In this document: one piece after another, positions 1 to 64,000 of the stretch
How positions within the stretch are numbered: position 1 is the first letter of the stretch
How the letters are laid out: every line of letters starts with the position of its first letter
Assembly (NCBI GenBank): GCA_947478005.1
Contig: CANJVG010000003.1
Span: forward strand, 1 to 64,000
DNA length: 64,000 bases
Reading direction: 5' to 3'
From: Bacteroidota bacterium
GTDB taxonomy: Bacteria; Bacteroidota; Bacteroidia; Chitinophagales; LD1
The notes under the pieces: generated by a model
Told to the model about the DNA's origin: nothing
The model's database searches: none
The model's input: the letters and a program-made list of their open reading frames with translations, nothing else
Translations under genes and position numbers: made by a program

Positions 1-105
1 AAGAAAAAGCAGCAAGAGGGTAAGGCGACTGAGTTGTTTTATAGAATTGCTTTAGGTCTGTTACAATTATACGTTCAAAAAAATCTTTTGGCGTTTCGAA
101 AATAG
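1..105 (+). CDS. Possible C-terminal end of a CDS truncated by the window edge (frame 1 open to TAG at 103-105)
   Basis: Frame 1 reads KKKQQEGKATELFYRIALGLLQLYVQKNLLAFRK*; short, no family recognised. Confidence 0.3.
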   Translation, partial: KKKQQEGKATELFYRIALGLLQLYVQKNLLAFRK

Positions 106-235
106 TTTTTCACTTTTGAATGAAATAACTGTGCCATGAACGACACAGACTTGCCGCTCCTCTGAAAAGAGATAAGTCGCTAAAACCAGATTATGGCCAA
201 ATTTTTAAGGCTTAACAAGAGCTTTATGAATGCTT

Positions 236-382
236 TTTCCTATCATAAAAAATTGGTGGGAAATAACATCTCTGCAATTGCCAATGACATTAATACGATA
301 GGAAATACCACAAGTGTAATTTCCTACCATAAAAGTGGGGTAGGAAATTGTATCGCCCCTATAGGCTTTCCGATTTTATAGA
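236..382. repeat. Array D: seven consecutive 21-bp degenerate units with alternating TTTCCTA / TAGGAAA motifs
   Basis: Units start at 236, 257, 278, 299, 320, 341, 362: TTTCCTATCATAAAAAATTGG, TGGGAAATAACATCTCTGCAA, TTGCCAATGACATTAATACGA, TAGGAAATACCACAAGTGTAA, TTTCCTACCATAAAAGTGGGG, TAGGAAATTGTATCGCCCCTA, TAGGCTTTCCGATTTTATAGA. Confidence 0.8.
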
Positions 383-439
383 CCTGCCGATTTAGCGATG
401 ATCTCCATCCTTTAGATAAAGCTGAAGACTTTTGGGTTC

Positions 440-673
440 TTGACGCTGAACCGCGATGGTTTGCGCACGGCCTTTATTTTGCTTCTGCACTTCTACAACA
501 AAGGAAAAGGCGACTACCCAACTTTACGGAAACTAACCGGACTTTCGGAAGGTGGCTTGGCAAAAGCAATTATGGCACTTAAAAAAAGAGGTCTGATTCA
601 CCGAACGGCTTATCGTGAATTCGGTTTAAGTGTTGCCGCCTTAGAAGTGATTCGGGCAGCGTTTGCACAATAG
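440..673 (+). CDS. Small winged-helix-like DNA-binding protein (MarR-like helix pattern)
   Basis: ORF; LRKLTGLSEGGLAKAIMALKKRGLIHR resembles a winged-helix recognition segment. Confidence 0.5.
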   Translation: MTLNRDGLRTAFILLLHFYNKGKGDYPTLRKLTGLSEGGLAKAIMALKKRGLIHRTAYREFGLSVAALEVIRAAFAQ

Positions 674-690
674 ATAGATAGGGCATTACA

Positions 691-1053
691 CTACCCCTTG
701 CGAATGCTGACTCTTCGGAGCACTTCCACATAGTTGCGCGAGCCGGCATACTTTACTCTTTTCAAAAAAGCATAGTAGTTTTCCTGATGGTTGGTATAGT
801 GCTTTTGTTGCCAGCGCTTGTAATATTCCACGCTTTCTTTCCAATGGTCAAATCGGATATACTCCTCGGTATAGCGAAAAGCAAATAGGTTGTTTCGCCT
901 CAGCAGGTAATGGGTGGAAAGATGACCCGTTTCGAGCAACACCTGCTGCATCACAATGGCGGGATGTTTAATGCCCGATGAAACGATATAGGCATATACA
1001 CTGTCTTTACTCTGCGCCTTGGTGGGAGCAGAAATTAGCAAGGCAGAAAGCAA
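691..1053 (-). CDS. Glucosaminidase-domain (peptidoglycan hydrolase-like) protein
   Basis: Motif AIVMQQVLLETGHLSTHYLLRRNNLFAFRY typical of glucosaminidase-fold proteins; N-terminal signal-like segment. Confidence 0.65.
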   Translation of the reverse strand: MLSALLISAPTKAQSKDSVYAYIVSSGIKHPAIVMQQVLLETGHLSTHYLLRRNNLFAFRYTEEYIRFDHWKESVEYYKRWQQKHYTNHQENYYAFLKRVKYAGSRNYVEVLRRVSIRKG

Positions 1054-1150
1054 TACAATAATTGGTAGAAATTTTTTGATACCCTGTGGTTTTGATTTGG
1101 GGGCAAATCTAGGCTATCGGGCTGCCCAAAAAGGGCGTTATCCACGGGTG

Positions 1151-2353
1151 TCAAATCGTCTGTGCAGCTATAAATGCAGTGGTCCAGGCGGCCTGAAAGT
1201 TGAACCCACCGGTAATCGCGTCAACGTCAAGCACTTCGCCCGCGAAAAATAGGTTAGGCACCTTTTTGCTTTGCATGGTTCTGAAGTCCACTTCTGCCAA
1301 ATCGACCCCTCCGCTCGTTACAAATTCATCCTTAAAAGTGCTTTTTCCACTTACCTTAAAGCGGCTGGCGGTCAGTTCGCGGGCCAAAGATTCGATATGA
1401 AGGTTAGATAAATCAGCAAAGTTTGTCGTTTGGCGCTTATCAATTGTTGTTGACAGGCGCTCCCACAAACGTTTGGGAATGCCGAATAGTGGAGTGGTGG
1501 CTACTCCTTTTTTGGGGTGATTTTGCTTGAAGAGCTTCAGGGTTTCTTTTACTGTATTGAAATCTTTGTTCACCCAGTTTACTTCTATTTCAAATTGGTG
1601 ATTAACCGCAGCCAAATCGCGCGCACCCCAGGCACTTAGCCGAAGAATACACGGGCCGCTCATACCCCAATGTGTAATCAACAAGGGCCCTACCGAACTT
1701 AATTTCGAGTTAATAACCGAAACCTGTGCCTGCTCCACCGACAAACCTTCCAGTCCCAGAATGCGCTCGTCTTTTATGTTGAAAGTAAACAGCGAAGGAA
1801 CAGGGGGGATAATCTTGTGGCCGAGCTGCTCCAGCATTTTCCAAACGCTATGTGAGGAACCTGTGGTTACAATCACCGCATCGGCATTAATAGTTTCGTT
1901 GTTGGCTGTTACAATCCGCAATCCTCCTTCCGCAATCCGCAATTCTTCAACCCCTGTTTGCATTCTAATCTTCACTCCCAGCCTTTTCGCTTCGCCCAAA
2001 AAACAATCAATAATAGTTTGTGAAGAATCTGTAGCAGGGAACATTCGTCCATCCTCCTCTCTTTTAATTTCAACACCTCGCGCATGGAACCAATCAATGG
2101 TGTTAGAAGGATTAAACCGCGTGAAAGGCCCGAGCAGTTGTTTCTCTCCGCGCGGATAAAACTTCGATAACTCGCGAGCATCAAAGCAAGCATGTGTTAC
2201 ATTACATCGGCCACCGCCACTTATTTTTACTTTAGATAAAAGCGAAGAAGATTTTTCGAGGATAGTGACCGAGTAATCGGGATTGTTCTCTGCACAATTA
2301 ATAGCAGCAAAAAAACCGGCTGCACCTCCGCCTATGATAATGATGTGTTTCAT
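1151..2353 (-). CDS. NAD(P)/FAD-dependent oxidoreductase, HI0933/BaiN-type flavoprotein
   Basis: IIIIGGGAAGFFAAINCAE FAD-binding motif; SGGGRCNVTHA; C-terminal FFAGEVLDVDAITGGFNFQAAWTTA. Confidence 0.9.
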   Translation of the reverse strand: MKHIIIIGGGAAGFFAAINCAENNPDYSVTILEKSSSLLSKVKISGGGRCNVTHACFDARELSKFYPRGEKQLLGPFTRFNPSNTIDWFHARGVEIKREEDGRMFPATDSSQTIIDCFLGEAKRLGVKIRMQTGVEELRIAEGGLRIVTANNETINADAVIVTTGSSHSVWKMLEQLGHKIIPPVPSLFTFNIKDERILGLEGLSVEQAQVSVINSKLSSVGPLLITHWGMSGPCILRLSAWGARDLAAVNHQFEIEVNWVNKDFNTVKETLKLFKQNHPKKGVATTPLFGIPKRLWERLSTTIDKRQTTNFADLSNLHIESLARELTASRFKVSGKSTFKDEFVTSGGVDLAEVDFRTMQSKKVPNLFFAGEVLDVDAITGGFNFQAAWTTAFIAAQTI

Positions 2354-2419
2354 GGTTAGGGGAAAGTAGCGAGTGGCGAGTAGTGAAGCCTGTCTTTACC
2401 TCTCACCACTATCCACTTA

Positions 2420-3031
2420 CTAGTCTTCGATTACCTGATAAATGTCGCGAAGGTTTCTGCCCAGCCCATCATAGTCTAATCCATAGCCCACAATAAACTC
2501 ATTGGGAATTTCCATACCTACATAGTCAACAGTAATATCTGTTTGAAGAGCAAGCGGTTTTAATAATAGAGATGCTATTTTTAGAGAAGCCGGTTTGCCT
2601 TCGCGAAAAAGCGGAAGGATTTTAGCAAGAGTGTTTCCTGTATCAACGATGTCTTCTATGATAATTATGTGGCGCCCTTCTATATTTTCATTCAAGCCAA
2701 TTACAGTAGTTACTTTACCTTGAGAATTCATGCCTTCATAAGAAGCTGCCTTTATAAAACACAATTCGCAGTCAAGCATCAGCTCCTTGATTAGGTCAGA
2801 AGCAAACATAAAAGAGCCATTCAACACCGGAACAAGCAGCGGACGTTTGCCAATATAATCTTCATTGATTTGATGCGCTACATTTCGCACCGCAGAAAGT
2901 ATTTCGCTTTCGCTTTTATACAGTCTAAAATTTCTGTCGTTAAGCCTTACCAGCTTTTCCATGCGTCTTGGTTTCGCCAAAAATAGACGGATGAATGGAA
3001 TATTAGAATATTGGAATGATAAATTTTCCAA
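2420..3031 (-). CDS. hpt: Hypoxanthine phosphoribosyltransferase (start probably internal at MEKLVRLNDRNF)
   Basis: PRPP motif IIIIEDIVDTGNTL; VPVLNGSFMFASDL; VGYGLDYDGLGRNLRDIY. Confidence 0.92.
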   Translation of the reverse strand: MENLSFQYSNIPFIRLFLAKPRRMEKLVRLNDRNFRLYKSESEILSAVRNVAHQINEDYIGKRPLLVPVLNGSFMFASDLIKELMLDCELCFIKAASYEGMNSQGKVTTVIGLNENIEGRHIIIIEDIVDTGNTLAKILPLFREGKPASLKIASLLLKPLALQTDITVDYVGMEIPNEFIVGYGLDYDGLGRNLRDIYQVIED

Positions 3032-3053
3032 TTATTCCATTATTCCCATCCCG

Positions 3054-3725
3054 CTATTTTTTAAGTTTATCTGCAAAGTACTTCTCAAACTTCTCTACCT
3101 TAGGCACAATTACATAAGTGCAATAAGAGTTTTTCTCCTTATTCAGATTGTAGTAGTTCTGATGATAGTCCTCCGCTTTATAAAAAACTGAAAAGGCCGT
3201 AACCTCTGTTACAATAGGGTCATTAAACGCTCCGCTTTTGTCCAGACCTGTTTTGATGTCCTCCGCAATTTTCTTTTGCTCTTCATTGCGATAAAAAATA
3301 ACCGAGCGATATTGCGTTCCTTCATCGCCTCCTTGTTTGTTTAATGTGGTCGGGTCATGTGTTTTGAAAAACACCTGCAGTATCTCTGCCAAAGGAAGTT
3401 TGTTAGTATCATAAACAATCTGTGTACACTCAGCATGACCGGTCAAACCACTACACACCTCTTTGTATGTCGGGTTTTTAATCTTGCCTCCGCTATAGCC
3501 GGATTCGACAGATACAACTCCGTTTAATCGTTGAAAAATCGCTTCTGTACACCAGAAACAGCCACCTCCAAAAGTGATGGTATCGAGCTTTGCATTTACA
3601 TCCATAGCTTTGTTTGAATTATTTTTTGTTGAAGAAGATTTAGCGGTATTGTTTTTTTGCGCGCACGAATTAAGCGAAGCCAAAACAAAAACCAGTAAGA
3701 TAAAATCAGAAGTAAGGTTGCGCAT
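3054..3725 (-). CDS. msrA: Peptide-methionine (S)-S-oxide reductase MsrA, lipoprotein-like N-terminus
   Basis: FGGGCFWCTEAIFQRLNGVVSVESGYSGG; signal segment with LNSC. Confidence 0.93.
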   Translation of the reverse strand: MRNLTSDFILLVFVLASLNSCAQKNNTAKSSSTKNNSNKAMDVNAKLDTITFGGGCFWCTEAIFQRLNGVVSVESGYSGGKIKNPTYKEVCSGLTGHAECTQIVYDTNKLPLAEILQVFFKTHDPTTLNKQGGDEGTQYRSVIFYRNEEQKKIAEDIKTGLDKSGAFNDPIVTEVTAFSVFYKAEDYHQNYYNLNKEKNSYCTYVIVPKVEKFEKYFADKLKK

Positions 3726-3812
3726 AGTTTTACTTATTCTGTCGTAGTAACAAGCTGTTCCTTACAAAGTTTAAAAATATTATTGTTGGATTGACACAAC
3801 TGAGTCGCAAAT

Positions 3813-5096
3813 CTACATGCTTACCACAATGGTCTGCCCGGCTTTCAAATCTGTAGTCTCCAGATTATTTATAACCTTTAGTTTTTCTACAGAAGTATTG
3901 AATTTCTTGGCAATAGAATAAAGTGTGTCACTCTGCTGCACCTGATACTCCGAAGTATTCGTCACTCTTTCTTGACTGGTTGAACTAACAAGTTCTTTGT
4001 CGTTAGGCGTTACTGTAGTATCCTCATGCACTTTGTTTTGAACACGCGCGGAGGTTGTGTTTTTGTTTTGAACCTTCAGATATTCTGCATAAGTCATTAC
4101 CAAAGGCGACTGCTTTTTATTTTCCTGAAGGCTTATGGTTTCTTTTTCATAAACCTGATCATTCAGCTTCATGCTATTCTTTTGATACAACTCTTTCAGC
4201 TTAATACCGGTTTTCTGTGAAATATCGCGCATACTTTCTCCAGTCTGAACGATATAATCTGGTGATTCTCCTTTGTTCCTTTTTTCTTGTAAGAAAATGT
4301 TTTCTCCGTCTTTAAATCTTTCACCGGCACTAAGCTCGTTGAAAGATAAAATGGAAGAAAAGTCTATGTCATATTCAAAGGCAACCTTAAATGGATCTTC
4401 ATTTCCTTTTGCCTTCAACACACGTAATCCGTTCACAATAAATTCAGGCCTTCTTGTTTCTTCCTTCTTCGGCTCTGCTATACTTTCTTTATGAAATACT
4501 CTCTCGCTTTTTGCAGGCCCCTGCACCAATATTGGACCGTCATCCTTCGGCTGCGTCATCATATACTCTCTCTCTTCTATCATCGCCAAACCAATTTTAT
4601 CGAACTCATACAGTTTGTAATCTTCGATATAGGCTATTAACATGGTGGCATATTTGGGGTTCGTAGCATAGCCCGCTTCTTTTAAACCCAAGGCCCAATA
4701 TTTGTAGCTGAGAATCGGCAATTGAAACAGACCCATATAGCGAGGTCTTATCAATAAGAAATCGGAATGATCGGCATACGAGGCTTCGGCATGTTCATAT
4801 ACGCGAAAACACTCTTGCGGATTATCATCATCGTGATAATATTTTTCACCGCTCCACTCTCCTTTACATTTAATTCCAAAGTGGTTATTTGTGTTGCGGG
4901 CCAGTGGCGAGGCTCCTGCACCTGACTCAAAAATACCCTGGGCTAAGGTAATGCTCGCTGGAATTTTAGTTCGAACCATTTCATCTATAGCCACCTGTTT
5001 GTAGCGCTCTATATACCTGGGAATGTCCTCTTTTTTCTGCCCAAAAGAAGACCAGATAAACAAGACCAGAAAAAGGTGAAATAAAATAAATTTCAT
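3813..5096 (-). CDS. Glucosaminidase domain plus C-terminal LysM-like domains
   Basis: ITLAQGIFESGAGASPLARNTNNHFGIKCKGEWSG; LysM YQVQQSDTLYSIAKKFNTSVEKLKVINNLETTDLKAGQTIVV. Confidence 0.88.
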   Translation of the reverse strand: MKFILFHLFLVLFIWSSFGQKKEDIPRYIERYKQVAIDEMVRTKIPASITLAQGIFESGAGASPLARNTNNHFGIKCKGEWSGEKYYHDDDNPQECFRVYEHAEASYADHSDFLLIRPRYMGLFQLPILSYKYWALGLKEAGYATNPKYATMLIAYIEDYKLYEFDKIGLAMIEEREYMMTQPKDDGPILVQGPAKSERVFHKESIAEPKKEETRRPEFIVNGLRVLKAKGNEDPFKVAFEYDIDFSSILSFNELSAGERFKDGENIFLQEKRNKGESPDYIVQTGESMRDISQKTGIKLKELYQKNSMKLNDQVYEKETISLQENKKQSPLVMTYAEYLKVQNKNTTSARVQNKVHEDTTVTPNDKELVSSTSQERVTNTSEYQVQQSDTLYSIAKKFNTSVEKLKVINNLETTDLKAGQTIVVSM

Positions 5097-5172
5097 GACA
5101 GCATCTTACGAGTAGCGAACTTACCTCATAATCTCATTACTGTAACGTAATGTATATACAATTTGTTGTGCG

Positions 5173-5811
5173 CTATCCAAGTTTTTGGACGATGTTTAAC
5201 CCATCGCGAAGCGGCAAAATAAAGCTTCTGACACGGCTGTCAGCAGCTATTTTTTCATTAAACCGGTGAATTGCCAATGTGTCCTTATCCTTTTTCTCGT
5301 CTACTACCTTTCCGCTCCATAGAACATTGTCCGCTATAATATAGCCACCCACACGAACCTTGTTAAAGACCGAATCATAGTAATTGGCATAGTTGATTTT
5401 ATCGGCATCAATAAAAACCAAATCGAAAACCTCATTCAATTCAGGAATAATAGTTTTTGCATCACCAATGAGATGCTTGATTTTTGCGGAGAGATTTGCT
5501 TTTTCAAAATAGCGGGCACACATCGGCTGCAACTCTTCGTTTATATCAATGGTATAAAGCAGACCGTCAACACTTAATCCTTTTGCCAGCGCAATGGCGG
5601 AGTAGCCGGTGAAGGTTCCCACTTCCAAAATTCTTTTAGGACTCAGCATGGCTGAAAACATTTCCAGAAATTGCCCCTGCATATTTCCCGAAACCATTTG
5701 CGGCATTTGTATTTTCACATGTGTCTCCCTCGACAGCTCACGTAGTGTATCATCTTCTTTTGAAGAATGTTGCTCTATATAATTTTCAATTTCTGATGAA
5801 ACCAGATGCAT
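5173..5811 (-). CDS. SAM-dependent O-methyltransferase (class I, catechol-OMT-like)
   Basis: ILEVGTFTGYSAIALAKGL; DLVFIDADKINYANYYD; GGYIIADNVLWSGKV. Confidence 0.9.
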   Translation of the reverse strand: MHLVSSEIENYIEQHSSKEDDTLRELSRETHVKIQMPQMVSGNMQGQFLEMFSAMLSPKRILEVGTFTGYSAIALAKGLSVDGLLYTIDINEELQPMCARYFEKANLSAKIKHLIGDAKTIIPELNEVFDLVFIDADKINYANYYDSVFNKVRVGGYIIADNVLWSGKVVDEKKDKDTLAIHRFNEKIAADSRVRSFILPLRDGLNIVQKLG

Positions 5812-5813
5812 GC

Positions 5814-6347
5814 TTAAACGATTTGCTTTTTTTTCAATTCTTCAAGAATTATCTTGAACCAAAAAGAATACTGTTCAGGAGTTTTTTCAATCTCTAGTTG
5901 AAGTTCTTCCGCTTTCATCCATCGCACTGCGCTTACCTCCTGATTATTAAACTCGAAGCTATCATCAAACACTCCCGTGAACACGGTATCGTACTCCCAC
6001 TCTGTTAGACCGCTTTGTTCATCATGTGCTTTATAAATGAAATTGAATTCTTCTTTAAGTGGTGTTTTAATCCCGAGCTCTTCGAATAATCTTCTTTCTG
6101 CTGCCTCTTTAAAAGTCTCTCCCTTTCTGGGATGGCTGCAGCAGGTGTTGCTCCAGATACCCGCCCAATGATATTTATTCAAGGCACGCTGCTGCACTAG
6201 TTGTTCACCCATACTGTTAAAGATAATTACGCTGATGGCGCGGTGAAGCAAGGCCTTTTTATGCGCCTCCAATTTGCCCATGTAACCAAGGATATTGTTC
6301 TCCTCGTCTACCAGCACAACTTCCTCTTCTTTATTTAAGTCTTCCAT
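5814..6347 (-). CDS. idi: Isopentenyl-diphosphate delta-isomerase (type 1, Nudix fold)
   Basis: ALLHRAISVIIFNSMGEQLVQQRALNKYHWAGIWSNTCCSHPRKGE. Confidence 0.93.
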   Translation of the reverse strand: MEDLNKEEEVVLVDEENNILGYMGKLEAHKKALLHRAISVIIFNSMGEQLVQQRALNKYHWAGIWSNTCCSHPRKGETFKEAAERRLFEELGIKTPLKEEFNFIYKAHDEQSGLTEWEYDTVFTGVFDDSFEFNNQEVSAVRWMKAEELQLEIEKTPEQYSFWFKIILEELKKKQIV

Positions 6348-6360
6348 TTTTTACTCTCTT

Positions 6361-6876
6361 TCATTTCTTAAACCATCCTGAATACATCACATAATTATTA
6401 CTGATACGCTCAATTAAATCTTTGAATTTTTCCTTGTCAACGTCTTTTACTCTTTTAGCCGGAACACCGGCATAAATGCTTCCAGGTTCCACAATAGTCT
6501 TTTCTAAAACAATAGCTCCTGCAGCAATAATGGAGTTTTCTCCTATCACCGCATGGTCCATTATTATCGCACCCATTCCAATCAGCACGTTATCATGCAC
6601 TGTGCAGCCATGCACAATCGCACGGTGACCGATGCTAACGTTATTGCCAATATTAAGCGGGGCCTTCTGATAAGTGCAATGAAGAATCGCGCCATCCTGG
6701 ACATTCACCTTATTGCCCATGCGTATATAATGAACATCTCCACGAACAACAGCCTGAAACCAGATGCTGCAATCGTCCCCCGTTACTACATCGCCTACTA
6801 CAGTAGCATTTTCCGCAATAAAAGTATTGTTGCCGAATTTAGGTTCTATTCCTTTTACCGGAAGAATTAATGCCAT
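6361..6876 (-). CDS. Gamma-carbonic-anhydrase-family hexapeptide-repeat protein
   Basis: NTFIAENATVVGDVVTGDDCSIWFQAVVRGDVHYIRMGNKVNVQDGAILHCT; left-handed beta-helix hexapeptides. Confidence 0.9.
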   Translation of the reverse strand: MALILPVKGIEPKFGNNTFIAENATVVGDVVTGDDCSIWFQAVVRGDVHYIRMGNKVNVQDGAILHCTYQKAPLNIGNNVSIGHRAIVHGCTVHDNVLIGMGAIIMDHAVIGENSIIAAGAIVLEKTIVEPGSIYAGVPAKRVKDVDKEKFKDLIERISNNYVMYSGWFKK

Positions 6877-6885
6877 ACTGCAATT

Positions 6886-8580
6886 TTAAAACTTTACTTC
6901 TACATCCAAATCCCATCCACCTTTTAGCTGATAGTTATCTTTATAAGTGTATATCCTTTCTGCTTGTCTCTTGTTTTTAAAATCACCGGTATCCCATTCC
7001 CCGTTTTTATTCTCATCGTCAATCACCATGAATTTATAATTGCCCGCCAATATATTATCGACCGACACCTTACGTTCTCCGTTTCCGGTAAAATAAAACT
7101 CCTTTACCAATTCATTATTTGCATTCAACAATCTGATTATGTAATATTTTTCGGGATGCTCTGTTTTGAGCGCAATATGAAGATTGCCGTAACTTGTCTT
7201 TCCGTTTGTAGTAAACTGATAATTTATCTCTTTGTTCCACGTGCCCAAAAATCCTTGAAACATCGAGTCCGGAATTTGAAGCGTGTAATGCGTATTCTCT
7301 TTTCTGTCAAACTCAACCAAAATCGATTGCTTTGTTTTTTGATCTAAGACAAAAGTAGGGTTGACTATTTTAGTAGTCGAATCCTCGATAATCTGAAGCT
7401 TCTTCTCTTCGTTTATCCTTGAAATGGGTCGGGTAAAATTTATTTTAAGCGCTCTATAAAGCTCTTGAATATTCGAATTAGTTCTCTTATTTGTATCCAT
7501 TTTAGATACAGTTCCTTGATTTACAATGTCTAATGAATAGTGACTACTCTTCAGCAAACTATCCAGCTCAATGAAATGCAATTCCATCCTCAGCGTATCA
7601 AATTGACTGTCATCAGCTGTGAGGAACATACTGTCAAATTTAGTATATGCCTTTGAGTACCAGTAGTTTATGGTGTCTTTTGAGTCGTTTAAGTATGCAA
7701 AATCACCCTCCGTGTAAAAGCCCGCATCTAAATGAAAAGTCTTAATAGGCCGGTTATAATAGAACTGAAGAAATCCGGGGCTTATGGATTTTGAATTATT
7801 CAAAGTGAGCTTTCTCTTGTCATCTTCAAATGCATAAAGATCCTGCGGTTTAGAAGTCGAGTCGGTAAGATCCAAAATAGAATCGGAGAAGGCAATCAAC
7901 TCGTTCGGCTGGTCGTAAAGGTAATTGTAGTTCGCATCCTTCAATCCGAAAATCTGATACCTGTTGGCTTTTATATTTTCAAATTTGAATAGGCCAGCCT
8001 TATCCGTTTTTGCGAAGTAGAGCGGCTTCGAATGCAGTATTCCATTTACAGAATCTGCGGGATATAGCGATACTACAATTCCTTCTTGGGGAAAATTATC
8101 TTTTGCAAGCAACACTTTTCCGCTTATCTTTTGAGAGTCTATATAGTCTCCGGTAGAAAACACATAAGTGAAGTTGTTTGCTGTATTACCTTCATTCAGA
8201 TCCTTTATATCGTCTGCAAAGTTGATGGTATAAGTAGTGCTATCGCGCAGTTTACCTTTTAGATTTACGGTAATTGTCTTTCCCGAAACATGAACAACCG
8301 GTTGCTTTTCGAGAGGCGGAGAAATAACTGTTTGGCCAAAACCCGTTTCCTTTAAATACTCGTTGAAGGTGATTCTAATTTTATCGGAGGTGAAGTGTAG
8401 TGCCTTATTTTGTGGGGAAATGCCCTTTACCTTTGGCGGCATTTCATCCTTTTTGCCACCTTGGGGTACGCTCTCATTTGCACAACCGAATTGAATGATT
8501 GCGGCAATCAGCAGTCCCATCCAAATGACAATAGGACGAATCTTTAAGCCGTAATTTGCAATTGGTTCTTGGTAACTCAT
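6886..8580 (-). CDS. Secreted protein with N-terminal Ig-like domain (SbsA-like), Bacteroidota type
   Basis: PPKVKGISPQNKALHFTSDKIRITFNEYLKETGF; lipoprotein-like start FGCANESVPQGGKKDE. Confidence 0.8.
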   Translation of the reverse strand: MSYQEPIANYGLKIRPIVIWMGLLIAAIIQFGCANESVPQGGKKDEMPPKVKGISPQNKALHFTSDKIRITFNEYLKETGFGQTVISPPLEKQPVVHVSGKTITVNLKGKLRDSTTYTINFADDIKDLNEGNTANNFTYVFSTGDYIDSQKISGKVLLAKDNFPQEGIVVSLYPADSVNGILHSKPLYFAKTDKAGLFKFENIKANRYQIFGLKDANYNYLYDQPNELIAFSDSILDLTDSTSKPQDLYAFEDDKRKLTLNNSKSISPGFLQFYYNRPIKTFHLDAGFYTEGDFAYLNDSKDTINYWYSKAYTKFDSMFLTADDSQFDTLRMELHFIELDSLLKSSHYSLDIVNQGTVSKMDTNKRTNSNIQELYRALKINFTRPISRINEEKKLQIIEDSTTKIVNPTFVLDQKTKQSILVEFDRKENTHYTLQIPDSMFQGFLGTWNKEINYQFTTNGKTSYGNLHIALKTEHPEKYYIIRLLNANNELVKEFYFTGNGERKVSVDNILAGNYKFMVIDDENKNGEWDTGDFKNKRQAERIYTYKDNYQLKGGWDLDVEVKF

Positions 8581-8583
8581 AGT

Positions 8584-10479
8584 TTATCTTCCCATGTGCA
8601 CCAGTAAGACCGAAACATCTGCAGGAGAAACTCCACTGATGCGGCTTGCCTGACCCAAGGAAGTAGGTTTTATTTTTGCCAGCTTTTGCCTCGCTTCTAT
8701 GCTCAGCGACTTTAGCTTACTGTAATCATAATCGCCTTGTAGCTTTATGTCCTCCAGCTTGCCCATCTTCTGCACCAACTCCAGTTCTTTGTCGATGTAG
8801 GCATCATATTTCATTTCTATTTCGGCCGACTCTATGATATCTTTATCGTGTCCCGAGAGGAAATCATCTGCGGCTTTTACTCCCTTACGGATGATATCCA
8901 TATTAATCTGAGGACGCATCAATACCTTATCAAGCTTTACTTTTTGGTTCAACTCTGCGGTTCCCGCTTCGGTAAGAGTTGCATTTATTTCACTTGGCTC
9001 TACTCCATATTGGGTGAAGAATTCCCTGATTTCCTTCAGCGATTCCCTTTTTCGGTTAACCCGTTCAAGGCGTTCATCATCTGCCAGCCCGATGCTACGA
9101 CCTAGCTCTGTAAGGCGCAAATCGGCATTATCCTGACGAAGCAGAATACGGAACTCTGCCCTACTCGTAAACATTCGATATGGCTCCTCGGTGCCCTTAT
9201 TGGTGAGGTCATCTATCAATACACCTATGTAGGCATCGGAGCGCTTTAGAATAACAGGTTCCAACTCTTTGGCTGAGCGGCTGGCATTTATCCCCGCCAT
9301 TAATCCCTGACAGGCGGCTTCTTCATAACCAGTGGTGCCGTTGATTTGTCCGGCAAAAAACAGGTTCTTTATCAACTTTGTTTCGAGGGTTAAGCCCAAT
9401 TGAGTAGGGGGGAAGTAATCGTATTCAATAGCATAACCGGGACGGAACATCTTCATGTTTTCAAATCCAGCTATTTCCCGAAGGGCTTTGTGCTGAACAT
9501 CCTCTGGTAGGGAGGTAGAAAAACCATTCACATAAATCTCTACCGTATTCCAACCTTCAGGCTCAACAAACAACTGATGTCTTTCTTTATCGGCAAAGCG
9601 GTCAATTTTATCCTCCACGCTTGGGCAATAACGAGGTCCTAACCCCTTTATTCTGCCAGAAAACATTGGGCTTTTATCAAACCCTGTTCTCAAAATATCA
9701 TGCACCTTCTGATTCGTATAGGTGATATGGCAACTCAGTTGCTTTGGCCTTTGGGTTTCGGTCTTGGAGCTTTCTTCAAACGGATTCATTCCCTTCTTAA
9801 AGGAGAACCCAGTTACTTCTTCATCCCCGAACTGTTCTTCCATTTTGGAATAATCCAGGCTTCTTCCATCCAATCTTGGGGGTGTTCCTGTCTTCATTCT
9901 ACCAGCTTCAAAGCCGAGTTCTACCAACTGTTCGGTGATTCCATGGGCGGCCTTCTCCCCAGCACGACCTCCGCCAAAGTTCTTTTCTCCGATATGGATA
10001 AGTCCGTTGAGGAAGGTTCCGTTGGTTAATACCACGGATTTGGAAGGAATCTCTATCCCCATTGAAGTGCGGATTCCGCACACCTTTCCGCCCTTTATCA
10101 ACAGCCCACCAACCATGTCCTGCCAGAAATCAACATTTTTAGTCTCTTCCAACATGTTTCTCCACACACTTGCGAACATCATTCTATCGTTCTGAGTGCG
10201 CGGACTCCACATTGCCGGGCCCTTACTTCGGTTCAACATTCTGAACTGCACCATGCTCTTATCGCTTACAATTCCGGAGTAGCCGCCCATGGCATCTATT
10301 TCCCGAACTATCTGCCCTTTGGCAATTCCACCCATGGCCGGGTTACAACTCATTTGAGCAATGGTCTGCATATTCATGGTAACGAGGAGTACACTACTGC
10401 CCATGTTGGCAGCAGCGGCAGCGGCTTCACAACCGGCATGACCCGCACCAACTACTATTACATCGTATTCCTTAAACAT
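8584..10479 (-). CDS. mnmG: tRNA uridine-5-carboxymethylaminomethyl modification enzyme MnmG (GidA)
   Basis: DVIVVGAGHAGCEAAAAAANMG; GPRYCPSVEDKIDRFADKERHQLFVEPEG; FFAGQINGTTGYEEAA. Confidence 0.97.
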   Translation of the reverse strand: MFKEYDVIVVGAGHAGCEAAAAAANMGSSVLLVTMNMQTIAQMSCNPAMGGIAKGQIVREIDAMGGYSGIVSDKSMVQFRMLNRSKGPAMWSPRTQNDRMMFASVWRNMLEETKNVDFWQDMVGGLLIKGGKVCGIRTSMGIEIPSKSVVLTNGTFLNGLIHIGEKNFGGGRAGEKAAHGITEQLVELGFEAGRMKTGTPPRLDGRSLDYSKMEEQFGDEEVTGFSFKKGMNPFEESSKTETQRPKQLSCHITYTNQKVHDILRTGFDKSPMFSGRIKGLGPRYCPSVEDKIDRFADKERHQLFVEPEGWNTVEIYVNGFSTSLPEDVQHKALREIAGFENMKMFRPGYAIEYDYFPPTQLGLTLETKLIKNLFFAGQINGTTGYEEAACQGLMAGINASRSAKELEPVILKRSDAYIGVLIDDLTNKGTEEPYRMFTSRAEFRILLRQDNADLRLTELGRSIGLADDERLERVNRKRESLKEIREFFTQYGVEPSEINATLTEAGTAELNQKVKLDKVLMRPQINMDIIRKGVKAADDFLSGHDKDIIESAEIEMKYDAYIDKELELVQKMGKLEDIKLQGDYDYSKLKSLSIEARQKLAKIKPTSLGQASRISGVSPADVSVLLVHMGR

Positions 10480-10535
10480 GCTGCAAATATATAGATTAGT
10501 GATTAGTAGGATAGTGGCCCTCTCTCCATCCGAAT

Positions 10536-10551
10536 TGTGCCACGTGGAACT
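10536..10551. promoter_or_regulatory. parS-like ParB-binding site candidate 1: TGTGCCACGTGGAACT
   Basis: 14/16 identity to the palindrome TGTTCCACGTGGAACA; identical second copy 72 bp downstream. Confidence 0.55.
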
Positions 10552-10607
10552 GGGTTTCGTTTGTCGTCTTTCGTCTTTGGTTAATCGTTCAACAGCCCCT
10601 TCAATAA

Positions 10608-10623
10608 TGTGCCACGTGGAACT
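10608..10623. promoter_or_regulatory. parS-like ParB-binding site candidate 2: TGTGCCACGTGGAACT
   Basis: Exact 16-bp duplicate of candidate 1 in the same intergenic space; flanks are not duplicated. Confidence 0.55.
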
Positions 10624-10729
10624 AAGTTGTTTCTTTTACCTTACGGGCTCCCTATTTGTTTAGATCATAGTCCCAAGAAGTCATCATTGAGTCGATTTCC
10701 ATTTTAAAGCACAAATAATTGACAATCAG

Positions 10730-11233
10730 CTATTTAGGCCCATTATTTACTTGTTTTGTCTTCTCCCTTTCATATTTCGCCAGCCAAACGTCTTCCATCT
10801 TCCGCATTTCGGCCTGCTGGGGCTTTGTTTTGTCTTTATATCCTAGCAAATGAAGAACCCCGTGGAATATGACACGGTGTAATTCGTCCATAAATTCTGA
10901 TTGACCGGGAAAGTCATTCGCTTTGGGCTTTGGGCTTTTAACTTTGAACTTCGCTGCGTTCTCCTTCACCCGGTCGATGCTTATGTAAATTTCAGCTTCC
11001 AACTCTTCCTCCGTTTGCACAAGGGGAAAGGTAATGATGTCGGTATAGTAATCGTGGTTGAGAAATTTTTTGTTGATGTCGAGCAGGTATTCATCAGAGC
11101 AGAAAATGAAGGAGAGGGAGACGATTTGATGATTTGACGATTCGGTGATTTGATGATTAATGAACCTGCGCAACGTCACCCGGTTTGGTAAGCTGAATTT
11201 TATATCGGCATTATGGAAGCTAATAGACATCAT
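10730..11233 (-). CDS. ybeY: Endoribonuclease YbeY / rRNA maturation factor, with a lineage-specific insertion before the HGVLHL motif
   Basis: IFCSDEYLLDINKKFLNHDYYTDIITFPL; DELHRVIFHGVLHLLGYKDK. Confidence 0.93.
   Translation of the reverse strand: MMSISFHNADIKFSLPNRVTLRRFINHQITESSNHQIVSLSFIFCSDEYLLDINKKFLNHDYYTDIITFPLVQTEEELEAEIYISIDRVKENAAKFKVKSPKPKANDFPGQSEFMDELHRVIFHGVLHLLGYKDKTKPQQAEMRKMEDVWLAKYEREKTKQVNNGPK
11121..11160. repeat. Five 8-bp degenerate tandem units (GAYGATTT) inside ybeY
   Basis: GACGATTT GATGATTT GACGATTC GGTGATTT GATGATTA. Confidence 0.85.
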
Positions 11234-11379
11234 ATTGATCTAGACCTGCTTTTCTTTTCAAAAATATTATTTCCTTCTGATTCTCTTGTTTGTACGGGGA
11301 TGACAAAATTAACATTGCCAGGAATTTGCTTCTATATTTGATGGTTCAATTTTAAACGAACCAAATAAAACAAGTAGTT

Positions 11380-14160
11380 ATGAATAGAATGTACTCTATT
11401 ATTCTCGCTTTATGTGTTTTGCTAAGTGCCGGCAGAATGAGCGCACAAGAAATTACAAAAACAGAAATACCGGTTAGCGCAGTGAAGATTGTGAACCTAC
11501 AGGAGCGGGCAAATTATGAACTTGCCCATCCACGCGCAAAGCACAAGCGTTTCGTGGAACAAGGAGAGGATCGTGAAAAAGAATTTCGTTTTATTCCAAA
11601 ACCCGTGGGGGCTGATGCCATTCATTTTGATTTGCCGGCACCAGAACATCAGCATCGCGCTGTTGTAAATTCTCCTGCTCCTTCAATTTCATTTAACGGT
11701 ACCCAGGATAACGGCACATTAATTCCTCCTGATATTAGAGGAGCTGTTGGTCCGGGCCATGTTATGGAAACAACGAATCAGGAATTTAAGATTTACACCA
11801 AAGCAGGCTCATTAGTAAGTACGGTATCCATAACCACGTTTTTTGCTTCCACAGGAGGTAGCGGATACTTTGATCCGCATTTATTATATGATGCAACCAA
11901 CGGCCGTTGGTTAGTTTGCATTGATGGAAATGTCTCTAACGGTCACGGTGGTATGTTTGTAGGAGTTTCACAAACAAGCGACCCTACCGGAAGCTGGTAT
12001 GTTTACTCTTTTGATGGAATTGGTAATTCAACCGATTTTCTTGATTACCCCTTAATGGGATACAACACAAATTGGGTAGTAATTACAGGCAACGACTTTT
12101 TGGCTTCCGGTGCTGTAACCGGAAAAATTTATGTGATGAACCGAGCATCTATGTACAGCGGAAGCCTGGGAACCGTTTCAAGCTTTACGGATGCCAACGT
12201 TTTCTCTTTAGCCCCTGCTCAGACTTATGATGCTTCACAAACTACATTGTACATGGTGGAAGATTGGAATGGTAATTCGGGTGGAAGTGGTTTTGTAAGA
12301 ATTGGAAGTATTACGGGAACCGCGAGCGCACCAGTTTACAATTCAGGAACAACAATTGGGGTAAGCCAACCATGGAGCGAAACTTCGGTAACAGCTCCTC
12401 AATCGGGAAGTACCAATAAAATTGAGTCAGGCGATACACGCATTGGCAATGCTGTTTACATTAATGGCTCATTGTGGTTCTGTCAAACAGTTTTTCTTCC
12501 AGCTACTTCTCCAACACGTGATGCCGTTCAGTGGTGGCAAGTAAATCCTGCAACACAAACGGTGCAACAATTTGGCCGGGTAGATGGCGGTTCCTCTACC
12601 GGAACATTTTATTTCTATCCAAGTATAGCAGTTAACAGCAGCGGTGATATGATGCTTGGTCATTGTCAATCGTCTAACTCTACTTTTGCCGGAGCTTCTT
12701 ACTCAACCCGTGCAGCAGCAGATGCAGTTAACACAACCCAAACTCCTTATCTATACAAAGCCGGATTAGCAAGTTACTATAAAACCTTTAGCGGCACGCG
12801 TAACCGCTGGGGTGACTACACCGGTGCTGCGGTTGACCCTTCTGACAATTCTTTTTGGAACGTGAGTGAGTGGGCAAACACGAGTAACAAGTGGGGAACC
12901 ATAATTGCACGCGTAGCATTAACACCCGTTGTGCCTTGCACTGCTGTTACAGGTTTAACGACTTCCGCTGTTGCCAACAATTCCGCTACCTTTAACTGGA
13001 CCGCATCGAGTGGAGCAGTAAGCTACAATGTACAGTACCGAGCAGTTGGTGCTGCATCTTGGACTTCGGCTAATACAACGTCCACTTCCTATTCTGTTCT
13101 CGCCTTAACCGCTGGTAACAACTACGAGTGGCAGGTACAAACTGTATGCAGCACTGGAACTTCAGCTTATACTGCTTCTGCGACCTTTACCACAACCGGA
13201 GTAGCGCCTTGCAACACACCGGCTTCTTTAAGTACTTCGGCCATTACCACCACCACAGCCACTTTTACATGGGGAGCTGTTACCGGTGCAGTAAGCTACG
13301 CTGTTAGATATAGAATTGTTGGTGCCGCCACGTGGAACTCGGGAACATCCACTACTACTTCTTATAGCGCTACCGGCCTAACCGCCACCAGCAATTATGA
13401 ATGGCAGGTTTCTACGGTTTGTTCAGCAAGCTCTTCGGCCTTCAGCAGTTCAGCTACTTTTGCTACCGCTACTCCATCTACCTGCAGCGATGTTTATGAG
13501 TCGAACAATTCTTCGGGAACAGCCAAGACAGCACCGCTCAATGCTAACTTCAACGGTTTTATTACACCAAGCACCGATGTTGACTGGTTTAAGTTCACCA
13601 CCGTTTCGCCTAACATAAAAGTGAAAGTTGACTTGACTACTTTGCCGGCAGATTATGACGTTAAATTGTATTCCTCAAACGCCAGCACGCAGTTGGGTAT
13701 TTCACAAAATGGCGGTACCACCAGCGAACAGATTAAATACAACGCCACAGGCACAGGCACCTATTATGTTAAGGTTTACGGCTATGGCGGTGCTACCAGC
13801 GCTTCTCTCTGCTATACTCTGCGCGTTTCTGTTGGTTCAACCGCTTGGGCACCTGAATATGCTACAGATGTAATTGCCAACGATAAGCCGGATATCATAG
13901 AAGCAGAACCGGTCATGAAGGTTTTCCCTAACCCGGCCAAGGATAAAGTAACCGTGGAGTTTTTGAGCGATGTAAAGGCCAATGTGCGGCTGAACATTTA
14001 TAACCTCAGCGGAGAAAAAGTATTGGGCAGCGAAGCCAATGCTGAAGAGGGGTTGAACACACAAACTTTGAACACCAACACACTTAGCAGTGGTGTTTAT
14101 ATTTTTGAAGTATATACCAATGGTGAAGCACAGCGCCAAAAGTTTACTATAGCCAAATAG
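11380..14160 (+). CDS. Large secreted protein: N-terminal unknown region, two fibronectin type III domains, PPC-type domain, T9SS type A sorting domain
   Basis: FN3 repeats (SATFNWTASSGAVSYNVQYR; TATFTWGAVTGAVSYAVRYR); VDWFKFTTVSPNIKVKVDLTTLPADYDVKLY; C-terminus MKVFPNPAKDKVTVEF...LSSGVYIFEVYTNGEAQRQKFTIAK. Confidence 0.9.
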   Translation: MNRMYSIILALCVLLSAGRMSAQEITKTEIPVSAVKIVNLQERANYELAHPRAKHKRFVEQGEDREKEFRFIPKPVGADAIHFDLPAPEHQHRAVVNSPAPSISFNGTQDNGTLIPPDIRGAVGPGHVMETTNQEFKIYTKAGSLVSTVSITTFFASTGGSGYFDPHLLYDATNGRWLVCIDGNVSNGHGGMFVGVSQTSDPTGSWYVYSFDGIGNSTDFLDYPLMGYNTNWVVITGNDFLASGAVTGKIYVMNRASMYSGSLGTVSSFTDANVFSLAPAQTYDASQTTLYMVEDWNGNSGGSGFVRIGSITGTASAPVYNSGTTIGVSQPWSETSVTAPQSGSTNKIESGDTRIGNAVYINGSLWFCQTVFLPATSPTRDAVQWWQVNPATQTVQQFGRVDGGSSTGTFYFYPSIAVNSSGDMMLGHCQSSNSTFAGASYSTRAAADAVNTTQTPYLYKAGLASYYKTFSGTRNRWGDYTGAAVDPSDNSFWNVSEWANTSNKWGTIIARVALTPVVPCTAVTGLTTSAVANNSATFNWTASSGAVSYNVQYRAVGAASWTSANTTSTSYSVLALTAGNNYEWQVQTVCSTGTSAYTASATFTTTGVAPCNTPASLSTSAITTTTATFTWGAVTGAVSYAVRYRIVGAATWNSGTSTTTSYSATGLTATSNYEWQVSTVCSASSSAFSSSATFATATPSTCSDVYESNNSSGTAKTAPLNANFNGFITPSTDVDWFKFTTVSPNIKVKVDLTTLPADYDVKLYSSNASTQLGISQNGGTTSEQIKYNATGTGTYYVKVYGYGGATSASLCYTLRVSVGSTAWAPEYATDVIANDKPDIIEAEPVMKVFPNPAKDKVTVEFLSDVKANVRLNIYNLSGEKVLGSEANAEEGLNTQTLNTNTLSSGVYIFEVYTNGEAQRQKFTIAK

Positions 14161-14174
14161 AGCTCTCTTCATTA

Positions 14175-14218
14175 AACACAGAAGCCGCTTCCTCAACAAG
14201 GAGCGGCTTCTGTTTTTA
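14175..14218 (+). terminator. Rho-independent terminator
   Basis: ACAGAAGCCGCT...AGCGGCTTCTGT (12-bp perfect stem) followed by TTTTA. Confidence 0.88.
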
Positions 14219-14597
14219 TATCGAAATGGAATTACAAAAAAAATGGCCGTCCACACACCCTATGAACGGCCAAGGGACACACCCTTAAAAAAACGGTAAA
14301 CAGACACCACTCTGTTTACATGATGCAAATATAGGGTAGCAGAACATTTAAATACAATGACTTTGGTCAGTTTAGGAAATTTTTGCAGTGGCCGTTGTTT
14401 ATAATGGGTCGCACCCCTGCTATAAGAAACAAATAGGCATAAGGAAACCAACATAGAGTAGAGCCACCATTAAAATTTCCCTCCCACAACTTTAATGCCG
14501 TTTTTTTTGCATGCCCGCTAATCATGTGCAAAATTTCTACCCTCCGAAATTTTAGCTAAAAATACATGCTCTCTACTTTTCATAAAAATAATCTTTT

Positions 14598-14807
14598 ATG
14601 AAAAAACCAGCATTCACTTCGCTAAGGAGAGACACGCTTCAGCTTTTTGCCAAAGACAATTCAGTTGAAACTATTGCTGCTCACTACGGCAAGACCAAAA
14701 AGGCCATTTACAAGCGAATGGAAAAAGTGCACCAACATTTTGGGTGTACCAACTCCCTTACTGCCTACCGGTTGGCGCTACTGAGCAACAAGATGGAGTT
14801 GAAGTAA
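14598..14807 (+). CDS. Small HTH protein (LuxR-like helix-turn-helix)
   Basis: LFAKDNSVETIAAHYGKTKKAIYKRMEKVHQHFGCTNSLTAYRLAL. Confidence 0.65.
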   Translation: MKKPAFTSLRRDTLQLFAKDNSVETIAAHYGKTKKAIYKRMEKVHQHFGCTNSLTAYRLALLSNKMELK

Positions 14808-14890
14808 GTTGCGCGGCTTCTTCTTGATGGAGCTACAGCGCTGCGCCTTTTCGGGGTAGTAATTTTACCCCTCGGAGAAGTCATGCCCCA

Positions 14891-15261
14891 TTCCGAGATT
14901 TGCCGACAGTTCTTTGTAACCATGATTTGGATTTCTGAAAGCCATTGTCGCTGTTCTGATAAGCCCTGTCGGCTTTCCGAAATGCGCTGTCGCACTTCCG
15001 ATGGGGCCGTACACCGGTGTACGGGCTTGTCAGAATGGTGTACGCCACTTATCAGAGTCGTGTACGGGGGCATCGGAAAGGTGTACGCGGGCATCGGAAA
15101 GGTGTACGCGGGCATCAGAACGGTGTACGCGGGCAGAAGATTGATGTACGCGACTCATCAGAACGGTGTACAGGGGTATGGGAACGATGCAGAGGCTTAT
15201 CGGAAATGCGAATTTGTTTGTCAGAACGATGTACGGGGGCAGAAGAAGAGCGAATGAGAGT
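14891..15261. repeat. Array A: 21-bp-period degenerate array with inverted halves (TTCYGA left, TCRGAA right)
   Basis: Left anchors TTCYGA at 14891, 14933, 14954, 14975, 14996; right anchors at 15029, 15051, 15072, 15093, 15114, 15135, 15157, 15178, 15199, 15220, 15241. ATCGGAAAGGTGTACGCGGGC occurs twice in tandem. Confidence 0.9.
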
Positions 15262-15308
15262 AGAAAAACAATTTTTAAAACTTTTTATAAAACAAAACCA
15301 ACAAAACA

Positions 15309-16250
15309 ATGGCACGTGATTATTCAAGTACCGATGAGTACATGGTAGAACGCAGCGAAACGCTGCAAGGATTATTTAGTGACGCAGGAAACCTTCCTGA
15401 CTTTACTGCTTTTGACCCTAATCTGGATGCCGCTTTTGCAGCCCAATGGCAAACGGCTATAGATGCGGCTGTGGCAACAGTGAGTGGCGAAACGGTAGAT
15501 GACCAGGTGGTTCAGCTAACACAGATAGTGGATGGTGCTATGAAGAACTGCAGGAAGAAATATATTGAAGTGAAATATTTTTTCAATCTGGCGTTTCCGG
15601 GCAATGTGGGTATTATGAAAGAAATGGGGTTGGATGATTATGTAACGGCACGCAACCGGCAAATGCGCATGGTTTTCTTTACCGAAAACCTGCACGCTGC
15701 TGCTGAAAAAAATAAAGTTGCGTTGATAGCCGCAGGTTATTCGCAGCTTCGGATTGATGAAATAGAAACTTTCAGAGCGGCTTTACAAACCGCGAACAAA
15801 AACCAAAACAAATTTTTGAAAGGAAGGCCAGTGTTGACGCAGGAGCGGGAGAAAATTTTCAATACCTGCTTTGGCTTTACGAATAGAGTTTGTGATGCCG
15901 CGCTTTCGGTCTATTATGATGATGATGTGAAGGGTGGTTTGTTTGTGTTTGAACCTTCGGGCGGCAACAACAGTGAGTTTTTTGATGGTTTGATAGGAAT
16001 GGGTGTAGAAAAACACGTGGATGATTTTACTTACAATGTAAACATCAAATTCATATTGACCAACACAGGAACTAACCCTCTTGAATTTCAACTCAAGGAA
16101 GCAGGCGTATTTGTGGGAAACATAGTAATGGTAGCTCCGGGTGCAACGGTTGAAAAAATGGCTACTGATTTTTTCACTTCGGGCGATAGTATATGGGTGC
16201 GCAACCCCGGCCCTGGCGATGGAAGCTATGAAATAGAAGAAACTACTTGA
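15309..16250 (+). CDS. Uncharacterised 313-aa protein
   Basis: Long ORF; no family recognised from the sequence; strong terminator immediately downstream. Confidence 0.75.
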   Translation: MARDYSSTDEYMVERSETLQGLFSDAGNLPDFTAFDPNLDAAFAAQWQTAIDAAVATVSGETVDDQVVQLTQIVDGAMKNCRKKYIEVKYFFNLAFPGNVGIMKEMGLDDYVTARNRQMRMVFFTENLHAAAEKNKVALIAAGYSQLRIDEIETFRAALQTANKNQNKFLKGRPVLTQEREKIFNTCFGFTNRVCDAALSVYYDDDVKGGLFVFEPSGGNNSEFFDGLIGMGVEKHVDDFTYNVNIKFILTNTGTNPLEFQLKEAGVFVGNIVMVAPGATVEKMATDFFTSGDSIWVRNPGPGDGSYEIEETT

Positions 16251-16272
16251 AGGACACGGTAGTGGTTGAAAT

Positions 16273-16312
16273 AAAAACGGGGTAGCAGATGAACTGCTAT
16301 CCCGTTTTTTAT
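16273..16312 (+). terminator. Rho-independent terminator
   Basis: AAAACGGGGTAGCAG atgaa CTGCTATCCCGTTTTTTA. Confidence 0.88.
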
Positions 16313-16321
16313 AGTAGATAC

Positions 16322-16792
16322 TTATTTCTTCTCCGCAGAATGCTGCACTACTTTTTCGTTTTGTGCTTTCAATCGTCTGCAAAGCGTTTTTATAATTCCT
16401 TTCGCCACCTCTATTCGGCTTTCCATTAATTCATAAAAAGGTTCCTGGTCCATTTTCAGCAGCAAACATTCACTCACCGTAGTAGCACTTGCCGAGCGGG
16501 TTTCGGTATCGAGCAAAGCATACTCGCCAAAACACTCTCCTTCCTTCATTACCACAAAAGTGTGTTCGCCTTTGTGAATGCGCACCTGCCCTTTGAAGAT
16601 GATATACATACACTGAGCTTCATCGCCTGCTTCAAAAATATTGGTATTGGCTTCAAAATCTTCTTCTTCCAAAAGCTCCGCCACTTCCGCCAAAACTGTT
16701 TCAGGTGTTTCGTGAAAGATGGAGATAGACTTGAGCAAGAGAACTTTCTCTATAAGCAGCAATCGCTGTTCGTGATGAGTTGTGGTTGACAT
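16322..16792 (-). CDS. Cyclic-nucleotide-binding-domain (CRP/FNR-like sensor) protein without HTH
   Basis: FEAGDEAQCMYIIFKGQVRIHKGEHTFVVMKEGECFGEYALLDTETRSASATTVSECLLL. Confidence 0.88.
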   Translation of the reverse strand: MSTTTHHEQRLLLIEKVLLLKSISIFHETPETVLAEVAELLEEEDFEANTNIFEAGDEAQCMYIIFKGQVRIHKGEHTFVVMKEGECFGEYALLDTETRSASATTVSECLLLKMDQEPFYELMESRIEVAKGIIKTLCRRLKAQNEKVVQHSAEKK

Positions 16793-16795
16793 GTT

Positions 16796-19558
16796 TTAAT
16801 TCATTTCTGCCAGCAATTTCCCGGCTGTTTCGTAAAGCAATATATCCTTATCGTTTTTGGCATTCTCTAACCATCTGCGCTTTTCGCTTCCTTTGTAAGA
16901 ACCAAGCGAATACAGGGCAGCCGCCTTGGTCCAGCGATGGTAGTAGTGCTTTTGGCTGTTCAAAATATCGCTGATGATATTTTCATAGTTCAACTGTTCT
17001 TTGAACACCAATTGAAGACTGTTGCACTTCTCTTCAATGCTTCCCGAATCGAACAGTTTATTGAAAGGCAAAGACAAGTCTTTCGGTACTTCTATTTCAA
17101 TGACTTCTAACGCGTTGGCAATGCTTTCCTTCTTATTCATGCTGAAAGCATTTCGTGCCTTCATCATTTTCTCCCGATTATACACAAACGAAAAAAGCAT
17201 CAGCAACTGGTCGCGAATTTCCAACAATTCCAGATGTAGTGCCTCCACCAATAATTTAGCCGAAGGGGTTTTCTCCATCTCGCGAATGGAGAAAATTATC
17301 AAGGTAGCCGCAGCCAGGTGACGGTGCATTAAATCTATATGCTCCTTGAGGTGGTGCGGCTGACTTCTAAACTCACAGGCGTGAAGCGCGTGGAAAATAT
17401 CGGTACGCTGCGCAGGCAGTTTCCATACCAATTCATCGAGAATCTTAGCGGCATTGGTGGTGCCTATTCTCCCACAGAGCAAAATCAGTTTCGATTGTTG
17501 CTGACGAGAAAGAATATCGCTTGTCAGCGCCAGCTTGATTTCCTTCAAAGCCACATCACCCGCCCGATGCATGGCATCTATAACTGGCTTCTCATGCTTG
17601 CGATGCAATAGAAAATTCATCAACGGCACCATCAGTTTTTCGTTCTTCACATTCCCTGCTGCATGAATGGCTGTGCGCACCACATGATGGTTGTGGTCTT
17701 CGAGTAAATGAATCAAGGGTTTGTAAAAAGAATGAACACCGAGTTCGCCAATAATTTCAGCTGCTATTTTTCTTTCCTCCCAATGCTCAGAGTCTATCAG
17801 GTGCAACAACTTCTGCCCCGCCACTACTACCGCGCTGATTCCCCCGCTGGTCATTAAGCCAATAATGGCTGCCTTCATAATACGGTGGTCCTTATCTTCC
17901 AGAAATTCATCAAAGTTTTCCAACTCATCGGGCAGCAACATGCATTTTGCTTTGATGGCTTCGGGTAACAAACGCGTGTTATGCTTATCGGCAATAATAG
18001 CCTCTATCTGTGGCAGGGCCTCCGCAATTTTTTTTCTTTCCGCCAGTTGAATGGCCTCCATGCGCACTTCCACCTTTTCATGCTCGAAAGCTTTCAAAAC
18101 CAGTGGCTCCATTTCTTCTGTGTATTGTTTCTCAATCAGATTGAGCACATAAATGGCCTCACCCGTTCCTCCGGAAGAAATCTTTTGCAACAAAACCTCC
18201 CTTGTCTTTTCATCTTCCAAATCAATTTCCTGCCCAACAGAGTATCGCTTGTTCAACGCATGAATCAGCGTTTTTACATACTCCCGGTCCACTAAAAAAA
18301 TCATCACCACCCAAACAATGAGTAGCGTAACCACCATATAACTTAGCTGAAATAAATCAACCTTTCCCGAAAGCTTGAGTAAAGTGAATAGCATGAATCC
18401 ACTAAAGATAAGAGCGAAGGGGTCCATCACTCCTTTTACAATCGTGTGTCCCTTCAAGCGAAGGTTAGCAGATAGCGGCTGCATGAGTGACAGGAAAACA
18501 GGGTCCTGTAAACTGGTCTTCAAAACCTCTGTAATAATGGCCATCAATCCGAAAACATAAAGCACCAAGTGATGGTCGGGATGAAACAGCGACAAAACGA
18601 TAATGCTGAAAAGGAAAACGAAGAGAATAACTGGGCTGATTAGGAGAGAACCCTTAATCCCGAGAATGTTACTAAGTCGGCCTGTTAGTATAAGGCGAAT
18701 AAAAATCGCAAAGATTCTACCTCCGGCATAGAACATTGATATGAATGCTGCGAGCTCTCCATCGCTGTGCATTTCATGTTTTATCTCGGCATAAAACGAG
18801 AAACTGATAATCGTTACACAGGTAATAACGATAAACGACAAAAGCGCCACGAGAGCAATCATTCTGTTGCCGAAAAATCCCTTCATCAACTCGCGCCAGT
18901 TCTCGGTAACAAAATCATGACTTGCGGCATGTGCATGTTCGTGCGCCACATGCACATCCATTTTGCCCGCCCTCTTTAATCGGAAATAAAAAATGAGTGA
19001 ACAGAGAATCGAAATTCCCGCAATCACCAGCATGTTTTGGCTGCTGAACACTTTCACCAACAGCGGTACAGCCGAATAACCAAACAACTTCGCAGGAATA
19101 TCTCCTGCACCAATCATTCCGAACAGGCGCTTGCTTTGGCGTATATCGAACTGCAAAGCCGCCAATCCCCAGAACTCTAGATTAGTAAGCAGATAAATAA
19201 CGTAGTACCAACTAAGAAGAACAAAGAGATAGGAAGAACTGTTCTCCTCCGAAAACAGCGCGCGCAATAAAAAAATGCTGCCGGCTACAAAAACGATAAT
19301 CAGCGGCACGAGCTTTTTCATCGGCAGTGCATGCTCCACTTTACTGTAAACAAACCCCACCACTAATAAGAGAGTACCGGCAAACAAATAAACCTTGGGC
19401 AGCGCAAGAGCCTCAAAATGCTCAATGAAAAGCGCCAGCACTACGGCATTGAAAATGGCAACCCCTACTCCCTGAAAAAACTGTAGCCAGAAAAGATTGG
19501 TAACCAGCCAGGCTTCATCTGTTCGAATGTTGAGTAATCGGAGAATACGGTTTTTCAT
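16796..19558 (-). CDS. NTT/MFS-like multi-TM transporter domain fused to C-terminal HEAT repeats
   Basis: N-terminal about 400 aa highly hydrophobic with an NTT-like layout; C-terminal alpha-helical repeats (VEVRMEAIQLAERKKIAEALPQIEAII; HHVVRTAIHAAGNVKNEKLMVPLMNFL). Confidence 0.75.
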   Translation of the reverse strand: MKNRILRLLNIRTDEAWLVTNLFWLQFFQGVGVAIFNAVVLALFIEHFEALALPKVYLFAGTLLLVVGFVYSKVEHALPMKKLVPLIIVFVAGSIFLLRALFSEENSSSYLFVLLSWYYVIYLLTNLEFWGLAALQFDIRQSKRLFGMIGAGDIPAKLFGYSAVPLLVKVFSSQNMLVIAGISILCSLIFYFRLKRAGKMDVHVAHEHAHAASHDFVTENWRELMKGFFGNRMIALVALLSFIVITCVTIISFSFYAEIKHEMHSDGELAAFISMFYAGGRIFAIFIRLILTGRLSNILGIKGSLLISPVILFVFLFSIIVLSLFHPDHHLVLYVFGLMAIITEVLKTSLQDPVFLSLMQPLSANLRLKGHTIVKGVMDPFALIFSGFMLFTLLKLSGKVDLFQLSYMVVTLLIVWVVMIFLVDREYVKTLIHALNKRYSVGQEIDLEDEKTREVLLQKISSGGTGEAIYVLNLIEKQYTEEMEPLVLKAFEHEKVEVRMEAIQLAERKKIAEALPQIEAIIADKHNTRLLPEAIKAKCMLLPDELENFDEFLEDKDHRIMKAAIIGLMTSGGISAVVVAGQKLLHLIDSEHWEERKIAAEIIGELGVHSFYKPLIHLLEDHNHHVVRTAIHAAGNVKNEKLMVPLMNFLLHRKHEKPVIDAMHRAGDVALKEIKLALTSDILSRQQQSKLILLCGRIGTTNAAKILDELVWKLPAQRTDIFHALHACEFRSQPHHLKEHIDLMHRHLAAATLIIFSIREMEKTPSAKLLVEALHLELLEIRDQLLMLFSFVYNREKMMKARNAFSMNKKESIANALEVIEIEVPKDLSLPFNKLFDSGSIEEKCNSLQLVFKEQLNYENIISDILNSQKHYYHRWTKAAALYSLGSYKGSEKRRWLENAKNDKDILLYETAGKLLAEMN

Positions 19559-19612
19559 CGGCTGCCAGTGAGGTGGCTAATTTATAATTTTGGAGTGGTT
19601 GTTCGACATCTC

Positions 19613-20122
19613 TCAAATTTTCCTGGCCTCGAGCTTCCTTTTATAAAACTCCTTATCGGCTACATAAACTGTCTTGGTGAAGGTGGCATACACCTTACCA
19701 TCTGCATCTTCGTACTTCAAAGGCAATTCAAAAATATATTCTCCCGTTTCCGCAGTTTTTTGCTTTACCAGCTCAATTAATTCATCGGTAATAAGGAAAC
19801 GACAATTCACTTTATTCAAAATAGGCCGGACAAACTTAACGCTCGCTCCTTTATCCCACACCACATAGCCTTTGCCCAGCACCTCCATAAACAACAACAT
19901 AAAATAGGGGTCAACAGAAGAATAAATACTACCTCCGTAAACCGTTCCTACTCGGTTGCGCGTTCGAATATTTAATTTCAAGCTGACATGTAGCTCTTTA
20001 AAGTCCCCTGCAATGAATTCCACCTTGCATTCCGTGCACCAGATGCAGGGCCAAAAATTGAATACCCATCGCATATACTTCGACTTTTTCGATTCTGACC
20101 TTAGGGTTTCATACTGCTTCAT
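19613..20122 (-). CDS. DUF4442-type hotdog-fold (thioesterase-like) protein
   Basis: GTVYGGSIYSSVDPYFMLLFMEVLGKGYVVWDKGASVKFVRP. Confidence 0.75.
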   Translation of the reverse strand: MKQYETLRSESKKSKYMRWVFNFWPCIWCTECKVEFIAGDFKELHVSLKLNIRTRNRVGTVYGGSIYSSVDPYFMLLFMEVLGKGYVVWDKGASVKFVRPILNKVNCRFLITDELIELVKQKTAETGEYIFELPLKYEDADGKVYATFTKTVYVADKEFYKRKLEARKI

Positions 20123-20173
20123 TCGATGGATATTTTGATTTTCTATTTTCGGCCGCGCTAAAAAACAAAGTCT

Positions 20174-21280
20174 ATGTCAAACCTGATTCGGGAAAAATAT
20201 GCAAAGCTGTTGGTCAACTATTGTTTGGATGTAAAGAAGAACGATAAGGTTTACATTAACTCATCCTATCTTGCTGAACCGCTTTTACAGGAGGTGGCAA
20301 AGGAAGTTTACTTGGCTGGCGGAATTCCTGTTTTTAGTATCGAAATTCAGGGAGTAAATGATTTGGTTCTGCAGTATGGCGAAGAGAATCAGCTATCCTG
20401 GGTTAATCCGATGAAGAAATACATCTTCGAAAACTTCGATTGCTATCTGAACATCCGCGCTCCTTTCGAAAAAGGAGACGATGAAAAAGAAGTGGCCGAT
20501 GTTGCCAAATTCAAACTACACCAACATGCTCAACATGAAATCAACAAAATCTACTTCGAGCGGACGGGTAATGGAAGTATGCGCAGATGTCTTTGTCAAT
20601 ACCCCACACAAGCCGGAGCTGATGATGCACGAATGACAATGGCGGAATACGAAAATTTCGTTTACCAAAGTTGCAATTTGTTTGAAGAAAACCCGGTAGA
20701 TAAGTGGCTGGAGGTTCGAAAAACGCAGCAAGTGTATGTGGACTATCTAAACAAAGTAGACAAGGTGCAATACCTTGGCAAGAACATTGACATTTCGTTT
20801 TCGGTGAAAGGAAGAACCTGGATTAACAGCGATGGACGGGCGAATATGCCGAGTGGAGAGGTTTTCTCGGCACCCATAGAAGACAGCGTAAACGGAAAAA
20901 TTTATTTCAATTACCCAACTATCTATATGGGTAAGGATGTTGCCGGTGTAACGCTCGAGGTAAAGGATGGGGAAATCCTTTCCTGGAGCGCGGAGGAAGG
21001 AAATGATGTGCTTGATAAAGTTTTTGCGGTGGGGGGGGCGCGCAGATTCGGAGAGGTGGCCGTTGGCACCAATTACAATATACAACGGACGTCCAGAAAT
21101 ATACTGTTCGATGAAAAAATTGGCGGTAGTATTCACATGGCTGTTGGTCAAAGCTACAAACAGTGCGGAGGGAAAAATGAATCTACTGTTCACTGGGATA
21201 TGATTACCGATATGAAAAACGGTGGACAGATCCTTGCCGATGGTGTAAAGATTTATGAAAACGGCTTCTTTTTGATTTAA
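20174..21280 (+). CDS. Aminopeptidase, M29 family
   Basis: YAKLLVNYCLDVKKNDKVYINSSYLAEPLLQEVAKEVY; AVGTNYNIQRTSRNILFDEKIGGSIHMAVGQSY. Confidence 0.88.
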   Translation: MSNLIREKYAKLLVNYCLDVKKNDKVYINSSYLAEPLLQEVAKEVYLAGGIPVFSIEIQGVNDLVLQYGEENQLSWVNPMKKYIFENFDCYLNIRAPFEKGDDEKEVADVAKFKLHQHAQHEINKIYFERTGNGSMRRCLCQYPTQAGADDARMTMAEYENFVYQSCNLFEENPVDKWLEVRKTQQVYVDYLNKVDKVQYLGKNIDISFSVKGRTWINSDGRANMPSGEVFSAPIEDSVNGKIYFNYPTIYMGKDVAGVTLEVKDGEILSWSAEEGNDVLDKVFAVGGARRFGEVAVGTNYNIQRTSRNILFDEKIGGSIHMAVGQSYKQCGGKNESTVHWDMITDMKNGGQILADGVKIYENGFFLI

Positions 21281-21295
21281 TACCCACGATAAATC

Positions 21296-22489
21296 ATGCC
21301 CGAAAAAAATGCGCTTGCCGCGATTGATGCTGCAGGCTTTGCCCGCGAACTGAAACTGCTTCGTGCTGAAATAGATGCAAATATTGGAGAAGAAGATTTT
21401 CGTCACCTCAAGAAAATAGAGTGGTGGGGCAGAATCTGTTCTATCCTTGGCTACGCCACGGCACCAATATTTCCAAATCCTTTATCCGCATTCTTAATCA
21501 GTCAGGGTAATACCGCCCGCTGGACTATTATGATGCACCATATTGGGCACAAAGGCTATGACAAAGTATCCTGTCCTGAACGATATAAAAGCACGGGCTT
21601 CGCTGTAGGTAAACGAAGGTTTATTGATTGGTTCGACTGGATGCATCCTGAGGCATGGAAACATGAGCACAACGTTTTACACCATTACCACACCGGAGAA
21701 GTTTCAGACCCTGATCTAGTAGAACGCAATGTTGAATTAATCCGAACTGCGCGCATACCGGTATTCATGAAATACTTCGCAGTCCTGTTCTTCATGTGCA
21801 CCTGGAAGTTTACTTACTACGCACCAAATACCTTCTGGATATTTCAAAAGAACCGCGATAAGAAAGCAAGAATAAAGAATGAAGTTAAAGAGAACGGCAA
21901 CTTCCCTGGTTCGGAATTGCTTCTTCCCTTTAGTAAACAAGCACTTGAATTCTGGGCACAGTGCATGCTTCCGTACATACTTATTCGTTTCATAGCGCTT
22001 CCACTTTTGTTTCTTCCTTTCGGAACAACTGCTTGCCTTTATGTTTTGTTTAACTCCCTACTTGCCGAATTGATTACCAATATTCATACGTTCATGATCA
22101 TTGCCCCCAACCATGCGGGGGATGATGTGTTTAGATATGAAACACGGACCCGTGACCTGAATGAATTTTATATACGCCAGGTTGCTGGCAGCGTAAACTA
22201 TCCTTGTGGAAACGACAGGGTTGATTTTATGCACGGTTGGTTGAACTACCAAATAGAGCATCACTTATTCCCTGATTTGCCGCTACTAAAATATCAGCAA
22301 TATCAGCCGCGAGTAAAGCAACTTTGTGAAAAATATGAAGTGCCATACGTGCAACAAAATGTTTTTGTGCGCATGAAAAAACTTACAGAAATAATGGTGG
22401 GTAAAAAATCTATGCTTTCCATTACTTCGATTTCAGCAAAGGAATCGGTTGAAGCACACAGCAATTTGGTAGCCACACAACCACTTTAA
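21296..22489 (+). CDS. Fatty acid desaturase family protein
   Basis: His boxes MMHHIGH, HEHNVLHHYHTG, NYQIEHHLFPDLP. Confidence 0.88.
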   Translation: MPEKNALAAIDAAGFARELKLLRAEIDANIGEEDFRHLKKIEWWGRICSILGYATAPIFPNPLSAFLISQGNTARWTIMMHHIGHKGYDKVSCPERYKSTGFAVGKRRFIDWFDWMHPEAWKHEHNVLHHYHTGEVSDPDLVERNVELIRTARIPVFMKYFAVLFFMCTWKFTYYAPNTFWIFQKNRDKKARIKNEVKENGNFPGSELLLPFSKQALEFWAQCMLPYILIRFIALPLLFLPFGTTACLYVLFNSLLAELITNIHTFMIIAPNHAGDDVFRYETRTRDLNEFYIRQVAGSVNYPCGNDRVDFMHGWLNYQIEHHLFPDLPLLKYQQYQPRVKQLCEKYEVPYVQQNVFVRMKKLTEIMVGKKSMLSITSISAKESVEAHSNLVATQPL

Positions 22490-22507
22490 GAGACAATCTA
22501 TCTTACA

Positions 22508-22864
22508 CTACTCAATCGAGGTTTCCGTCCACTCATTAAAGAGTTCGTTGATGAAAATATTTTCCTCTTCTGTAATCTTCTTGTCTGCCTTTGCCAGTTT
22601 AATGGCATATTGTATCAATTCATTTCTTTCCTCCTCTGTGCTATCTTCATAAAAGTCGGCCATACAGCTTTGGAAATGCACCATGTAGTCCTCTTGTTTT
22701 AATGCACTGAGGAATTCTGTTTCCTTATCTAAATTAACCCGGAGGGGGAACTCCTTCTCCAGCCAGTCCTCTATAACCAAATCCTCTTTTGCATCAAATA
22801 TTCCATCCACCGCAGACAATATCATAAGTATATGATAACCCGCAATTGCCTTGTTCTTTTTCAT
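22508..22864 (-). CDS. TerB-like small acidic helical protein
   Basis: ILMILSAVDGIFDAKEDLVIEDWL...AIKLAKADKKITEEENIFINELF resembles TerB-like helical repeats. Confidence 0.6.
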   Translation of the reverse strand: MKKNKAIAGYHILMILSAVDGIFDAKEDLVIEDWLEKEFPLRVNLDKETEFLSALKQEDYMVHFQSCMADFYEDSTEEERNELIQYAIKLAKADKKITEEENIFINELFNEWTETSIE

Positions 22865-22930
22865 GTTGTTCTGTTTTCGCTCTAATAAATGTACAAATCT
22901 TTTTGACTTCCAAAAACCTCTTTTTAAAGT

Positions 22931-23992
22931 TTATCGATATTGTTCCAGCATTTGCTCAGCACTTTTTCGCATTTGCTCAGCTAACTTATCCGGTTTGAGA
23001 ACTTTTACATTTTCCCCATAACTCAAAAGTTGCATTTTCAATTCGTGATTGATCACCAAGTATAAAGAAACCCTAACCTCAGATTTTGTTTCCTTCAAAA
23101 TTAACTGCGAGTGATGAATGGGAATTGTCTTAATATACTTCCCCTGTAACGGCAAAAATGAAAGAACAACTTTCTCAGGCTTTCCCTCTCCCAGTGTGAC
23201 ACCGACAACGTTTTTAAAAAAATTCTTCTTATCCAGTTTTGTTTCATCGAATACCTCATTTGTAATTTGCATATCCTGAATTCTATCCAGGGCGAACGTG
23301 AGAATCTTCTGCTCCCTTTTGTTTATTCGCTTTCCAATAACATACCAATAGTCCTTTGATTCTCGAATTAGATAGGGCTCCAAAAAATTCTCTGAAACAT
23401 CTTCGCTTCCATGCTTTTGGTAAGTAAACCTTAAAACCCTTCTATCCGAAATTGCCTTTAAAATCAGTTCAACGAATTCTATCCCTTTAATAATAAAAGG
23501 GGTATCCAACTGTATGTAGTCACTTTCTCCACGTGCTTCTTTATTAAGCTTAACAGTAGATGCAATTTTTTTTATCGCCTCCTCAAATTCCTTTATAGCC
23601 GGTAAATGTTTAAACTGATCGAGAATACTGATAGCAAAATCCAAACCATGCAGTTCATCTGCGGTCACCGGCAAATTGCTGATGGAATAATCGGGGTCAC
23701 TATAGTGATAGCTTTTATCTGACTTATTATAAACAATAGGCGCATTGAAGTTCAATTGTTGATTCTGGCGCATCTCCTGCAAATCCAACTGCACCGTACG
23801 TTTCGAAATTTGTCTATCGAGTTTTTCGCTTAAATACCAAATCAACTCTTCAAGATGCGGGTACGGCTTTTTGCGAAGCCGGGCATCAATCAAACGGTAA
23901 CGGCTATAGGCATCTTTATTCAGAGACATTAGAAGAAACAGATTTTGCTGCAAGTTGAAATTATTTTTTGAGCGCGCAAATAGGTTGCGCAC
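22931..23992 (-). CDS. WYL-domain transcriptional regulator (YafY-like)
   Basis: N-terminal wHTH (KKPYPHLEELIWYLSEKLDRQISKRTVQLDLQEMR); WYL core RVLRFTYQKHGSEDVSENFLEPYLIRESKDYWYVIGK. Confidence 0.88.
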   Translation of the reverse strand: MRNLFARSKNNFNLQQNLFLLMSLNKDAYSRYRLIDARLRKKPYPHLEELIWYLSEKLDRQISKRTVQLDLQEMRQNQQLNFNAPIVYNKSDKSYHYSDPDYSISNLPVTADELHGLDFAISILDQFKHLPAIKEFEEAIKKIASTVKLNKEARGESDYIQLDTPFIIKGIEFVELILKAISDRRVLRFTYQKHGSEDVSENFLEPYLIRESKDYWYVIGKRINKREQKILTFALDRIQDMQITNEVFDETKLDKKNFFKNVVGVTLGEGKPEKVVLSFLPLQGKYIKTIPIHHSQLILKETKSEVRVSLYLVINHELKMQLLSYGENVKVLKPDKLAEQMRKSAEQMLEQYR

Positions 23993-24030
23993 TGTCGGCC
24001 CATGTTTGCACTATCATAAAAACAACGAGC

Positions 24031-24447
24031 ATGATAACCACTCCAAATTCCAACTTTACCAAACACGAAATCTATGTAAACGAAATTGTGTTCTACTCAC
24101 CAAAAAACATTTCACTCATAGGCTTTATCCACCACGGTGCAAAATTTCTGAAAACAGAATTTGTCATCACCCGTAAAAACCTACAAATGCTTTTGAGTCA
24201 AACCAAAACGGGAATAGAAATTCTGTGGCGTATTGAAAACCTTTTTGTACAGCCACACGAAGTGCCTGCAACGATTAACCTGCTTGACCTGTTTGGCATT
24301 ACTCAGGTTTTTGGAGCCAATCAAATTGAGCTGGATCCTTCGTTTTACACCGTCCAAACCAAGTTAGCAATTCCAGACGAAGGTCATAAACTATTCTTTA
24401 TAGAACGTGTAATTCCCTTTTCCCCTTCACCCAAAGCAGCCCTTTAA
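24031..24447 (+). CDS. Uncharacterised protein, divergent from the WYL regulator
   Basis: ORF 23968..24447 with more likely start ATG at 24031 (MITTPNSNFTKHEIYVNEIVFY). Confidence 0.65.
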   Translation: MITTPNSNFTKHEIYVNEIVFYSPKNISLIGFIHHGAKFLKTEFVITRKNLQMLLSQTKTGIEILWRIENLFVQPHEVPATINLLDLFGITQVFGANQIELDPSFYTVQTKLAIPDEGHKLFFIERVIPFSPSPKAAL

Positions 24448-24473
24448 AAATAGGAATTTTAAAAATCATCATC

Positions 24474-24671
24474 ATGAATAATTTCAAATACAACCTAATC
24501 AGCGGACCTAAAAAAACTGTATCCGATTATCTGCAATCGTTGAATAATGACGATCTGCAAACCATTTACAGTTCCTCGTTTTTCTACTCCTTAAAAATGC
24601 CGGATCTGATTAAAAAAATGCAAGACGAATTGCTTAAGCGAAACATAAACCCGCAACCGCAGTTGTTCTAA
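24474..24671 (+). CDS. Uncharacterised small protein
   Basis: 65-aa ORF directly downstream of 24031..24447, followed by a terminator. Confidence 0.55.
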   Translation: MNNFKYNLISGPKKTVSDYLQSLNNDDLQTIYSSSFFYSLKMPDLIKKMQDELLKRNINPQPQLF

Positions 24672-24689
24672 CTCCTTTTTGTTGCCTTC

Positions 24690-24723
24690 AAGCCCCGCGT
24701 ATTAGTGTGCGTGGGGCTTTTTA
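24690..24723. terminator. Rho-independent terminator between convergent genes
   Basis: AAGCCCC...GGGGCTTTTT. Confidence 0.82.
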
Positions 24724-25950
24724 CATTTTCAACTTTCTCATTTTGGGAGCTAAAACAAAGGTGCCCGTTACTACTAACAAGGTCATACATCCCCCAAAGA
24801 TTACAGACGGAACTGTTCCCATCAATTTCGCGGCAAGTCCACTCTCGAACGCACCTATTTCGTTGCTTGATGCTATAAATATTTGATTAACTGCACTTAC
24901 TCTTCCTCTCATACTATCCGGAGTCATAGTTTGCAAAATAGTTTGCCTTATTACTACACTCACATTATCAAAGGCTCCTGTAAGAAATAGCATAGAGAAA
25001 GAAAGTGCAAAGCTTTCTGACAGAGCAAAGCCTATAGTTGCCAATCCAAAACCAGTTACTGCAATAAGCAAATTTTTTCCAGCATTCTGTGTTGGTGAAT
25101 TATGGGCAAGAAAAAAGCCCATTACAACACTGCCTAAAAATGGTGAGGCCCTTAATATTCCCAAACCTTCGGGGCCGACATATAATATATCATGGGCGAA
25201 AACAGGAAGTAGAGCAACCGCTCCTCCGAATAAGACAGCAAACAAATCAAGGGAAATCGCAGACAACATTTCCTGTTTATTGAAAACGAACCGCAAACCA
25301 GCAGTTAGTGATTGATAGAGTGTTTCAACTTTTTCCTTTGGTGGGGTTTCTTGTATCGGCACACGCAGGAAAACGAAAAATGAAATTACCATAAGCACTA
25401 CAGCTAAAGAAAAAGCAAATTCCACATTAGTTAGGCCATAAATAATCCCCCCCAATGCCGGTCCCAGAACCGCTGCCGTTTGCCATGTATTACTCCCCCA
25501 AGTCGCGGCATTCGAATAAAGTTCCCGTGGAATTAGTTGCGGAAAGATACTTTGATAGGAAGGGGCCATAAAGCCACGTATAATTCCGCTAATACCAATG
25601 ATTATGTAAATGGGTAATGGGCCGTAAAGCTTAAAAAGCGTGGCCTCTCCACTCAAGATTATGCCAATTAGTGAAAAGCATATGGCAATTCCAAGAATAG
25701 TCCTTCGTGCAATTTTATATCTATTGAACAAGTCTGCTGCATGACCACCGTAAATCGAGGTGACGATGAACGGCAAAGCTTCACTCAATCCCAGCAAACC
25801 CAATGCAAGCTTATCGTGTGTAAGTTCATATATCTTCCACGCGATAATTGTTTCCGCCATCTGCACAGCAAACGTTAGCATAAAACGAGATAGCTGAAAA
25901 TCTCTAAACGCGGCTATTCTTAATGCCGCATAAGCATCCTTTTTCACCAT
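24721..25950 (-). CDS. MFS transporter (EntS/MFS_3-like)
   Basis: 12-TM pattern; GLLGLSEALPFIVTSIYGGHAADLFNRYKIARRTIL; TPDSMRGRVSAVNQIFIASSNEIGAFESGLAAKL. Confidence 0.88.
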   Translation of the reverse strand: MVKKDAYAALRIAAFRDFQLSRFMLTFAVQMAETIIAWKIYELTHDKLALGLLGLSEALPFIVTSIYGGHAADLFNRYKIARRTILGIAICFSLIGIILSGEATLFKLYGPLPIYIIIGISGIIRGFMAPSYQSIFPQLIPRELYSNAATWGSNTWQTAAVLGPALGGIIYGLTNVEFAFSLAVVLMVISFFVFLRVPIQETPPKEKVETLYQSLTAGLRFVFNKQEMLSAISLDLFAVLFGGAVALLPVFAHDILYVGPEGLGILRASPFLGSVVMGFFLAHNSPTQNAGKNLLIAVTGFGLATIGFALSESFALSFSMLFLTGAFDNVSVVIRQTILQTMTPDSMRGRVSAVNQIFIASSNEIGAFESGLAAKLMGTVPSVIFGGCMTLLVVTGTFVLAPKMRKLKM

Positions 25951-25959
25951 ATTATTTTT

Positions 25960-26772
25960 CTATGCTTTTGCTCTCTGACGCACAGCCTCGAATAAAAGGA
26001 TTCCTGCACTTACACTAACATTAAGTGAATCTATTTCGCCTAACATTGGAATTTTTATTTTTTGCTCTGCAGCATTCAGCCATTCTTTACTAAGTCCGGT
26101 TGCTTCAGTACCTACAATAATAGCGGCAGCGAATTTAAAGTCTTGCTCGTAATGAAATTTTGTTGCCTCCAACTCCGCAGCATAGGTAGCAATGCCCTTC
26201 TCTCTTAAAAAATCAATCGCCTGCTCTGTTTCACAAACAGCAATGTGATTTGTAAAAACGGTTCCTACACTTGACCGAATAACATTGGGATTAAACAAAT
26301 CGGTTTTTGCATCAGTAATAATAATTGCGTCAACTCCTGCAGCATCACAAGTCCGCAGCATAGCCCCCAGATTCCCTGGTTTTTCTACGGCTTCTATTAC
26401 CAAAATCAAAGGATTCTTTCCAAAGACAAGATTGTCTAAATTGAGTTTTTGTGGTATTGCCGTGGCAATAATACCCTCGGTTGAATCACGGTAAGCTAAT
26501 GAGCGATAAACTTCGGTCGAAATTTTCGTGGCCAGAGTAGTATCTCCCGGCTTTGTCAACTCGCTTAATCGGTACTCTTTTGATTCTTTGAATAATTCCT
26601 CACATAAAAAAAGAGAATTGATTTTGTATCCGGCTCTCTTCGCCAAAACTATTTCGCGGAGCCCCTCTATTAAAATCAAATTCTGCTCTCTCCGTTCACT
26701 GGCCTTTTCGAGTTTCCGTAGATTTTTAATTGTCGGGTTTTGAAGACTGGTGATTCTTTCCATCGGGCACAA
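25960..26772 (-). CDS. TrmH/SpoU-family RNA 2'-O-methyltransferase
   Basis: VEKPGNLGAMLRTCDAAGVDAIIITD; IIVGTEATGLSKEWL; IPMLGEIDSLNVSVSAGILLFEAVRQR. Confidence 0.93.
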   Translation of the reverse strand: MCPMERITSLQNPTIKNLRKLEKASERREQNLILIEGLREIVLAKRAGYKINSLFLCEELFKESKEYRLSELTKPGDTTLATKISTEVYRSLAYRDSTEGIIATAIPQKLNLDNLVFGKNPLILVIEAVEKPGNLGAMLRTCDAAGVDAIIITDAKTDLFNPNVIRSSVGTVFTNHIAVCETEQAIDFLREKGIATYAAELEATKFHYEQDFKFAAAIIVGTEATGLSKEWLNAAEQKIKIPMLGEIDSLNVSVSAGILLFEAVRQRAKA

Positions 26773-26792
26773 ATCTATTAGTTATTATTATT

Positions 26793-27827
26793 TTGCGCAT
26801 CAGAATGACAGTCAATAATCAGCCTAAAATTTCTTTCTACCACTACAACGAAAAAGAATGTTTGTTCGAGGAAAGCGCGATGCTAAATTCTTGTGCAGAA
26901 CAAGAAACAGAACATCACGTAAACTGGCTAAACATCGTAGGTATTCAAAACAATGTGGTTGTGCATTCTGCAGCCGACCTTTATAAAATCCATCCATTAG
27001 TAGTAGAGGATATTCTACATGCCAATCAAAGAGCCAAGTTGGAAGATTATGGCGATATGATTTATGTAGTGCTTCGAATGTTTGTGTTGATAGATGGCGA
27101 AGTCACCGACCAACAGGTGAGTATGGTTCTTAGAGATAATCTCCTTATCACCTTTAGAGATTCGGATTACGGGATATTTAAAAAAATGGTTGGGGATAAG
27201 CTCGTTTCGGGTGCGGGCAACCTTCGTAAAAAGGGTGAGGATTATCTCCTTTATTCTATTCTTGATGTCATAATAGACCAATACTATTTGGTACTAGAAC
27301 ACGTAAGCAGCCAAATTGAACACCTTGAGCATGAAGTATTCCAGAATCCCCAAAACGAACACTTACTTAGATTGCAACGGCTGAAAGGCGAGGTGCTCTA
27401 TTTACGGAGGCACATCTTGCCTGTTCGCGATTTAATTCAGAATCTTTCACGTTTTGAAGTAAGTTATTTCGATGCTGACAACAAATACTATTTACGTGAT
27501 TTGCAGGACCATGCCACCCGCAACTCAGATGAATTGGATTTTCAACGCGATCAATTAAGTGGCTTAATGGATCTATACTATTCCCTACAAAACCACAAGA
27601 TGAATAATGTGATGAAAACCCTTACTGGGGTTTCATTTGTTTTGCTTCCCTTAAATTTTTTAGCCAGCTTATACGGCATGAACTTTAGCCATATACCTCA
27701 TACTGATGATGAGAATGGTTTCTGGGAGGTTGTTACTGTTATGGCCTTTATCGCGGTTATTCTTACCTATTTTGCCTTCAAGCGAAATTGGCTCTCTATT
27801 CAAGATTTTGATAAAGATATCGAATGA
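26793..27827 (+). CDS. corA: Magnesium/cobalt transporter CorA
   Basis: C-terminal NVMKTLTGVSFVLLPLNFLASLYGMNF (YGMNF variant of GMN motif). Confidence 0.93.
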   Translation: MRIRMTVNNQPKISFYHYNEKECLFEESAMLNSCAEQETEHHVNWLNIVGIQNNVVVHSAADLYKIHPLVVEDILHANQRAKLEDYGDMIYVVLRMFVLIDGEVTDQQVSMVLRDNLLITFRDSDYGIFKKMVGDKLVSGAGNLRKKGEDYLLYSILDVIIDQYYLVLEHVSSQIEHLEHEVFQNPQNEHLLRLQRLKGEVLYLRRHILPVRDLIQNLSRFEVSYFDADNKYYLRDLQDHATRNSDELDFQRDQLSGLMDLYYSLQNHKMNNVMKTLTGVSFVLLPLNFLASLYGMNFSHIPHTDDENGFWEVVTVMAFIAVILTYFAFKRNWLSIQDFDKDIE

Positions 27828-28399
27828 AAATTGGTCTCTTTTTCGGCTCGTTCAACCCAATACATAATGGTCATTTAATTATAGCCAACTATGTATGTGA
27901 AACTACAGACCTAGATAAAGTATGGTTGGTGGTTAGCCCTCACAACCCACTAAAGCAAAAAGAGTCCTTGTTGCGCGAACAAGATCGCCTTCATTTGATA
28001 AACCTAGCCATAGAAGACAATAAAAACCTAAAAGCTTCCAATATTGAGTTTAAACTACCAAAGCCCAGTTATACTATTGATACACTTACTTACCTGAAAG
28101 AAAAGTACCCACAACACGTCTTTTCTTTAATAATGGGTAGTGATAATTTAGAAACACTGCATAAATGGAAAAACTTCGAACTTATTCTTCAGAACTACCC
28201 TATCTACGTATATAACCGAGAGGGTTCGGCAAAGAATCCCTTTCCAAACAAACCGAATATTCACTTTCTGCACTTCCCATTTCTTGATATTTCTGCCACT
28301 TTTATTCGAGTAAACCTAAAAAAGGGTACTTCCATGCAGTACTTTCTACCAGATCCTGTTTGGAAATACATTGATGAAATGCACTTGTATAAAGTATAA
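27824..28399 (+). CDS. nadD: Nicotinate-nucleotide adenylyltransferase
   Basis: IGLFFGSFNPIHNGHLIIANYV; ATG overlaps the corA stop (ATGA). Confidence 0.94.
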   Translation: MKIGLFFGSFNPIHNGHLIIANYVCETTDLDKVWLVVSPHNPLKQKESLLREQDRLHLINLAIEDNKNLKASNIEFKLPKPSYTIDTLTYLKEKYPQHVFSLIMGSDNLETLHKWKNFELILQNYPIYVYNREGSAKNPFPNKPNIHFLHFPFLDISATFIRVNLKKGTSMQYFLPDPVWKYIDEMHLYKV

Positions 28400-28870
28400 C
28401 AAGCGTTTTCCACACTGCCCGTTGAAATTATCCCTTTAAACCGTTGGTAAGTCTGCAAGAACTAAATTTTGAGGTCCGATTAAAAAACACATGTCCTCTT
28501 TTACGATCCCCTGCGATGTTAAACCGGTAGTTAATCCACAGGACTATCCACAGCATGTGGATTCAAAGTTATCCCTTTTCCTGTGTCAACATCGGTGTCC
28601 ACAGCATGTGTATAAGCAGCCAGATTTCAATGATATCAAGGGTTCTGAACTTACAGGCCATGTTGATTCCTGCCTATTTCATTTTAGTAATGAGGATTTC
28701 TAATTTTAGAGAAAGAAGTTTGTATAACAATTAACACAGCTAATAATAAGGGTTATAGATTTTATTTAATCATTTATAATTAATACAGGATGTTGATTGT
28801 GTAAAAAACAAGTTTTTACAGTAACCTGATTTTTTGTTTTTACGTATATAATCAAAAGGTTTGCCCAACA
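28400..28870. other. oriC: Candidate chromosomal replication origin (oriC): DnaA-box cluster followed by AT-rich DUE-like segment
   Basis: TTTTCCACA 28406-28414; TAATCCACA 28532-28540; CTATCCACA 28544-28552; TGTGGATTC 28556-28564 (reverse); GTGTCCACA 28595-28603; TGTGTATAA 28607-28615 (= TTATACACA reverse); AT-rich stretch about 28690-28870. Confidence 0.6.
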
Positions 28871-28883
28871 ATAAGAAAACCAA

Positions 28884-29687
28884 TTGCAGCGTTATCTGTT
28901 TATGAAAGGAATGAAACCGTTTTTACTCTTACTTGTTTTCGGAATAACCTCTGCATTTATGCCGGGTAGTTTTTCTTTTGAGGACATGCAAAAGAATTAC
29001 GAGAGGGTTAATGATGCCTATTCGCGCAAAGAGGAATACTTTAAAATGAAATGTCGCTCTAAAGAAATTCCGGAAGAAACTTTTGGAAATATGTTTTTAA
29101 GAGTTTTTAAGCAGGAAGCTATAATGGAAGTTTGGGTTCAGAAACCTGACGGGAAGTATGTGAAGTTTAATGAGTTTAGCATTTATGCTATGTCGGGCGT
29201 GTTGGGACCAAAAAGGGTACAGGGAGATTGTCAGGTACCAGAGGGGTATTACTACATCAACGATTTTAATCCTGTAAGCAATTATCATTTATCGCTTGGA
29301 ATCAATTATCCTAATGAATCGGATTTACGTTTAAGTACTGCAGCTCATAAGGGTGGAGATATTTATATTCACGGAGGACAGGCGAGTGCCGGATGTATGG
29401 CTATGAGTAACTATTATATAGAGGACATCTATATTTATGCCGTGAAGGCCAGAAACCAGGGAGAATACAAAATACCGGTTCAGGTTTTTCCTTTCAAACC
29501 TACAGATGCTAATATGGATTATTACTCCCGCCTGCGAGAGTTCAGTAAAAACGGAAAGCTTTGGAAGAATATGCAACAGGGTTACACCATGTTTGAAAAA
29601 ACCAAACGTTTACTGGAAGTTTATGTCGGCTATGACGGATACTACAGATTCATTGATCCTGCTTCCGTTTCTGCTTCGGCAAAATAA
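28884..29687 (+). CDS. L,D-transpeptidase (YafK/YkuD-type)
   Basis: GGDIYIHGGQASAGCMAMSNYYIEDIY (HG...SxGC motif). Confidence 0.88.
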   Translation: MQRYLFMKGMKPFLLLLVFGITSAFMPGSFSFEDMQKNYERVNDAYSRKEEYFKMKCRSKEIPEETFGNMFLRVFKQEAIMEVWVQKPDGKYVKFNEFSIYAMSGVLGPKRVQGDCQVPEGYYYINDFNPVSNYHLSLGINYPNESDLRLSTAAHKGGDIYIHGGQASAGCMAMSNYYIEDIYIYAVKARNQGEYKIPVQVFPFKPTDANMDYYSRLREFSKNGKLWKNMQQGYTMFEKTKRLLEVYVGYDGYYRFIDPASVSASAK

Positions 29688-29724
29688 ACATACCAACTCT
29701 TATCCCTTCTTTTAGTTTCGCGGC

Positions 29725-30363
29725 ATGAAGATTCTCAAAAGGTTTTTATTGTTCGTGGTCGCCTTTGCGGTGTTTTGTGTAGCCTATTATCAAATTTGGT
29801 TTTTGCGCCAGCCAGCTAGAAATATTCCTAACAGCAATTCGGTTTTTGTTGCACCTGCCAATGGAAAAATCGTGTCGGTAAGGAAGTGGAATACAGAAAG
29901 CCTGATGGAGCTGAAAGGAGAATTGGGAGTTATCAAGGTGTGGACAAAAGATGTGGATACTGCAGGAACTATAATATCCATTCAGATGGACCCGATGAAC
30001 GTGCATTACCAGCGCGCACCGATGGAAGGAAAGGTGGTGAGTGAAAAATATACCAAGGGAAGTTTTAATAATGCTGTGGTGATGAGTAACGAATACGGAA
30101 TTCGTTTTGAGAATGAGCACAATGAGTTTTTACTGGAGACCACTACCGGAAAGAGATATAAGGTGATTCAGATTTCGGGTTTCTTAGCCAGAAGAATTGT
30201 GGACTATACCAAACCAAATCAAACAGTTAAACAAGGGGATGTTATTGGTTTAATAAAACTGGGCAGTCAGGTAACGGTTATTTTGCCACATGATGTGACG
30301 GTGGTAGCAAAGACCGGAGAAGTAACGATTGACGGTGAAACCGTGATTGCTACAGTGAATTAG
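29725..30363 (+). CDS. psd: Phosphatidylserine decarboxylase family protein
   Basis: VFVAPANGKIVSV; DPMNVHYQRAPMEGKV; QGDVIGLIKLGSQVTVILP (LGS processing motif). Confidence 0.92.
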   Translation: MKILKRFLLFVVAFAVFCVAYYQIWFLRQPARNIPNSNSVFVAPANGKIVSVRKWNTESLMELKGELGVIKVWTKDVDTAGTIISIQMDPMNVHYQRAPMEGKVVSEKYTKGSFNNAVVMSNEYGIRFENEHNEFLLETTTGKRYKVIQISGFLARRIVDYTKPNQTVKQGDVIGLIKLGSQVTVILPHDVTVVAKTGEVTIDGETVIATVN

Positions 30364-31252
30364 GTTTTCGGCTCCAATAAAAAGCCAGGGCACCACCACT
30401 TACCAGGTGCCAAACACCCCAACTGGCGGCAACGATAGCCATACCTCCCATACCATTGAAGAAAGTGAAGATTAAAATTAAACCAAGACCGGCATTCTGA
30501 ACTCCGGTTTCGATGGTTATGGTTTTGATATCACGAAAATGCAATTGCATCAGTTTAGCAAATAGTAAACCACCACTTAACGCTACAGCATTGTGAATGA
30601 CAACCAAGGGCATGATAGTGGTGAAGTAGGCGATAAAGATTTTTGCATTGCCGGCAAACGCAGCAATTAGGAAAACTGCAAAAGCCAGCAAAGAAAATTT
30701 CTTCATCACCTTGCTTAGCTTTTCTGCCAGAGCTGGTTTTGCGTAATTTAAAGAGATGCCTACCACGAGCGGAATGCCAATAACGAAAACAATTGTTTGA
30801 AACACATCGAAGATATCGAGGTGAATTGTTTTGAGCAGAGCGGCTGTTTCGGGATTTAGACCACCATACAACGAAAAGTTGAAGGGAGTCATAACGATGG
30901 CGAGGACATGCGAAACTGAAGTAAGCCCAACCGCCAGCGCAGTGTTTCCTTTTGCGAGGTGAGTGAACATATTACTCATGTTGCCACCGGGGCAGGCGCC
31001 TACGAGAATCATTCCAAGAGCGATGGACGGTGGCGGATGCAGAATGGTAACAAGACCAAAGGTGAGAAGCGGCAACAAAAGAAAGTGAGCGCTGAGACCC
31101 ACGAAGGTTGACTTCTTGTTTTTCACCAACAAAACAAAATCTTCTTTCCTGAGCTCGAGCGCAATGCCGAATAGAATCAGCCCAATGATGATGTTGAGTA
31201 TCATCAGGCCATTGGGGCTGAAAGAAATTTTGAGGGTGTCGAGTTCGTTCAT
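30350..31252 (-). CDS. Bile acid:sodium symporter (BASS) family protein
   Basis: ILVGACPGGNMSNMFTHLAKGNTALAVGLTSVSHVLAIVMTP; ETGVQNAGLGLILIFTFF. Confidence 0.92.
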   Translation of the reverse strand: MNELDTLKISFSPNGLMILNIIIGLILFGIALELRKEDFVLLVKNKKSTFVGLSAHFLLLPLLTFGLVTILHPPPSIALGMILVGACPGGNMSNMFTHLAKGNTALAVGLTSVSHVLAIVMTPFNFSLYGGLNPETAALLKTIHLDIFDVFQTIVFVIGIPLVVGISLNYAKPALAEKLSKVMKKFSLLAFAVFLIAAFAGNAKIFIAYFTTIMPLVVIHNAVALSGGLLFAKLMQLHFRDIKTITIETGVQNAGLGLILIFTFFNGMGGMAIVAASWGVWHLVSGGALAFYWSRKPNSL

Positions 31253-31262
31253 GCTTTATAGG

Positions 31263-32309
31263 TCATGCACTCCAGCAAACCAAAATCTCGCGTTCGCCTT
31301 CATAGGGCAGACGACCATGGGAAGTGCTGAAATTATCAACGGCTATTACATCGTTTTTCTTCCACGGCAGGATGACCATGTTTTTCCAAATCACTTCTTC
31401 AATGTGTTGCATGTAGCTATCGGGCACCGGTGTGTTATCGCCAAATAGCACGTTCATGCTTTGGTCGATAGGCTTGGTGTGCAGCGATTTTATTTTCACC
31501 ATGGCCGCAATCAATGTTTTCCAGAAAAATGTTTTGGTGCGCTGTTGCCGCGCATGAATGAATTTATATTCCACCGGTGCGCTGGCCGGGTGAAACACCT
31601 GCGAGTGATTGAACCAAACAGTTTCACCCGTCACCGGATGCTTGATAGTAGCGGGAGTAAGATGAGTCAGGCGTAGATTATCATCCTTCATCCACTTAAA
31701 ATCAATTTCCTGTTCGCGACATTGTTTTTCTACTTCGGCTTTATCGTTGGTATGAAAAATCTCGTTCCACTTTTTTAGTTGAAACAGATTGAAGGGATTG
31801 TTTATGGCAGGGTTCGAATAGTTGCGCACCGTCAACACACCCTTCTTATCAAACTCATCGCGAATTTTCGGATTCATATCGGCATACACTTTCCGGAAAT
31901 TGCACAGGGGCGATTCACCACCATAGGAAGGTTCCACGTGGCAATAAAAAAAGATGCTGATGGGCGGGTGCTTCACATAGGTCATTTCGCAATGTTGCGG
32001 AATGGGGTAGTAGCCCGGCAGCTCGCTGGCGGTGTAAACGAAATTGGTATCCTTTACAATATTGCGCGGTGAGGTGCCGTAGTAATCGTTGCGCAGGCGA
32101 TTGTCCACCTGCATCGAAACATCTTCAAAGGCCTTGGGTGTATCAATATCGAACCCGCGAAAGAGAATAGCCCCATGCTGAAAAAACTTTTTCTCCAGCT
32201 CGGCTTTGTTGCTCTGCATCCACTGCAATAACTCTTGTTTGGAATTGCCGCTTCCATTCGGCTCAATGATGAGCGGAAGCTGTTGCGCGTTGACGAAGGA
32301 TTGTTTCAT
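31263..32309 (-). CDS. TauD/TfdA-family Fe(II)/2-oxoglutarate-dependent dioxygenase
   Basis: GAILFRGFDIDTPKAFEDV; PQHCEMTYVKHPPISIFFYCHVEPSYGGESPLC; AVDNFSTSHGRLPYEGEREILVCW. Confidence 0.9.
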   Translation of the reverse strand: MKQSFVNAQQLPLIIEPNGSGNSKQELLQWMQSNKAELEKKFFQHGAILFRGFDIDTPKAFEDVSMQVDNRLRNDYYGTSPRNIVKDTNFVYTASELPGYYPIPQHCEMTYVKHPPISIFFYCHVEPSYGGESPLCNFRKVYADMNPKIRDEFDKKGVLTVRNYSNPAINNPFNLFQLKKWNEIFHTNDKAEVEKQCREQEIDFKWMKDDNLRLTHLTPATIKHPVTGETVWFNHSQVFHPASAPVEYKFIHARQQRTKTFFWKTLIAAMVKIKSLHTKPIDQSMNVLFGDNTPVPDSYMQHIEEVIWKNMVILPWKKNDVIAVDNFSTSHGRLPYEGEREILVCWSA

Positions 32310-32753
32310 TTTAATTGGCTACTTGGCAAATTAGCGGATTAATTATGAATACTTCATCAACCGCCCCTCGCTTTTAATTATAACGAACGATTTCCGTCTG
32401 CCAAGCTCTGCATAATCATCGTTTGCTTGGTTCACAAATTCTTCCATCACTTCTTCTTAAAGTTCGCCACGTCAATAATAGAGGGTGCGTTCAACGCGAT
32501 GAAGTGCCCCAACTCTTCATGCCTCCCTTTAATGTCTTTCATCAAGTCTGTGAATTTAGCCGGATAGCCTTTTGGCAATGCAACGAAGACAGGCTATCTT
32601 TCCATTAAGTCTCTCTCAGGAAGACAAAATCAAGTCATTTACTTATTAAAGTAAGTTATATACGTATGAAATTATTTTATTTTCTAGAAAAAGTAAAGTA
32701 GTTCAATGAGAATGTAACTAATTTTTATATGAAAATAGATTTAAGTTTTATGA

Positions 32754-32808
32754 AACCCACTAATTTACTTACAAAAGTTAGGAACTTTCATGAGTAAATT
32801 AGTGGGTT
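32754..32808. repeat. Nested inverted repeat: 16-bp perfect arms enclosing a second 6-bp stem
   Basis: AACCCACTAATTTACT (32754-32769) / AGTAAATTAGTGGGTT (32793-32808); inner AAAGTT-AGG-AACTTT (32774-32788). Confidence 0.9.
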
Positions 32809-33021
32809 CTGCTACATTTGTGAAGCCTTAGGTTCAATAGACACAGACTTAGAGCATACTTTTGAATACTTTGTGTAAAAAAAGTGGCACTTTGAGCAAT
32901 AAAACAGCAACTTAGTTCCGAAGAAGAGGCAGAAAAGGGAAAAGGAGACAGAAACAAAGCAAGCGGAAGATAACTCCGTAGAAAAGGGAGATCTTATCGG
33001 CTAAATAAAAGGAGGTGAACC

Positions 33022-33804
33022 TTAGTAATAGCTGTAGGAAGTAGAATCAACCAATTCACCCTTGGCATTGTAGCCTACCTTTAGCTTCACAGCGTTTTTT
33101 TCATCCATCTGATAGTGATAGACAATATGAAAAGTATCGCTCGAAGTAGTTACGGCCGCCAAACCAACCGATTCCTTTAGCAGATATTTTGACTCGGGCC
33201 CCAGAAAGCCTAGCCCCGTGTTTGTGTTGGAAATGGTATTGGGTTTGTCAGTAAAGTAAGAATAGGAAACGATACTCTGCGGCTTGCCCTTTTCGTCAAT
33301 CGAAGTGGTGTTCTTCAGATTATCGCCCGACCAGGTGTAATATGTCTGCCTCATCGGTTTACCACCCACATAGTTGGCCAACAGCGTTAACCGGCCCCGG
33401 GAATCATACATGCATTTATTATACATGATTCGTTCTATGTTGGCAGAAATAAGAATGACTAAGTTTTTATTATTCAGAAAGAACGTATCCTTCTTTACCT
33501 TGCTTTTTGGCGAACTGAAAAACTGCTTCACCACCAGGGTATCTATATATTCAAAAACGGTTTTCTCCCCTCTCGAACTCTGCACCTGCAGCAATCTGCC
33601 CAGCGAATCATATTTATAATCATCCGAGATTCCGGTTCTAAGATTCACGCTTCGTTTTATCAAAGGTGTTTTGCTTTCGGTGCTTTGAAAAGCCAATAAC
33701 AAGAGGGAAAGAAAAAGAAATAGACTACTCAGCAATTTCATAACACAATGATTTTTAGTTGGTGAATGGAAGTAAAAATAAAAAAACGAAAACCTGCCCG
33801 TCAA
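33022..33804 (-). CDS. Uncharacterised secreted protein with YD-repeat-like segments
   Basis: Signal peptide-like N-terminus; DDYKYDSLGRLLQVQSS, YDSRGRLTLLANY. Confidence 0.7.
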   Translation of the reverse strand: MTGRFSFFYFYFHSPTKNHCVMKLLSSLFLFLSLLLLAFQSTESKTPLIKRSVNLRTGISDDYKYDSLGRLLQVQSSRGEKTVFEYIDTLVVKQFFSSPKSKVKKDTFFLNNKNLVILISANIERIMYNKCMYDSRGRLTLLANYVGGKPMRQTYYTWSGDNLKNTTSIDEKGKPQSIVSYSYFTDKPNTISNTNTGLGFLGPESKYLLKESVGLAAVTTSSDTFHIVYHYQMDEKNAVKLKVGYNAKGELVDSTSYSYY

Positions 33805-33905
33805 AAAAAACGAAAGTCTGCCTTAACAAAACTCCGCAGCGCCCCCAATGAAAACCTTTGCCCTTTCCACATTTTCTAATAGTTTTGTCCTCTAAATTTT
33901 TAATC

Positions 33906-34136
33906 ATGCAAGTTCAATATGCCATCTTTGGCTTAGGCACTCCGGAAGTAATTGTAATTGTGGTAGTCATCCTCATATTTTTTGGAGGCAAAAGAATACC
34001 GGAGTTAATGCGTGGTATAGGTCAGGGAGTGCGCGAATTCAACGCAGCCAAATCCAACATCAAGACCGAAATTGAAGAGGGCATGAAAGATAAACCAGCT
34101 CCAGCCAAAGAGCCGGTAGAAGAAAAAAAGGCCTAA
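33906..34136 (+). CDS. tatA: Sec-independent translocase TatA/TatE
   Basis: GTPEVIVIVVVILIFFGGKRIPELMRGIGQGVREFNAAK; likely start ATG 33906. Confidence 0.93.
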   Translation: MQVQYAIFGLGTPEVIVIVVVILIFFGGKRIPELMRGIGQGVREFNAAKSNIKTEIEEGMKDKPAPAKEPVEEKKA

Positions 34137-34190
34137 TCACTACTCCAGTTTAAATCCTTAGAAGTATCAATTTTCAAAAAACAAATTGAG

Positions 34191-35633
34191 GTGGCAGAGT
34201 TGTCTAAAAAAACCATTCAACAAATTCAGGTTGATTTAAAATCGGGAAACACCAGTTGCGAAACCCTGGTGAGCGACTATTTGCAAAAGATAGAAGCCAA
34301 CAAACACCTCAACGCCTACCTCGAGGTTTTTGGTGAAGAAGCAAAGGAGAGAGCGAAAGAACTCGACAAAAAATTGGCCGAAGGCAAGCCCACCGGAAAA
34401 CTCTTCGGCTGTGTGATTGCCATTAAAGATAACATCTGTTACAAACAACATAAGGTTTCTGCGGGGTCCAAAATTTTGGAAGGATTCACCTCGCTTTATA
34501 GCTCTACGGTGGTAGAAAGATTACTGGCAGAAGATGCCATCATCATAGGCCGCACCAATTGCGATGAGTTTGCAATGGGTTCCAGCAACGAAAACTCTGC
34601 TTACGGCAATGTGTTGAATGCGCAGGATAACTCCCGCGTTCCGGGTGGTTCATCGGGTGGCAGTGCCGTGGTGGTACAGGCAGGTTTATGCCAGGCTTCA
34701 TTAGGTTCCGATACCGGAGGCTCCATTCGTCAGCCCGCAGCCTTTTGTGGTTTGGTGGGATTAAAACCCACTTATGGCAGAGTGTCGCGCTATGGATTAA
34801 TTGCCTATGCCTCTTCCTTCGACCAAATAGGTCCTTTCACACACAATGTTGAAGATGCAGCATTGCTGATGGAAATAATTTCAGGCAAAGACAATTACGA
34901 TTCCACTTCTTCTTCCGAAAAAGTTCCGGCTTACTCAGCCGAATTAAGCTTTGAGAAAAAAGCGCGCATAGCCGTTTTCCCAACCACGCTGCAAAGCGAT
35001 GGATTGAACGCGGAAGTAAAAGCTACGGTAGAAAACATCCTGAGCGATTTAAAAAACGAAGGACACACCGTAGAGGAAGTAGGCTTCGACCTGCTCGAAT
35101 ATTTAATATCCACCTACTACGTCCTCACCACAGCCGAAGCATCCAGCAATCTGGCCCGCTTCGATGGTGTTCACTATGGCTACCGTTCAAAAAACGCCAA
35201 TGAGATGGACCCGGTTTACAAACGTTCACGCACCGAAGGCTTTGGCAAAGAAGTAAAGAACCGAATCATGCTCGGCACCTTTGTGCTTAGTTCAGGTTAT
35301 TACGATGCCTACTATTCCCGCGCTCAAAAAGTGCGCAGAATCTTGACCGATAAAATCCGTGGCATCTTTAAAGAATACGATTTCATCCTGATGCCCACTT
35401 CACCAACCGTTGCTTTTAAATTTGGTGAGAAGACAGATAATCCCGTAGAAATGTATCTGGCAGATATTTATACCGTGCTCGCCAACCTCACCGGCATTCC
35501 GGCCATTTCTTTGCCTTTGGCAGAAGATAAAAACGGCTTGCCGATAGGTGTGCAGATACTGGCCGATAAGTTTCAGGAAAGCCAATTACTTGCGTTTTCT
35601 GAAAAAATGATGCATATTGAATCTTCTAAATAG
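34191..35633 (+). CDS. gatA: Asp-tRNA(Asn)/Glu-tRNA(Gln) amidotransferase subunit A (GTG start)
   Basis: Amidase signature VPGGSSGGSAVVVQAGLCQASLGSDTGGSIRQPAAFCGLVGLKPTYGRVSRYGL. Confidence 0.96.
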   Translation: MAELSKKTIQQIQVDLKSGNTSCETLVSDYLQKIEANKHLNAYLEVFGEEAKERAKELDKKLAEGKPTGKLFGCVIAIKDNICYKQHKVSAGSKILEGFTSLYSSTVVERLLAEDAIIIGRTNCDEFAMGSSNENSAYGNVLNAQDNSRVPGGSSGGSAVVVQAGLCQASLGSDTGGSIRQPAAFCGLVGLKPTYGRVSRYGLIAYASSFDQIGPFTHNVEDAALLMEIISGKDNYDSTSSSEKVPAYSAELSFEKKARIAVFPTTLQSDGLNAEVKATVENILSDLKNEGHTVEEVGFDLLEYLISTYYVLTTAEASSNLARFDGVHYGYRSKNANEMDPVYKRSRTEGFGKEVKNRIMLGTFVLSSGYYDAYYSRAQKVRRILTDKIRGIFKEYDFILMPTSPTVAFKFGEKTDNPVEMYLADIYTVLANLTGIPAISLPLAEDKNGLPIGVQILADKFQESQLLAFSEKMMHIESSK

Positions 35634-35808
35634 ACAATTCAACAATTCACTCTTAGTAAACAAAACCCCCAAGCCGCTGCCTATCGCACCTTTCTACTCT
35701 TGAAAATTTACATTAGCAACCAATAGTTCACAGTTATCAGTCGACAGATAGCCGCAGAAAAAACTGCACTACTTTCAACAGGTAATTGTTTGCCATTAAC
35801 TAAAGAGA

Positions 35809-36405
35809 ATGATAGCGTACCTAAGCGGTAAAATTACTTTCAAAAGCCCTACCCATATTTTTCTGGAAACAGGAGGTATTGGCTACATGGTTAAAATAAG
35901 CCTGAACACCTACGAGCGTATTCAACATCTGGAAAGTTGTCAGTTACACACCTCGTTAATTGTAAAAATCGAAAACCAATCGGTAAGCGGTTTCGACCTC
36001 TACGGCTTTTTTGATGAAACCGAAAAAGATTTATTTGAGAAATTAATTTCAGTTTCAGGTGTTGGCGCAGCCACTGCACGCGTAATGCTGTCTTCTTTCA
36101 AACCCGATGAAATAAAAAATGCCATTCTTTCTGAGAACGAAGTGATGATCCAAAGCATCAAGGGCATTGGGCCAAAATCGGCCAAACGAATCATTCTGGA
36201 ACTGAAAGACAAGGTTGGAAAAATGGCGGGCGATACAATTTTGTTAGCCACTCCGAACAATACAATGAAGGAGGACGCGTTATTTGCGCTCCTTGCTCTT
36301 GGTTTCAATAAGCAGGCGGCCGAAAAGGTAATTGCGAAACTGCAAAGCAGCAGTAGCAGCTGGACGGTAGAAGGATTAATTAAAGAAGCATTAAAACTGT
36401 TGTAA
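35809..36405 (+). CDS. ruvA: Holliday junction branch migration protein RuvA
   Basis: MIAYLSGKITFKSPTHIFLETGGIGYMVKIS; SVSGVGAATARVMLS; IKGIGPKSAKRIILELKDK. Confidence 0.96.
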   Translation: MIAYLSGKITFKSPTHIFLETGGIGYMVKISLNTYERIQHLESCQLHTSLIVKIENQSVSGFDLYGFFDETEKDLFEKLISVSGVGAATARVMLSSFKPDEIKNAILSENEVMIQSIKGIGPKSAKRIILELKDKVGKMAGDTILLATPNNTMKEDALFALLALGFNKQAAEKVIAKLQSSSSSWTVEGLIKEALKLL

Positions 36406-36412
36406 GAAGCGA

Positions 36413-39400
36413 GTGAAGGTTAGGCAAAAAATATTCAGTAGTGTTATAGCGGTTTCGTGCGTGGGCATTTTATACATGTCCAATGCTGAAAAGAACATTT
36501 CCCGGTTCCGCTATTTGCTTCCCGAAATTCCCGCACCGCTCATCGAGCCCGATTCTCCTTCCCTGAAATATCCCATCAAAGATCGGGAAGGTGATTTTGT
36601 AACCGATAAATCGAAGGACCCTTTTTATTTGAAAGACCCTCCTGTCATTAAGCAGGATGTGGAGTACGACCCAAAATCGGGAATGTATGTGGTAACCGAG
36701 AAAGTAGGGGGGCAGAATATCAAGCCGCCCATGTACATGACCTATGACGATTACCTCAAGTACACCGAAAAGCAGGAACGCGAGGCATACATTAAAGACC
36801 GTCAGCAGGCCATCAACTTAGTAGAAGATAAAAGTATTGTTCCGCCTATCCAGGTCAAGAAACAATTCTTCGACAAATTGTTCGGAGGTAGTAAAATCGA
36901 AATTAAGCCACAGGGAAATGTCGATATGACCCTTGGTGGCAACACACAAACAACGGCCAATCCAAATATTCCTATTCGAAACAGAAAGACCGGAGGCTTC
37001 GATTTTGATATGAACATCAACATCAACGTCATTGGAAAAATCGGAGATAAGCTTCAGTTAGGAGTAAAATACAACACTCAGTCAGGCTTTGATTTCGACA
37101 ATCAGGTTAAGCTCGGCTACACCGGTGACGAAGATGACATCATCAAAGTAATTGAAGCGGGTAATGTTTCACTTCCCCTGCAAACCCGATTGATTTCCGG
37201 TAGCCAGACTTTATTTGGATTAAAAACTCAATTACAGTTCGGAAGACTTACATGGACCACCGTTATTTCCCAACAGAAATCGAAGAAGGAAACAATGCTC
37301 ATCGAAAACGGAGCACAAAAACAAAATTTCGAAATCCGTTCAGACCAATATGAGGAAAACAAACACTTTTTCTTAGCCCAGTATTTCCGCAACACTTACG
37401 ACCAGGCACTATCGGCCCTACCAAACATAAAATCAGTAGTAAACATAACCCGAATTGAAGTTTGGGCAACCAACCGAAATGGAACTACGCAAAATGTGCG
37501 TGATGTAGTTGGCTTTAACGACTTAGGAGAATTCGCACCCTACTCCACCTCCATTCAACCCATTGGATTCGATACAAAGCCCGATCAAAATTCTAATAAC
37601 CTATACGGACGACTTGTTGGCAGCCCAACCACACGTTTTGTAAACAACGTAGTAGCCGATTTGCAGGGAAATCTTCAGCTTCAGCAAGGACAGGATTTTG
37701 AAAAAACCTATGCCCGTAAGTTGAACGACAACGAGTATATCGTCAATAAACAGTTAGGGTATATCTCGCTAAACTCACAACTCAATCCAAATGAAGTTCT
37801 CGCGGTTGCTTTTCAATATGAATACAACGGTGCCGTTTTTCAGGTCGGTGAATTCGGTAGTCAGGTACCGCCAGATTCCAACTCCACTTCAAAAGTTCTC
37901 TATCTCAAATTGTTGAAAGGAACAACCGTGCGTCCGGCACTACCTATCTGGAATTTGATGATGAAAAACATTTACTCCCTTGGAGCCTACAATGTGAGTA
38001 ATGAAGATTTCAGATTAGATGTGTACTACAACGACCCGGGCAGCGGGCCTAAACGCTATATGCCCAAAGGCTGTTTGCAAGGCAAACCGCTCATCAGCGT
38101 TTTAAACCTCGACAATCTGAACATGAACAACGACCCTCAACCGGACGGCTTGTTTGACTTTGTGCCCGGAACAACCATTATCACACAAAACGGGCGCTTG
38201 ATTTTTCCGGTTGTAGAGCCCTTCGGAAATAATTTAAGAACTGCCTTTACAAGTTGTGGAAGCCCCCCAACACTGATTAACCAGTATGTCTACGACCAAC
38301 TTTACGATTCAACAAAATTTATCGCGCAACAGTTTCCTGAGTATAACCGCTTTGTAATAAAGGGCCAATATAAAGGAGCCAACAATCGTGAAATTTCTCT
38401 CGGTGCCGGAAATGTTCCCCGGGGCTCTGTCGTAGTTACAGCCGGAGGGCAAAAGTTGGTAGAGGGTTCAGATTTTACTGTTGATTATAATCTCGGCAGG
38501 GTTACGGTTATCAATCAGGGAATTCTCAATTCTGGCCAGCAGATAAAAGTAGATTACGAAAACAATAATCTTTTTGCTACCCAGGTTCGTTCCATGTATG
38601 GTACGAGGTTGGATTATCGCATCAGTAGCAAATTCAATATTGGCGCTACGGTCATGCATCTTTCCGAAAGACCGTTTACACAAAAAGTAAATGTAGGCGA
38701 TGACCCTATCAGCAACACCATCATGGGGGCCGATATAAAATATGAAACCAATGCACCTTGGTTGACCAAAGCCCTAGACAAACTCCCGATTTACGCGACC
38801 AAAGAAATGTCCACCATTTCAACCTATGCCGAAATGGCCTACTTAAAACCTGGCCATTCAAAAGCTATCAACGGAGCCGACAAACAAGGACAGGTTTACG
38901 TAGATGACTTTGAAGGAACAAGCAGCGGCTATGATTTAAAAACACCTTCTACAAGTTGGAAACTCGCCTCTACTCCGCGCAACTCTACCGATGCAAGTGG
39001 CCGCGTTATGTTTCCGGAAGCCAGTTTGATAAACGATGAACGTTATGGATACAACCGCGCTAAGATTGCCTGGTATCGTATCGACAATTCTTTTTTTAAT
39101 TCGAATAATTCTCCCGGTGTTGTTTATAACAACCCAGATACAAAGACCAATATCAAAAGCCATTATGTTCGCTTAATTCCTACTCAGGAAGTTTTCCCTA
39201 ACCGTCCAAACCAAACGCTCGACCAAAACATTTACACGTTCGACCTTTCCTTTTTTCCTCGTGATAGAGGTCCTTACAATTATGAGTGGAACAATAATCC
39301 AACAGTCGGAATTTCTCAGGGTATTAATAATGACGGTAGCTTAAAATCACCCCAAACTCGTTGGGCTGGTGTAATGCGCAGTATCGACAATAATGATTTG

Positions 39401-42400
39401 GAAGCGCAGAACGTAGAGTATATCGAGTTCTGGATGATGGACCCGTTCCTCTACAATGTAAATCCTGCGGGCGGAAAATTGTTTTTCAACCTCGGAAATA
39501 TTTCAGAAGACATTTTGCGCGATTCGCGTATGAGTTACGAAAATGGAATTTATGCCGATACCAGTTTACTTGACCGGACTTCGTGGGGACGTGTTCCAAA
39601 ACAACCGGCACTTGTAGATGCCTTTGATGTGGATCAAAATTTACGAGCGCAACAGGATGTCGGCTTTGATGGCATGGGTGATGCTGAAGAAAGAGATAGA
39701 AAATCTATCTTCTTAAACAATGTGCAGGCAAGCGTAAATGCGTCCGTATTCACCAAATTGCAAAATGACCCCTCCAGCGATAATTACCAATATTTTAAAG
39801 ACGAAAATATCTATGGTAACGAGCCAAGTATTTTAAAGCGCTACGAAGGCTTTTGCGGAATTGAAGGAAACTCACCGGTGCAAACCAATAGCGTTTCCTC
39901 CACTGCCCAAACCAACTTGCCCGATAAGGAAGATTTAAATAAAGACAACACACTAAACGAAAACGAAGAGTACTTTCAATACGAAGTTGACCTTACGCGA
40001 AACACAATGGATGTAGGCCAGAATCCTTACATCATTTCAAAGGTTGATGGACAAACAGACGCAAATGGCGTGCAGGCTCATTGGTATCAATTCAGAATAC
40101 CAATAAAGGAATACGCTTCTCGGGTAGGTCAAATCCCCGATTTTAAATCCATTCAATTCATGCGTATGTTCATGACCGGTTGGCAGGATACCAATGTGGT
40201 TCTACGTTTTGCCACCTTAGAGTTGAGAAGAAATCAATGGCGCACCTACAATCTCAATATCAACGACCCTTGCGATGGGCTTGGAACCGATTTGCCGGGC
40301 TCAAGCTTAAATGTGGCCTCGGTAGGCATTGAAGAACATAGCGCAAAAACTCCGGTGAATTATGTATTGCCTCCAGACATTGAAAGAACACAGGCACTCG
40401 GTTCACAAACCAATCAGTTCGTTCAACAGAACGAGCAGTCGCTTGCCCTTAAAGTTTGCGACCTGAAAGATTGTTCCAGAAGAGCGGTCTTCAAAAACAT
40501 TACCCTCGATGTCAGAAGATACAAGCGCTTGAAAATGTACATTCATGCCAATAACATAGATGGGCAAATCGGAGTTAAAGACAGCGATGTAACGGCCTTT
40601 ATCCGTGTAGGCTCTGACTTTAAAGATAACTACTACGAATATGAGGTGCCGCTCAAAATTACCGCAGCCGGCAAATACGACAACAATAGCACTACCGACC
40701 GTCAAATTGTTTGGCCTTCAGAAAACTCCATCGACCTGGTATTGCAGGATTTCATTGCACTGAAAGAAAAGAGAAACTTAATTCCGGGTTGGAACCGCAC
40801 AAATGTTTATACCGAAAAAGTCGATGGACGATTGCGAAGTATAGTCGGCAACCCCGACATTGGTTCCATCAAAACAATAATGTTAGGTATCCATAACCCT
40901 ACCAAAGGCGACCCAAACAATCCTCTTGGTGGAGATGGTGATGATGGCCGCGAAAAATGTGTCGAAGTTTGGTTCGATGAATTGCGCGTTTCCGGTTTCG
41001 AAGAAAGCGGAGGGGCCGCTGCACTTGCTACCGTCAATGTGAAGTTAGCCGACTTGGGTAACATAAGCTTAGGTGGAAGCATGCACACCAAGGGCTTCGG
41101 GCAAGTCGAGCAAAAAATCGACCAGCGCTATAAAGACAATTTGTATAAGTATGATTTCGCCACCAATATTGAGGCAGGCAAACTTTTACCCGAAAAGGCC
41201 GGAATCAGAATTCCTTTTTATGCCAACTATTCCCAACAATTCAGCACTCCCGAATTCGACCCATATCAGTTCGATATTCCAACCAAGGACTACATGAAAG
41301 CTTTGAGGGAAGTGGTAGGGAAAGATTCCGCCCGTCATTATTTGCGGCAAATCCAAACCATCAACACCACGCGCGGTTACAACTTCAGCAATGTGCGCGT
41401 TGTGCCGCAAACCAAAGCGAAGAAACCACACATCTATGACCCCGGCAATTTCAATTTTACCTACGCTTATCGCGAACAATTACTGAGCGACCCTTATGTC
41501 GAAAAGAACTCCAAGAAAAACTGGTCGGGTATAATAGGCTGGAGCTTTGCGCCTCAATCAAAAGACTTCGCGCCTTTCAAAAAACTCATTCGCACAAAAT
41601 CAAAGTGGGCAGACATTATCAAAGATTTCAGCTTTAATCCTATGCCTTCCACCATGTCGTTCACCACCGATTTAAATCGCGATTTCACCGAAATAAAACT
41701 GCGTTCTTTGGGCGAAGTTGATTTTGCCATTCCGCCAACCTACAGCAAAAATTTCCGTTGGAACCGCAGCTACGTCTTCAAATACAATCCGTTCAAATCC
41801 CTTAGTATAGATTACAGTGCTACCGACAACGCGCGTATTGATGAACCTTACGGCCACATCGATACCAAGGAAAAGAAACAGGAAGTTTGGAGCAACATTG
41901 GCAATGGAGGACGTAACACCAACTACAATCAGCAGTTGGCCGTCAACTATACAATCCCTATAAACAAATTGCCCATTTTCGATTTCATAACCGCTACAGT
42001 CGGTTATGCGGCTACCTATAATTGGACGGCCTTGCCTTGGCAAAAAGATTCAGCCAGTGGCAAATTAGTGCAGAACTCCTTGGGCAACATTATTAATAAC
42101 ACCCAAAACGACCGCGGCAAAGTAGACCTGAACTTCAAAAAGCTTTATGACAAAGTTCCCTTCCTCAAAGCCTACAACGCACCAAATCCGAATGCAGGTG
42201 ATAAAAAAGAAAATGATAAAAAGCGCGAAGCGATAAAAAAAGCACGCGCAAAAATCAAAGAAGAAATTGTAAAGCTGAAAGAGAAAAAAGTGACCTTGAC
42301 AGCAGAGCTAGACAAAGCAAAAGACGAATTGAAAAACGATACCGTTAAGCAGAACAAACAGAAACTGGATATTGCCAAGGCAAAAGAAGAACTCAAACAG

Positions 42401-44083
42401 AATCGCGCGGCCATCAAGGGCAAAAGAGGCGAACTGATGAAAACCTTTGCAAAAGAAAAACGCAAAACAGCGAAAGATGAATTGGCTGCTTTAAAAGCAA
42501 CGCGCATCAAGCTGAAAGAAGATTTAAAAACAGCAAAGAAGGGAAGGGAAATCGTAAAAATAAAGAAAGAACTTACTGCCGTTAAAAACAACACCATTCT
42601 TAAGAAAACTGATTTAGACAATAAGCAACCTCCGCCAAATTCCCTTATTTCTATAGTGCTTCGCCCTTTGCTCTCGTTGAAAAAAGTGACGATTGAATAC
42701 AAAGAAAACAAATCAACCACCTTGCCAGGCTTCACGGGTTACTCGCGCTTGTTAGGGGTCGACTACAAAACAAAATCTCCCGATTATGGTTTCGCCTTCG
42801 GCAATCAACCAGGCGACCGTCTGTTCAACAAAAAAGCAGATGATTTCAGTCGCGATAGTTGGTTAGATAAAGCGGCTGCCAGTGGATGGATTACAAAAGA
42901 CACCTTGCTCAATCAGAAGTTCACACAAATGCGCTCGCAGCGAATAGACGCTACCGCTACATTAGAACCTTGGCCCGATTTAAAAATCGACTTGACCCTA
43001 TTTAGCGACCACTCCGTAAATCATTCCGAATACGCCAAGTATATCAATGATGCCAGCGGCAATCCGGTCTTCTCCCATCTCAACCCAACCGAAACGGGCT
43101 CTTACAGCATTTCCTATTTACCGGCCAAGACCATGTTCGCCAAAATTGAAAAAGACGGTAACTCAGAAATCTATACACAATTTGAAAAGAATCGCGAAAT
43201 AATTTCGAAACGATTGGGAACCGGCTCCTATATCAATCCAAGCGACTCAAGTCATACTCCTAACAATTCATACACCGAAGGTTATGGTCCCAAATCGCAG
43301 GATGTCCTCATTCCCGCTTTCCTCGCGGCTTACAATGGTAAAGATGCAAGCAAAGTGGGCTTGAATCCGTTCAAAGCATTCCCTATGCCCAACTGGAGAA
43401 TCTCCTACAATGGTTTAAGCAAGTTCAAATGGGCGCAGAATATCTTCACCAATTTCACCATCACCCACGGCTACAACTCTACACTTACTATCAATAGCTT
43501 TTCAACCAACTTAGATTACACCCAAAGCGTACGCAACTCGGGCTCCAACCATACCGACACGCTCAACGGCAACTACTTCCCTCTTTACAACATGCCAAGC
43601 ATTGTTCTCAACGAGCAACTCTCGCCATTGTTAGGGGTTGACATGACGTTCAAAAACAATGTAACCTGCAAGGTTGACTACAAACAAAGCCGCACTCAAA
43701 CCATGAACTTTGCCGATTATCAATTGGTCGAAATGCAATCAAAACAATTGACTGTAGGCGCTGGCTATAAAATAAAAGGACTTAAGCTGCCGATAAAAAT
43801 CAAAGGCAAAAAAATCCGCCTCGACAATGATTTGAATTTCAAATTCGATTTCAGCTACCGCGACAATGTAACCATCAATCACCGAATCGACCAGGGCGTT
43901 CCGCAAATCACCTCCGGCTCGCGCACCATCACTATTCAACCATCCATAGATTACGTGGTGAGCAAGCGCCTAAACATCCGTCTCTTCTTCGACCAAACGC
44001 GTACTATCCCTAAAATCTCCTCGGGTTTCCCGACTACCAATACCCGTGGGGGAATTACCCTGCGTTTCTCGCTGGCTGATTAA
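36413..44083 (+). CDS. sprA: T9SS outer-membrane translocon protein SprA (SOV), 2556 aa, with Lys/Glu-rich coiled-coil insertion
   Basis: Size, position directly after ruvA, FDFDMNININVIGKIGDKLQLGVKYNTQSGFDFDNQVKLGYTGDEDDIIKVIEAGNVSLPL; C-terminal RLNIRLFFDQTRTIPKISSGFPTTNTRGGITLRFSL. Confidence 0.95.
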   Translation: MKVRQKIFSSVIAVSCVGILYMSNAEKNISRFRYLLPEIPAPLIEPDSPSLKYPIKDREGDFVTDKSKDPFYLKDPPVIKQDVEYDPKSGMYVVTEKVGGQNIKPPMYMTYDDYLKYTEKQEREAYIKDRQQAINLVEDKSIVPPIQVKKQFFDKLFGGSKIEIKPQGNVDMTLGGNTQTTANPNIPIRNRKTGGFDFDMNININVIGKIGDKLQLGVKYNTQSGFDFDNQVKLGYTGDEDDIIKVIEAGNVSLPLQTRLISGSQTLFGLKTQLQFGRLTWTTVISQQKSKKETMLIENGAQKQNFEIRSDQYEENKHFFLAQYFRNTYDQALSALPNIKSVVNITRIEVWATNRNGTTQNVRDVVGFNDLGEFAPYSTSIQPIGFDTKPDQNSNNLYGRLVGSPTTRFVNNVVADLQGNLQLQQGQDFEKTYARKLNDNEYIVNKQLGYISLNSQLNPNEVLAVAFQYEYNGAVFQVGEFGSQVPPDSNSTSKVLYLKLLKGTTVRPALPIWNLMMKNIYSLGAYNVSNEDFRLDVYYNDPGSGPKRYMPKGCLQGKPLISVLNLDNLNMNNDPQPDGLFDFVPGTTIITQNGRLIFPVVEPFGNNLRTAFTSCGSPPTLINQYVYDQLYDSTKFIAQQFPEYNRFVIKGQYKGANNREISLGAGNVPRGSVVVTAGGQKLVEGSDFTVDYNLGRVTVINQGILNSGQQIKVDYENNNLFATQVRSMYGTRLDYRISSKFNIGATVMHLSERPFTQKVNVGDDPISNTIMGADIKYETNAPWLTKALDKLPIYATKEMSTISTYAEMAYLKPGHSKAINGADKQGQVYVDDFEGTSSGYDLKTPSTSWKLASTPRNSTDASGRVMFPEASLINDERYGYNRAKIAWYRIDNSFFNSNNSPGVVYNNPDTKTNIKSHYVRLIPTQEVFPNRPNQTLDQNIYTFDLSFFPRDRGPYNYEWNNNPTVGISQGINNDGSLKSPQTRWAGVMRSIDNNDLEAQNVEYIEFWMMDPFLYNVNPAGGKLFFNLGNISEDILRDSRMSYENGIYADTSLLDRTSWGRVPKQPALVDAFDVDQNLRAQQDVGFDGMGDAEERDRKSIFLNNVQASVNASVFTKLQNDPSSDNYQYFKDENIYGNEPSILKRYEGFCGIEGNSPVQTNSVSSTAQTNLPDKEDLNKDNTLNENEEYFQYEVDLTRNTMDVGQNPYIISKVDGQTDANGVQAHWYQFRIPIKEYASRVGQIPDFKSIQFMRMFMTGWQDTNVVLRFATLELRRNQWRTYNLNINDPCDGLGTDLPGSSLNVASVGIEEHSAKTPVNYVLPPDIERTQALGSQTNQFVQQNEQSLALKVCDLKDCSRRAVFKNITLDVRRYKRLKMYIHANNIDGQIGVKDSDVTAFIRVGSDFKDNYYEYEVPLKITAAGKYDNNSTTDRQIVWPSENSIDLVLQDFIALKEKRNLIPGWNRTNVYTEKVDGRLRSIVGNPDIGSIKTIMLGIHNPTKGDPNNPLGGDGDDGREKCVEVWFDELRVSGFEESGGAAALATVNVKLADLGNISLGGSMHTKGFGQVEQKIDQRYKDNLYKYDFATNIEAGKLLPEKAGIRIPFYANYSQQFSTPEFDPYQFDIPTKDYMKALREVVGKDSARHYLRQIQTINTTRGYNFSNVRVVPQTKAKKPHIYDPGNFNFTYAYREQLLSDPYVEKNSKKNWSGIIGWSFAPQSKDFAPFKKLIRTKSKWADIIKDFSFNPMPSTMSFTTDLNRDFTEIKLRSLGEVDFAIPPTYSKNFRWNRSYVFKYNPFKSLSIDYSATDNARIDEPYGHIDTKEKKQEVWSNIGNGGRNTNYNQQLAVNYTIPINKLPIFDFITATVGYAATYNWTALPWQKDSASGKLVQNSLGNIINNTQNDRGKVDLNFKKLYDKVPFLKAYNAPNPNAGDKKENDKKREAIKKARAKIKEEIVKLKEKKVTLTAELDKAKDELKNDTVKQNKQKLDIAKAKEELKQNRAAIKGKRGELMKTFAKEKRKTAKDELAALKATRIKLKEDLKTAKKGREIVKIKKELTAVKNNTILKKTDLDNKQPPPNSLISIVLRPLLSLKKVTIEYKENKSTTLPGFTGYSRLLGVDYKTKSPDYGFAFGNQPGDRLFNKKADDFSRDSWLDKAAASGWITKDTLLNQKFTQMRSQRIDATATLEPWPDLKIDLTLFSDHSVNHSEYAKYINDASGNPVFSHLNPTETGSYSISYLPAKTMFAKIEKDGNSEIYTQFEKNREIISKRLGTGSYINPSDSSHTPNNSYTEGYGPKSQDVLIPAFLAAYNGKDASKVGLNPFKAFPMPNWRISYNGLSKFKWAQNIFTNFTITHGYNSTLTINSFSTNLDYTQSVRNSGSNHTDTLNGNYFPLYNMPSIVLNEQLSPLLGVDMTFKNNVTCKVDYKQSRTQTMNFADYQLVEMQSKQLTVGAGYKIKGLKLPIKIKGKKIRLDNDLNFKFDFSYRDNVTINHRIDQGVPQITSGSRTITIQPSIDYVVSKRLNIRLFFDQTRTIPKISSGFPTTNTRGGITLRFSLAD

Positions 44084-44109
44084 TTTTTTGGCAACTTTTT
44101 TCGAAACAA

Positions 44110-44427
44110 TTCGAGCGTTTAATGCCTCTTTCGAACCGCTAAATGCCGATTTCGGAGTGCTATTTCTTTGCTTTGGGGAGAGATTAAGCGGCTTTGAAGC
44201 GGTACGAAGCTATCTTTTTGCCCTGTAAAGAAAGAACTTAGCCCCCCAAAACAAAAACCCAGCACCCCGAAGCTAAAACTTAGTCGCCCAAAGACGCAAT
44301 CTAGCACTACAAAGACGCAAATTAGTCAAGTAAAGACGCATTGCAGCACTACGAAGACGCTTTGCAGGGGTGCGAAGCCACGTTGCAGGGGGTAAAAATG
44401 CCTTTTTAGCACTTTTTTGCGGTTTTT
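44110..44427. repeat. Array B: 21-bp-period degenerate array with inverted halves
   Basis: [T/C]AG anchors exactly 21 bp apart at 44239, 44260, 44281, 44302, 44323, 44344, 44365, 44386, 44407; left half carries inverse motif (TTCGGAGTGCTA about 44151 versus TAGCACTACAAAG at 44302). Confidence 0.85.
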
Positions 44428-44549
44428 GCCCAAAACAAGATTCAGTCTATTTTCTTCTACCCAAATGGTTAAAGAATCAAAACTGTATAAATTTCAATCA
44501 ACATAAATTCGTAGAAAAGTCGTTAGTAGAATAGAACCCCACAAACCAA

Positions 44550-47522
44550 ATGTTTCCTTGTTTCGCGCAGATGCTTTTACGAGTTACAAATTTCAAATCA
44601 CTAATTGGTGCGCCCCGCATTTGGGTTTGTCTCGTGTCTTGTGTCTTGTGTCTTGTGTCAAGCTCCCAAAATCCCGATTTCGTGAACTGGAAAACCGACA
44701 AGGCTTGCATCGCCTGGGTTGATTCGGTTTACAAGCAACTTTCGGTAGAAGAAAAAATCGGGCAGTTCTTCATGCTGCCGGCCTACACCGAGGGAAAATC
44801 CTACAACATGGATTCCGTATTGCTCTGGATGAAACAAGGAAAAGCCGGAGGAGTAATTTTTTTTAAAGGAAAACCCGAAGCAGAAGCCGAATGGACCAAT
44901 AAAATTCAGGACTCCACCAAGGTCAAAAGTTTTATTGCCATTGATGGCGAATGGGGATTGGCCATGCGCATTGATTCAACGATTTCGTTTCCGCATCAAA
45001 TTGCACTCGGAGCGGTGGCCGACAATAAATTGATTTATGAAATGGGCCGCGAGATTGGTCGCGAGTGCAAGCGCATTGGAATCAACATCAACTTTGCTCC
45101 CGATGTGGATGTCAACAACAATCCGAACAACCCCGTTATCAATGACCGAAGTTTTGGCGAAGACAAATACAAAGTAGCGCTCAAGGGCATTGAATATTCC
45201 AATGGTATGCAGGATGAAGGTGTGCTCGCTTGCGCCAAACATTTTCCGGGACATGGTGATGTAAATACTGATTCACATTTCGATTTGCCGCTGATAACAA
45301 AAAGCGCAGCAGCTTTTGATTCGCTGGAATTTTATCCTTTCAAAATTCTTTTCAAAAATAATGTGGGCAGTGCTATGGTTGCTCACCTCAATGTGCCCGC
45401 TTTAGATTCCACCAACACACCCGCTTCGCTTTCCTATCGTATTGCCACAAACTATTTGCACGACACACTTGGATTCAATGGCTTAGTTTTTTCCGATGCA
45501 TTGAACATGAAAGGCGTTGCCAAATACTACAAGCCGGGCACCGTTGATTCGATGGCCTTCATGGCGGGCTGCGACATTCTGGTGTTCAGCGAAGATGCTT
45601 CGAAAGGAATTGAAAAAATAAAAGCCTCTGTTGACAGCGAATGTATTTCGCTGTATGAACTGGAGTTGCGTGTAAAAAAAGTGCTGGCTTACAAATACAA
45701 ACTTGGTTTGAATAAACCGCAGCACGTTAACCTCGAAAACCTGCGCGATGATTTGAATAACGCTAAAGCAAAAATGCTTCGCCAGCAATTATTCGAACGG
45801 GCCATTACTATAGCGGCTAATCAGAACAACCTTTTGCCATTTAAGGATTGGAACTATCGAAAAGTGGCTTCGCTTTCTATTGGCAACAACGGCACTTCGC
45901 AGTTTCAACAGCACATCAATAATTTTGAAGAACTAGATTTTTTCAATCAGCCATTGGAGCACAACGAAAGCACCTTTACTTCTTTGCTCGATACGCTTGC
46001 TACCTACGATTTAGTGATTGTTGACTTGCATGGTATGATTCGCGCAGCGGGCAAGAATTATAATGTTACGGAGGAAACCAGAAAGTTTGTAGAAGCCCTT
46101 ACCGGGCGAACAAAAGTAGTGTTGTGTGTATTCGGAAACCCTTATTCCCTGAAATACTTCGAATACATTCCGTGGATTGTGGAAGCTTATGAAGATAATG
46201 ATGCCACCAACCTTGCAGCAGCGAATGCATTGTTCGGTTCGGAAAGGGTTTCGGGGAAGTTGCCCGTTACTGCATCCGCAACTTTTCCAGCAGGTAGCGG
46301 CTTTGTAACAGACAGTATTTATCGTTTAAAAATTACATCGCCTGAAGAAGTTGGAATTCAAACTGCTGCTCTGAAAAAAGTGGACGACATTATTCAACAT
46401 GGAATTGAGAACAAGGCCTTTCCGGGCTGTCAGTTGTTAGTCGCTAAGGACGGCAAGGTGATTTGGAATAAAAGCTACGGCACAAAATTTTATGAGTTGC
46501 CAGATGACAAGGTGAAGCCTGCTGATTTGTATGACATTGCTTCCATTACAAAGGTTGCTGCGACAACCTTATCGGTGATGAAATTATGCGAGCAGAAGAA
46601 AATCAATCTTGATAAAACAGTTGGTGATTATCTCGATTTACCCAAAGATGGCACCATCAAGAATCTGAAACTAAAAGATGTGCTTACGCATCAGGCCGGT
46701 CTGAAAGCATTCTTTATGTTCTACAAAAACACAATTGACAGCAACTTCGAAAAGTATTATCGCAGAAAAGCAGATTCTACTTTCTCAGTGCGTGTAGCCG
46801 ATTCACTTTTTATCCGCAATGACTATCCTGATACGATGTGGAGCATTATCAATCACTCTGCAGTAGATGAGCACCCCAAATATGTTTACAGCGATAATGA
46901 CTTCTACATTCTTCAAAAAGTTGTAGAGAAAGTATCGGGCAAAAAACTGGATGCTTTTGTAAATGATAATTTCTATCGGCCAATGGGCTTAACCCGAATT
47001 GGTTTTAAGCCGTTGGATAAGTATCCGTACGAAAGAATAATGCCTACCGAAAATGATTCTGCTTTTCGCAAGCAAGTGGTTCGTGGTTATGTACACGACC
47101 CGGGTTCAGCCATGTATGGAGGTGTTGCAGGACATGCCGGAGTTTTCAGCAATGCTTTTGATTTAGCTGCTCTCTTTCAAATGTTGCTGAACAACGGAAC
47201 TTACAACAGAAAAAGATTTTTGGATTCATGTACGATTCACAACTTCACTTCCCGCCAATCAAAAATTTCGCGCAGAGGTTATGGCTTTGACAAGCCCGAA
47301 CCGGATGTGAGCAAGCCTTCACCTTGCTATGATGGTGTTCCTCTTTCTGCTTTCGGGCATACGGGCTTTACAGGCACCTGTGTTTGGAGCGACCCCGAAA
47401 ACAACCTCACCTATATTTTCCTGAGCAATCGGGTCTACCCAAATGCCGAAAACAACCAGTTGGTGAAGATGAATATCCGCACCGATCTGCAGGAAGTGAT
47501 TTATAAAGCGATTGGGAAGTAA
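44550..47522 (+). CDS. Glycoside hydrolase family 3 (NagZ-like) N-domain fused to C-terminal serine hydrolase (beta-lactamase/PBP-like) domain
   Basis: GH3: AKHFPGHGDVNTDSHFDLPLI, GLVFSDALNMKGVAKYY; serine hydrolase: YDIASITKVAATTLSVMKL (SxTK), YVYSDNDFY, HTGFTGT. Confidence 0.92.
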   Translation: MFPCFAQMLLRVTNFKSLIGAPRIWVCLVSCVLCLVSSSQNPDFVNWKTDKACIAWVDSVYKQLSVEEKIGQFFMLPAYTEGKSYNMDSVLLWMKQGKAGGVIFFKGKPEAEAEWTNKIQDSTKVKSFIAIDGEWGLAMRIDSTISFPHQIALGAVADNKLIYEMGREIGRECKRIGININFAPDVDVNNNPNNPVINDRSFGEDKYKVALKGIEYSNGMQDEGVLACAKHFPGHGDVNTDSHFDLPLITKSAAAFDSLEFYPFKILFKNNVGSAMVAHLNVPALDSTNTPASLSYRIATNYLHDTLGFNGLVFSDALNMKGVAKYYKPGTVDSMAFMAGCDILVFSEDASKGIEKIKASVDSECISLYELELRVKKVLAYKYKLGLNKPQHVNLENLRDDLNNAKAKMLRQQLFERAITIAANQNNLLPFKDWNYRKVASLSIGNNGTSQFQQHINNFEELDFFNQPLEHNESTFTSLLDTLATYDLVIVDLHGMIRAAGKNYNVTEETRKFVEALTGRTKVVLCVFGNPYSLKYFEYIPWIVEAYEDNDATNLAAANALFGSERVSGKLPVTASATFPAGSGFVTDSIYRLKITSPEEVGIQTAALKKVDDIIQHGIENKAFPGCQLLVAKDGKVIWNKSYGTKFYELPDDKVKPADLYDIASITKVAATTLSVMKLCEQKKINLDKTVGDYLDLPKDGTIKNLKLKDVLTHQAGLKAFFMFYKNTIDSNFEKYYRRKADSTFSVRVADSLFIRNDYPDTMWSIINHSAVDEHPKYVYSDNDFYILQKVVEKVSGKKLDAFVNDNFYRPMGLTRIGFKPLDKYPYERIMPTENDSAFRKQVVRGYVHDPGSAMYGGVAGHAGVFSNAFDLAALFQMLLNNGTYNRKRFLDSCTIHNFTSRQSKISRRGYGFDKPEPDVSKPSPCYDGVPLSAFGHTGFTGTCVWSDPENNLTYIFLSNRVYPNAENNQLVKMNIRTDLQEVIYKAIGK
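44630..44657. repeat. Heptanucleotide tandem repeat (TCTYGTG x4) in the signal-peptide region of the GH3 fusion
   Basis: TCTCGTG TCTTGTG TCTTGTG TCTTGTG. Confidence 0.92.
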
Positions 47523-47577
47523 ACTTCTCTTCTTACAATCTGTTTACATTCGCTTCGTCTTAAATCAAAAGCTGAAA

Positions 47578-48726
47578 ATGAAAATCGGAATTGTATGTTA
47601 TCCCACTTATGGTGGAAGCGGTGTAGTGGCTACCGAATTAGGAAAGGCCCTTGCCAACAAAGGTCATCAGGTTCATTTTATTACTTATCAGGAGCCTGTT
47701 CGGCTTGATTCTTTTCACGAAAATATTTTTTACCATGAAGTGTCGGCATTAGATTATCCGCTATTTCAATATCAGCCTTATGAAAGCGCGCTGGCGAGTA
47801 AAATTGTAGATGTAGCAAAGTTTGAAAAGCTCGATATTTTGCATGTACATTATGCTATCCCTCATGCGTCTTCTGCTTTAATAGCGCGAAGTATTTTGAA
47901 GGAAAATGGATTTAATCTTCCATTTGTAACCACTTTGCACGGTACGGACATTACGCTCATAGGCAAGGACCCCGGCTACAAACCTGTGGTGGAATATTCC
48001 ATCAACCATAGCGATGGTATTACCTCGGTTTCACAAAGTTTGAAGGATGATACCTACCGTAATTTCAACATTACCCGCGACATTGAAGTGATTCCCAATT
48101 TCATTGATTTTGCCCGATTCAAGAAAACAGATAAAGACCATTTCAAGAAAGCCATTGCACCAAACGGAGAAAAAATTCTGACCCACGTTTCTAACTTTCG
48201 CAAAGTAAAGAGGGTAGAAGATGTGGTATTGATGTTTGATTTAGTGCGTAAGAAAGTTCCTTCTAAACTTTTTCTGGTGGGTGACGGACCCGAGAGAATG
48301 GGCATTGAAATGCTCTGTCGTAGCCTTGGTAATTGCGAAGATGTTCGTTTTTTAGGTAAGCAAGATGCTGTAGAGGAGCTATTGGCCGTTTCTGATTTAT
48401 TCATTTTGCCTTCCGAAACTGAAAGTTTTGGATTAGCGGCTTTGGAAGCTATGGCGGTGGAAGTGCCGGTTATTTCTTCCAATGCCGGTGGAATTCCCGA
48501 AATAAATATTCAGGGCAAAACGGGTTTTATGAGCAATGTGGGCGACTTTGAAGACATGGCTAAGAACGCCATATACATTTTGGAAGATGAAACCAGGCTC
48601 AAAGAATTTAAGAAAGCTGCCCTTGCACACGCCAAAACCTTCGACATTGTAAATGTTCTTCCCCAATATGAAGCTTACTACAACAAAGTCATCAGCTTCT
48701 ACAACGATTTGGACTTCGTGATTTAA
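47578..48726 (+). CDS. bshA: N-acetyl-alpha-D-glucosaminyl L-malate synthase BshA (bacillithiol biosynthesis glycosyltransferase)
   Basis: MKIGIVCYPTYGGSGVVATELGKALANKGHQVHFITYQEPVRL; LPSETESFGLAALEAMA; start at 47578 within ORF 47512..48726. Confidence 0.93.
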   Translation: MKIGIVCYPTYGGSGVVATELGKALANKGHQVHFITYQEPVRLDSFHENIFYHEVSALDYPLFQYQPYESALASKIVDVAKFEKLDILHVHYAIPHASSALIARSILKENGFNLPFVTTLHGTDITLIGKDPGYKPVVEYSINHSDGITSVSQSLKDDTYRNFNITRDIEVIPNFIDFARFKKTDKDHFKKAIAPNGEKILTHVSNFRKVKRVEDVVLMFDLVRKKVPSKLFLVGDGPERMGIEMLCRSLGNCEDVRFLGKQDAVEELLAVSDLFILPSETESFGLAALEAMAVEVPVISSNAGGIPEINIQGKTGFMSNVGDFEDMAKNAIYILEDETRLKEFKKAALAHAKTFDIVNVLPQYEAYYNKVISFYNDLDFVI

Positions 48727-48909
48727 TCATTTATTGCCCCATATTCGTTTAGCGTGTGCCATTCGACACAATCTGCTGGTTAAATAGCTTGTTTTTCAGC
48801 TTTTCGTTGCAGCGAATAATGAATCTAATGAATTGAAGGGTCGGGAGACGGCTTCAGATTAACGGTCCCGCGAAGACAGCCATTATCCAAAACAACTATC
48901 CCCAAAAAA

Positions 48910-48937
48910 AGTCCGCCCCATTTGTATGAAGCGGACT
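48910..48937 (-). terminator. Rho-independent terminator for the sigma-factor gene
   Basis: AGTCCGC...GCGGACT with T-tract on the minus strand. Confidence 0.75.
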
Positions 48938-48958
48938 GTAACAAAAACAATGAAAAAC

Positions 48959-49546
48959 TTATAGCTCGCGTAGAGACACCTGCTGCTCTTCCATCAACTT
49001 GCGCAGCGTTATCAGTGCATAGCGCATTCTTCCCAGGCAGGTATTAAGGGGAGTATTTGTATATTCTGAAACTTCCTTAAAACTGAAGTTGAAAAAATGA
49101 CGAAGAATAACCACCTCCTTTTGTTCTTCAGGCAATTGCTCCATCAAATCTTTCAATTTGGTTTCAAACTTCTCCAACTGAACGTGCTCGTTCATAGGCG
49201 TTTCCTCAAACTTCATGTATTTAAAAACGTCATCACCTTCGCTGGTTACAATTCCCGGATTACGTTTCAGCTTACGGAAATGGTCAATACATAGGTTATA
49301 GGCAATACGGGCGACCCAAGGCGCAAACTTTCCTTCTTCGTTATACTTTCCCCTGCGGAGATAGTCTATCGCCTTGATATAGGTTTCCTGAAAAATATCT
49401 TCGGCCAGATAATTGTCCTTTACCATCAGGTAAATAGACGTGTAAATTTTGTCCTTGTGACGAATAATTAATCGTTCAAGGGCAAGTTCGTTGCCGGCAA
49501 GATACTGGTCTACCAGTTCCTGATCGCTCATTAGTTGAGTGCGCAT
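48959..49546 (-). CDS. RNA polymerase sigma-70 factor, ECF-like
   Basis: LIIRHKDKIYTSIYLMVKDNYLAEDIFQETYIKAIDYLRRG; sigma-4 FSFKEVSEYTNTPLNTCLGRMRYAL. Confidence 0.92.
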   Translation of the reverse strand: MRTQLMSDQELVDQYLAGNELALERLIIRHKDKIYTSIYLMVKDNYLAEDIFQETYIKAIDYLRRGKYNEEGKFAPWVARIAYNLCIDHFRKLKRNPGIVTSEGDDVFKYMKFEETPMNEHVQLEKFETKLKDLMEQLPEEQKEVVILRHFFNFSFKEVSEYTNTPLNTCLGRMRYALITLRKLMEEQQVSLREL

Positions 49547-49845
49547 GGTTTTACGTTTTAGAGTGAAAAAAACGTAGAGATGTTTAGATAGGCAGTTTCT
49601 GTTTTAGTTTTTCAATATCGATTGACCACACTATTTTTTTTGTTCATTAGCCAAAAGCCTTAGCCCATGGACAAATAGTAGCAGTAAATGGTAAATCAGA
49701 GTAGAATTAGCCGATATTGAAACAGAATTTTAATAGAATAAAAAGCCCTAAAAATTAACTTTGCAAATCTTGAAAAACGGAAAGTAGAAGTAGATTGCTA
49801 TAGGACTTGTTTTGATTATTGTAATTCGAATATAAAAAAACAAAA

Positions 49846-52647
49846 TTGAAATCACCAAATAAATTTTCGGCCAGCGAAAAAAAAATATTTATCAAAGGCG
49901 CCCGCGTTCACAATTTGAAGAACGTAGATGTCGAATTGCCGAAGAACAAATTCATCGTTATCACCGGTGTTTCCGGCTCCGGCAAATCCTCCCTCACCAT
50001 TGATACCTTGTTTGCCGAAGGCCAAAGGCGCTATGTCGAATCCCTCTCTTCCTATGCTCGCCAGTTTCTCAATCGAATGGATAAACCTGATGTAGACTAT
50101 ATCAAAGGCCTTTGTCCTGCCATCGCCATAGAACAAAAAGTATCTACCAAAACAACACGCTCCACCGTTGGCTCGCTTACAGAACTATACGATTACCTGC
50201 GCCTTTTGTTCGCGCGCATCGGCAAAACCTATTCGCCCAAAACAGGAGAGCTGGTGATTAAGCACGAAGTAAAAGATGTGGTTGATTTTATTTTCAAACT
50301 AAGCGAGGACGAAAAAGTCTTCATCTACTTTGAAGACAAAGTGCAGAAAGCTTTTGGAGATGATTTGAAACTGCTTTTGCAAAAAGGATTTACCAGAGTA
50401 AAGTTTGGGGATGAAGTGGCAAAGATTGAAGAGTTGCTGGAAGACAAGGATGCATTGAAGAAGAAACAGACTTCGATAAAGGTATTGGTGGACCGTTTAG
50501 TAGTGAAGCATGATGACGAAGATTTAATATCAAGAGCAGCTGACTCGGTTCAAACAGCATTCAGCGAAGGGCATGGCGATTGTGTAATTGAATATGGCGG
50601 GGATAAATCAAAAATGTTCTCCAATAGATTTGAGGCAGATGGAATTTCCTTCGAAGAACCGTCTCCCGATTTTTTCAACTTCAATAATCCTTACGGTGCC
50701 TGCAAAACTTGCGAAGGCTTTGGAACGGTAATGGGCTTGGATGAAGATTTAATTTTCCCTGAAAAAGAATTATCCATTTATGAAGGCGCTGTTGCACCCT
50801 GGAAAAGCGAAAAGATGCAGGAGTGGGCAGAGCCATTAATCAAAAAAGGAATTCTGTTCGACTTCCCAATCCATCGAGCCTACAAAGACCTGGATGAAAA
50901 AGACAAACAGTTGTTATGGGACGGCAACAAATACTTTAAAGGGCTGCATGACTTTTTTAAACATTTAGAAGAGCAGAGTTATAAAATTCAATACCGTGTT
51001 ATGCTTTCGCGCTTTCGCGGAAAAACAACCTGCCCCGATTGTAAGGGCTCGCGCATTCGTAAAGACTCACAGTATGTAAAAATTCAGGACAAGCATATCG
51101 CTCAGCTAATGCTGTTGCCAATAAAAGACCTGCACGCTTTTTTCAAAACAATCAGCCTGACAGAGCAGCAAGCCGAAATCGGCAAACGCATTCTCCTCGA
51201 AATAAACTCACGCTTGCAAACTATGATGGACGTAGGCTTAGGTTATCTGTCTTTAAACCGTTTATCCAATTCGCTTTCCGGAGGCGAAACACAGCGCATC
51301 AATCTCACTCGCTCTATCGGCAGTAACCTTACTTCTTCACTTTATATTTTAGATGAACCAAGTGTGGGTTTGCATCAACGAGACACAGAGAGATTAATAA
51401 AAGTTTTGAAAAATCTTCGCGACTTAGGCAACACGGTGGTGATTGTAGAACACGATGAAGATATAATGAAAGCCAGTGACCACATTGTAGATATGGGCCC
51501 CGAAGCAGGAATCTTTGGAGGCGAAGTAATGTTCAACGGAGTGTCGAAAGATTTGCTGAAATCAAAAACACTCACAGCAAAATATCTCAATGGCGAAATG
51601 GAAATTGCCTATAGCCGTAAAAGAAGAAAGCCATCTAACTGGATAGAGATTATCAGCGCCAGCCAAAACAATTTGAAAAGCATTGATGTAAAAATTCCAC
51701 TTGGAGCCTTAACGGTGGTGAGCGGAGTAAGCGGTTCCGGCAAAACAACTTTGATAAAGAAGATTCTGTATCCCGCATTGATGCGAATGTTCGATAGTGC
51801 TGCTGAAAAGCCAGGAACCTTCCGCGAACTGAAAGGCGACATGCGAAGAATTACTGCGGTGGAAATGATTGACCAGAACCCTTTAGGAAGAAGTTCTCGT
51901 TCTAATCCTGTTACCTACGTAAAATCCTATGATGGTATTCGCGAGTTGTTTGCACGCATGCAGCTTTCCAAGATACGCGGCTACTTGCCGAAAGATTTTT
52001 CCTTCAACGTAGAAGGCGGTCGCTGCGAAACATGTAAGGGAGATGGAGAGGTAATTGTAGAAATGCAGTTCCTGGCCGATGTTCATTTGAAATGCGAAAC
52101 TTGCAATGGAAAAAAATTCAAAGAAGAAGTCTTAGAAGTTCAGTTTAAGGGAAAAAACATTTACGAGGTTTTGGAATTGAGCGTTGACGAATCACTCGAT
52201 TTCTTCCAAGGAGACGAAAGTATTGTCACTAAACTTCTGCCTTTACAAAAAGTAGGTTTGGGATATGTAAAGTTGGGACAATCGAGTTCTACGTTGAGCG
52301 GTGGCGAAGCGCAGAGGGTAAAGTTGGCTTCCTTTCTAAGCAAAGGAGTTGCACCCAATCCAATCCTTTTCATTTTTGATGAACCAACAACGGGATTGCA
52401 TTTCCATGACATCAACAAACTTGTTTCTTCCTTCAATCAATTGATAGAAGTAGGTCATTCGGTAATTGTAATCGAACATAACATGGACGTAATAAAATGT
52501 GCTGACTGGCTGATAGATTTAGGCCCAGAGGGAGGCGATGAGGGTGGCAACCTGGTATATCAGGGTGCACCGGAAGGCATACTTTCCGAAAAATCTTCCT
52601 ATACTGCACATTACCTAAAGGAAAAATTGAACAAAGAATTAAATTGA
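49846..52647 (+). CDS. uvrA: Excinuclease ABC subunit A
   Basis: VITGVSGSGKSSLTIDTLFAEGQRRYVESLSSYARQFL; LSGGETQRINLTRSIG; Cys4 Zn motifs. Confidence 0.97.
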   Translation: MKSPNKFSASEKKIFIKGARVHNLKNVDVELPKNKFIVITGVSGSGKSSLTIDTLFAEGQRRYVESLSSYARQFLNRMDKPDVDYIKGLCPAIAIEQKVSTKTTRSTVGSLTELYDYLRLLFARIGKTYSPKTGELVIKHEVKDVVDFIFKLSEDEKVFIYFEDKVQKAFGDDLKLLLQKGFTRVKFGDEVAKIEELLEDKDALKKKQTSIKVLVDRLVVKHDDEDLISRAADSVQTAFSEGHGDCVIEYGGDKSKMFSNRFEADGISFEEPSPDFFNFNNPYGACKTCEGFGTVMGLDEDLIFPEKELSIYEGAVAPWKSEKMQEWAEPLIKKGILFDFPIHRAYKDLDEKDKQLLWDGNKYFKGLHDFFKHLEEQSYKIQYRVMLSRFRGKTTCPDCKGSRIRKDSQYVKIQDKHIAQLMLLPIKDLHAFFKTISLTEQQAEIGKRILLEINSRLQTMMDVGLGYLSLNRLSNSLSGGETQRINLTRSIGSNLTSSLYILDEPSVGLHQRDTERLIKVLKNLRDLGNTVVIVEHDEDIMKASDHIVDMGPEAGIFGGEVMFNGVSKDLLKSKTLTAKYLNGEMEIAYSRKRRKPSNWIEIISASQNNLKSIDVKIPLGALTVVSGVSGSGKTTLIKKILYPALMRMFDSAAEKPGTFRELKGDMRRITAVEMIDQNPLGRSSRSNPVTYVKSYDGIRELFARMQLSKIRGYLPKDFSFNVEGGRCETCKGDGEVIVEMQFLADVHLKCETCNGKKFKEEVLEVQFKGKNIYEVLELSVDESLDFFQGDESIVTKLLPLQKVGLGYVKLGQSSSTLSGGEAQRVKLASFLSKGVAPNPILFIFDEPTTGLHFHDINKLVSSFNQLIEVGHSVIVIEHNMDVIKCADWLIDLGPEGGDEGGNLVYQGAPEGILSEKSSYTAHYLKEKLNKELN

Positions 52648-52656
52648 TTTTCCTTA

Positions 52657-53697
52657 TTGCAAAAGCATAACGTGAAACGGAGAATACTTAGTTTGTTGCT
52701 TATATTTTTTGCTTGTGCGCATTTGAGCGGGCAGAGCTTTTATGGAGTTGTAAAAAAGGCAGACAGCCTTTCCTCACCTATCTTCCAGGCACAAGTTGAA
52801 GTAATGGAATTGGATAAACCAGCCAATATCTACAAAACCTATTTTGACGGAGGATACAAATTCAACGTCAGTAAAAACCGGACTTACACTATTAAAGTTT
52901 CTTATCCGGGCTATATCGATACAATTTTTACAGTGCAAACCGATAAAGCAGGAAAGCCATTTCCTCCAAACCTGATAGTGAGATTAATGAAGGACGGCAT
53001 GCGGTTAATGGGGAAAATAAGAAGTAGAGAAGAAGAGTTTCCCATTAAAGAAGCCACGATTATTCTAAAGAACGTAATGACAAAGGAGGAATTTTCCATT
53101 ACAACAGGCATTGACGGAGCTTATAATTTCAAACTCGAGTATGAAACCAATTACAAGGTCTCTATTGACAAGCGCTCCACTGGAATACTCAACCATTTTA
53201 AAGACACCAGCTTTTATGTTTCTACCATTGGCTTCAATCTTCCACTTGACTATAAGCTGGATATTTTCCTTGACCCGATTCTAAATCCTGACCCTGAATT
53301 GATAGATCGATATAACTCTATAAAACAACCTTTTCTCGCAAACACAAATCCTACTTCTAAAGAAAAACAAGAAAGGATTTCAAAAGCAAAGGGCTCTGCT
53401 GATAAAATGGAAATCAAACAACCATTTGTTCAGGAAGCGAGTACAAAAGAAGCAGATAACACGGTTTCTAAAATGCAAGAGCAGTTAGAGAAAACAAAAA
53501 GAGAATTAGAAGAACTTAAGAAATTGAATGAAAGCATAAAGAAAAATTCAGGTGGAATCTCTCAGCCTACATCAAACAGGAAAAAGAAAAAGGAAGATGC
53601 TAATCTGGAAGTAGTTATCATCCGTGATGAGCCTGTGAGAAAAGGAACGAAAGAAACAGATAAAATTAGAGGCGTTCAGGATTCTATACCAAGGTGA
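52657..53697 (+). CDS. Protein with carboxypeptidase-regulatory-like domains and C-terminal coiled coil
   Basis: SFYGVVKKADSLSSPIFQAQVEVMELDKPANIYKTYFDGGYKFNV; EEQLEKTKRELEELKKLNESIKKN-type helix. Confidence 0.75.
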   Translation: MQKHNVKRRILSLLLIFFACAHLSGQSFYGVVKKADSLSSPIFQAQVEVMELDKPANIYKTYFDGGYKFNVSKNRTYTIKVSYPGYIDTIFTVQTDKAGKPFPPNLIVRLMKDGMRLMGKIRSREEEFPIKEATIILKNVMTKEEFSITTGIDGAYNFKLEYETNYKVSIDKRSTGILNHFKDTSFYVSTIGFNLPLDYKLDIFLDPILNPDPELIDRYNSIKQPFLANTNPTSKEKQERISKAKGSADKMEIKQPFVQEASTKEADNTVSKMQEQLEKTKRELEELKKLNESIKKNSGGISQPTSNRKKKKEDANLEVVIIRDEPVRKGTKETDKIRGVQDSIPR

Positions 53698-53700
53698 AAA

Positions 53701-54300
53701 CTATTTCCACTCAAAAGTCTTAATCATCTGCTGTAAATCAGCTTTTACAAAACTAAGAACCGGACTCATGCTATCTGCATTGGGTTGGCTATAGAAATAA
53801 AGAGCTCCGCGAATGAAGTGACGATTGGTATCGGTTAAAAAAAACTGAACATTGCTTGCCGCATCGCCTCCTAAGTCATAAAGAATGCCACCTACCCCAT
53901 GCGCATTATCAACTTTAATCTCATCAATGTAATTTGCCTTTTTTGTGTGTTTAAAGGCCATCTTGTGTGCGTCTTCTACCAAATGCTCTAAACTCATAGA
54001 GTCGTTAATATCCTTATATGTTAAATTGATAACACCGTTGAGCGTTGGGAAATAAATATTGAGCCAGCATTGATCGCTTCGAAGTCTTTCGCCAAAATAA
54101 GTTGTGTCTCGTGATACCTTGGTATAAACCGGCTTCTCGAATTTAAATGGACACTCCTGTGGGTCATACAATTCATACTTTCTATCGGGAAAGATTACAC
54201 GGGGATATGCTTTTTGTTTAGGCGTATAATCACCATGGCAAGAGGACAAAATCACTGAACAGAGAGCGCACCATACAGAAAAAAAACGCCTATGCTTCAT
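53701..54300 (-). CDS. gldD: Gliding motility lipoprotein GldD
   Basis: CHGDYTPKQKAYPRVIFPDRKYELYDPQECPFKFEKPVY; next to gldE and ssb. Confidence 0.92.
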   Translation of the reverse strand: MKHRRFFSVWCALCSVILSSCHGDYTPKQKAYPRVIFPDRKYELYDPQECPFKFEKPVYTKVSRDTTYFGERLRSDQCWLNIYFPTLNGVINLTYKDINDSMSLEHLVEDAHKMAFKHTKKANYIDEIKVDNAHGVGGILYDLGGDAASNVQFFLTDTNRHFIRGALYFYSQPNADSMSPVLSFVKADLQQMIKTFEWK

Positions 54301-55642
54301 TTGTGATTTTTACCTTTTCAATTCTGTTTTTCAATACAGATATAATGGTGAACTTATAATTCAGTAATTTCATTTCCTCCCCGTTTTTAGGAATACGACC
54401 TACTATTTCAAGTATCAGGCCGGCTATAGTTTCTGATTCACCCCTTAGTTCGTCAAAGGTAACTATGGGCATCTCCATTAAATGGCATACATCTACTAAT
54501 GGGGTGCTGCCATTAAATAGAAAATTGCGGTCATCAATTTTTTTAAATCCGGTTTCTGTTGCTTCATCAAACTCATCAGTGATGTCTCCAACAACCTCTT
54601 CAACAATATCCTCAAGAGTAATTATTCCAGCTGTGCCACCAAATTCATCGGCTACAATCGCCAAGTGCTTTCTGTTCTGTTGAATTTCACGTAGCAGATC
54701 ATCTATTTTCTTTGTTTCCGGAACGAAGAAGGGTTCGCGAACTAAACTCTGCCAGCCAAATTTTATATCCTGATTCAAGTGTTCAATCAAATCCTTGATG
54801 TTTAACACCCCAACCATATTATCGGGAGTCTCTTTATAAACAGGATATCGGGAATACCCGTGCTCTCGGACGAAACCCATTAACTCCACAAAGTTGTAAT
54901 CATAATCTATAGAAATCATAACTGAACGAGGGCGCATAACCTGTTTAACGGTAATATTCCCAAAATGAACAATCCCTTTAAGCAGTTTCGCATCTTGCTT
55001 AGATTCCTTCTTCTCTACCGTTATTTCAATCGCTTTGTTTATCTCTTCTATGTCAATTTCAGCATTGTATTTTTTCAACCTCCTTTCCAGAAATTGTGTG
55101 CCGCCCACTAACACAAAATTTACAGGTTGAAAAATTTTTATGAGCAGATTAAAAACACCACTCATGGCACGTGCAATTTTTACTTTGTTATAAGTAGCAT
55201 ATACTTTTGGAGTAGCTTCCCCGAAGAGCACGAGGAAGAAGGTAACGACAAGCACGTTCCAAAGAAACTCAATTGCATAGGCAGGCAAGATAAATTCTCC
55301 AATTGCATAATCGTGAAAGTTGAACATCTTCTTGGTAACAAAGTAAGAAGTAACGACTACACCAATGTTAACCAGATTGTTGCTGATAAGAATGGTTGAA
55401 AGAAGATACCGCGGCTTATCTAAAAGTTTCCCTACTCGATTATCGGCAGGGTCTTCGCTTTCGCGAAGCGCATCCACCTCAACATGGCTCAAAGAGAAAT
55501 ACGCTATTTCGCTGGCCGACATTACTGCCGAGCAAATAATCAATAGTAAAATAATAAAGTTCGCTATAAAAACAGCAGTAGTTGGCGCGTTGACAAACGA
55601 CTGCAAAAAGACAAAGTGTGAGCTACTAAAATCAGCGTCCAA
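54290..55642 (-). CDS. gldE: Gliding motility-associated protein GldE (CorC/HlyC family, DUF21 + CBS)
   Basis: SASEIAYFSLSHVEVDALRE; VMRPRSVMISIDYDYNFVELMGFVREHGYSRYPVYKET; VADEFGGTAGIITLEDIVEEVVGDI. Confidence 0.93.
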   Translation of the reverse strand: MDADFSSSHFVFLQSFVNAPTTAVFIANFIILLLIICSAVMSASEIAYFSLSHVEVDALRESEDPADNRVGKLLDKPRYLLSTILISNNLVNIGVVVTSYFVTKKMFNFHDYAIGEFILPAYAIEFLWNVLVVTFFLVLFGEATPKVYATYNKVKIARAMSGVFNLLIKIFQPVNFVLVGGTQFLERRLKKYNAEIDIEEINKAIEITVEKKESKQDAKLLKGIVHFGNITVKQVMRPRSVMISIDYDYNFVELMGFVREHGYSRYPVYKETPDNMVGVLNIKDLIEHLNQDIKFGWQSLVREPFFVPETKKIDDLLREIQQNRKHLAIVADEFGGTAGIITLEDIVEEVVGDITDEFDEATETGFKKIDDRNFLFNGSTPLVDVCHLMEMPIVTFDELRGESETIAGLILEIVGRIPKNGEEMKLLNYKFTIISVLKNRIEKVKITNEA

Positions 55643-55663
55643 TGGTTATGGTTTAGAAAGAAA

Positions 55664-55690
55664 GAATCCCGCTTTTATAAGGCGGGATTC
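55664..55690 (-). terminator. Hairpin terminator downstream of ssb
   Basis: GAATCCCGC...GCGGGATTC. Confidence 0.65.
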
Positions 55691-55708
55691 AAAAATCAAT
55701 TTTGAAAT

Positions 55709-56149
55709 TTAGAATGGCAAATCATCATCTGGTGCAGAAGTATTAGCAGGCGCTTCTTCGCGAACAGGAGAATTTGAATTAGATGTGGGTGCAGAATAAC
55801 TTCCGCCACCACCGGAATCTTTTTTACTGTCTAACATTTTAAATCCTTCGCAAACGACTTCTGTTACATAGCGCTTGTTACCGTCTTTGTCATCATAAGA
55901 GCGTGTTTTTATTTTACCTTCTACATGAATCAAGCTGCCCTTTTTCAAGTACTTTTCGGCTACCTCCGCTAACTTTGGAGTAGGGATTTTCACATTGTGC
56001 CAATCAGTTTGCTCTACCTTGTTACCTTGCTTGTCTTTGTAACTATCATCTGTAGCAACGGTGAATTCTGCAATCGCGCCACCGTTTTCGAAATGTTTTA
56101 CTACAGGGTCTTTGCCCAATCTGCCTATAAGAAATACTTTGTTAACCAT
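55709..56149 (-). CDS. ssb: Single-stranded DNA-binding protein
   Basis: MVNKVFLIGRLGKDPVVKHFENGGAIAEFTVATDD; C-terminal DDDLPF. Confidence 0.96.
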   Translation of the reverse strand: MVNKVFLIGRLGKDPVVKHFENGGAIAEFTVATDDSYKDKQGNKVEQTDWHNVKIPTPKLAEVAEKYLKKGSLIHVEGKIKTRSYDDKDGNKRYVTEVVCEGFKMLDSKKDSGGGGSYSAPTSNSNSPVREEAPANTSAPDDDLPF

Positions 56150-56185
56150 AGCTATAAATTTTATGTGTTTGAAATAATGGGAATA

Positions 56186-57247
56186 CTAAAGTAAGGACTT
56201 TTCAAATAAAAACAAATGAATTGTTTTTGGTAAGGCTAATTGAGCGAGCGCCTTAATCTTAACTAGCCTTGCTTTTTCTATTTGTAAAGCGCGAATATCC
56301 TTTACCACAAGATGAATAAACCGAAAATGAATTTTCTGATGCGAGAGCAGTTGAATAATTTCTTTTGAGCTCGATTCAATTTTAAAGTCTTCTGTTTTGA
56401 GGAATTTCAAAAGGGTGTTCTTCAAATTCTTCGTCAACGGCTTTTCTGTTTCAATCAGCGGTAGTTCATAGAGGCTTTTCCAGATGTCGCTATCGGTTCG
56501 CTTTTGAATGAAGATTTCTTTCTCGTTTTTAATCACCAGGTAATTGAAGTAGCGATTTCTGATTTTGGTTTTCTTTTCTCGATACGGGAGCACATCAATC
56601 GTCCCTTCTTTTTTTGCCACACATATTTTGTTCAATGGGCAAACCTCACATTTCGGATTTGGAGGCACACACACGGTGCCTCCAAAATCCATAATAGCCT
56701 GATTGTAAATGGCAGGATTCTTTTCATCCAAAACCTCTTGTGCAAGCTGGGCAAATTCTTTCTTCCCTTCGGTAATATCGAAAGCAGTTTCTACGCCAAA
56801 CACACGCGATAAAACACGAATAACGTTTCCATCTACCACGGCTTTTTTTTCGCTAAAGGCAAACGAAGCAATTGCCGCAGCGGTATAATCACCCACACCC
56901 CTCAGCTTCTTCAATCCATCGAAGGTGTTTGGAAATATTCCTTTGTAATTCTGCTGAATGTTCTTGGCTGTTTCGTGCAGGTTTCGTGCGCGGGAGTAAT
57001 AACCCAACCCCTGCCAAAGCCGCATTACTTCATCTTCTTTTGCCAGTGCCAGATGTTTTACGCTCGGATATTTTTCCTTAAACCGAAGAAAATAAGGAAG
57101 CCCCTGCTCTACTCGCGTTTGTTGCAAAATAATTTCACTCAGCCAGATGTAATAGGGATTCTTTTCTCCCTTCCAGGGCATCTCGCGCCTGTTCTCTTCT
57201 TCGTTCCATTGCAATAAAAGAGCAGCAAATTTTTTCTTGCTGTTCAT
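56186..57247 (-). CDS. mutY: A/G-specific adenine glycosylase
   Basis: WLSEIILQQTRVEQGLPYFLRF; LRGVGDYTAAAIASFAF; CPLNKIC FeS motif. Confidence 0.95.
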   Translation of the reverse strand: MNSKKKFAALLLQWNEEENRREMPWKGEKNPYYIWLSEIILQQTRVEQGLPYFLRFKEKYPSVKHLALAKEDEVMRLWQGLGYYSRARNLHETAKNIQQNYKGIFPNTFDGLKKLRGVGDYTAAAIASFAFSEKKAVVDGNVIRVLSRVFGVETAFDITEGKKEFAQLAQEVLDEKNPAIYNQAIMDFGGTVCVPPNPKCEVCPLNKICVAKKEGTIDVLPYREKKTKIRNRYFNYLVIKNEKEIFIQKRTDSDIWKSLYELPLIETEKPLTKNLKNTLLKFLKTEDFKIESSSKEIIQLLSHQKIHFRFIHLVVKDIRALQIEKARLVKIKALAQLALPKTIHLFLFEKSLL

Positions 57248-58336
57248 CTATGGAATGGTGTAGTTGATTTGTGTGGTGGCGTTAGTGGTGCTGTGCTCTG
57301 GCAAGGTGAATGTTGTAGGGGTGGCACTAAGCCAATCGCCATGATAATTGTAGATGTTTCCATCCGTATCATACATGGCATAGAGATAATAAGTGCCAGG
57401 GTGCATGTAGTTGAAAGTGAAGTCATGGTCGTTGGAAGGAAGGCTGACATAGCGCGAACGACATTTCAGGTTAATGGTGATGCCGGAGAACAATGGCTGT
57501 GTAGTAATCATCAACAGCACCTTTTTATTCGGATTGGGTGAATGAGTTCCGTCAAAAGAATAGCTGATAGTTGCTTTGCCAAGGTAAGGTTGCTGCGCTT
57601 CGGTATATGGGTCGGCACCGGTGGTAGAATAAAAAATAGATTCAGGTTGACCGGTGAAGGAAGGGGAGAAATCTTTTGTCAAAGTTTTTTGTGGGAAATT
57701 AAAATGACTTACTGCATTGGCGCAGGAAGTAAGGTCTTGCAAACCTGCGCTCCAACTCATGTGCAAAACAGGAGCTGTCAATGAATTCAGTTTGTTGGTG
57801 TATGACCTAAGGGTCATACTATCGCCTTTAAAAATCACCTCGCTGTAGGCGCGGTTTCTGCCCTTCACTATTTCCGAGAAGAGGTAATACGATTGCGCAC
57901 TCGTTTCCGAAACACTGTCGGCCAGCAAATAGGAAACCCTTGTAAACCCCGCAAAGCCGCCACCGTTTCTGAAACATACTTTGTAGCTGCCGTTGTATTT
58001 GGCAATGAAGAAAGACATGTGTATGTCGTTCAGACTGTCCAATTCATTCTTCGATGAAATCTGATTTTCAGAAATCGGTCTGAAATCTACAATCCATTCG
58101 GGATAGCTACCGAGCCCCGTGGTAGAAGTAACAGGTCCATCCCAGATTCCTTTTATCTTACTCAACAAGCCAAAACCCAGGGTGTTGTCGAGGGTGTAAA
58201 TGGTGGTGTCAACGGGTATTTGGGTGGTATCTACAGGAGGAGTGACGTTAGGGTTGGGTTTGTCTTTGCACGAGTTGGCAAAGAAAGCGAACACAAATAC
58301 CGACAGCAGAATCGCAAGGACCGAATATTTTTTCAT
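57248..58336 (-). CDS. Uncharacterised lipoprotein-like secreted protein
   Basis: MKKYSVLAILLSVFVFAFFANSCKDKPNPNVTPP lipobox-like start. Confidence 0.8.
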   Translation of the reverse strand: MKKYSVLAILLSVFVFAFFANSCKDKPNPNVTPPVDTTQIPVDTTIYTLDNTLGFGLLSKIKGIWDGPVTSTTGLGSYPEWIVDFRPISENQISSKNELDSLNDIHMSFFIAKYNGSYKVCFRNGGGFAGFTRVSYLLADSVSETSAQSYYLFSEIVKGRNRAYSEVIFKGDSMTLRSYTNKLNSLTAPVLHMSWSAGLQDLTSCANAVSHFNFPQKTLTKDFSPSFTGQPESIFYSTTGADPYTEAQQPYLGKATISYSFDGTHSPNPNKKVLLMITTQPLFSGITINLKCRSRYVSLPSNDHDFTFNYMHPGTYYLYAMYDTDGNIYNYHGDWLSATPTTFTLPEHSTTNATTQINYTIP

Positions 58337-58456
58337 GACTTGATTTTAATGCCACAAAGCTATGAACTATGAAGAAAGTTTTTGTTTGAAAGAATATTTT
58401 TCACCTTTATGCATATTTTTCAATTTACCATTGTATAACTAAACCAACCGTGGACC

Positions 58457-58771
58457 ATGAGAAAAGTTGACATTGTTTCTAAAATAGCCGATGTAACAGG
58501 AGTGCCGAAAACAGATGTATTGATTACCCTGGAGGCATTTTTTAAGGAAGTTAAAAACCAGGTGAAAACCGGAGAGAGCGTTTATGTACGGGGCTTCGGA
58601 AGTTTTGTGCCCAAACTGCGGGCAGAGAAAATAGGCCGCATTATTTCGCGCAAAGAATCTTGCGTTATTCCTGCTCATTATATTCCGGCCTTCAAACCTG
58701 CCCAGATTTTTGTGGATCAGGTGAAGAAGAATTTTAAGCCGGGGGATGAGAAAAAGGAGGAGCGGGCATAG
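58457..58771 (+). CDS. HU/IHF-family DNA-binding protein
   Basis: MRKVDIVSKIADVTGVPKTDVLITLEAFFKEVKNQVKTGESVYVRGFGSFVPKLRAEKIGR. Confidence 0.93.
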   Translation: MRKVDIVSKIADVTGVPKTDVLITLEAFFKEVKNQVKTGESVYVRGFGSFVPKLRAEKIGRIISRKESCVIPAHYIPAFKPAQIFVDQVKKNFKPGDEKKEERA

Positions 58772-58799
58772 CAGTAGTTTTTCTGCTGTTACAATAGAC

Positions 58800-58825
58800 G
58801 CGCCTGTGTTTCGAAATACAGGCGC
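58800..58825. terminator. Hairpin downstream of the HU gene
   Basis: GCGCCTGT gtTTCGAAat ACAGGCGC. Confidence 0.65.
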
Positions 58826-58881
58826 TGTATCTTTATCCAAAAGCCAGCAACAAATCAAAAGTAATTGCTCACCTGCTCGGT

Positions 58882-58946
58882 GAACAGGATATGAAAAGTC
58901 AAGAGCCGAAGAATTTCTTCGGCTCTTGACTTTTCATATCCTGTTC
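58882..58946. repeat. Perfect 65-bp palindrome (32-bp arms, 1-nt centre)
   Basis: GAACAGGATATGAAAAGTCAAGAGCCGAAGAA - T - TTCTTCGGCTCTTGACTTTTCATATCCTGTTC. Confidence 0.95.
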
Positions 58947-59000
58947 TGAATTTATTCCGATATTTGGTTTTTTAACACGTTTAGTGTTCCCCATCCCGAA

Positions 59001-59471
59001 TTTAATGAATCCGGACTCGAATTGAACGGAGCTGGAGGCGAGATAAACCACACTTTACCTACATTGAATTACCGAAGACCCACATTGAATCAGTAAAGAC
59101 TTAAATTGAATTAGTAAAGACATAGATTGAACAAGTAAATACTTACATTGTATTAGCAAATACTGACGTTTTATAAGTAGTTACCTAAGTTTTGTTAGGT
59201 AAACATGACATAAGACAAGCTTAACCTTGAAAAAAACAAGTATTTGCCTTGATTGTATCATGTTTTACCTTCATTGTTCAAGTTCAAATGACCTCTGACC
59301 TCATTCAATGAGGTTCTGGGGCTATTCAATGGACATTTTGGACTATACAAACAGGTTAAACAGCCATTCTTACAGCCTCCGAACCTGTTCAATTGAATTC
59401 TGGCTTTGTTCAAACAGAGTCTGTTGCCATTCAAGCCAAATCCCGAGTTCTTCAACCCAATGAACCCATAA
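59001..59471. repeat. Array C: about 22 degenerate units in exact 21-bp register, two sub-arrays of opposite orientation
   Basis: Sub-array C1 in register at 59001, 59022, (59043), 59064, 59085, 59106, 59127, 59148, 59169, 59190, 59211, 59232, 59253, 59274; sub-array C2 at 59304, 59325, 59346, 59367, 59388, 59409, 59430, 59451. Confidence 0.92.
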
Positions 59472-59601
59472 ATTTTATGAAGCCACTTGCTTCGGACTGC
59501 TTTGTAGAATACGGACAATCTCTATTCCCATTTAATTAAGTTTGTTTACTGTGAAGCGGATGACCGCCTCCGTCATTTCCACTTAACATTAAACCCGCAA
59601 C

Positions 59602-60405
59602 TTGCGCCCTATGAGTGAACGAAAACGAAAAGTAAAGGTGGTTGTCATCTCCGATATTCATTTGGGTTTTGTGGGTTGTCGCGCCAAAGAGCTCAATAAA
59701 TATTTAAAAAGTGTGGAGCCCGAAATACTCATTATCAATGGCGATTTCATCGACATCTGGCAGTTTCGTACCTACTATTTTCCCAAGTCACACTCCAAGG
59801 TATTGCAGCGCGTGTTCAAATTTATTTCGGAGGGCGTGAAGGTTTATTACCTCACCGGCAACCACGATGAAATGTTGCGCAGATACAGCGGGTTGAATTT
59901 GGGCAATCTGGAATTGGAGGACAAATTGGTGCTGGATTTGGATGGGAAAAAGCATTGGTTTTTTCACGGAGATATTTTTGATGTGACCATGCAGGGCTCG
60001 CGGTGGCTCGCCAAGTTAGGGACCACGGGCTACGAACTCTTAATTCTAATCAACAAACTCGTCAACTTTTTTCTCACGCTTTTTGGCCGCCAAATATCTT
60101 CCTTTTCGCAACAGGTAAAATTTGCCAGCAAGCGCGGTATTAAGAAATTGCACAACCACGAAACCACCGCTGCCGAAATTGCTTTGGACCAAGGCTATGA
60201 TGTGGTCATAAACGGGCACGTTCATTTGCCCTGCATTAAAGAAATCAAAACCGAACGCGGCAGCGTGCTCTATTTAAACAGTGGTGATTGGGTAGAAAAC
60301 ATGACGGCCCTGGAATACAATAATGGCGAATGGAAGTTGGTTTGGTATAAGAATCTGATTTTCCCCGAAACATGGCTAAAGGTAGAAGAAGAAGATTTGC
60401 CATAG
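59602..60405 (+). CDS. Metallophosphoesterase, UDP-2,3-diacylglucosamine hydrolase (LpxH)-like
   Basis: VVVISDIHLGFVGCRAKELNKYL; IINGDFIDIW; LTGNHDEMLRRYSG; WFFHGDIFD; VINGHVHLP. Confidence 0.9.
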   Translation: MRPMSERKRKVKVVVISDIHLGFVGCRAKELNKYLKSVEPEILIINGDFIDIWQFRTYYFPKSHSKVLQRVFKFISEGVKVYYLTGNHDEMLRRYSGLNLGNLELEDKLVLDLDGKKHWFFHGDIFDVTMQGSRWLAKLGTTGYELLILINKLVNFFLTLFGRQISSFSQQVKFASKRGIKKLHNHETTAAEIALDQGYDVVINGHVHLPCIKEIKTERGSVLYLNSGDWVENMTALEYNNGEWKLVWYKNLIFPETWLKVEEEDLP

Positions 60406-60415
60406 TAGTAGATTC

Positions 60416-60524
60416 GTGATTAGTTGATTGGAAAATCGGTGGATTAGTAAATACAATTTAGGAAACTAAAGGCTGTTTGTATTTACTGATTTACAAGTCC
60501 ACTAATCTCTAATCCACCAATCAC
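60416..60524. repeat. Long imperfect intergenic hairpin topped by TTTAG-GAAA-CTAAA
   Basis: GTGATTAGTTGATTGG...GTGGATTAGTAAATACA (60416-60455) / TGTATTTACTG...CCACTAATCTCTAATCCACCAATCAC (60478-60524). Confidence 0.85.
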
Positions 60525-60580
60525 TATTTGTTTATTTCGAAATTCTTCTACTTTCATTTTTTTAACTATTAGCCCCGCCC

Positions 60581-62980
60581 ATGAAAAAACTCTACGCTGT
60601 AATTTTTGTCACCACATTTTTTCTCCAATCTCTATCTGCCCAAAACGGTGAACTCTCCGGCTTAGTTAAAGAATCAGACAATGGTGAGACGGTTAGTTCC
60701 GTAGCCGTTAAATATGGTAAAGGCAAAGGCGTGATAACCGATGCCGTGGGCAAATATGTTCTGTCGCTGCCCGCAGGCGAATATGAAATTTCCTTTAGTG
60801 CCATCGGTTACAAAACCCAAAAGCATAAAATAACTCTGGTTGCAGGCGACAAACAAAAGCTCGATATCAAGTTAAATTCAGACGTTTTTAAGTTGAATGA
60901 AGTGGTGTCCGTTAGCCAATATAAAAAGAATGCGGCTAAAGAAACTGTTTCGACCAGTGTAATTGGTAGGGATCAGATTAAGAACACAAACAGCAATGAC
61001 CTAGGCGAAGTGGTCAATAAAACATCGGGTGTGCTGGTGCAGGACGGGCAGATTTCTATTCGCGGAGGAAGCTCTTATTCGTATGGAGTTGGTTCGCGCA
61101 CAGCGGTGCTTACCGATGGTTTATCGCTAAGCAGTGCCGATTTGGGTCAAACACAAAACACTTTTGTTCCATTAGAAAATGTAAAACAAGTAGAGGTTAT
61201 TAAAGGAGCATCTTCGGTTATTTATGGCTCTTCAGCATTGAATGGTGTGATCAACGTTATCACCGATTGGCCAAAGGAATCGGAACCCCGAACGGAGATA
61301 GAAACCAATGCCGGAGTTTCTGATCAACCAATAGACCCACGCAAGAAGTGGTGGGGTTCATCTCCACCGTTTTTGGGCAGCATCAATATTAATCACCAAC
61401 GCAGAATCAAAGATTTGCAACTGGTGGTGGGTGCCAACATTTCCTATAACAGCAGTTTTTTGCAAGGCGATAACAGCTGGCGGTTGCGAGCTATGTTTAA
61501 AACACGGTACATAGACCCGAAGCATGTAGGTATTACTTATGGCGTAAACGGTAGTGTTCAATTAGAGCGCGCTGACCAATTTTTTATTTCCAGCGATTTA
61601 GATTCGGGAGCTTTGAGGCCTGCTGCTTCTTCAAGTAGCGATTACAACAAGATTACCATTGATCCGCATTTTAATTACAGCAACCCCAAGGGGCACAACT
61701 ACAAACTCAATGTCCGCTACATGAATATTTTCCGGAAGGGAAACGGATCAGATATAGATGCAGTGAGCCATTCTATGATTATCGACAATCAATATCAATA
61801 TCGGTTTAGAAAAGATTTGTTGATCGTTACGGCCGGTGTTCCGTTTTCTTTCGGCTATTCGCAAAGCAATCTTTATTCAAGGAGCGGTCCTCACTTTAAT
61901 TTTAACTGGGCCCTTTATACCCAAGTGGAATTCAATTATAAGGTGCTGTCGCTACAGGGTGGTTTTCGCTATGAAATAGCCGGTTTAGATACACTAATGA
62001 ACTATGGCCTTCCGACCACCATAAAAAACAAGCAAGTAGGCCTTCCTGTTTTCAGAGCCGGCATGAATATTCAGGCAAGCAAGTCAACAAATATCCGGCT
62101 AAGTTGGGGGCAGGGTTATCGCATACCTACCATTGCCGAAAAATATTTGGCCGCTCAATTTACAGGCATTGTAAACATTGTGCCTAACGATACCCTTAAA
62201 ACCGAAACCGGCTGGAATTTTGAATTTGGCATACAACAGGGTGTACAGATTAAAAACTGGAAATTAGGCGTTGACTTTGCCTTCTTTTGGCAGGAGAGTA
62301 AAAACTTTATTGAGTATAATGTGGGGATATGGGACAATAAATATTCCAATGGCGACACCATTCTTCCCAAATCTTTTGAGGCCTTTCCCGGAAAGCTTTT
62401 AGGCCCTAAGCCTGTTAATATCGAAAACTCGCGTACTGCTGGCTATGAAATCGGATTAATGAGCAGTGGCAAAATTGGTCCTGTTGGTTTGAGGATTAAC
62501 GCAGGCTACACCTACAATTTTCCTACCAGAAAGGATGGTGACACTGGCAGTATAGGTTACAGTACGAAGCAATTCTTGCATGATATGTTTGCCTTTAACA
62601 GCAAGCGCGTGGATTCTGCTACTAAGCAATATATATTGGGCTATCGCATCCGCCACTTAGTGCGTGCAGATATTGAAATTTCCTTTTGGAAAGCATACCT
62701 GGGCGCTACCTTCTATTATGCGTCCACCCCTGAAAAGGTACCAAAATTTTTTAAAGATGTTTCCAATGCTATATTCCACGATGAGAATGCTGTAGACAAA
62801 TACTTAGCCAGTCGCGGCAATGGCGATTTTGCTATTGATTTGCGAGCAGGAATAAAATTTACAGACCGTTTTACGATGGGGTTTATTGTCAAGAATGTGA
62901 CCAACAATCTCTACTCGCTCAGACCTGGTCGGCCAGAGCCATTGCGAAACTATACCTTCCAGTTTAGGTATAACTTTTAA
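60581..62980 (+). CDS. TonB-dependent outer-membrane receptor with N-terminal carboxypeptidase-like domain
   Basis: GELSGLVKESDNGETVSSVAVKYGKGKGVITDAVGKYVLSLPAGEYEISFSAIGYKTQ; plug VLVQDGQISIRGGSSYSYGVGSRTAVLTDGLSL; C-terminal YTFQFRYNF. Confidence 0.95.
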   Translation: MKKLYAVIFVTTFFLQSLSAQNGELSGLVKESDNGETVSSVAVKYGKGKGVITDAVGKYVLSLPAGEYEISFSAIGYKTQKHKITLVAGDKQKLDIKLNSDVFKLNEVVSVSQYKKNAAKETVSTSVIGRDQIKNTNSNDLGEVVNKTSGVLVQDGQISIRGGSSYSYGVGSRTAVLTDGLSLSSADLGQTQNTFVPLENVKQVEVIKGASSVIYGSSALNGVINVITDWPKESEPRTEIETNAGVSDQPIDPRKKWWGSSPPFLGSININHQRRIKDLQLVVGANISYNSSFLQGDNSWRLRAMFKTRYIDPKHVGITYGVNGSVQLERADQFFISSDLDSGALRPAASSSSDYNKITIDPHFNYSNPKGHNYKLNVRYMNIFRKGNGSDIDAVSHSMIIDNQYQYRFRKDLLIVTAGVPFSFGYSQSNLYSRSGPHFNFNWALYTQVEFNYKVLSLQGGFRYEIAGLDTLMNYGLPTTIKNKQVGLPVFRAGMNIQASKSTNIRLSWGQGYRIPTIAEKYLAAQFTGIVNIVPNDTLKTETGWNFEFGIQQGVQIKNWKLGVDFAFFWQESKNFIEYNVGIWDNKYSNGDTILPKSFEAFPGKLLGPKPVNIENSRTAGYEIGLMSSGKIGPVGLRINAGYTYNFPTRKDGDTGSIGYSTKQFLHDMFAFNSKRVDSATKQYILGYRIRHLVRADIEISFWKAYLGATFYYASTPEKVPKFFKDVSNAIFHDENAVDKYLASRGNGDFAIDLRAGIKFTDRFTMGFIVKNVTNNLYSLRPGRPEPLRNYTFQFRYNF

Positions 62981-63089
62981 GTTCAGGTAATCCGCTTTAT
63001 CTGCAGAATTTCTAAGCGGAAGAAAATATTTGCGATAATCCGCTGTGGTCTATCGCATATTTTCACCTTTGCGCCTCAAATTTTTGCCT

Positions 63090-64000
63090 GTGTCAAAATT
63101 CACTTGGTTCCTTTTAGCTCTGGTAGTATTAGTAGCTGGCATTCTGGTTTACAACAAAGTGCTTCACCCAAAAGAAGTGGCTGCCCCAATGGGCAAGGGC
63201 GGTCCTCCCAAAGATATTTCGGTGAGCGTATTTATTGTGCGGGCAAAAAATTTAGAGAACGGAATAGTGGCCTCTGGCACCCTGCTGGCAAATGAAGAAG
63301 TGGAGTTGCACCCCGAAGCATCTGGAAAAATTACTGCGCTGAACCTGAACGAAGGCACAGCCGTTGCGAAAGGCACTTTGCTCATAAAGCTTTTTGATGC
63401 CGACCTGCAGGCTCAACTCAAAAAACTTTCGCTTCAAAGAGAAGCAGCTAAAAAAACCGAAACGCGATTAAAACAATTATTGACTATCAGTGGTATTGGT
63501 CAACAGGAATATGACAATGCAGTGACTCAACTGAATAATATTAAAGCCGACATGGACCTGACCCAGGCACAAATCTCGAAGACAGAAGTGCGCGCTCCGT
63601 TTAACGGAGTGGTGGGTTTAAAGAATGTAAGTATAGGCGCTTATGTCTCACCAAGCACTTCTATCGCTACCTTGCAACAGATAGACCCGCTCAAAATTGA
63701 CTTTACTGTTCCTGAAAAGTATTCTTCTTCAGTTGGAAAGGGAGATGTGATAAAATTTTCGGTTGATGGTTCATCCGAAACATTCACGGGGAAGGTTTTT
63801 GCTATTGAACCCAAGATAGATGAAGCTACACGCAGTATAAAGGTGCGGGCGTTGGTAAGTAACTCAAAAACAAAATTATTCCCCGGTGCTTTCGCCAAAA
63901 TTGATTTAGGATTAAAGAGCGTAACCGGTGCATTGATGGTTCCCACGCAGTGCATTATTCCTGAAGCACGGAACAAGAAATTGATCGTAGTGAGAGATGG
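63090..64000 (+). CDS. RND efflux periplasmic adaptor (HlyD/MFP family), truncated by window end; GTG start at 63090
   Basis: Frame reads VSKFTWFLLALVVLVAGILVYNKVLHPKE...GIVASGTLLANEEVELHPEASGKITALNLNEGTAVAKGTLLIKLFDADLQAQL...KTEVRAPFNGVVGLKNVSIGAYVSPSTSIATLQQIDPLKIDFTVPEKY; absent from the ORF track because it has no ATG start or in-window stop. Confidence 0.92.
   Translation, partial: MSKFTWFLLALVVLVAGILVYNKVLHPKEVAAPMGKGGPPKDISVSVFIVRAKNLENGIVASGTLLANEEVELHPEASGKITALNLNEGTAVAKGTLLIKLFDADLQAQLKKLSLQREAAKKTETRLKQLLTISGIGQQEYDNAVTQLNNIKADMDLTQAQISKTEVRAPFNGVVGLKNVSIGAYVSPSTSIATLQQIDPLKIDFTVPEKYSSSVGKGDVIKFSVDGSSETFTGKVFAIEPKIDEATRSIKVRALVSNSKTKLFPGAFAKIDLGLKSVTGALMVPTQCIIPEARNKKLIVVRD

Follow-up and report, generated by a model that had tools for sequence, protein, structure and literature searches.

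Array C, the 21-bp repeat array lying between an HU-family gene and an LpxH-like gene in the window (the whole 64,000-nucleotide stretch analyzed here), is best read as one member of a satellite-like class of intergenic arrays and not as an element of the hup-lpxH locus. The arrays of this class repeat every 21 bp, which corresponds to two turns of B-DNA, and each has its own unit sequence, no motif common to the arrays being seen. They lengthen by in-register duplication of unit blocks. The explanation that we favor, with a probability of roughly 0.4, is that a bound protein keeps arrays grown in this way to a spacing of two helical turns.

The periodic core of array C comprises about 20 units of 21 bp and extends from 58957 to 59386 (unstranded), as delimited by lag-21 identity and shuffling. 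Within 58944-59480 the best 126-bp window showed an identity of 0.71 at lag 21, whereas none of 300 dinucleotide shuffles exceeded 0.49 at any lag from 10 to 60, confirming that the periodicity is not due to chance. Period 21 was independently reported by TRF at 59060-59164 and 59237-59284. Direct reading places the units at 59001+21n up to 59274, and the best sub-array (59064-59294, + strand, TRF period 21) consists of 11 units in perfect register, all of which, from 59064 to 59274, carry an A at position 8. The orientation switches at a perfect 17-bp palindrome (59298-59314, unstranded), which reads ACCTCATTCAATGAGGT, that is ACCTCATT-C-AATGAGGT. An inverted second sub-array (59304-59471, - strand) follows with a phase shift of 9 bp, its units falling at 59304+21n to 59451. 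This second half matched the reverse complement of the first-half profile (p = 0.001) but not the first half on the forward strand (p = 0.57), and taken by itself it reached a lag-21 identity of 0.476 versus a shuffle maximum of 0.43. Register, conserved adenine, phase shift, palindrome and flip had all been put forward in a preliminary description of this DNA and are borne out. Its estimate of about 22 units is reasonable, although some of them are poor, as units are weak before ~59060 and a weaker tail reaches ~59471. Neighboring units of array C are ~53% identical, and identity is near baseline (0.27-0.30) at a distance of eight units. A heptad-repeat (7-residue) coding sequence was rejected, since every one of the frames contains 8-13 stops.

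Pfam searches confirmed the two neighbors of array C that had been named earlier. To the left lies an HU-family DNA-binding protein (P0001, 104 aa, 58457-58771, + strand; PF00216, E = 3.5e-19) and to the right an LpxH-like calcineurin-like metallophosphoesterase (P0002, 264 aa, 59611-60405, + strand; PF00149, E = 9.5e-16). The tie between the array and HU or the hup-lpxH locus that the preliminary description implied was not upheld, because arrays of the same period adjoin unrelated genes by the dozens. Among the relatives examined none has hup beside lpxH, an arrangement seen in the present genome alone. An orthologue of the HU gene next to array C occurs in 17 of the 18 genus genomes searched, and HU genes of any kind in all 18, mostly two each; both counts include array-free genomes. 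As neither the HU gene nor its copy number tracks the arrays in these 18 genomes, an HU-dependent element was rejected.

Several other features were noted around this locus. Between hup and array C lies an inverted repeat (58882-58946, unstranded) whose 32-bp arms are separated by a single base and which is not followed by a T run; long palindromes next to arrays in general showed no clear enrichment (9 in 21.9 kb versus 21 in 74.5 kb). Between hup and the conserved gene upstream of it, a 362-aa reading frame without Pfam match occupies 57248-58336, a place taken by a short spacer in the relatives compared. Downstream of the LpxH-like gene, at 60581-62980, lies a TonB-dependent receptor gene, and DNA similar to this region is found downstream of lpxH in several relatives. 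In the congener G016 an insertion of ~0.9 kb upstream of hup (contig C322, L176, 2870-3830) contains a 21-bp array; the same site is a short spacer without insertion in G004, G014 and G017.

The host genome (4.0 Mb in 230 contigs), whose closest named relatives, by which it was placed, are uncultured Bacteroidetes/Chitinophagales MAGs, was sampled over 452 kb. In this sample 24 clusters were obtained at lag 21, while most other lags gave 0-2, except for 42, 63 and 84. Once a cluster lying inside a gene had been excluded, along with others that overlapped long reading frames, a working set of 22 noncoding arrays remained. The congener G017 likewise yielded 22 noncoding arrays in 940 kb. Extrapolation gives totals of ~190 arrays in the host genome, perhaps 100-200, and ~90 in G017. 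Contig L178, which is all N, was left out of the analysis. With TRF, which accepts any period and allows indels, noncoding arrays of at least three copies were found almost only at 21 bp or at or near its multiples. Arrays consist of 7-23 units (roughly 150-480 bp) and occupy 40 of 124 spacers of at least 300 bp, about a third. A heptad-coding test revealed no consistently open frame across arrays, in line with their being noncoding.

Three further arrays of the same kind as array C, all unstranded, are present in the window. Arrays A (14902-15248) and B (44089-44435) were detected by both TRF and lag-21 analysis and are built from different units (GTGTACGCGGGCATCAGAAAG and AAAGACGCATTGCAGCACTAC, respectively), and array D (32601-32963) is a weaker member with a lag-21 identity of 0.53. 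Array A also changes orientation at a palindrome, CCGTACACCGGTGTACGG, near 15008 (flip p = 0.008). A lag-21 signal at 42184-42370 falls within a 2556-aa gene and probably reflects protein repeats of the heptad type, without relation to the arrays.

Units diverge strongly and stay in phase. Over all arrays, neighboring units are on average ~54% identical (baseline ~0.25-0.28), and similarity decays with distance, reaching baseline within five units in some arrays. In 563 unit junctions only ~11 one-base shifts were counted, roughly one per 500 mismatches, whereas one gap opening per 9.2 mismatches occurs in intergenic repeats dispersed through these genomes. Frame slips are thus ~50 times rarer in the arrays than in other intergenic repeats, a factor that is an upper estimate because lag-21 detection favors intact, indel-free arrays. 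The register effect is nevertheless argued to be real, as the indel-tolerant TRF gives the same picture and the arrays are long. In many arrays 63-bp windows are 0.9-1.0 identical at a distance of 2, 4, 5, 6 or 7 units, while adjacent units in these arrays are mostly 0.62-0.78 identical and the off-register maximum is 0.67. The block repeats are strictly in register, and the arrays therefore grow by duplication of blocks of whole units, as in the higher-order pattern of satellites. Palindromic units were found in 14 of 28 arrays (p < 0.01 against column permutation). With the center chosen blind, covariation between palindrome arms was hardly above expectation (1560 observed versus 1527 expected); an earlier signal of covarying arms was discarded as arising mostly from selection of the center. 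No 10.5-bp sub-period or A/T periodicity was found in the arrays.

Arrays are common in the host genome (G000) and G017, present in G016 and, at low copy number, in G009. A sample of 251 kb from the relatives with the highest LpxH identity (G014, G015 and G004) yielded no noncoding array. Smaller samples from most other congeners and from one genome of the same family were likewise negative, except that G012 gave a weak candidate. Across Bacteroidota, 80 lpxH loci (1.5 Mb) showed no comparable excess of arrays. Positions turn over between species: in relatives the flanks of arrays B and C and of two others carry no array. An array adjoins the 3' end of a carboxylesterase gene in G000 and again in G017; the units of the two arrays are unrelated, and the shared location may be a coincidence. 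Housekeeping genes and genes for secreted proteins both occur next to the arrays, and the orientation of the flanking genes is mixed (18 tandem, 12 divergent, 10 convergent); as a class, the arrays are therefore elements of neither promoters nor terminators. The genes on the two sides of an array lie apart in relatives, but since nearly all genes across spacers of at least 200 bp do so too, this base rate makes the observation uninformative and a role of arrays as rearrangement breakpoints was rejected. A dispersed intergenic REP-like repeat of ~220 bp (GTTTGAGCGCAAC...GCGCGAGTT...CTTGAACTTTTGGTTCTTTTGGTTCAAGCCAAAAGAAC) with a strong hairpin occurs in both G000 (C2:47552-47885, L007; C3:69920-70145, L008) and G017 (C9:6390-7072, L061; C6:1503-1741, L225), several copies lying directly beside arrays. 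Carriage by a single mobile element was rejected, as the arrays share no termini, the REP-like repeat adjoins only a few of them and long palindromes show no clear excess near them.

The fixed period, the kept register, in-register duplication, palindromic units, lineage restriction and position turnover are all consistent with a DNA-binding protein, occurring only in array-bearing species, that would contact the same face of the helix at 21-bp intervals. Since the period equals two turns of B-DNA, a single contact per two turns would be its simplest cause, and because about half of the arrays have palindromic units the protein would probably be a dimer. It would tolerate almost any sequence provided that the spacing holds, so that units may drift while 1-bp indels are removed, and it would either favor duplication at the 21-bp step or make off-step indels harmful. 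Bound arrays would then form protein-coated segments of roughly 150-480 bp between genes. Some points count against a bound protein: the missing 10.5-bp sub-period, the scant arm covariation and the bias of lag-21 detection; moreover, it is unusual for a protein to recognize spacing and ignore sequence. Gene content was compared by family searches, and none of the families tested (reverse transcriptase, Ku, HU) tracks the arrays.

A neutral process with a 21-bp step is nearly as likely as the bound protein. Here, a lineage-specific peculiarity of replication or repair would duplicate spare intergenic DNA in 21-bp steps without any function, and flips and palindromes would come from template switching. 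Such a neutral or selfish satellite, which we regard as a serious though tentative alternative, fits the turnover of positions, the occurrence of arrays in any gene orientation and in about a third of the longer spacers, the in-register block duplications and the flips at palindromes. Yet a divergence of ~46% between neighbors almost without indels is unexpected under neutrality, and we know of no enzyme that makes 21-bp steps. Of about the same or slightly lower probability is a chromosomal element defined by its spacing and independent of sequence, made and kept from arbitrary intergenic DNA by a 21-bp-ruler protein or enzyme in some lineages of one genus.

It is improbable that each array is the private operator of a local regulator, comparable to plasmid iterons or centromere repeats. 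Private conserved cores, the palindromic units of ~13-17 bp in about half of the arrays, and the G016 array at the hup insertion, which directly precedes a Cro/C1-type HTH gene, speak for this idea. However, it demands on the order of 100-200 regulators, only two proteins out of 65 at array flanks are of the Cro/C1-type HTH family, none of the flanking families is enriched and a clear orientation bias is lacking. Intrinsically curved DNA, in which any unit repeated every 21 bp would add its bends in phase, is a slightly weaker candidate. A dinucleotide wedge model predicted strong curvature for about half of the arrays and for array C a z of 4.0 against dinucleotide shuffles, but many arrays are predicted to be straight (z below 0), the mean z against column-shuffled periodic controls is only 0.7 and the 10.5-bp A/T periodicity is missing. 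Predicted curvature might thus account for some arrays, including C, and not for all. An array of transcribed RNA hairpins is very improbable despite the palindromic units in about half of the arrays, as G-T mismatches are depleted just as A-C ones are, instead of being enriched, and gene orientation shows no bias. A structured RNA family was rejected, as an Rfam search of the window gave no match and pairing does not tolerate G-U. Adenine-directed mutagenesis of the diversity-generating retroelement type is contradicted by a symmetric substitution matrix; reverse transcriptase had zero matches in the host genome and its presence does not track arrays. Ku end joining was dismissed, as Ku is absent from all 18 genomes.

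Bacterial tandem repeats normally have arbitrary periods. That nearly all noncoding arrays of one genome have a two-turn period on unrelated sequences, with few slips, suggests a molecular ruler of a new kind. The arrays offer a bacterial model in which to study the origin of satellite-like DNA and how it stays in phase, and they also raise the question of what use a cell could make of information that lies in spacing only. An earlier description of fixed-21-bp arrays was not found in the open-access literature, to which the search was confined.

Compared with known systems, the arrays differ from CRISPR arrays in that their units abut without spacers and vary among themselves. They resemble REP/BIME elements in being intergenic, palindromic and of alternating orientation, but those share one sequence per genome whereas each array here has a private unit, and this assignment was rejected. 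With plasmid iterons and partition (centromere) repeats they have in common direct repeats about two helical turns apart and a motif private to each element, but they lie on chromosomal contigs, number tens to hundreds per genome and have unrelated neighbors; no Rep or Par family is among the listed flanking proteins, excluding this class as well. Beggiatoaceae carry dispersed intergenic direct repeats of a heptanucleotide (TAACTGA), also in many arrays within one lineage, but there one 7-bp sequence is fixed, while here the spacing is fixed and the sequence is not (PMC4679880). Like bacterial minisatellites (VNTR), the arrays are noncoding, head-to-tail, lineage-specific and duplicated by whole units; ordinary minisatellites, however, have varied periods, whereas here nearly all noncoding arrays are of 21 bp, with units that differ by about half and still keep register. 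The duplicative, noncoding nature of the arrays is therefore of a known kind, whereas a fixed period combined with free sequence falls outside it. With eukaryotic satellites containing higher-order repeats they share diverged monomers in near-identical multi-monomer blocks and rapid turnover between species, but they are bacterial, short (150-480 bp) and dispersed, with a 21-bp monomer fixed across unrelated sequences. If the ruler reading were true, they would represent a bacterial counterpart of satellite DNA in which a bound protein determines how long the monomer is.
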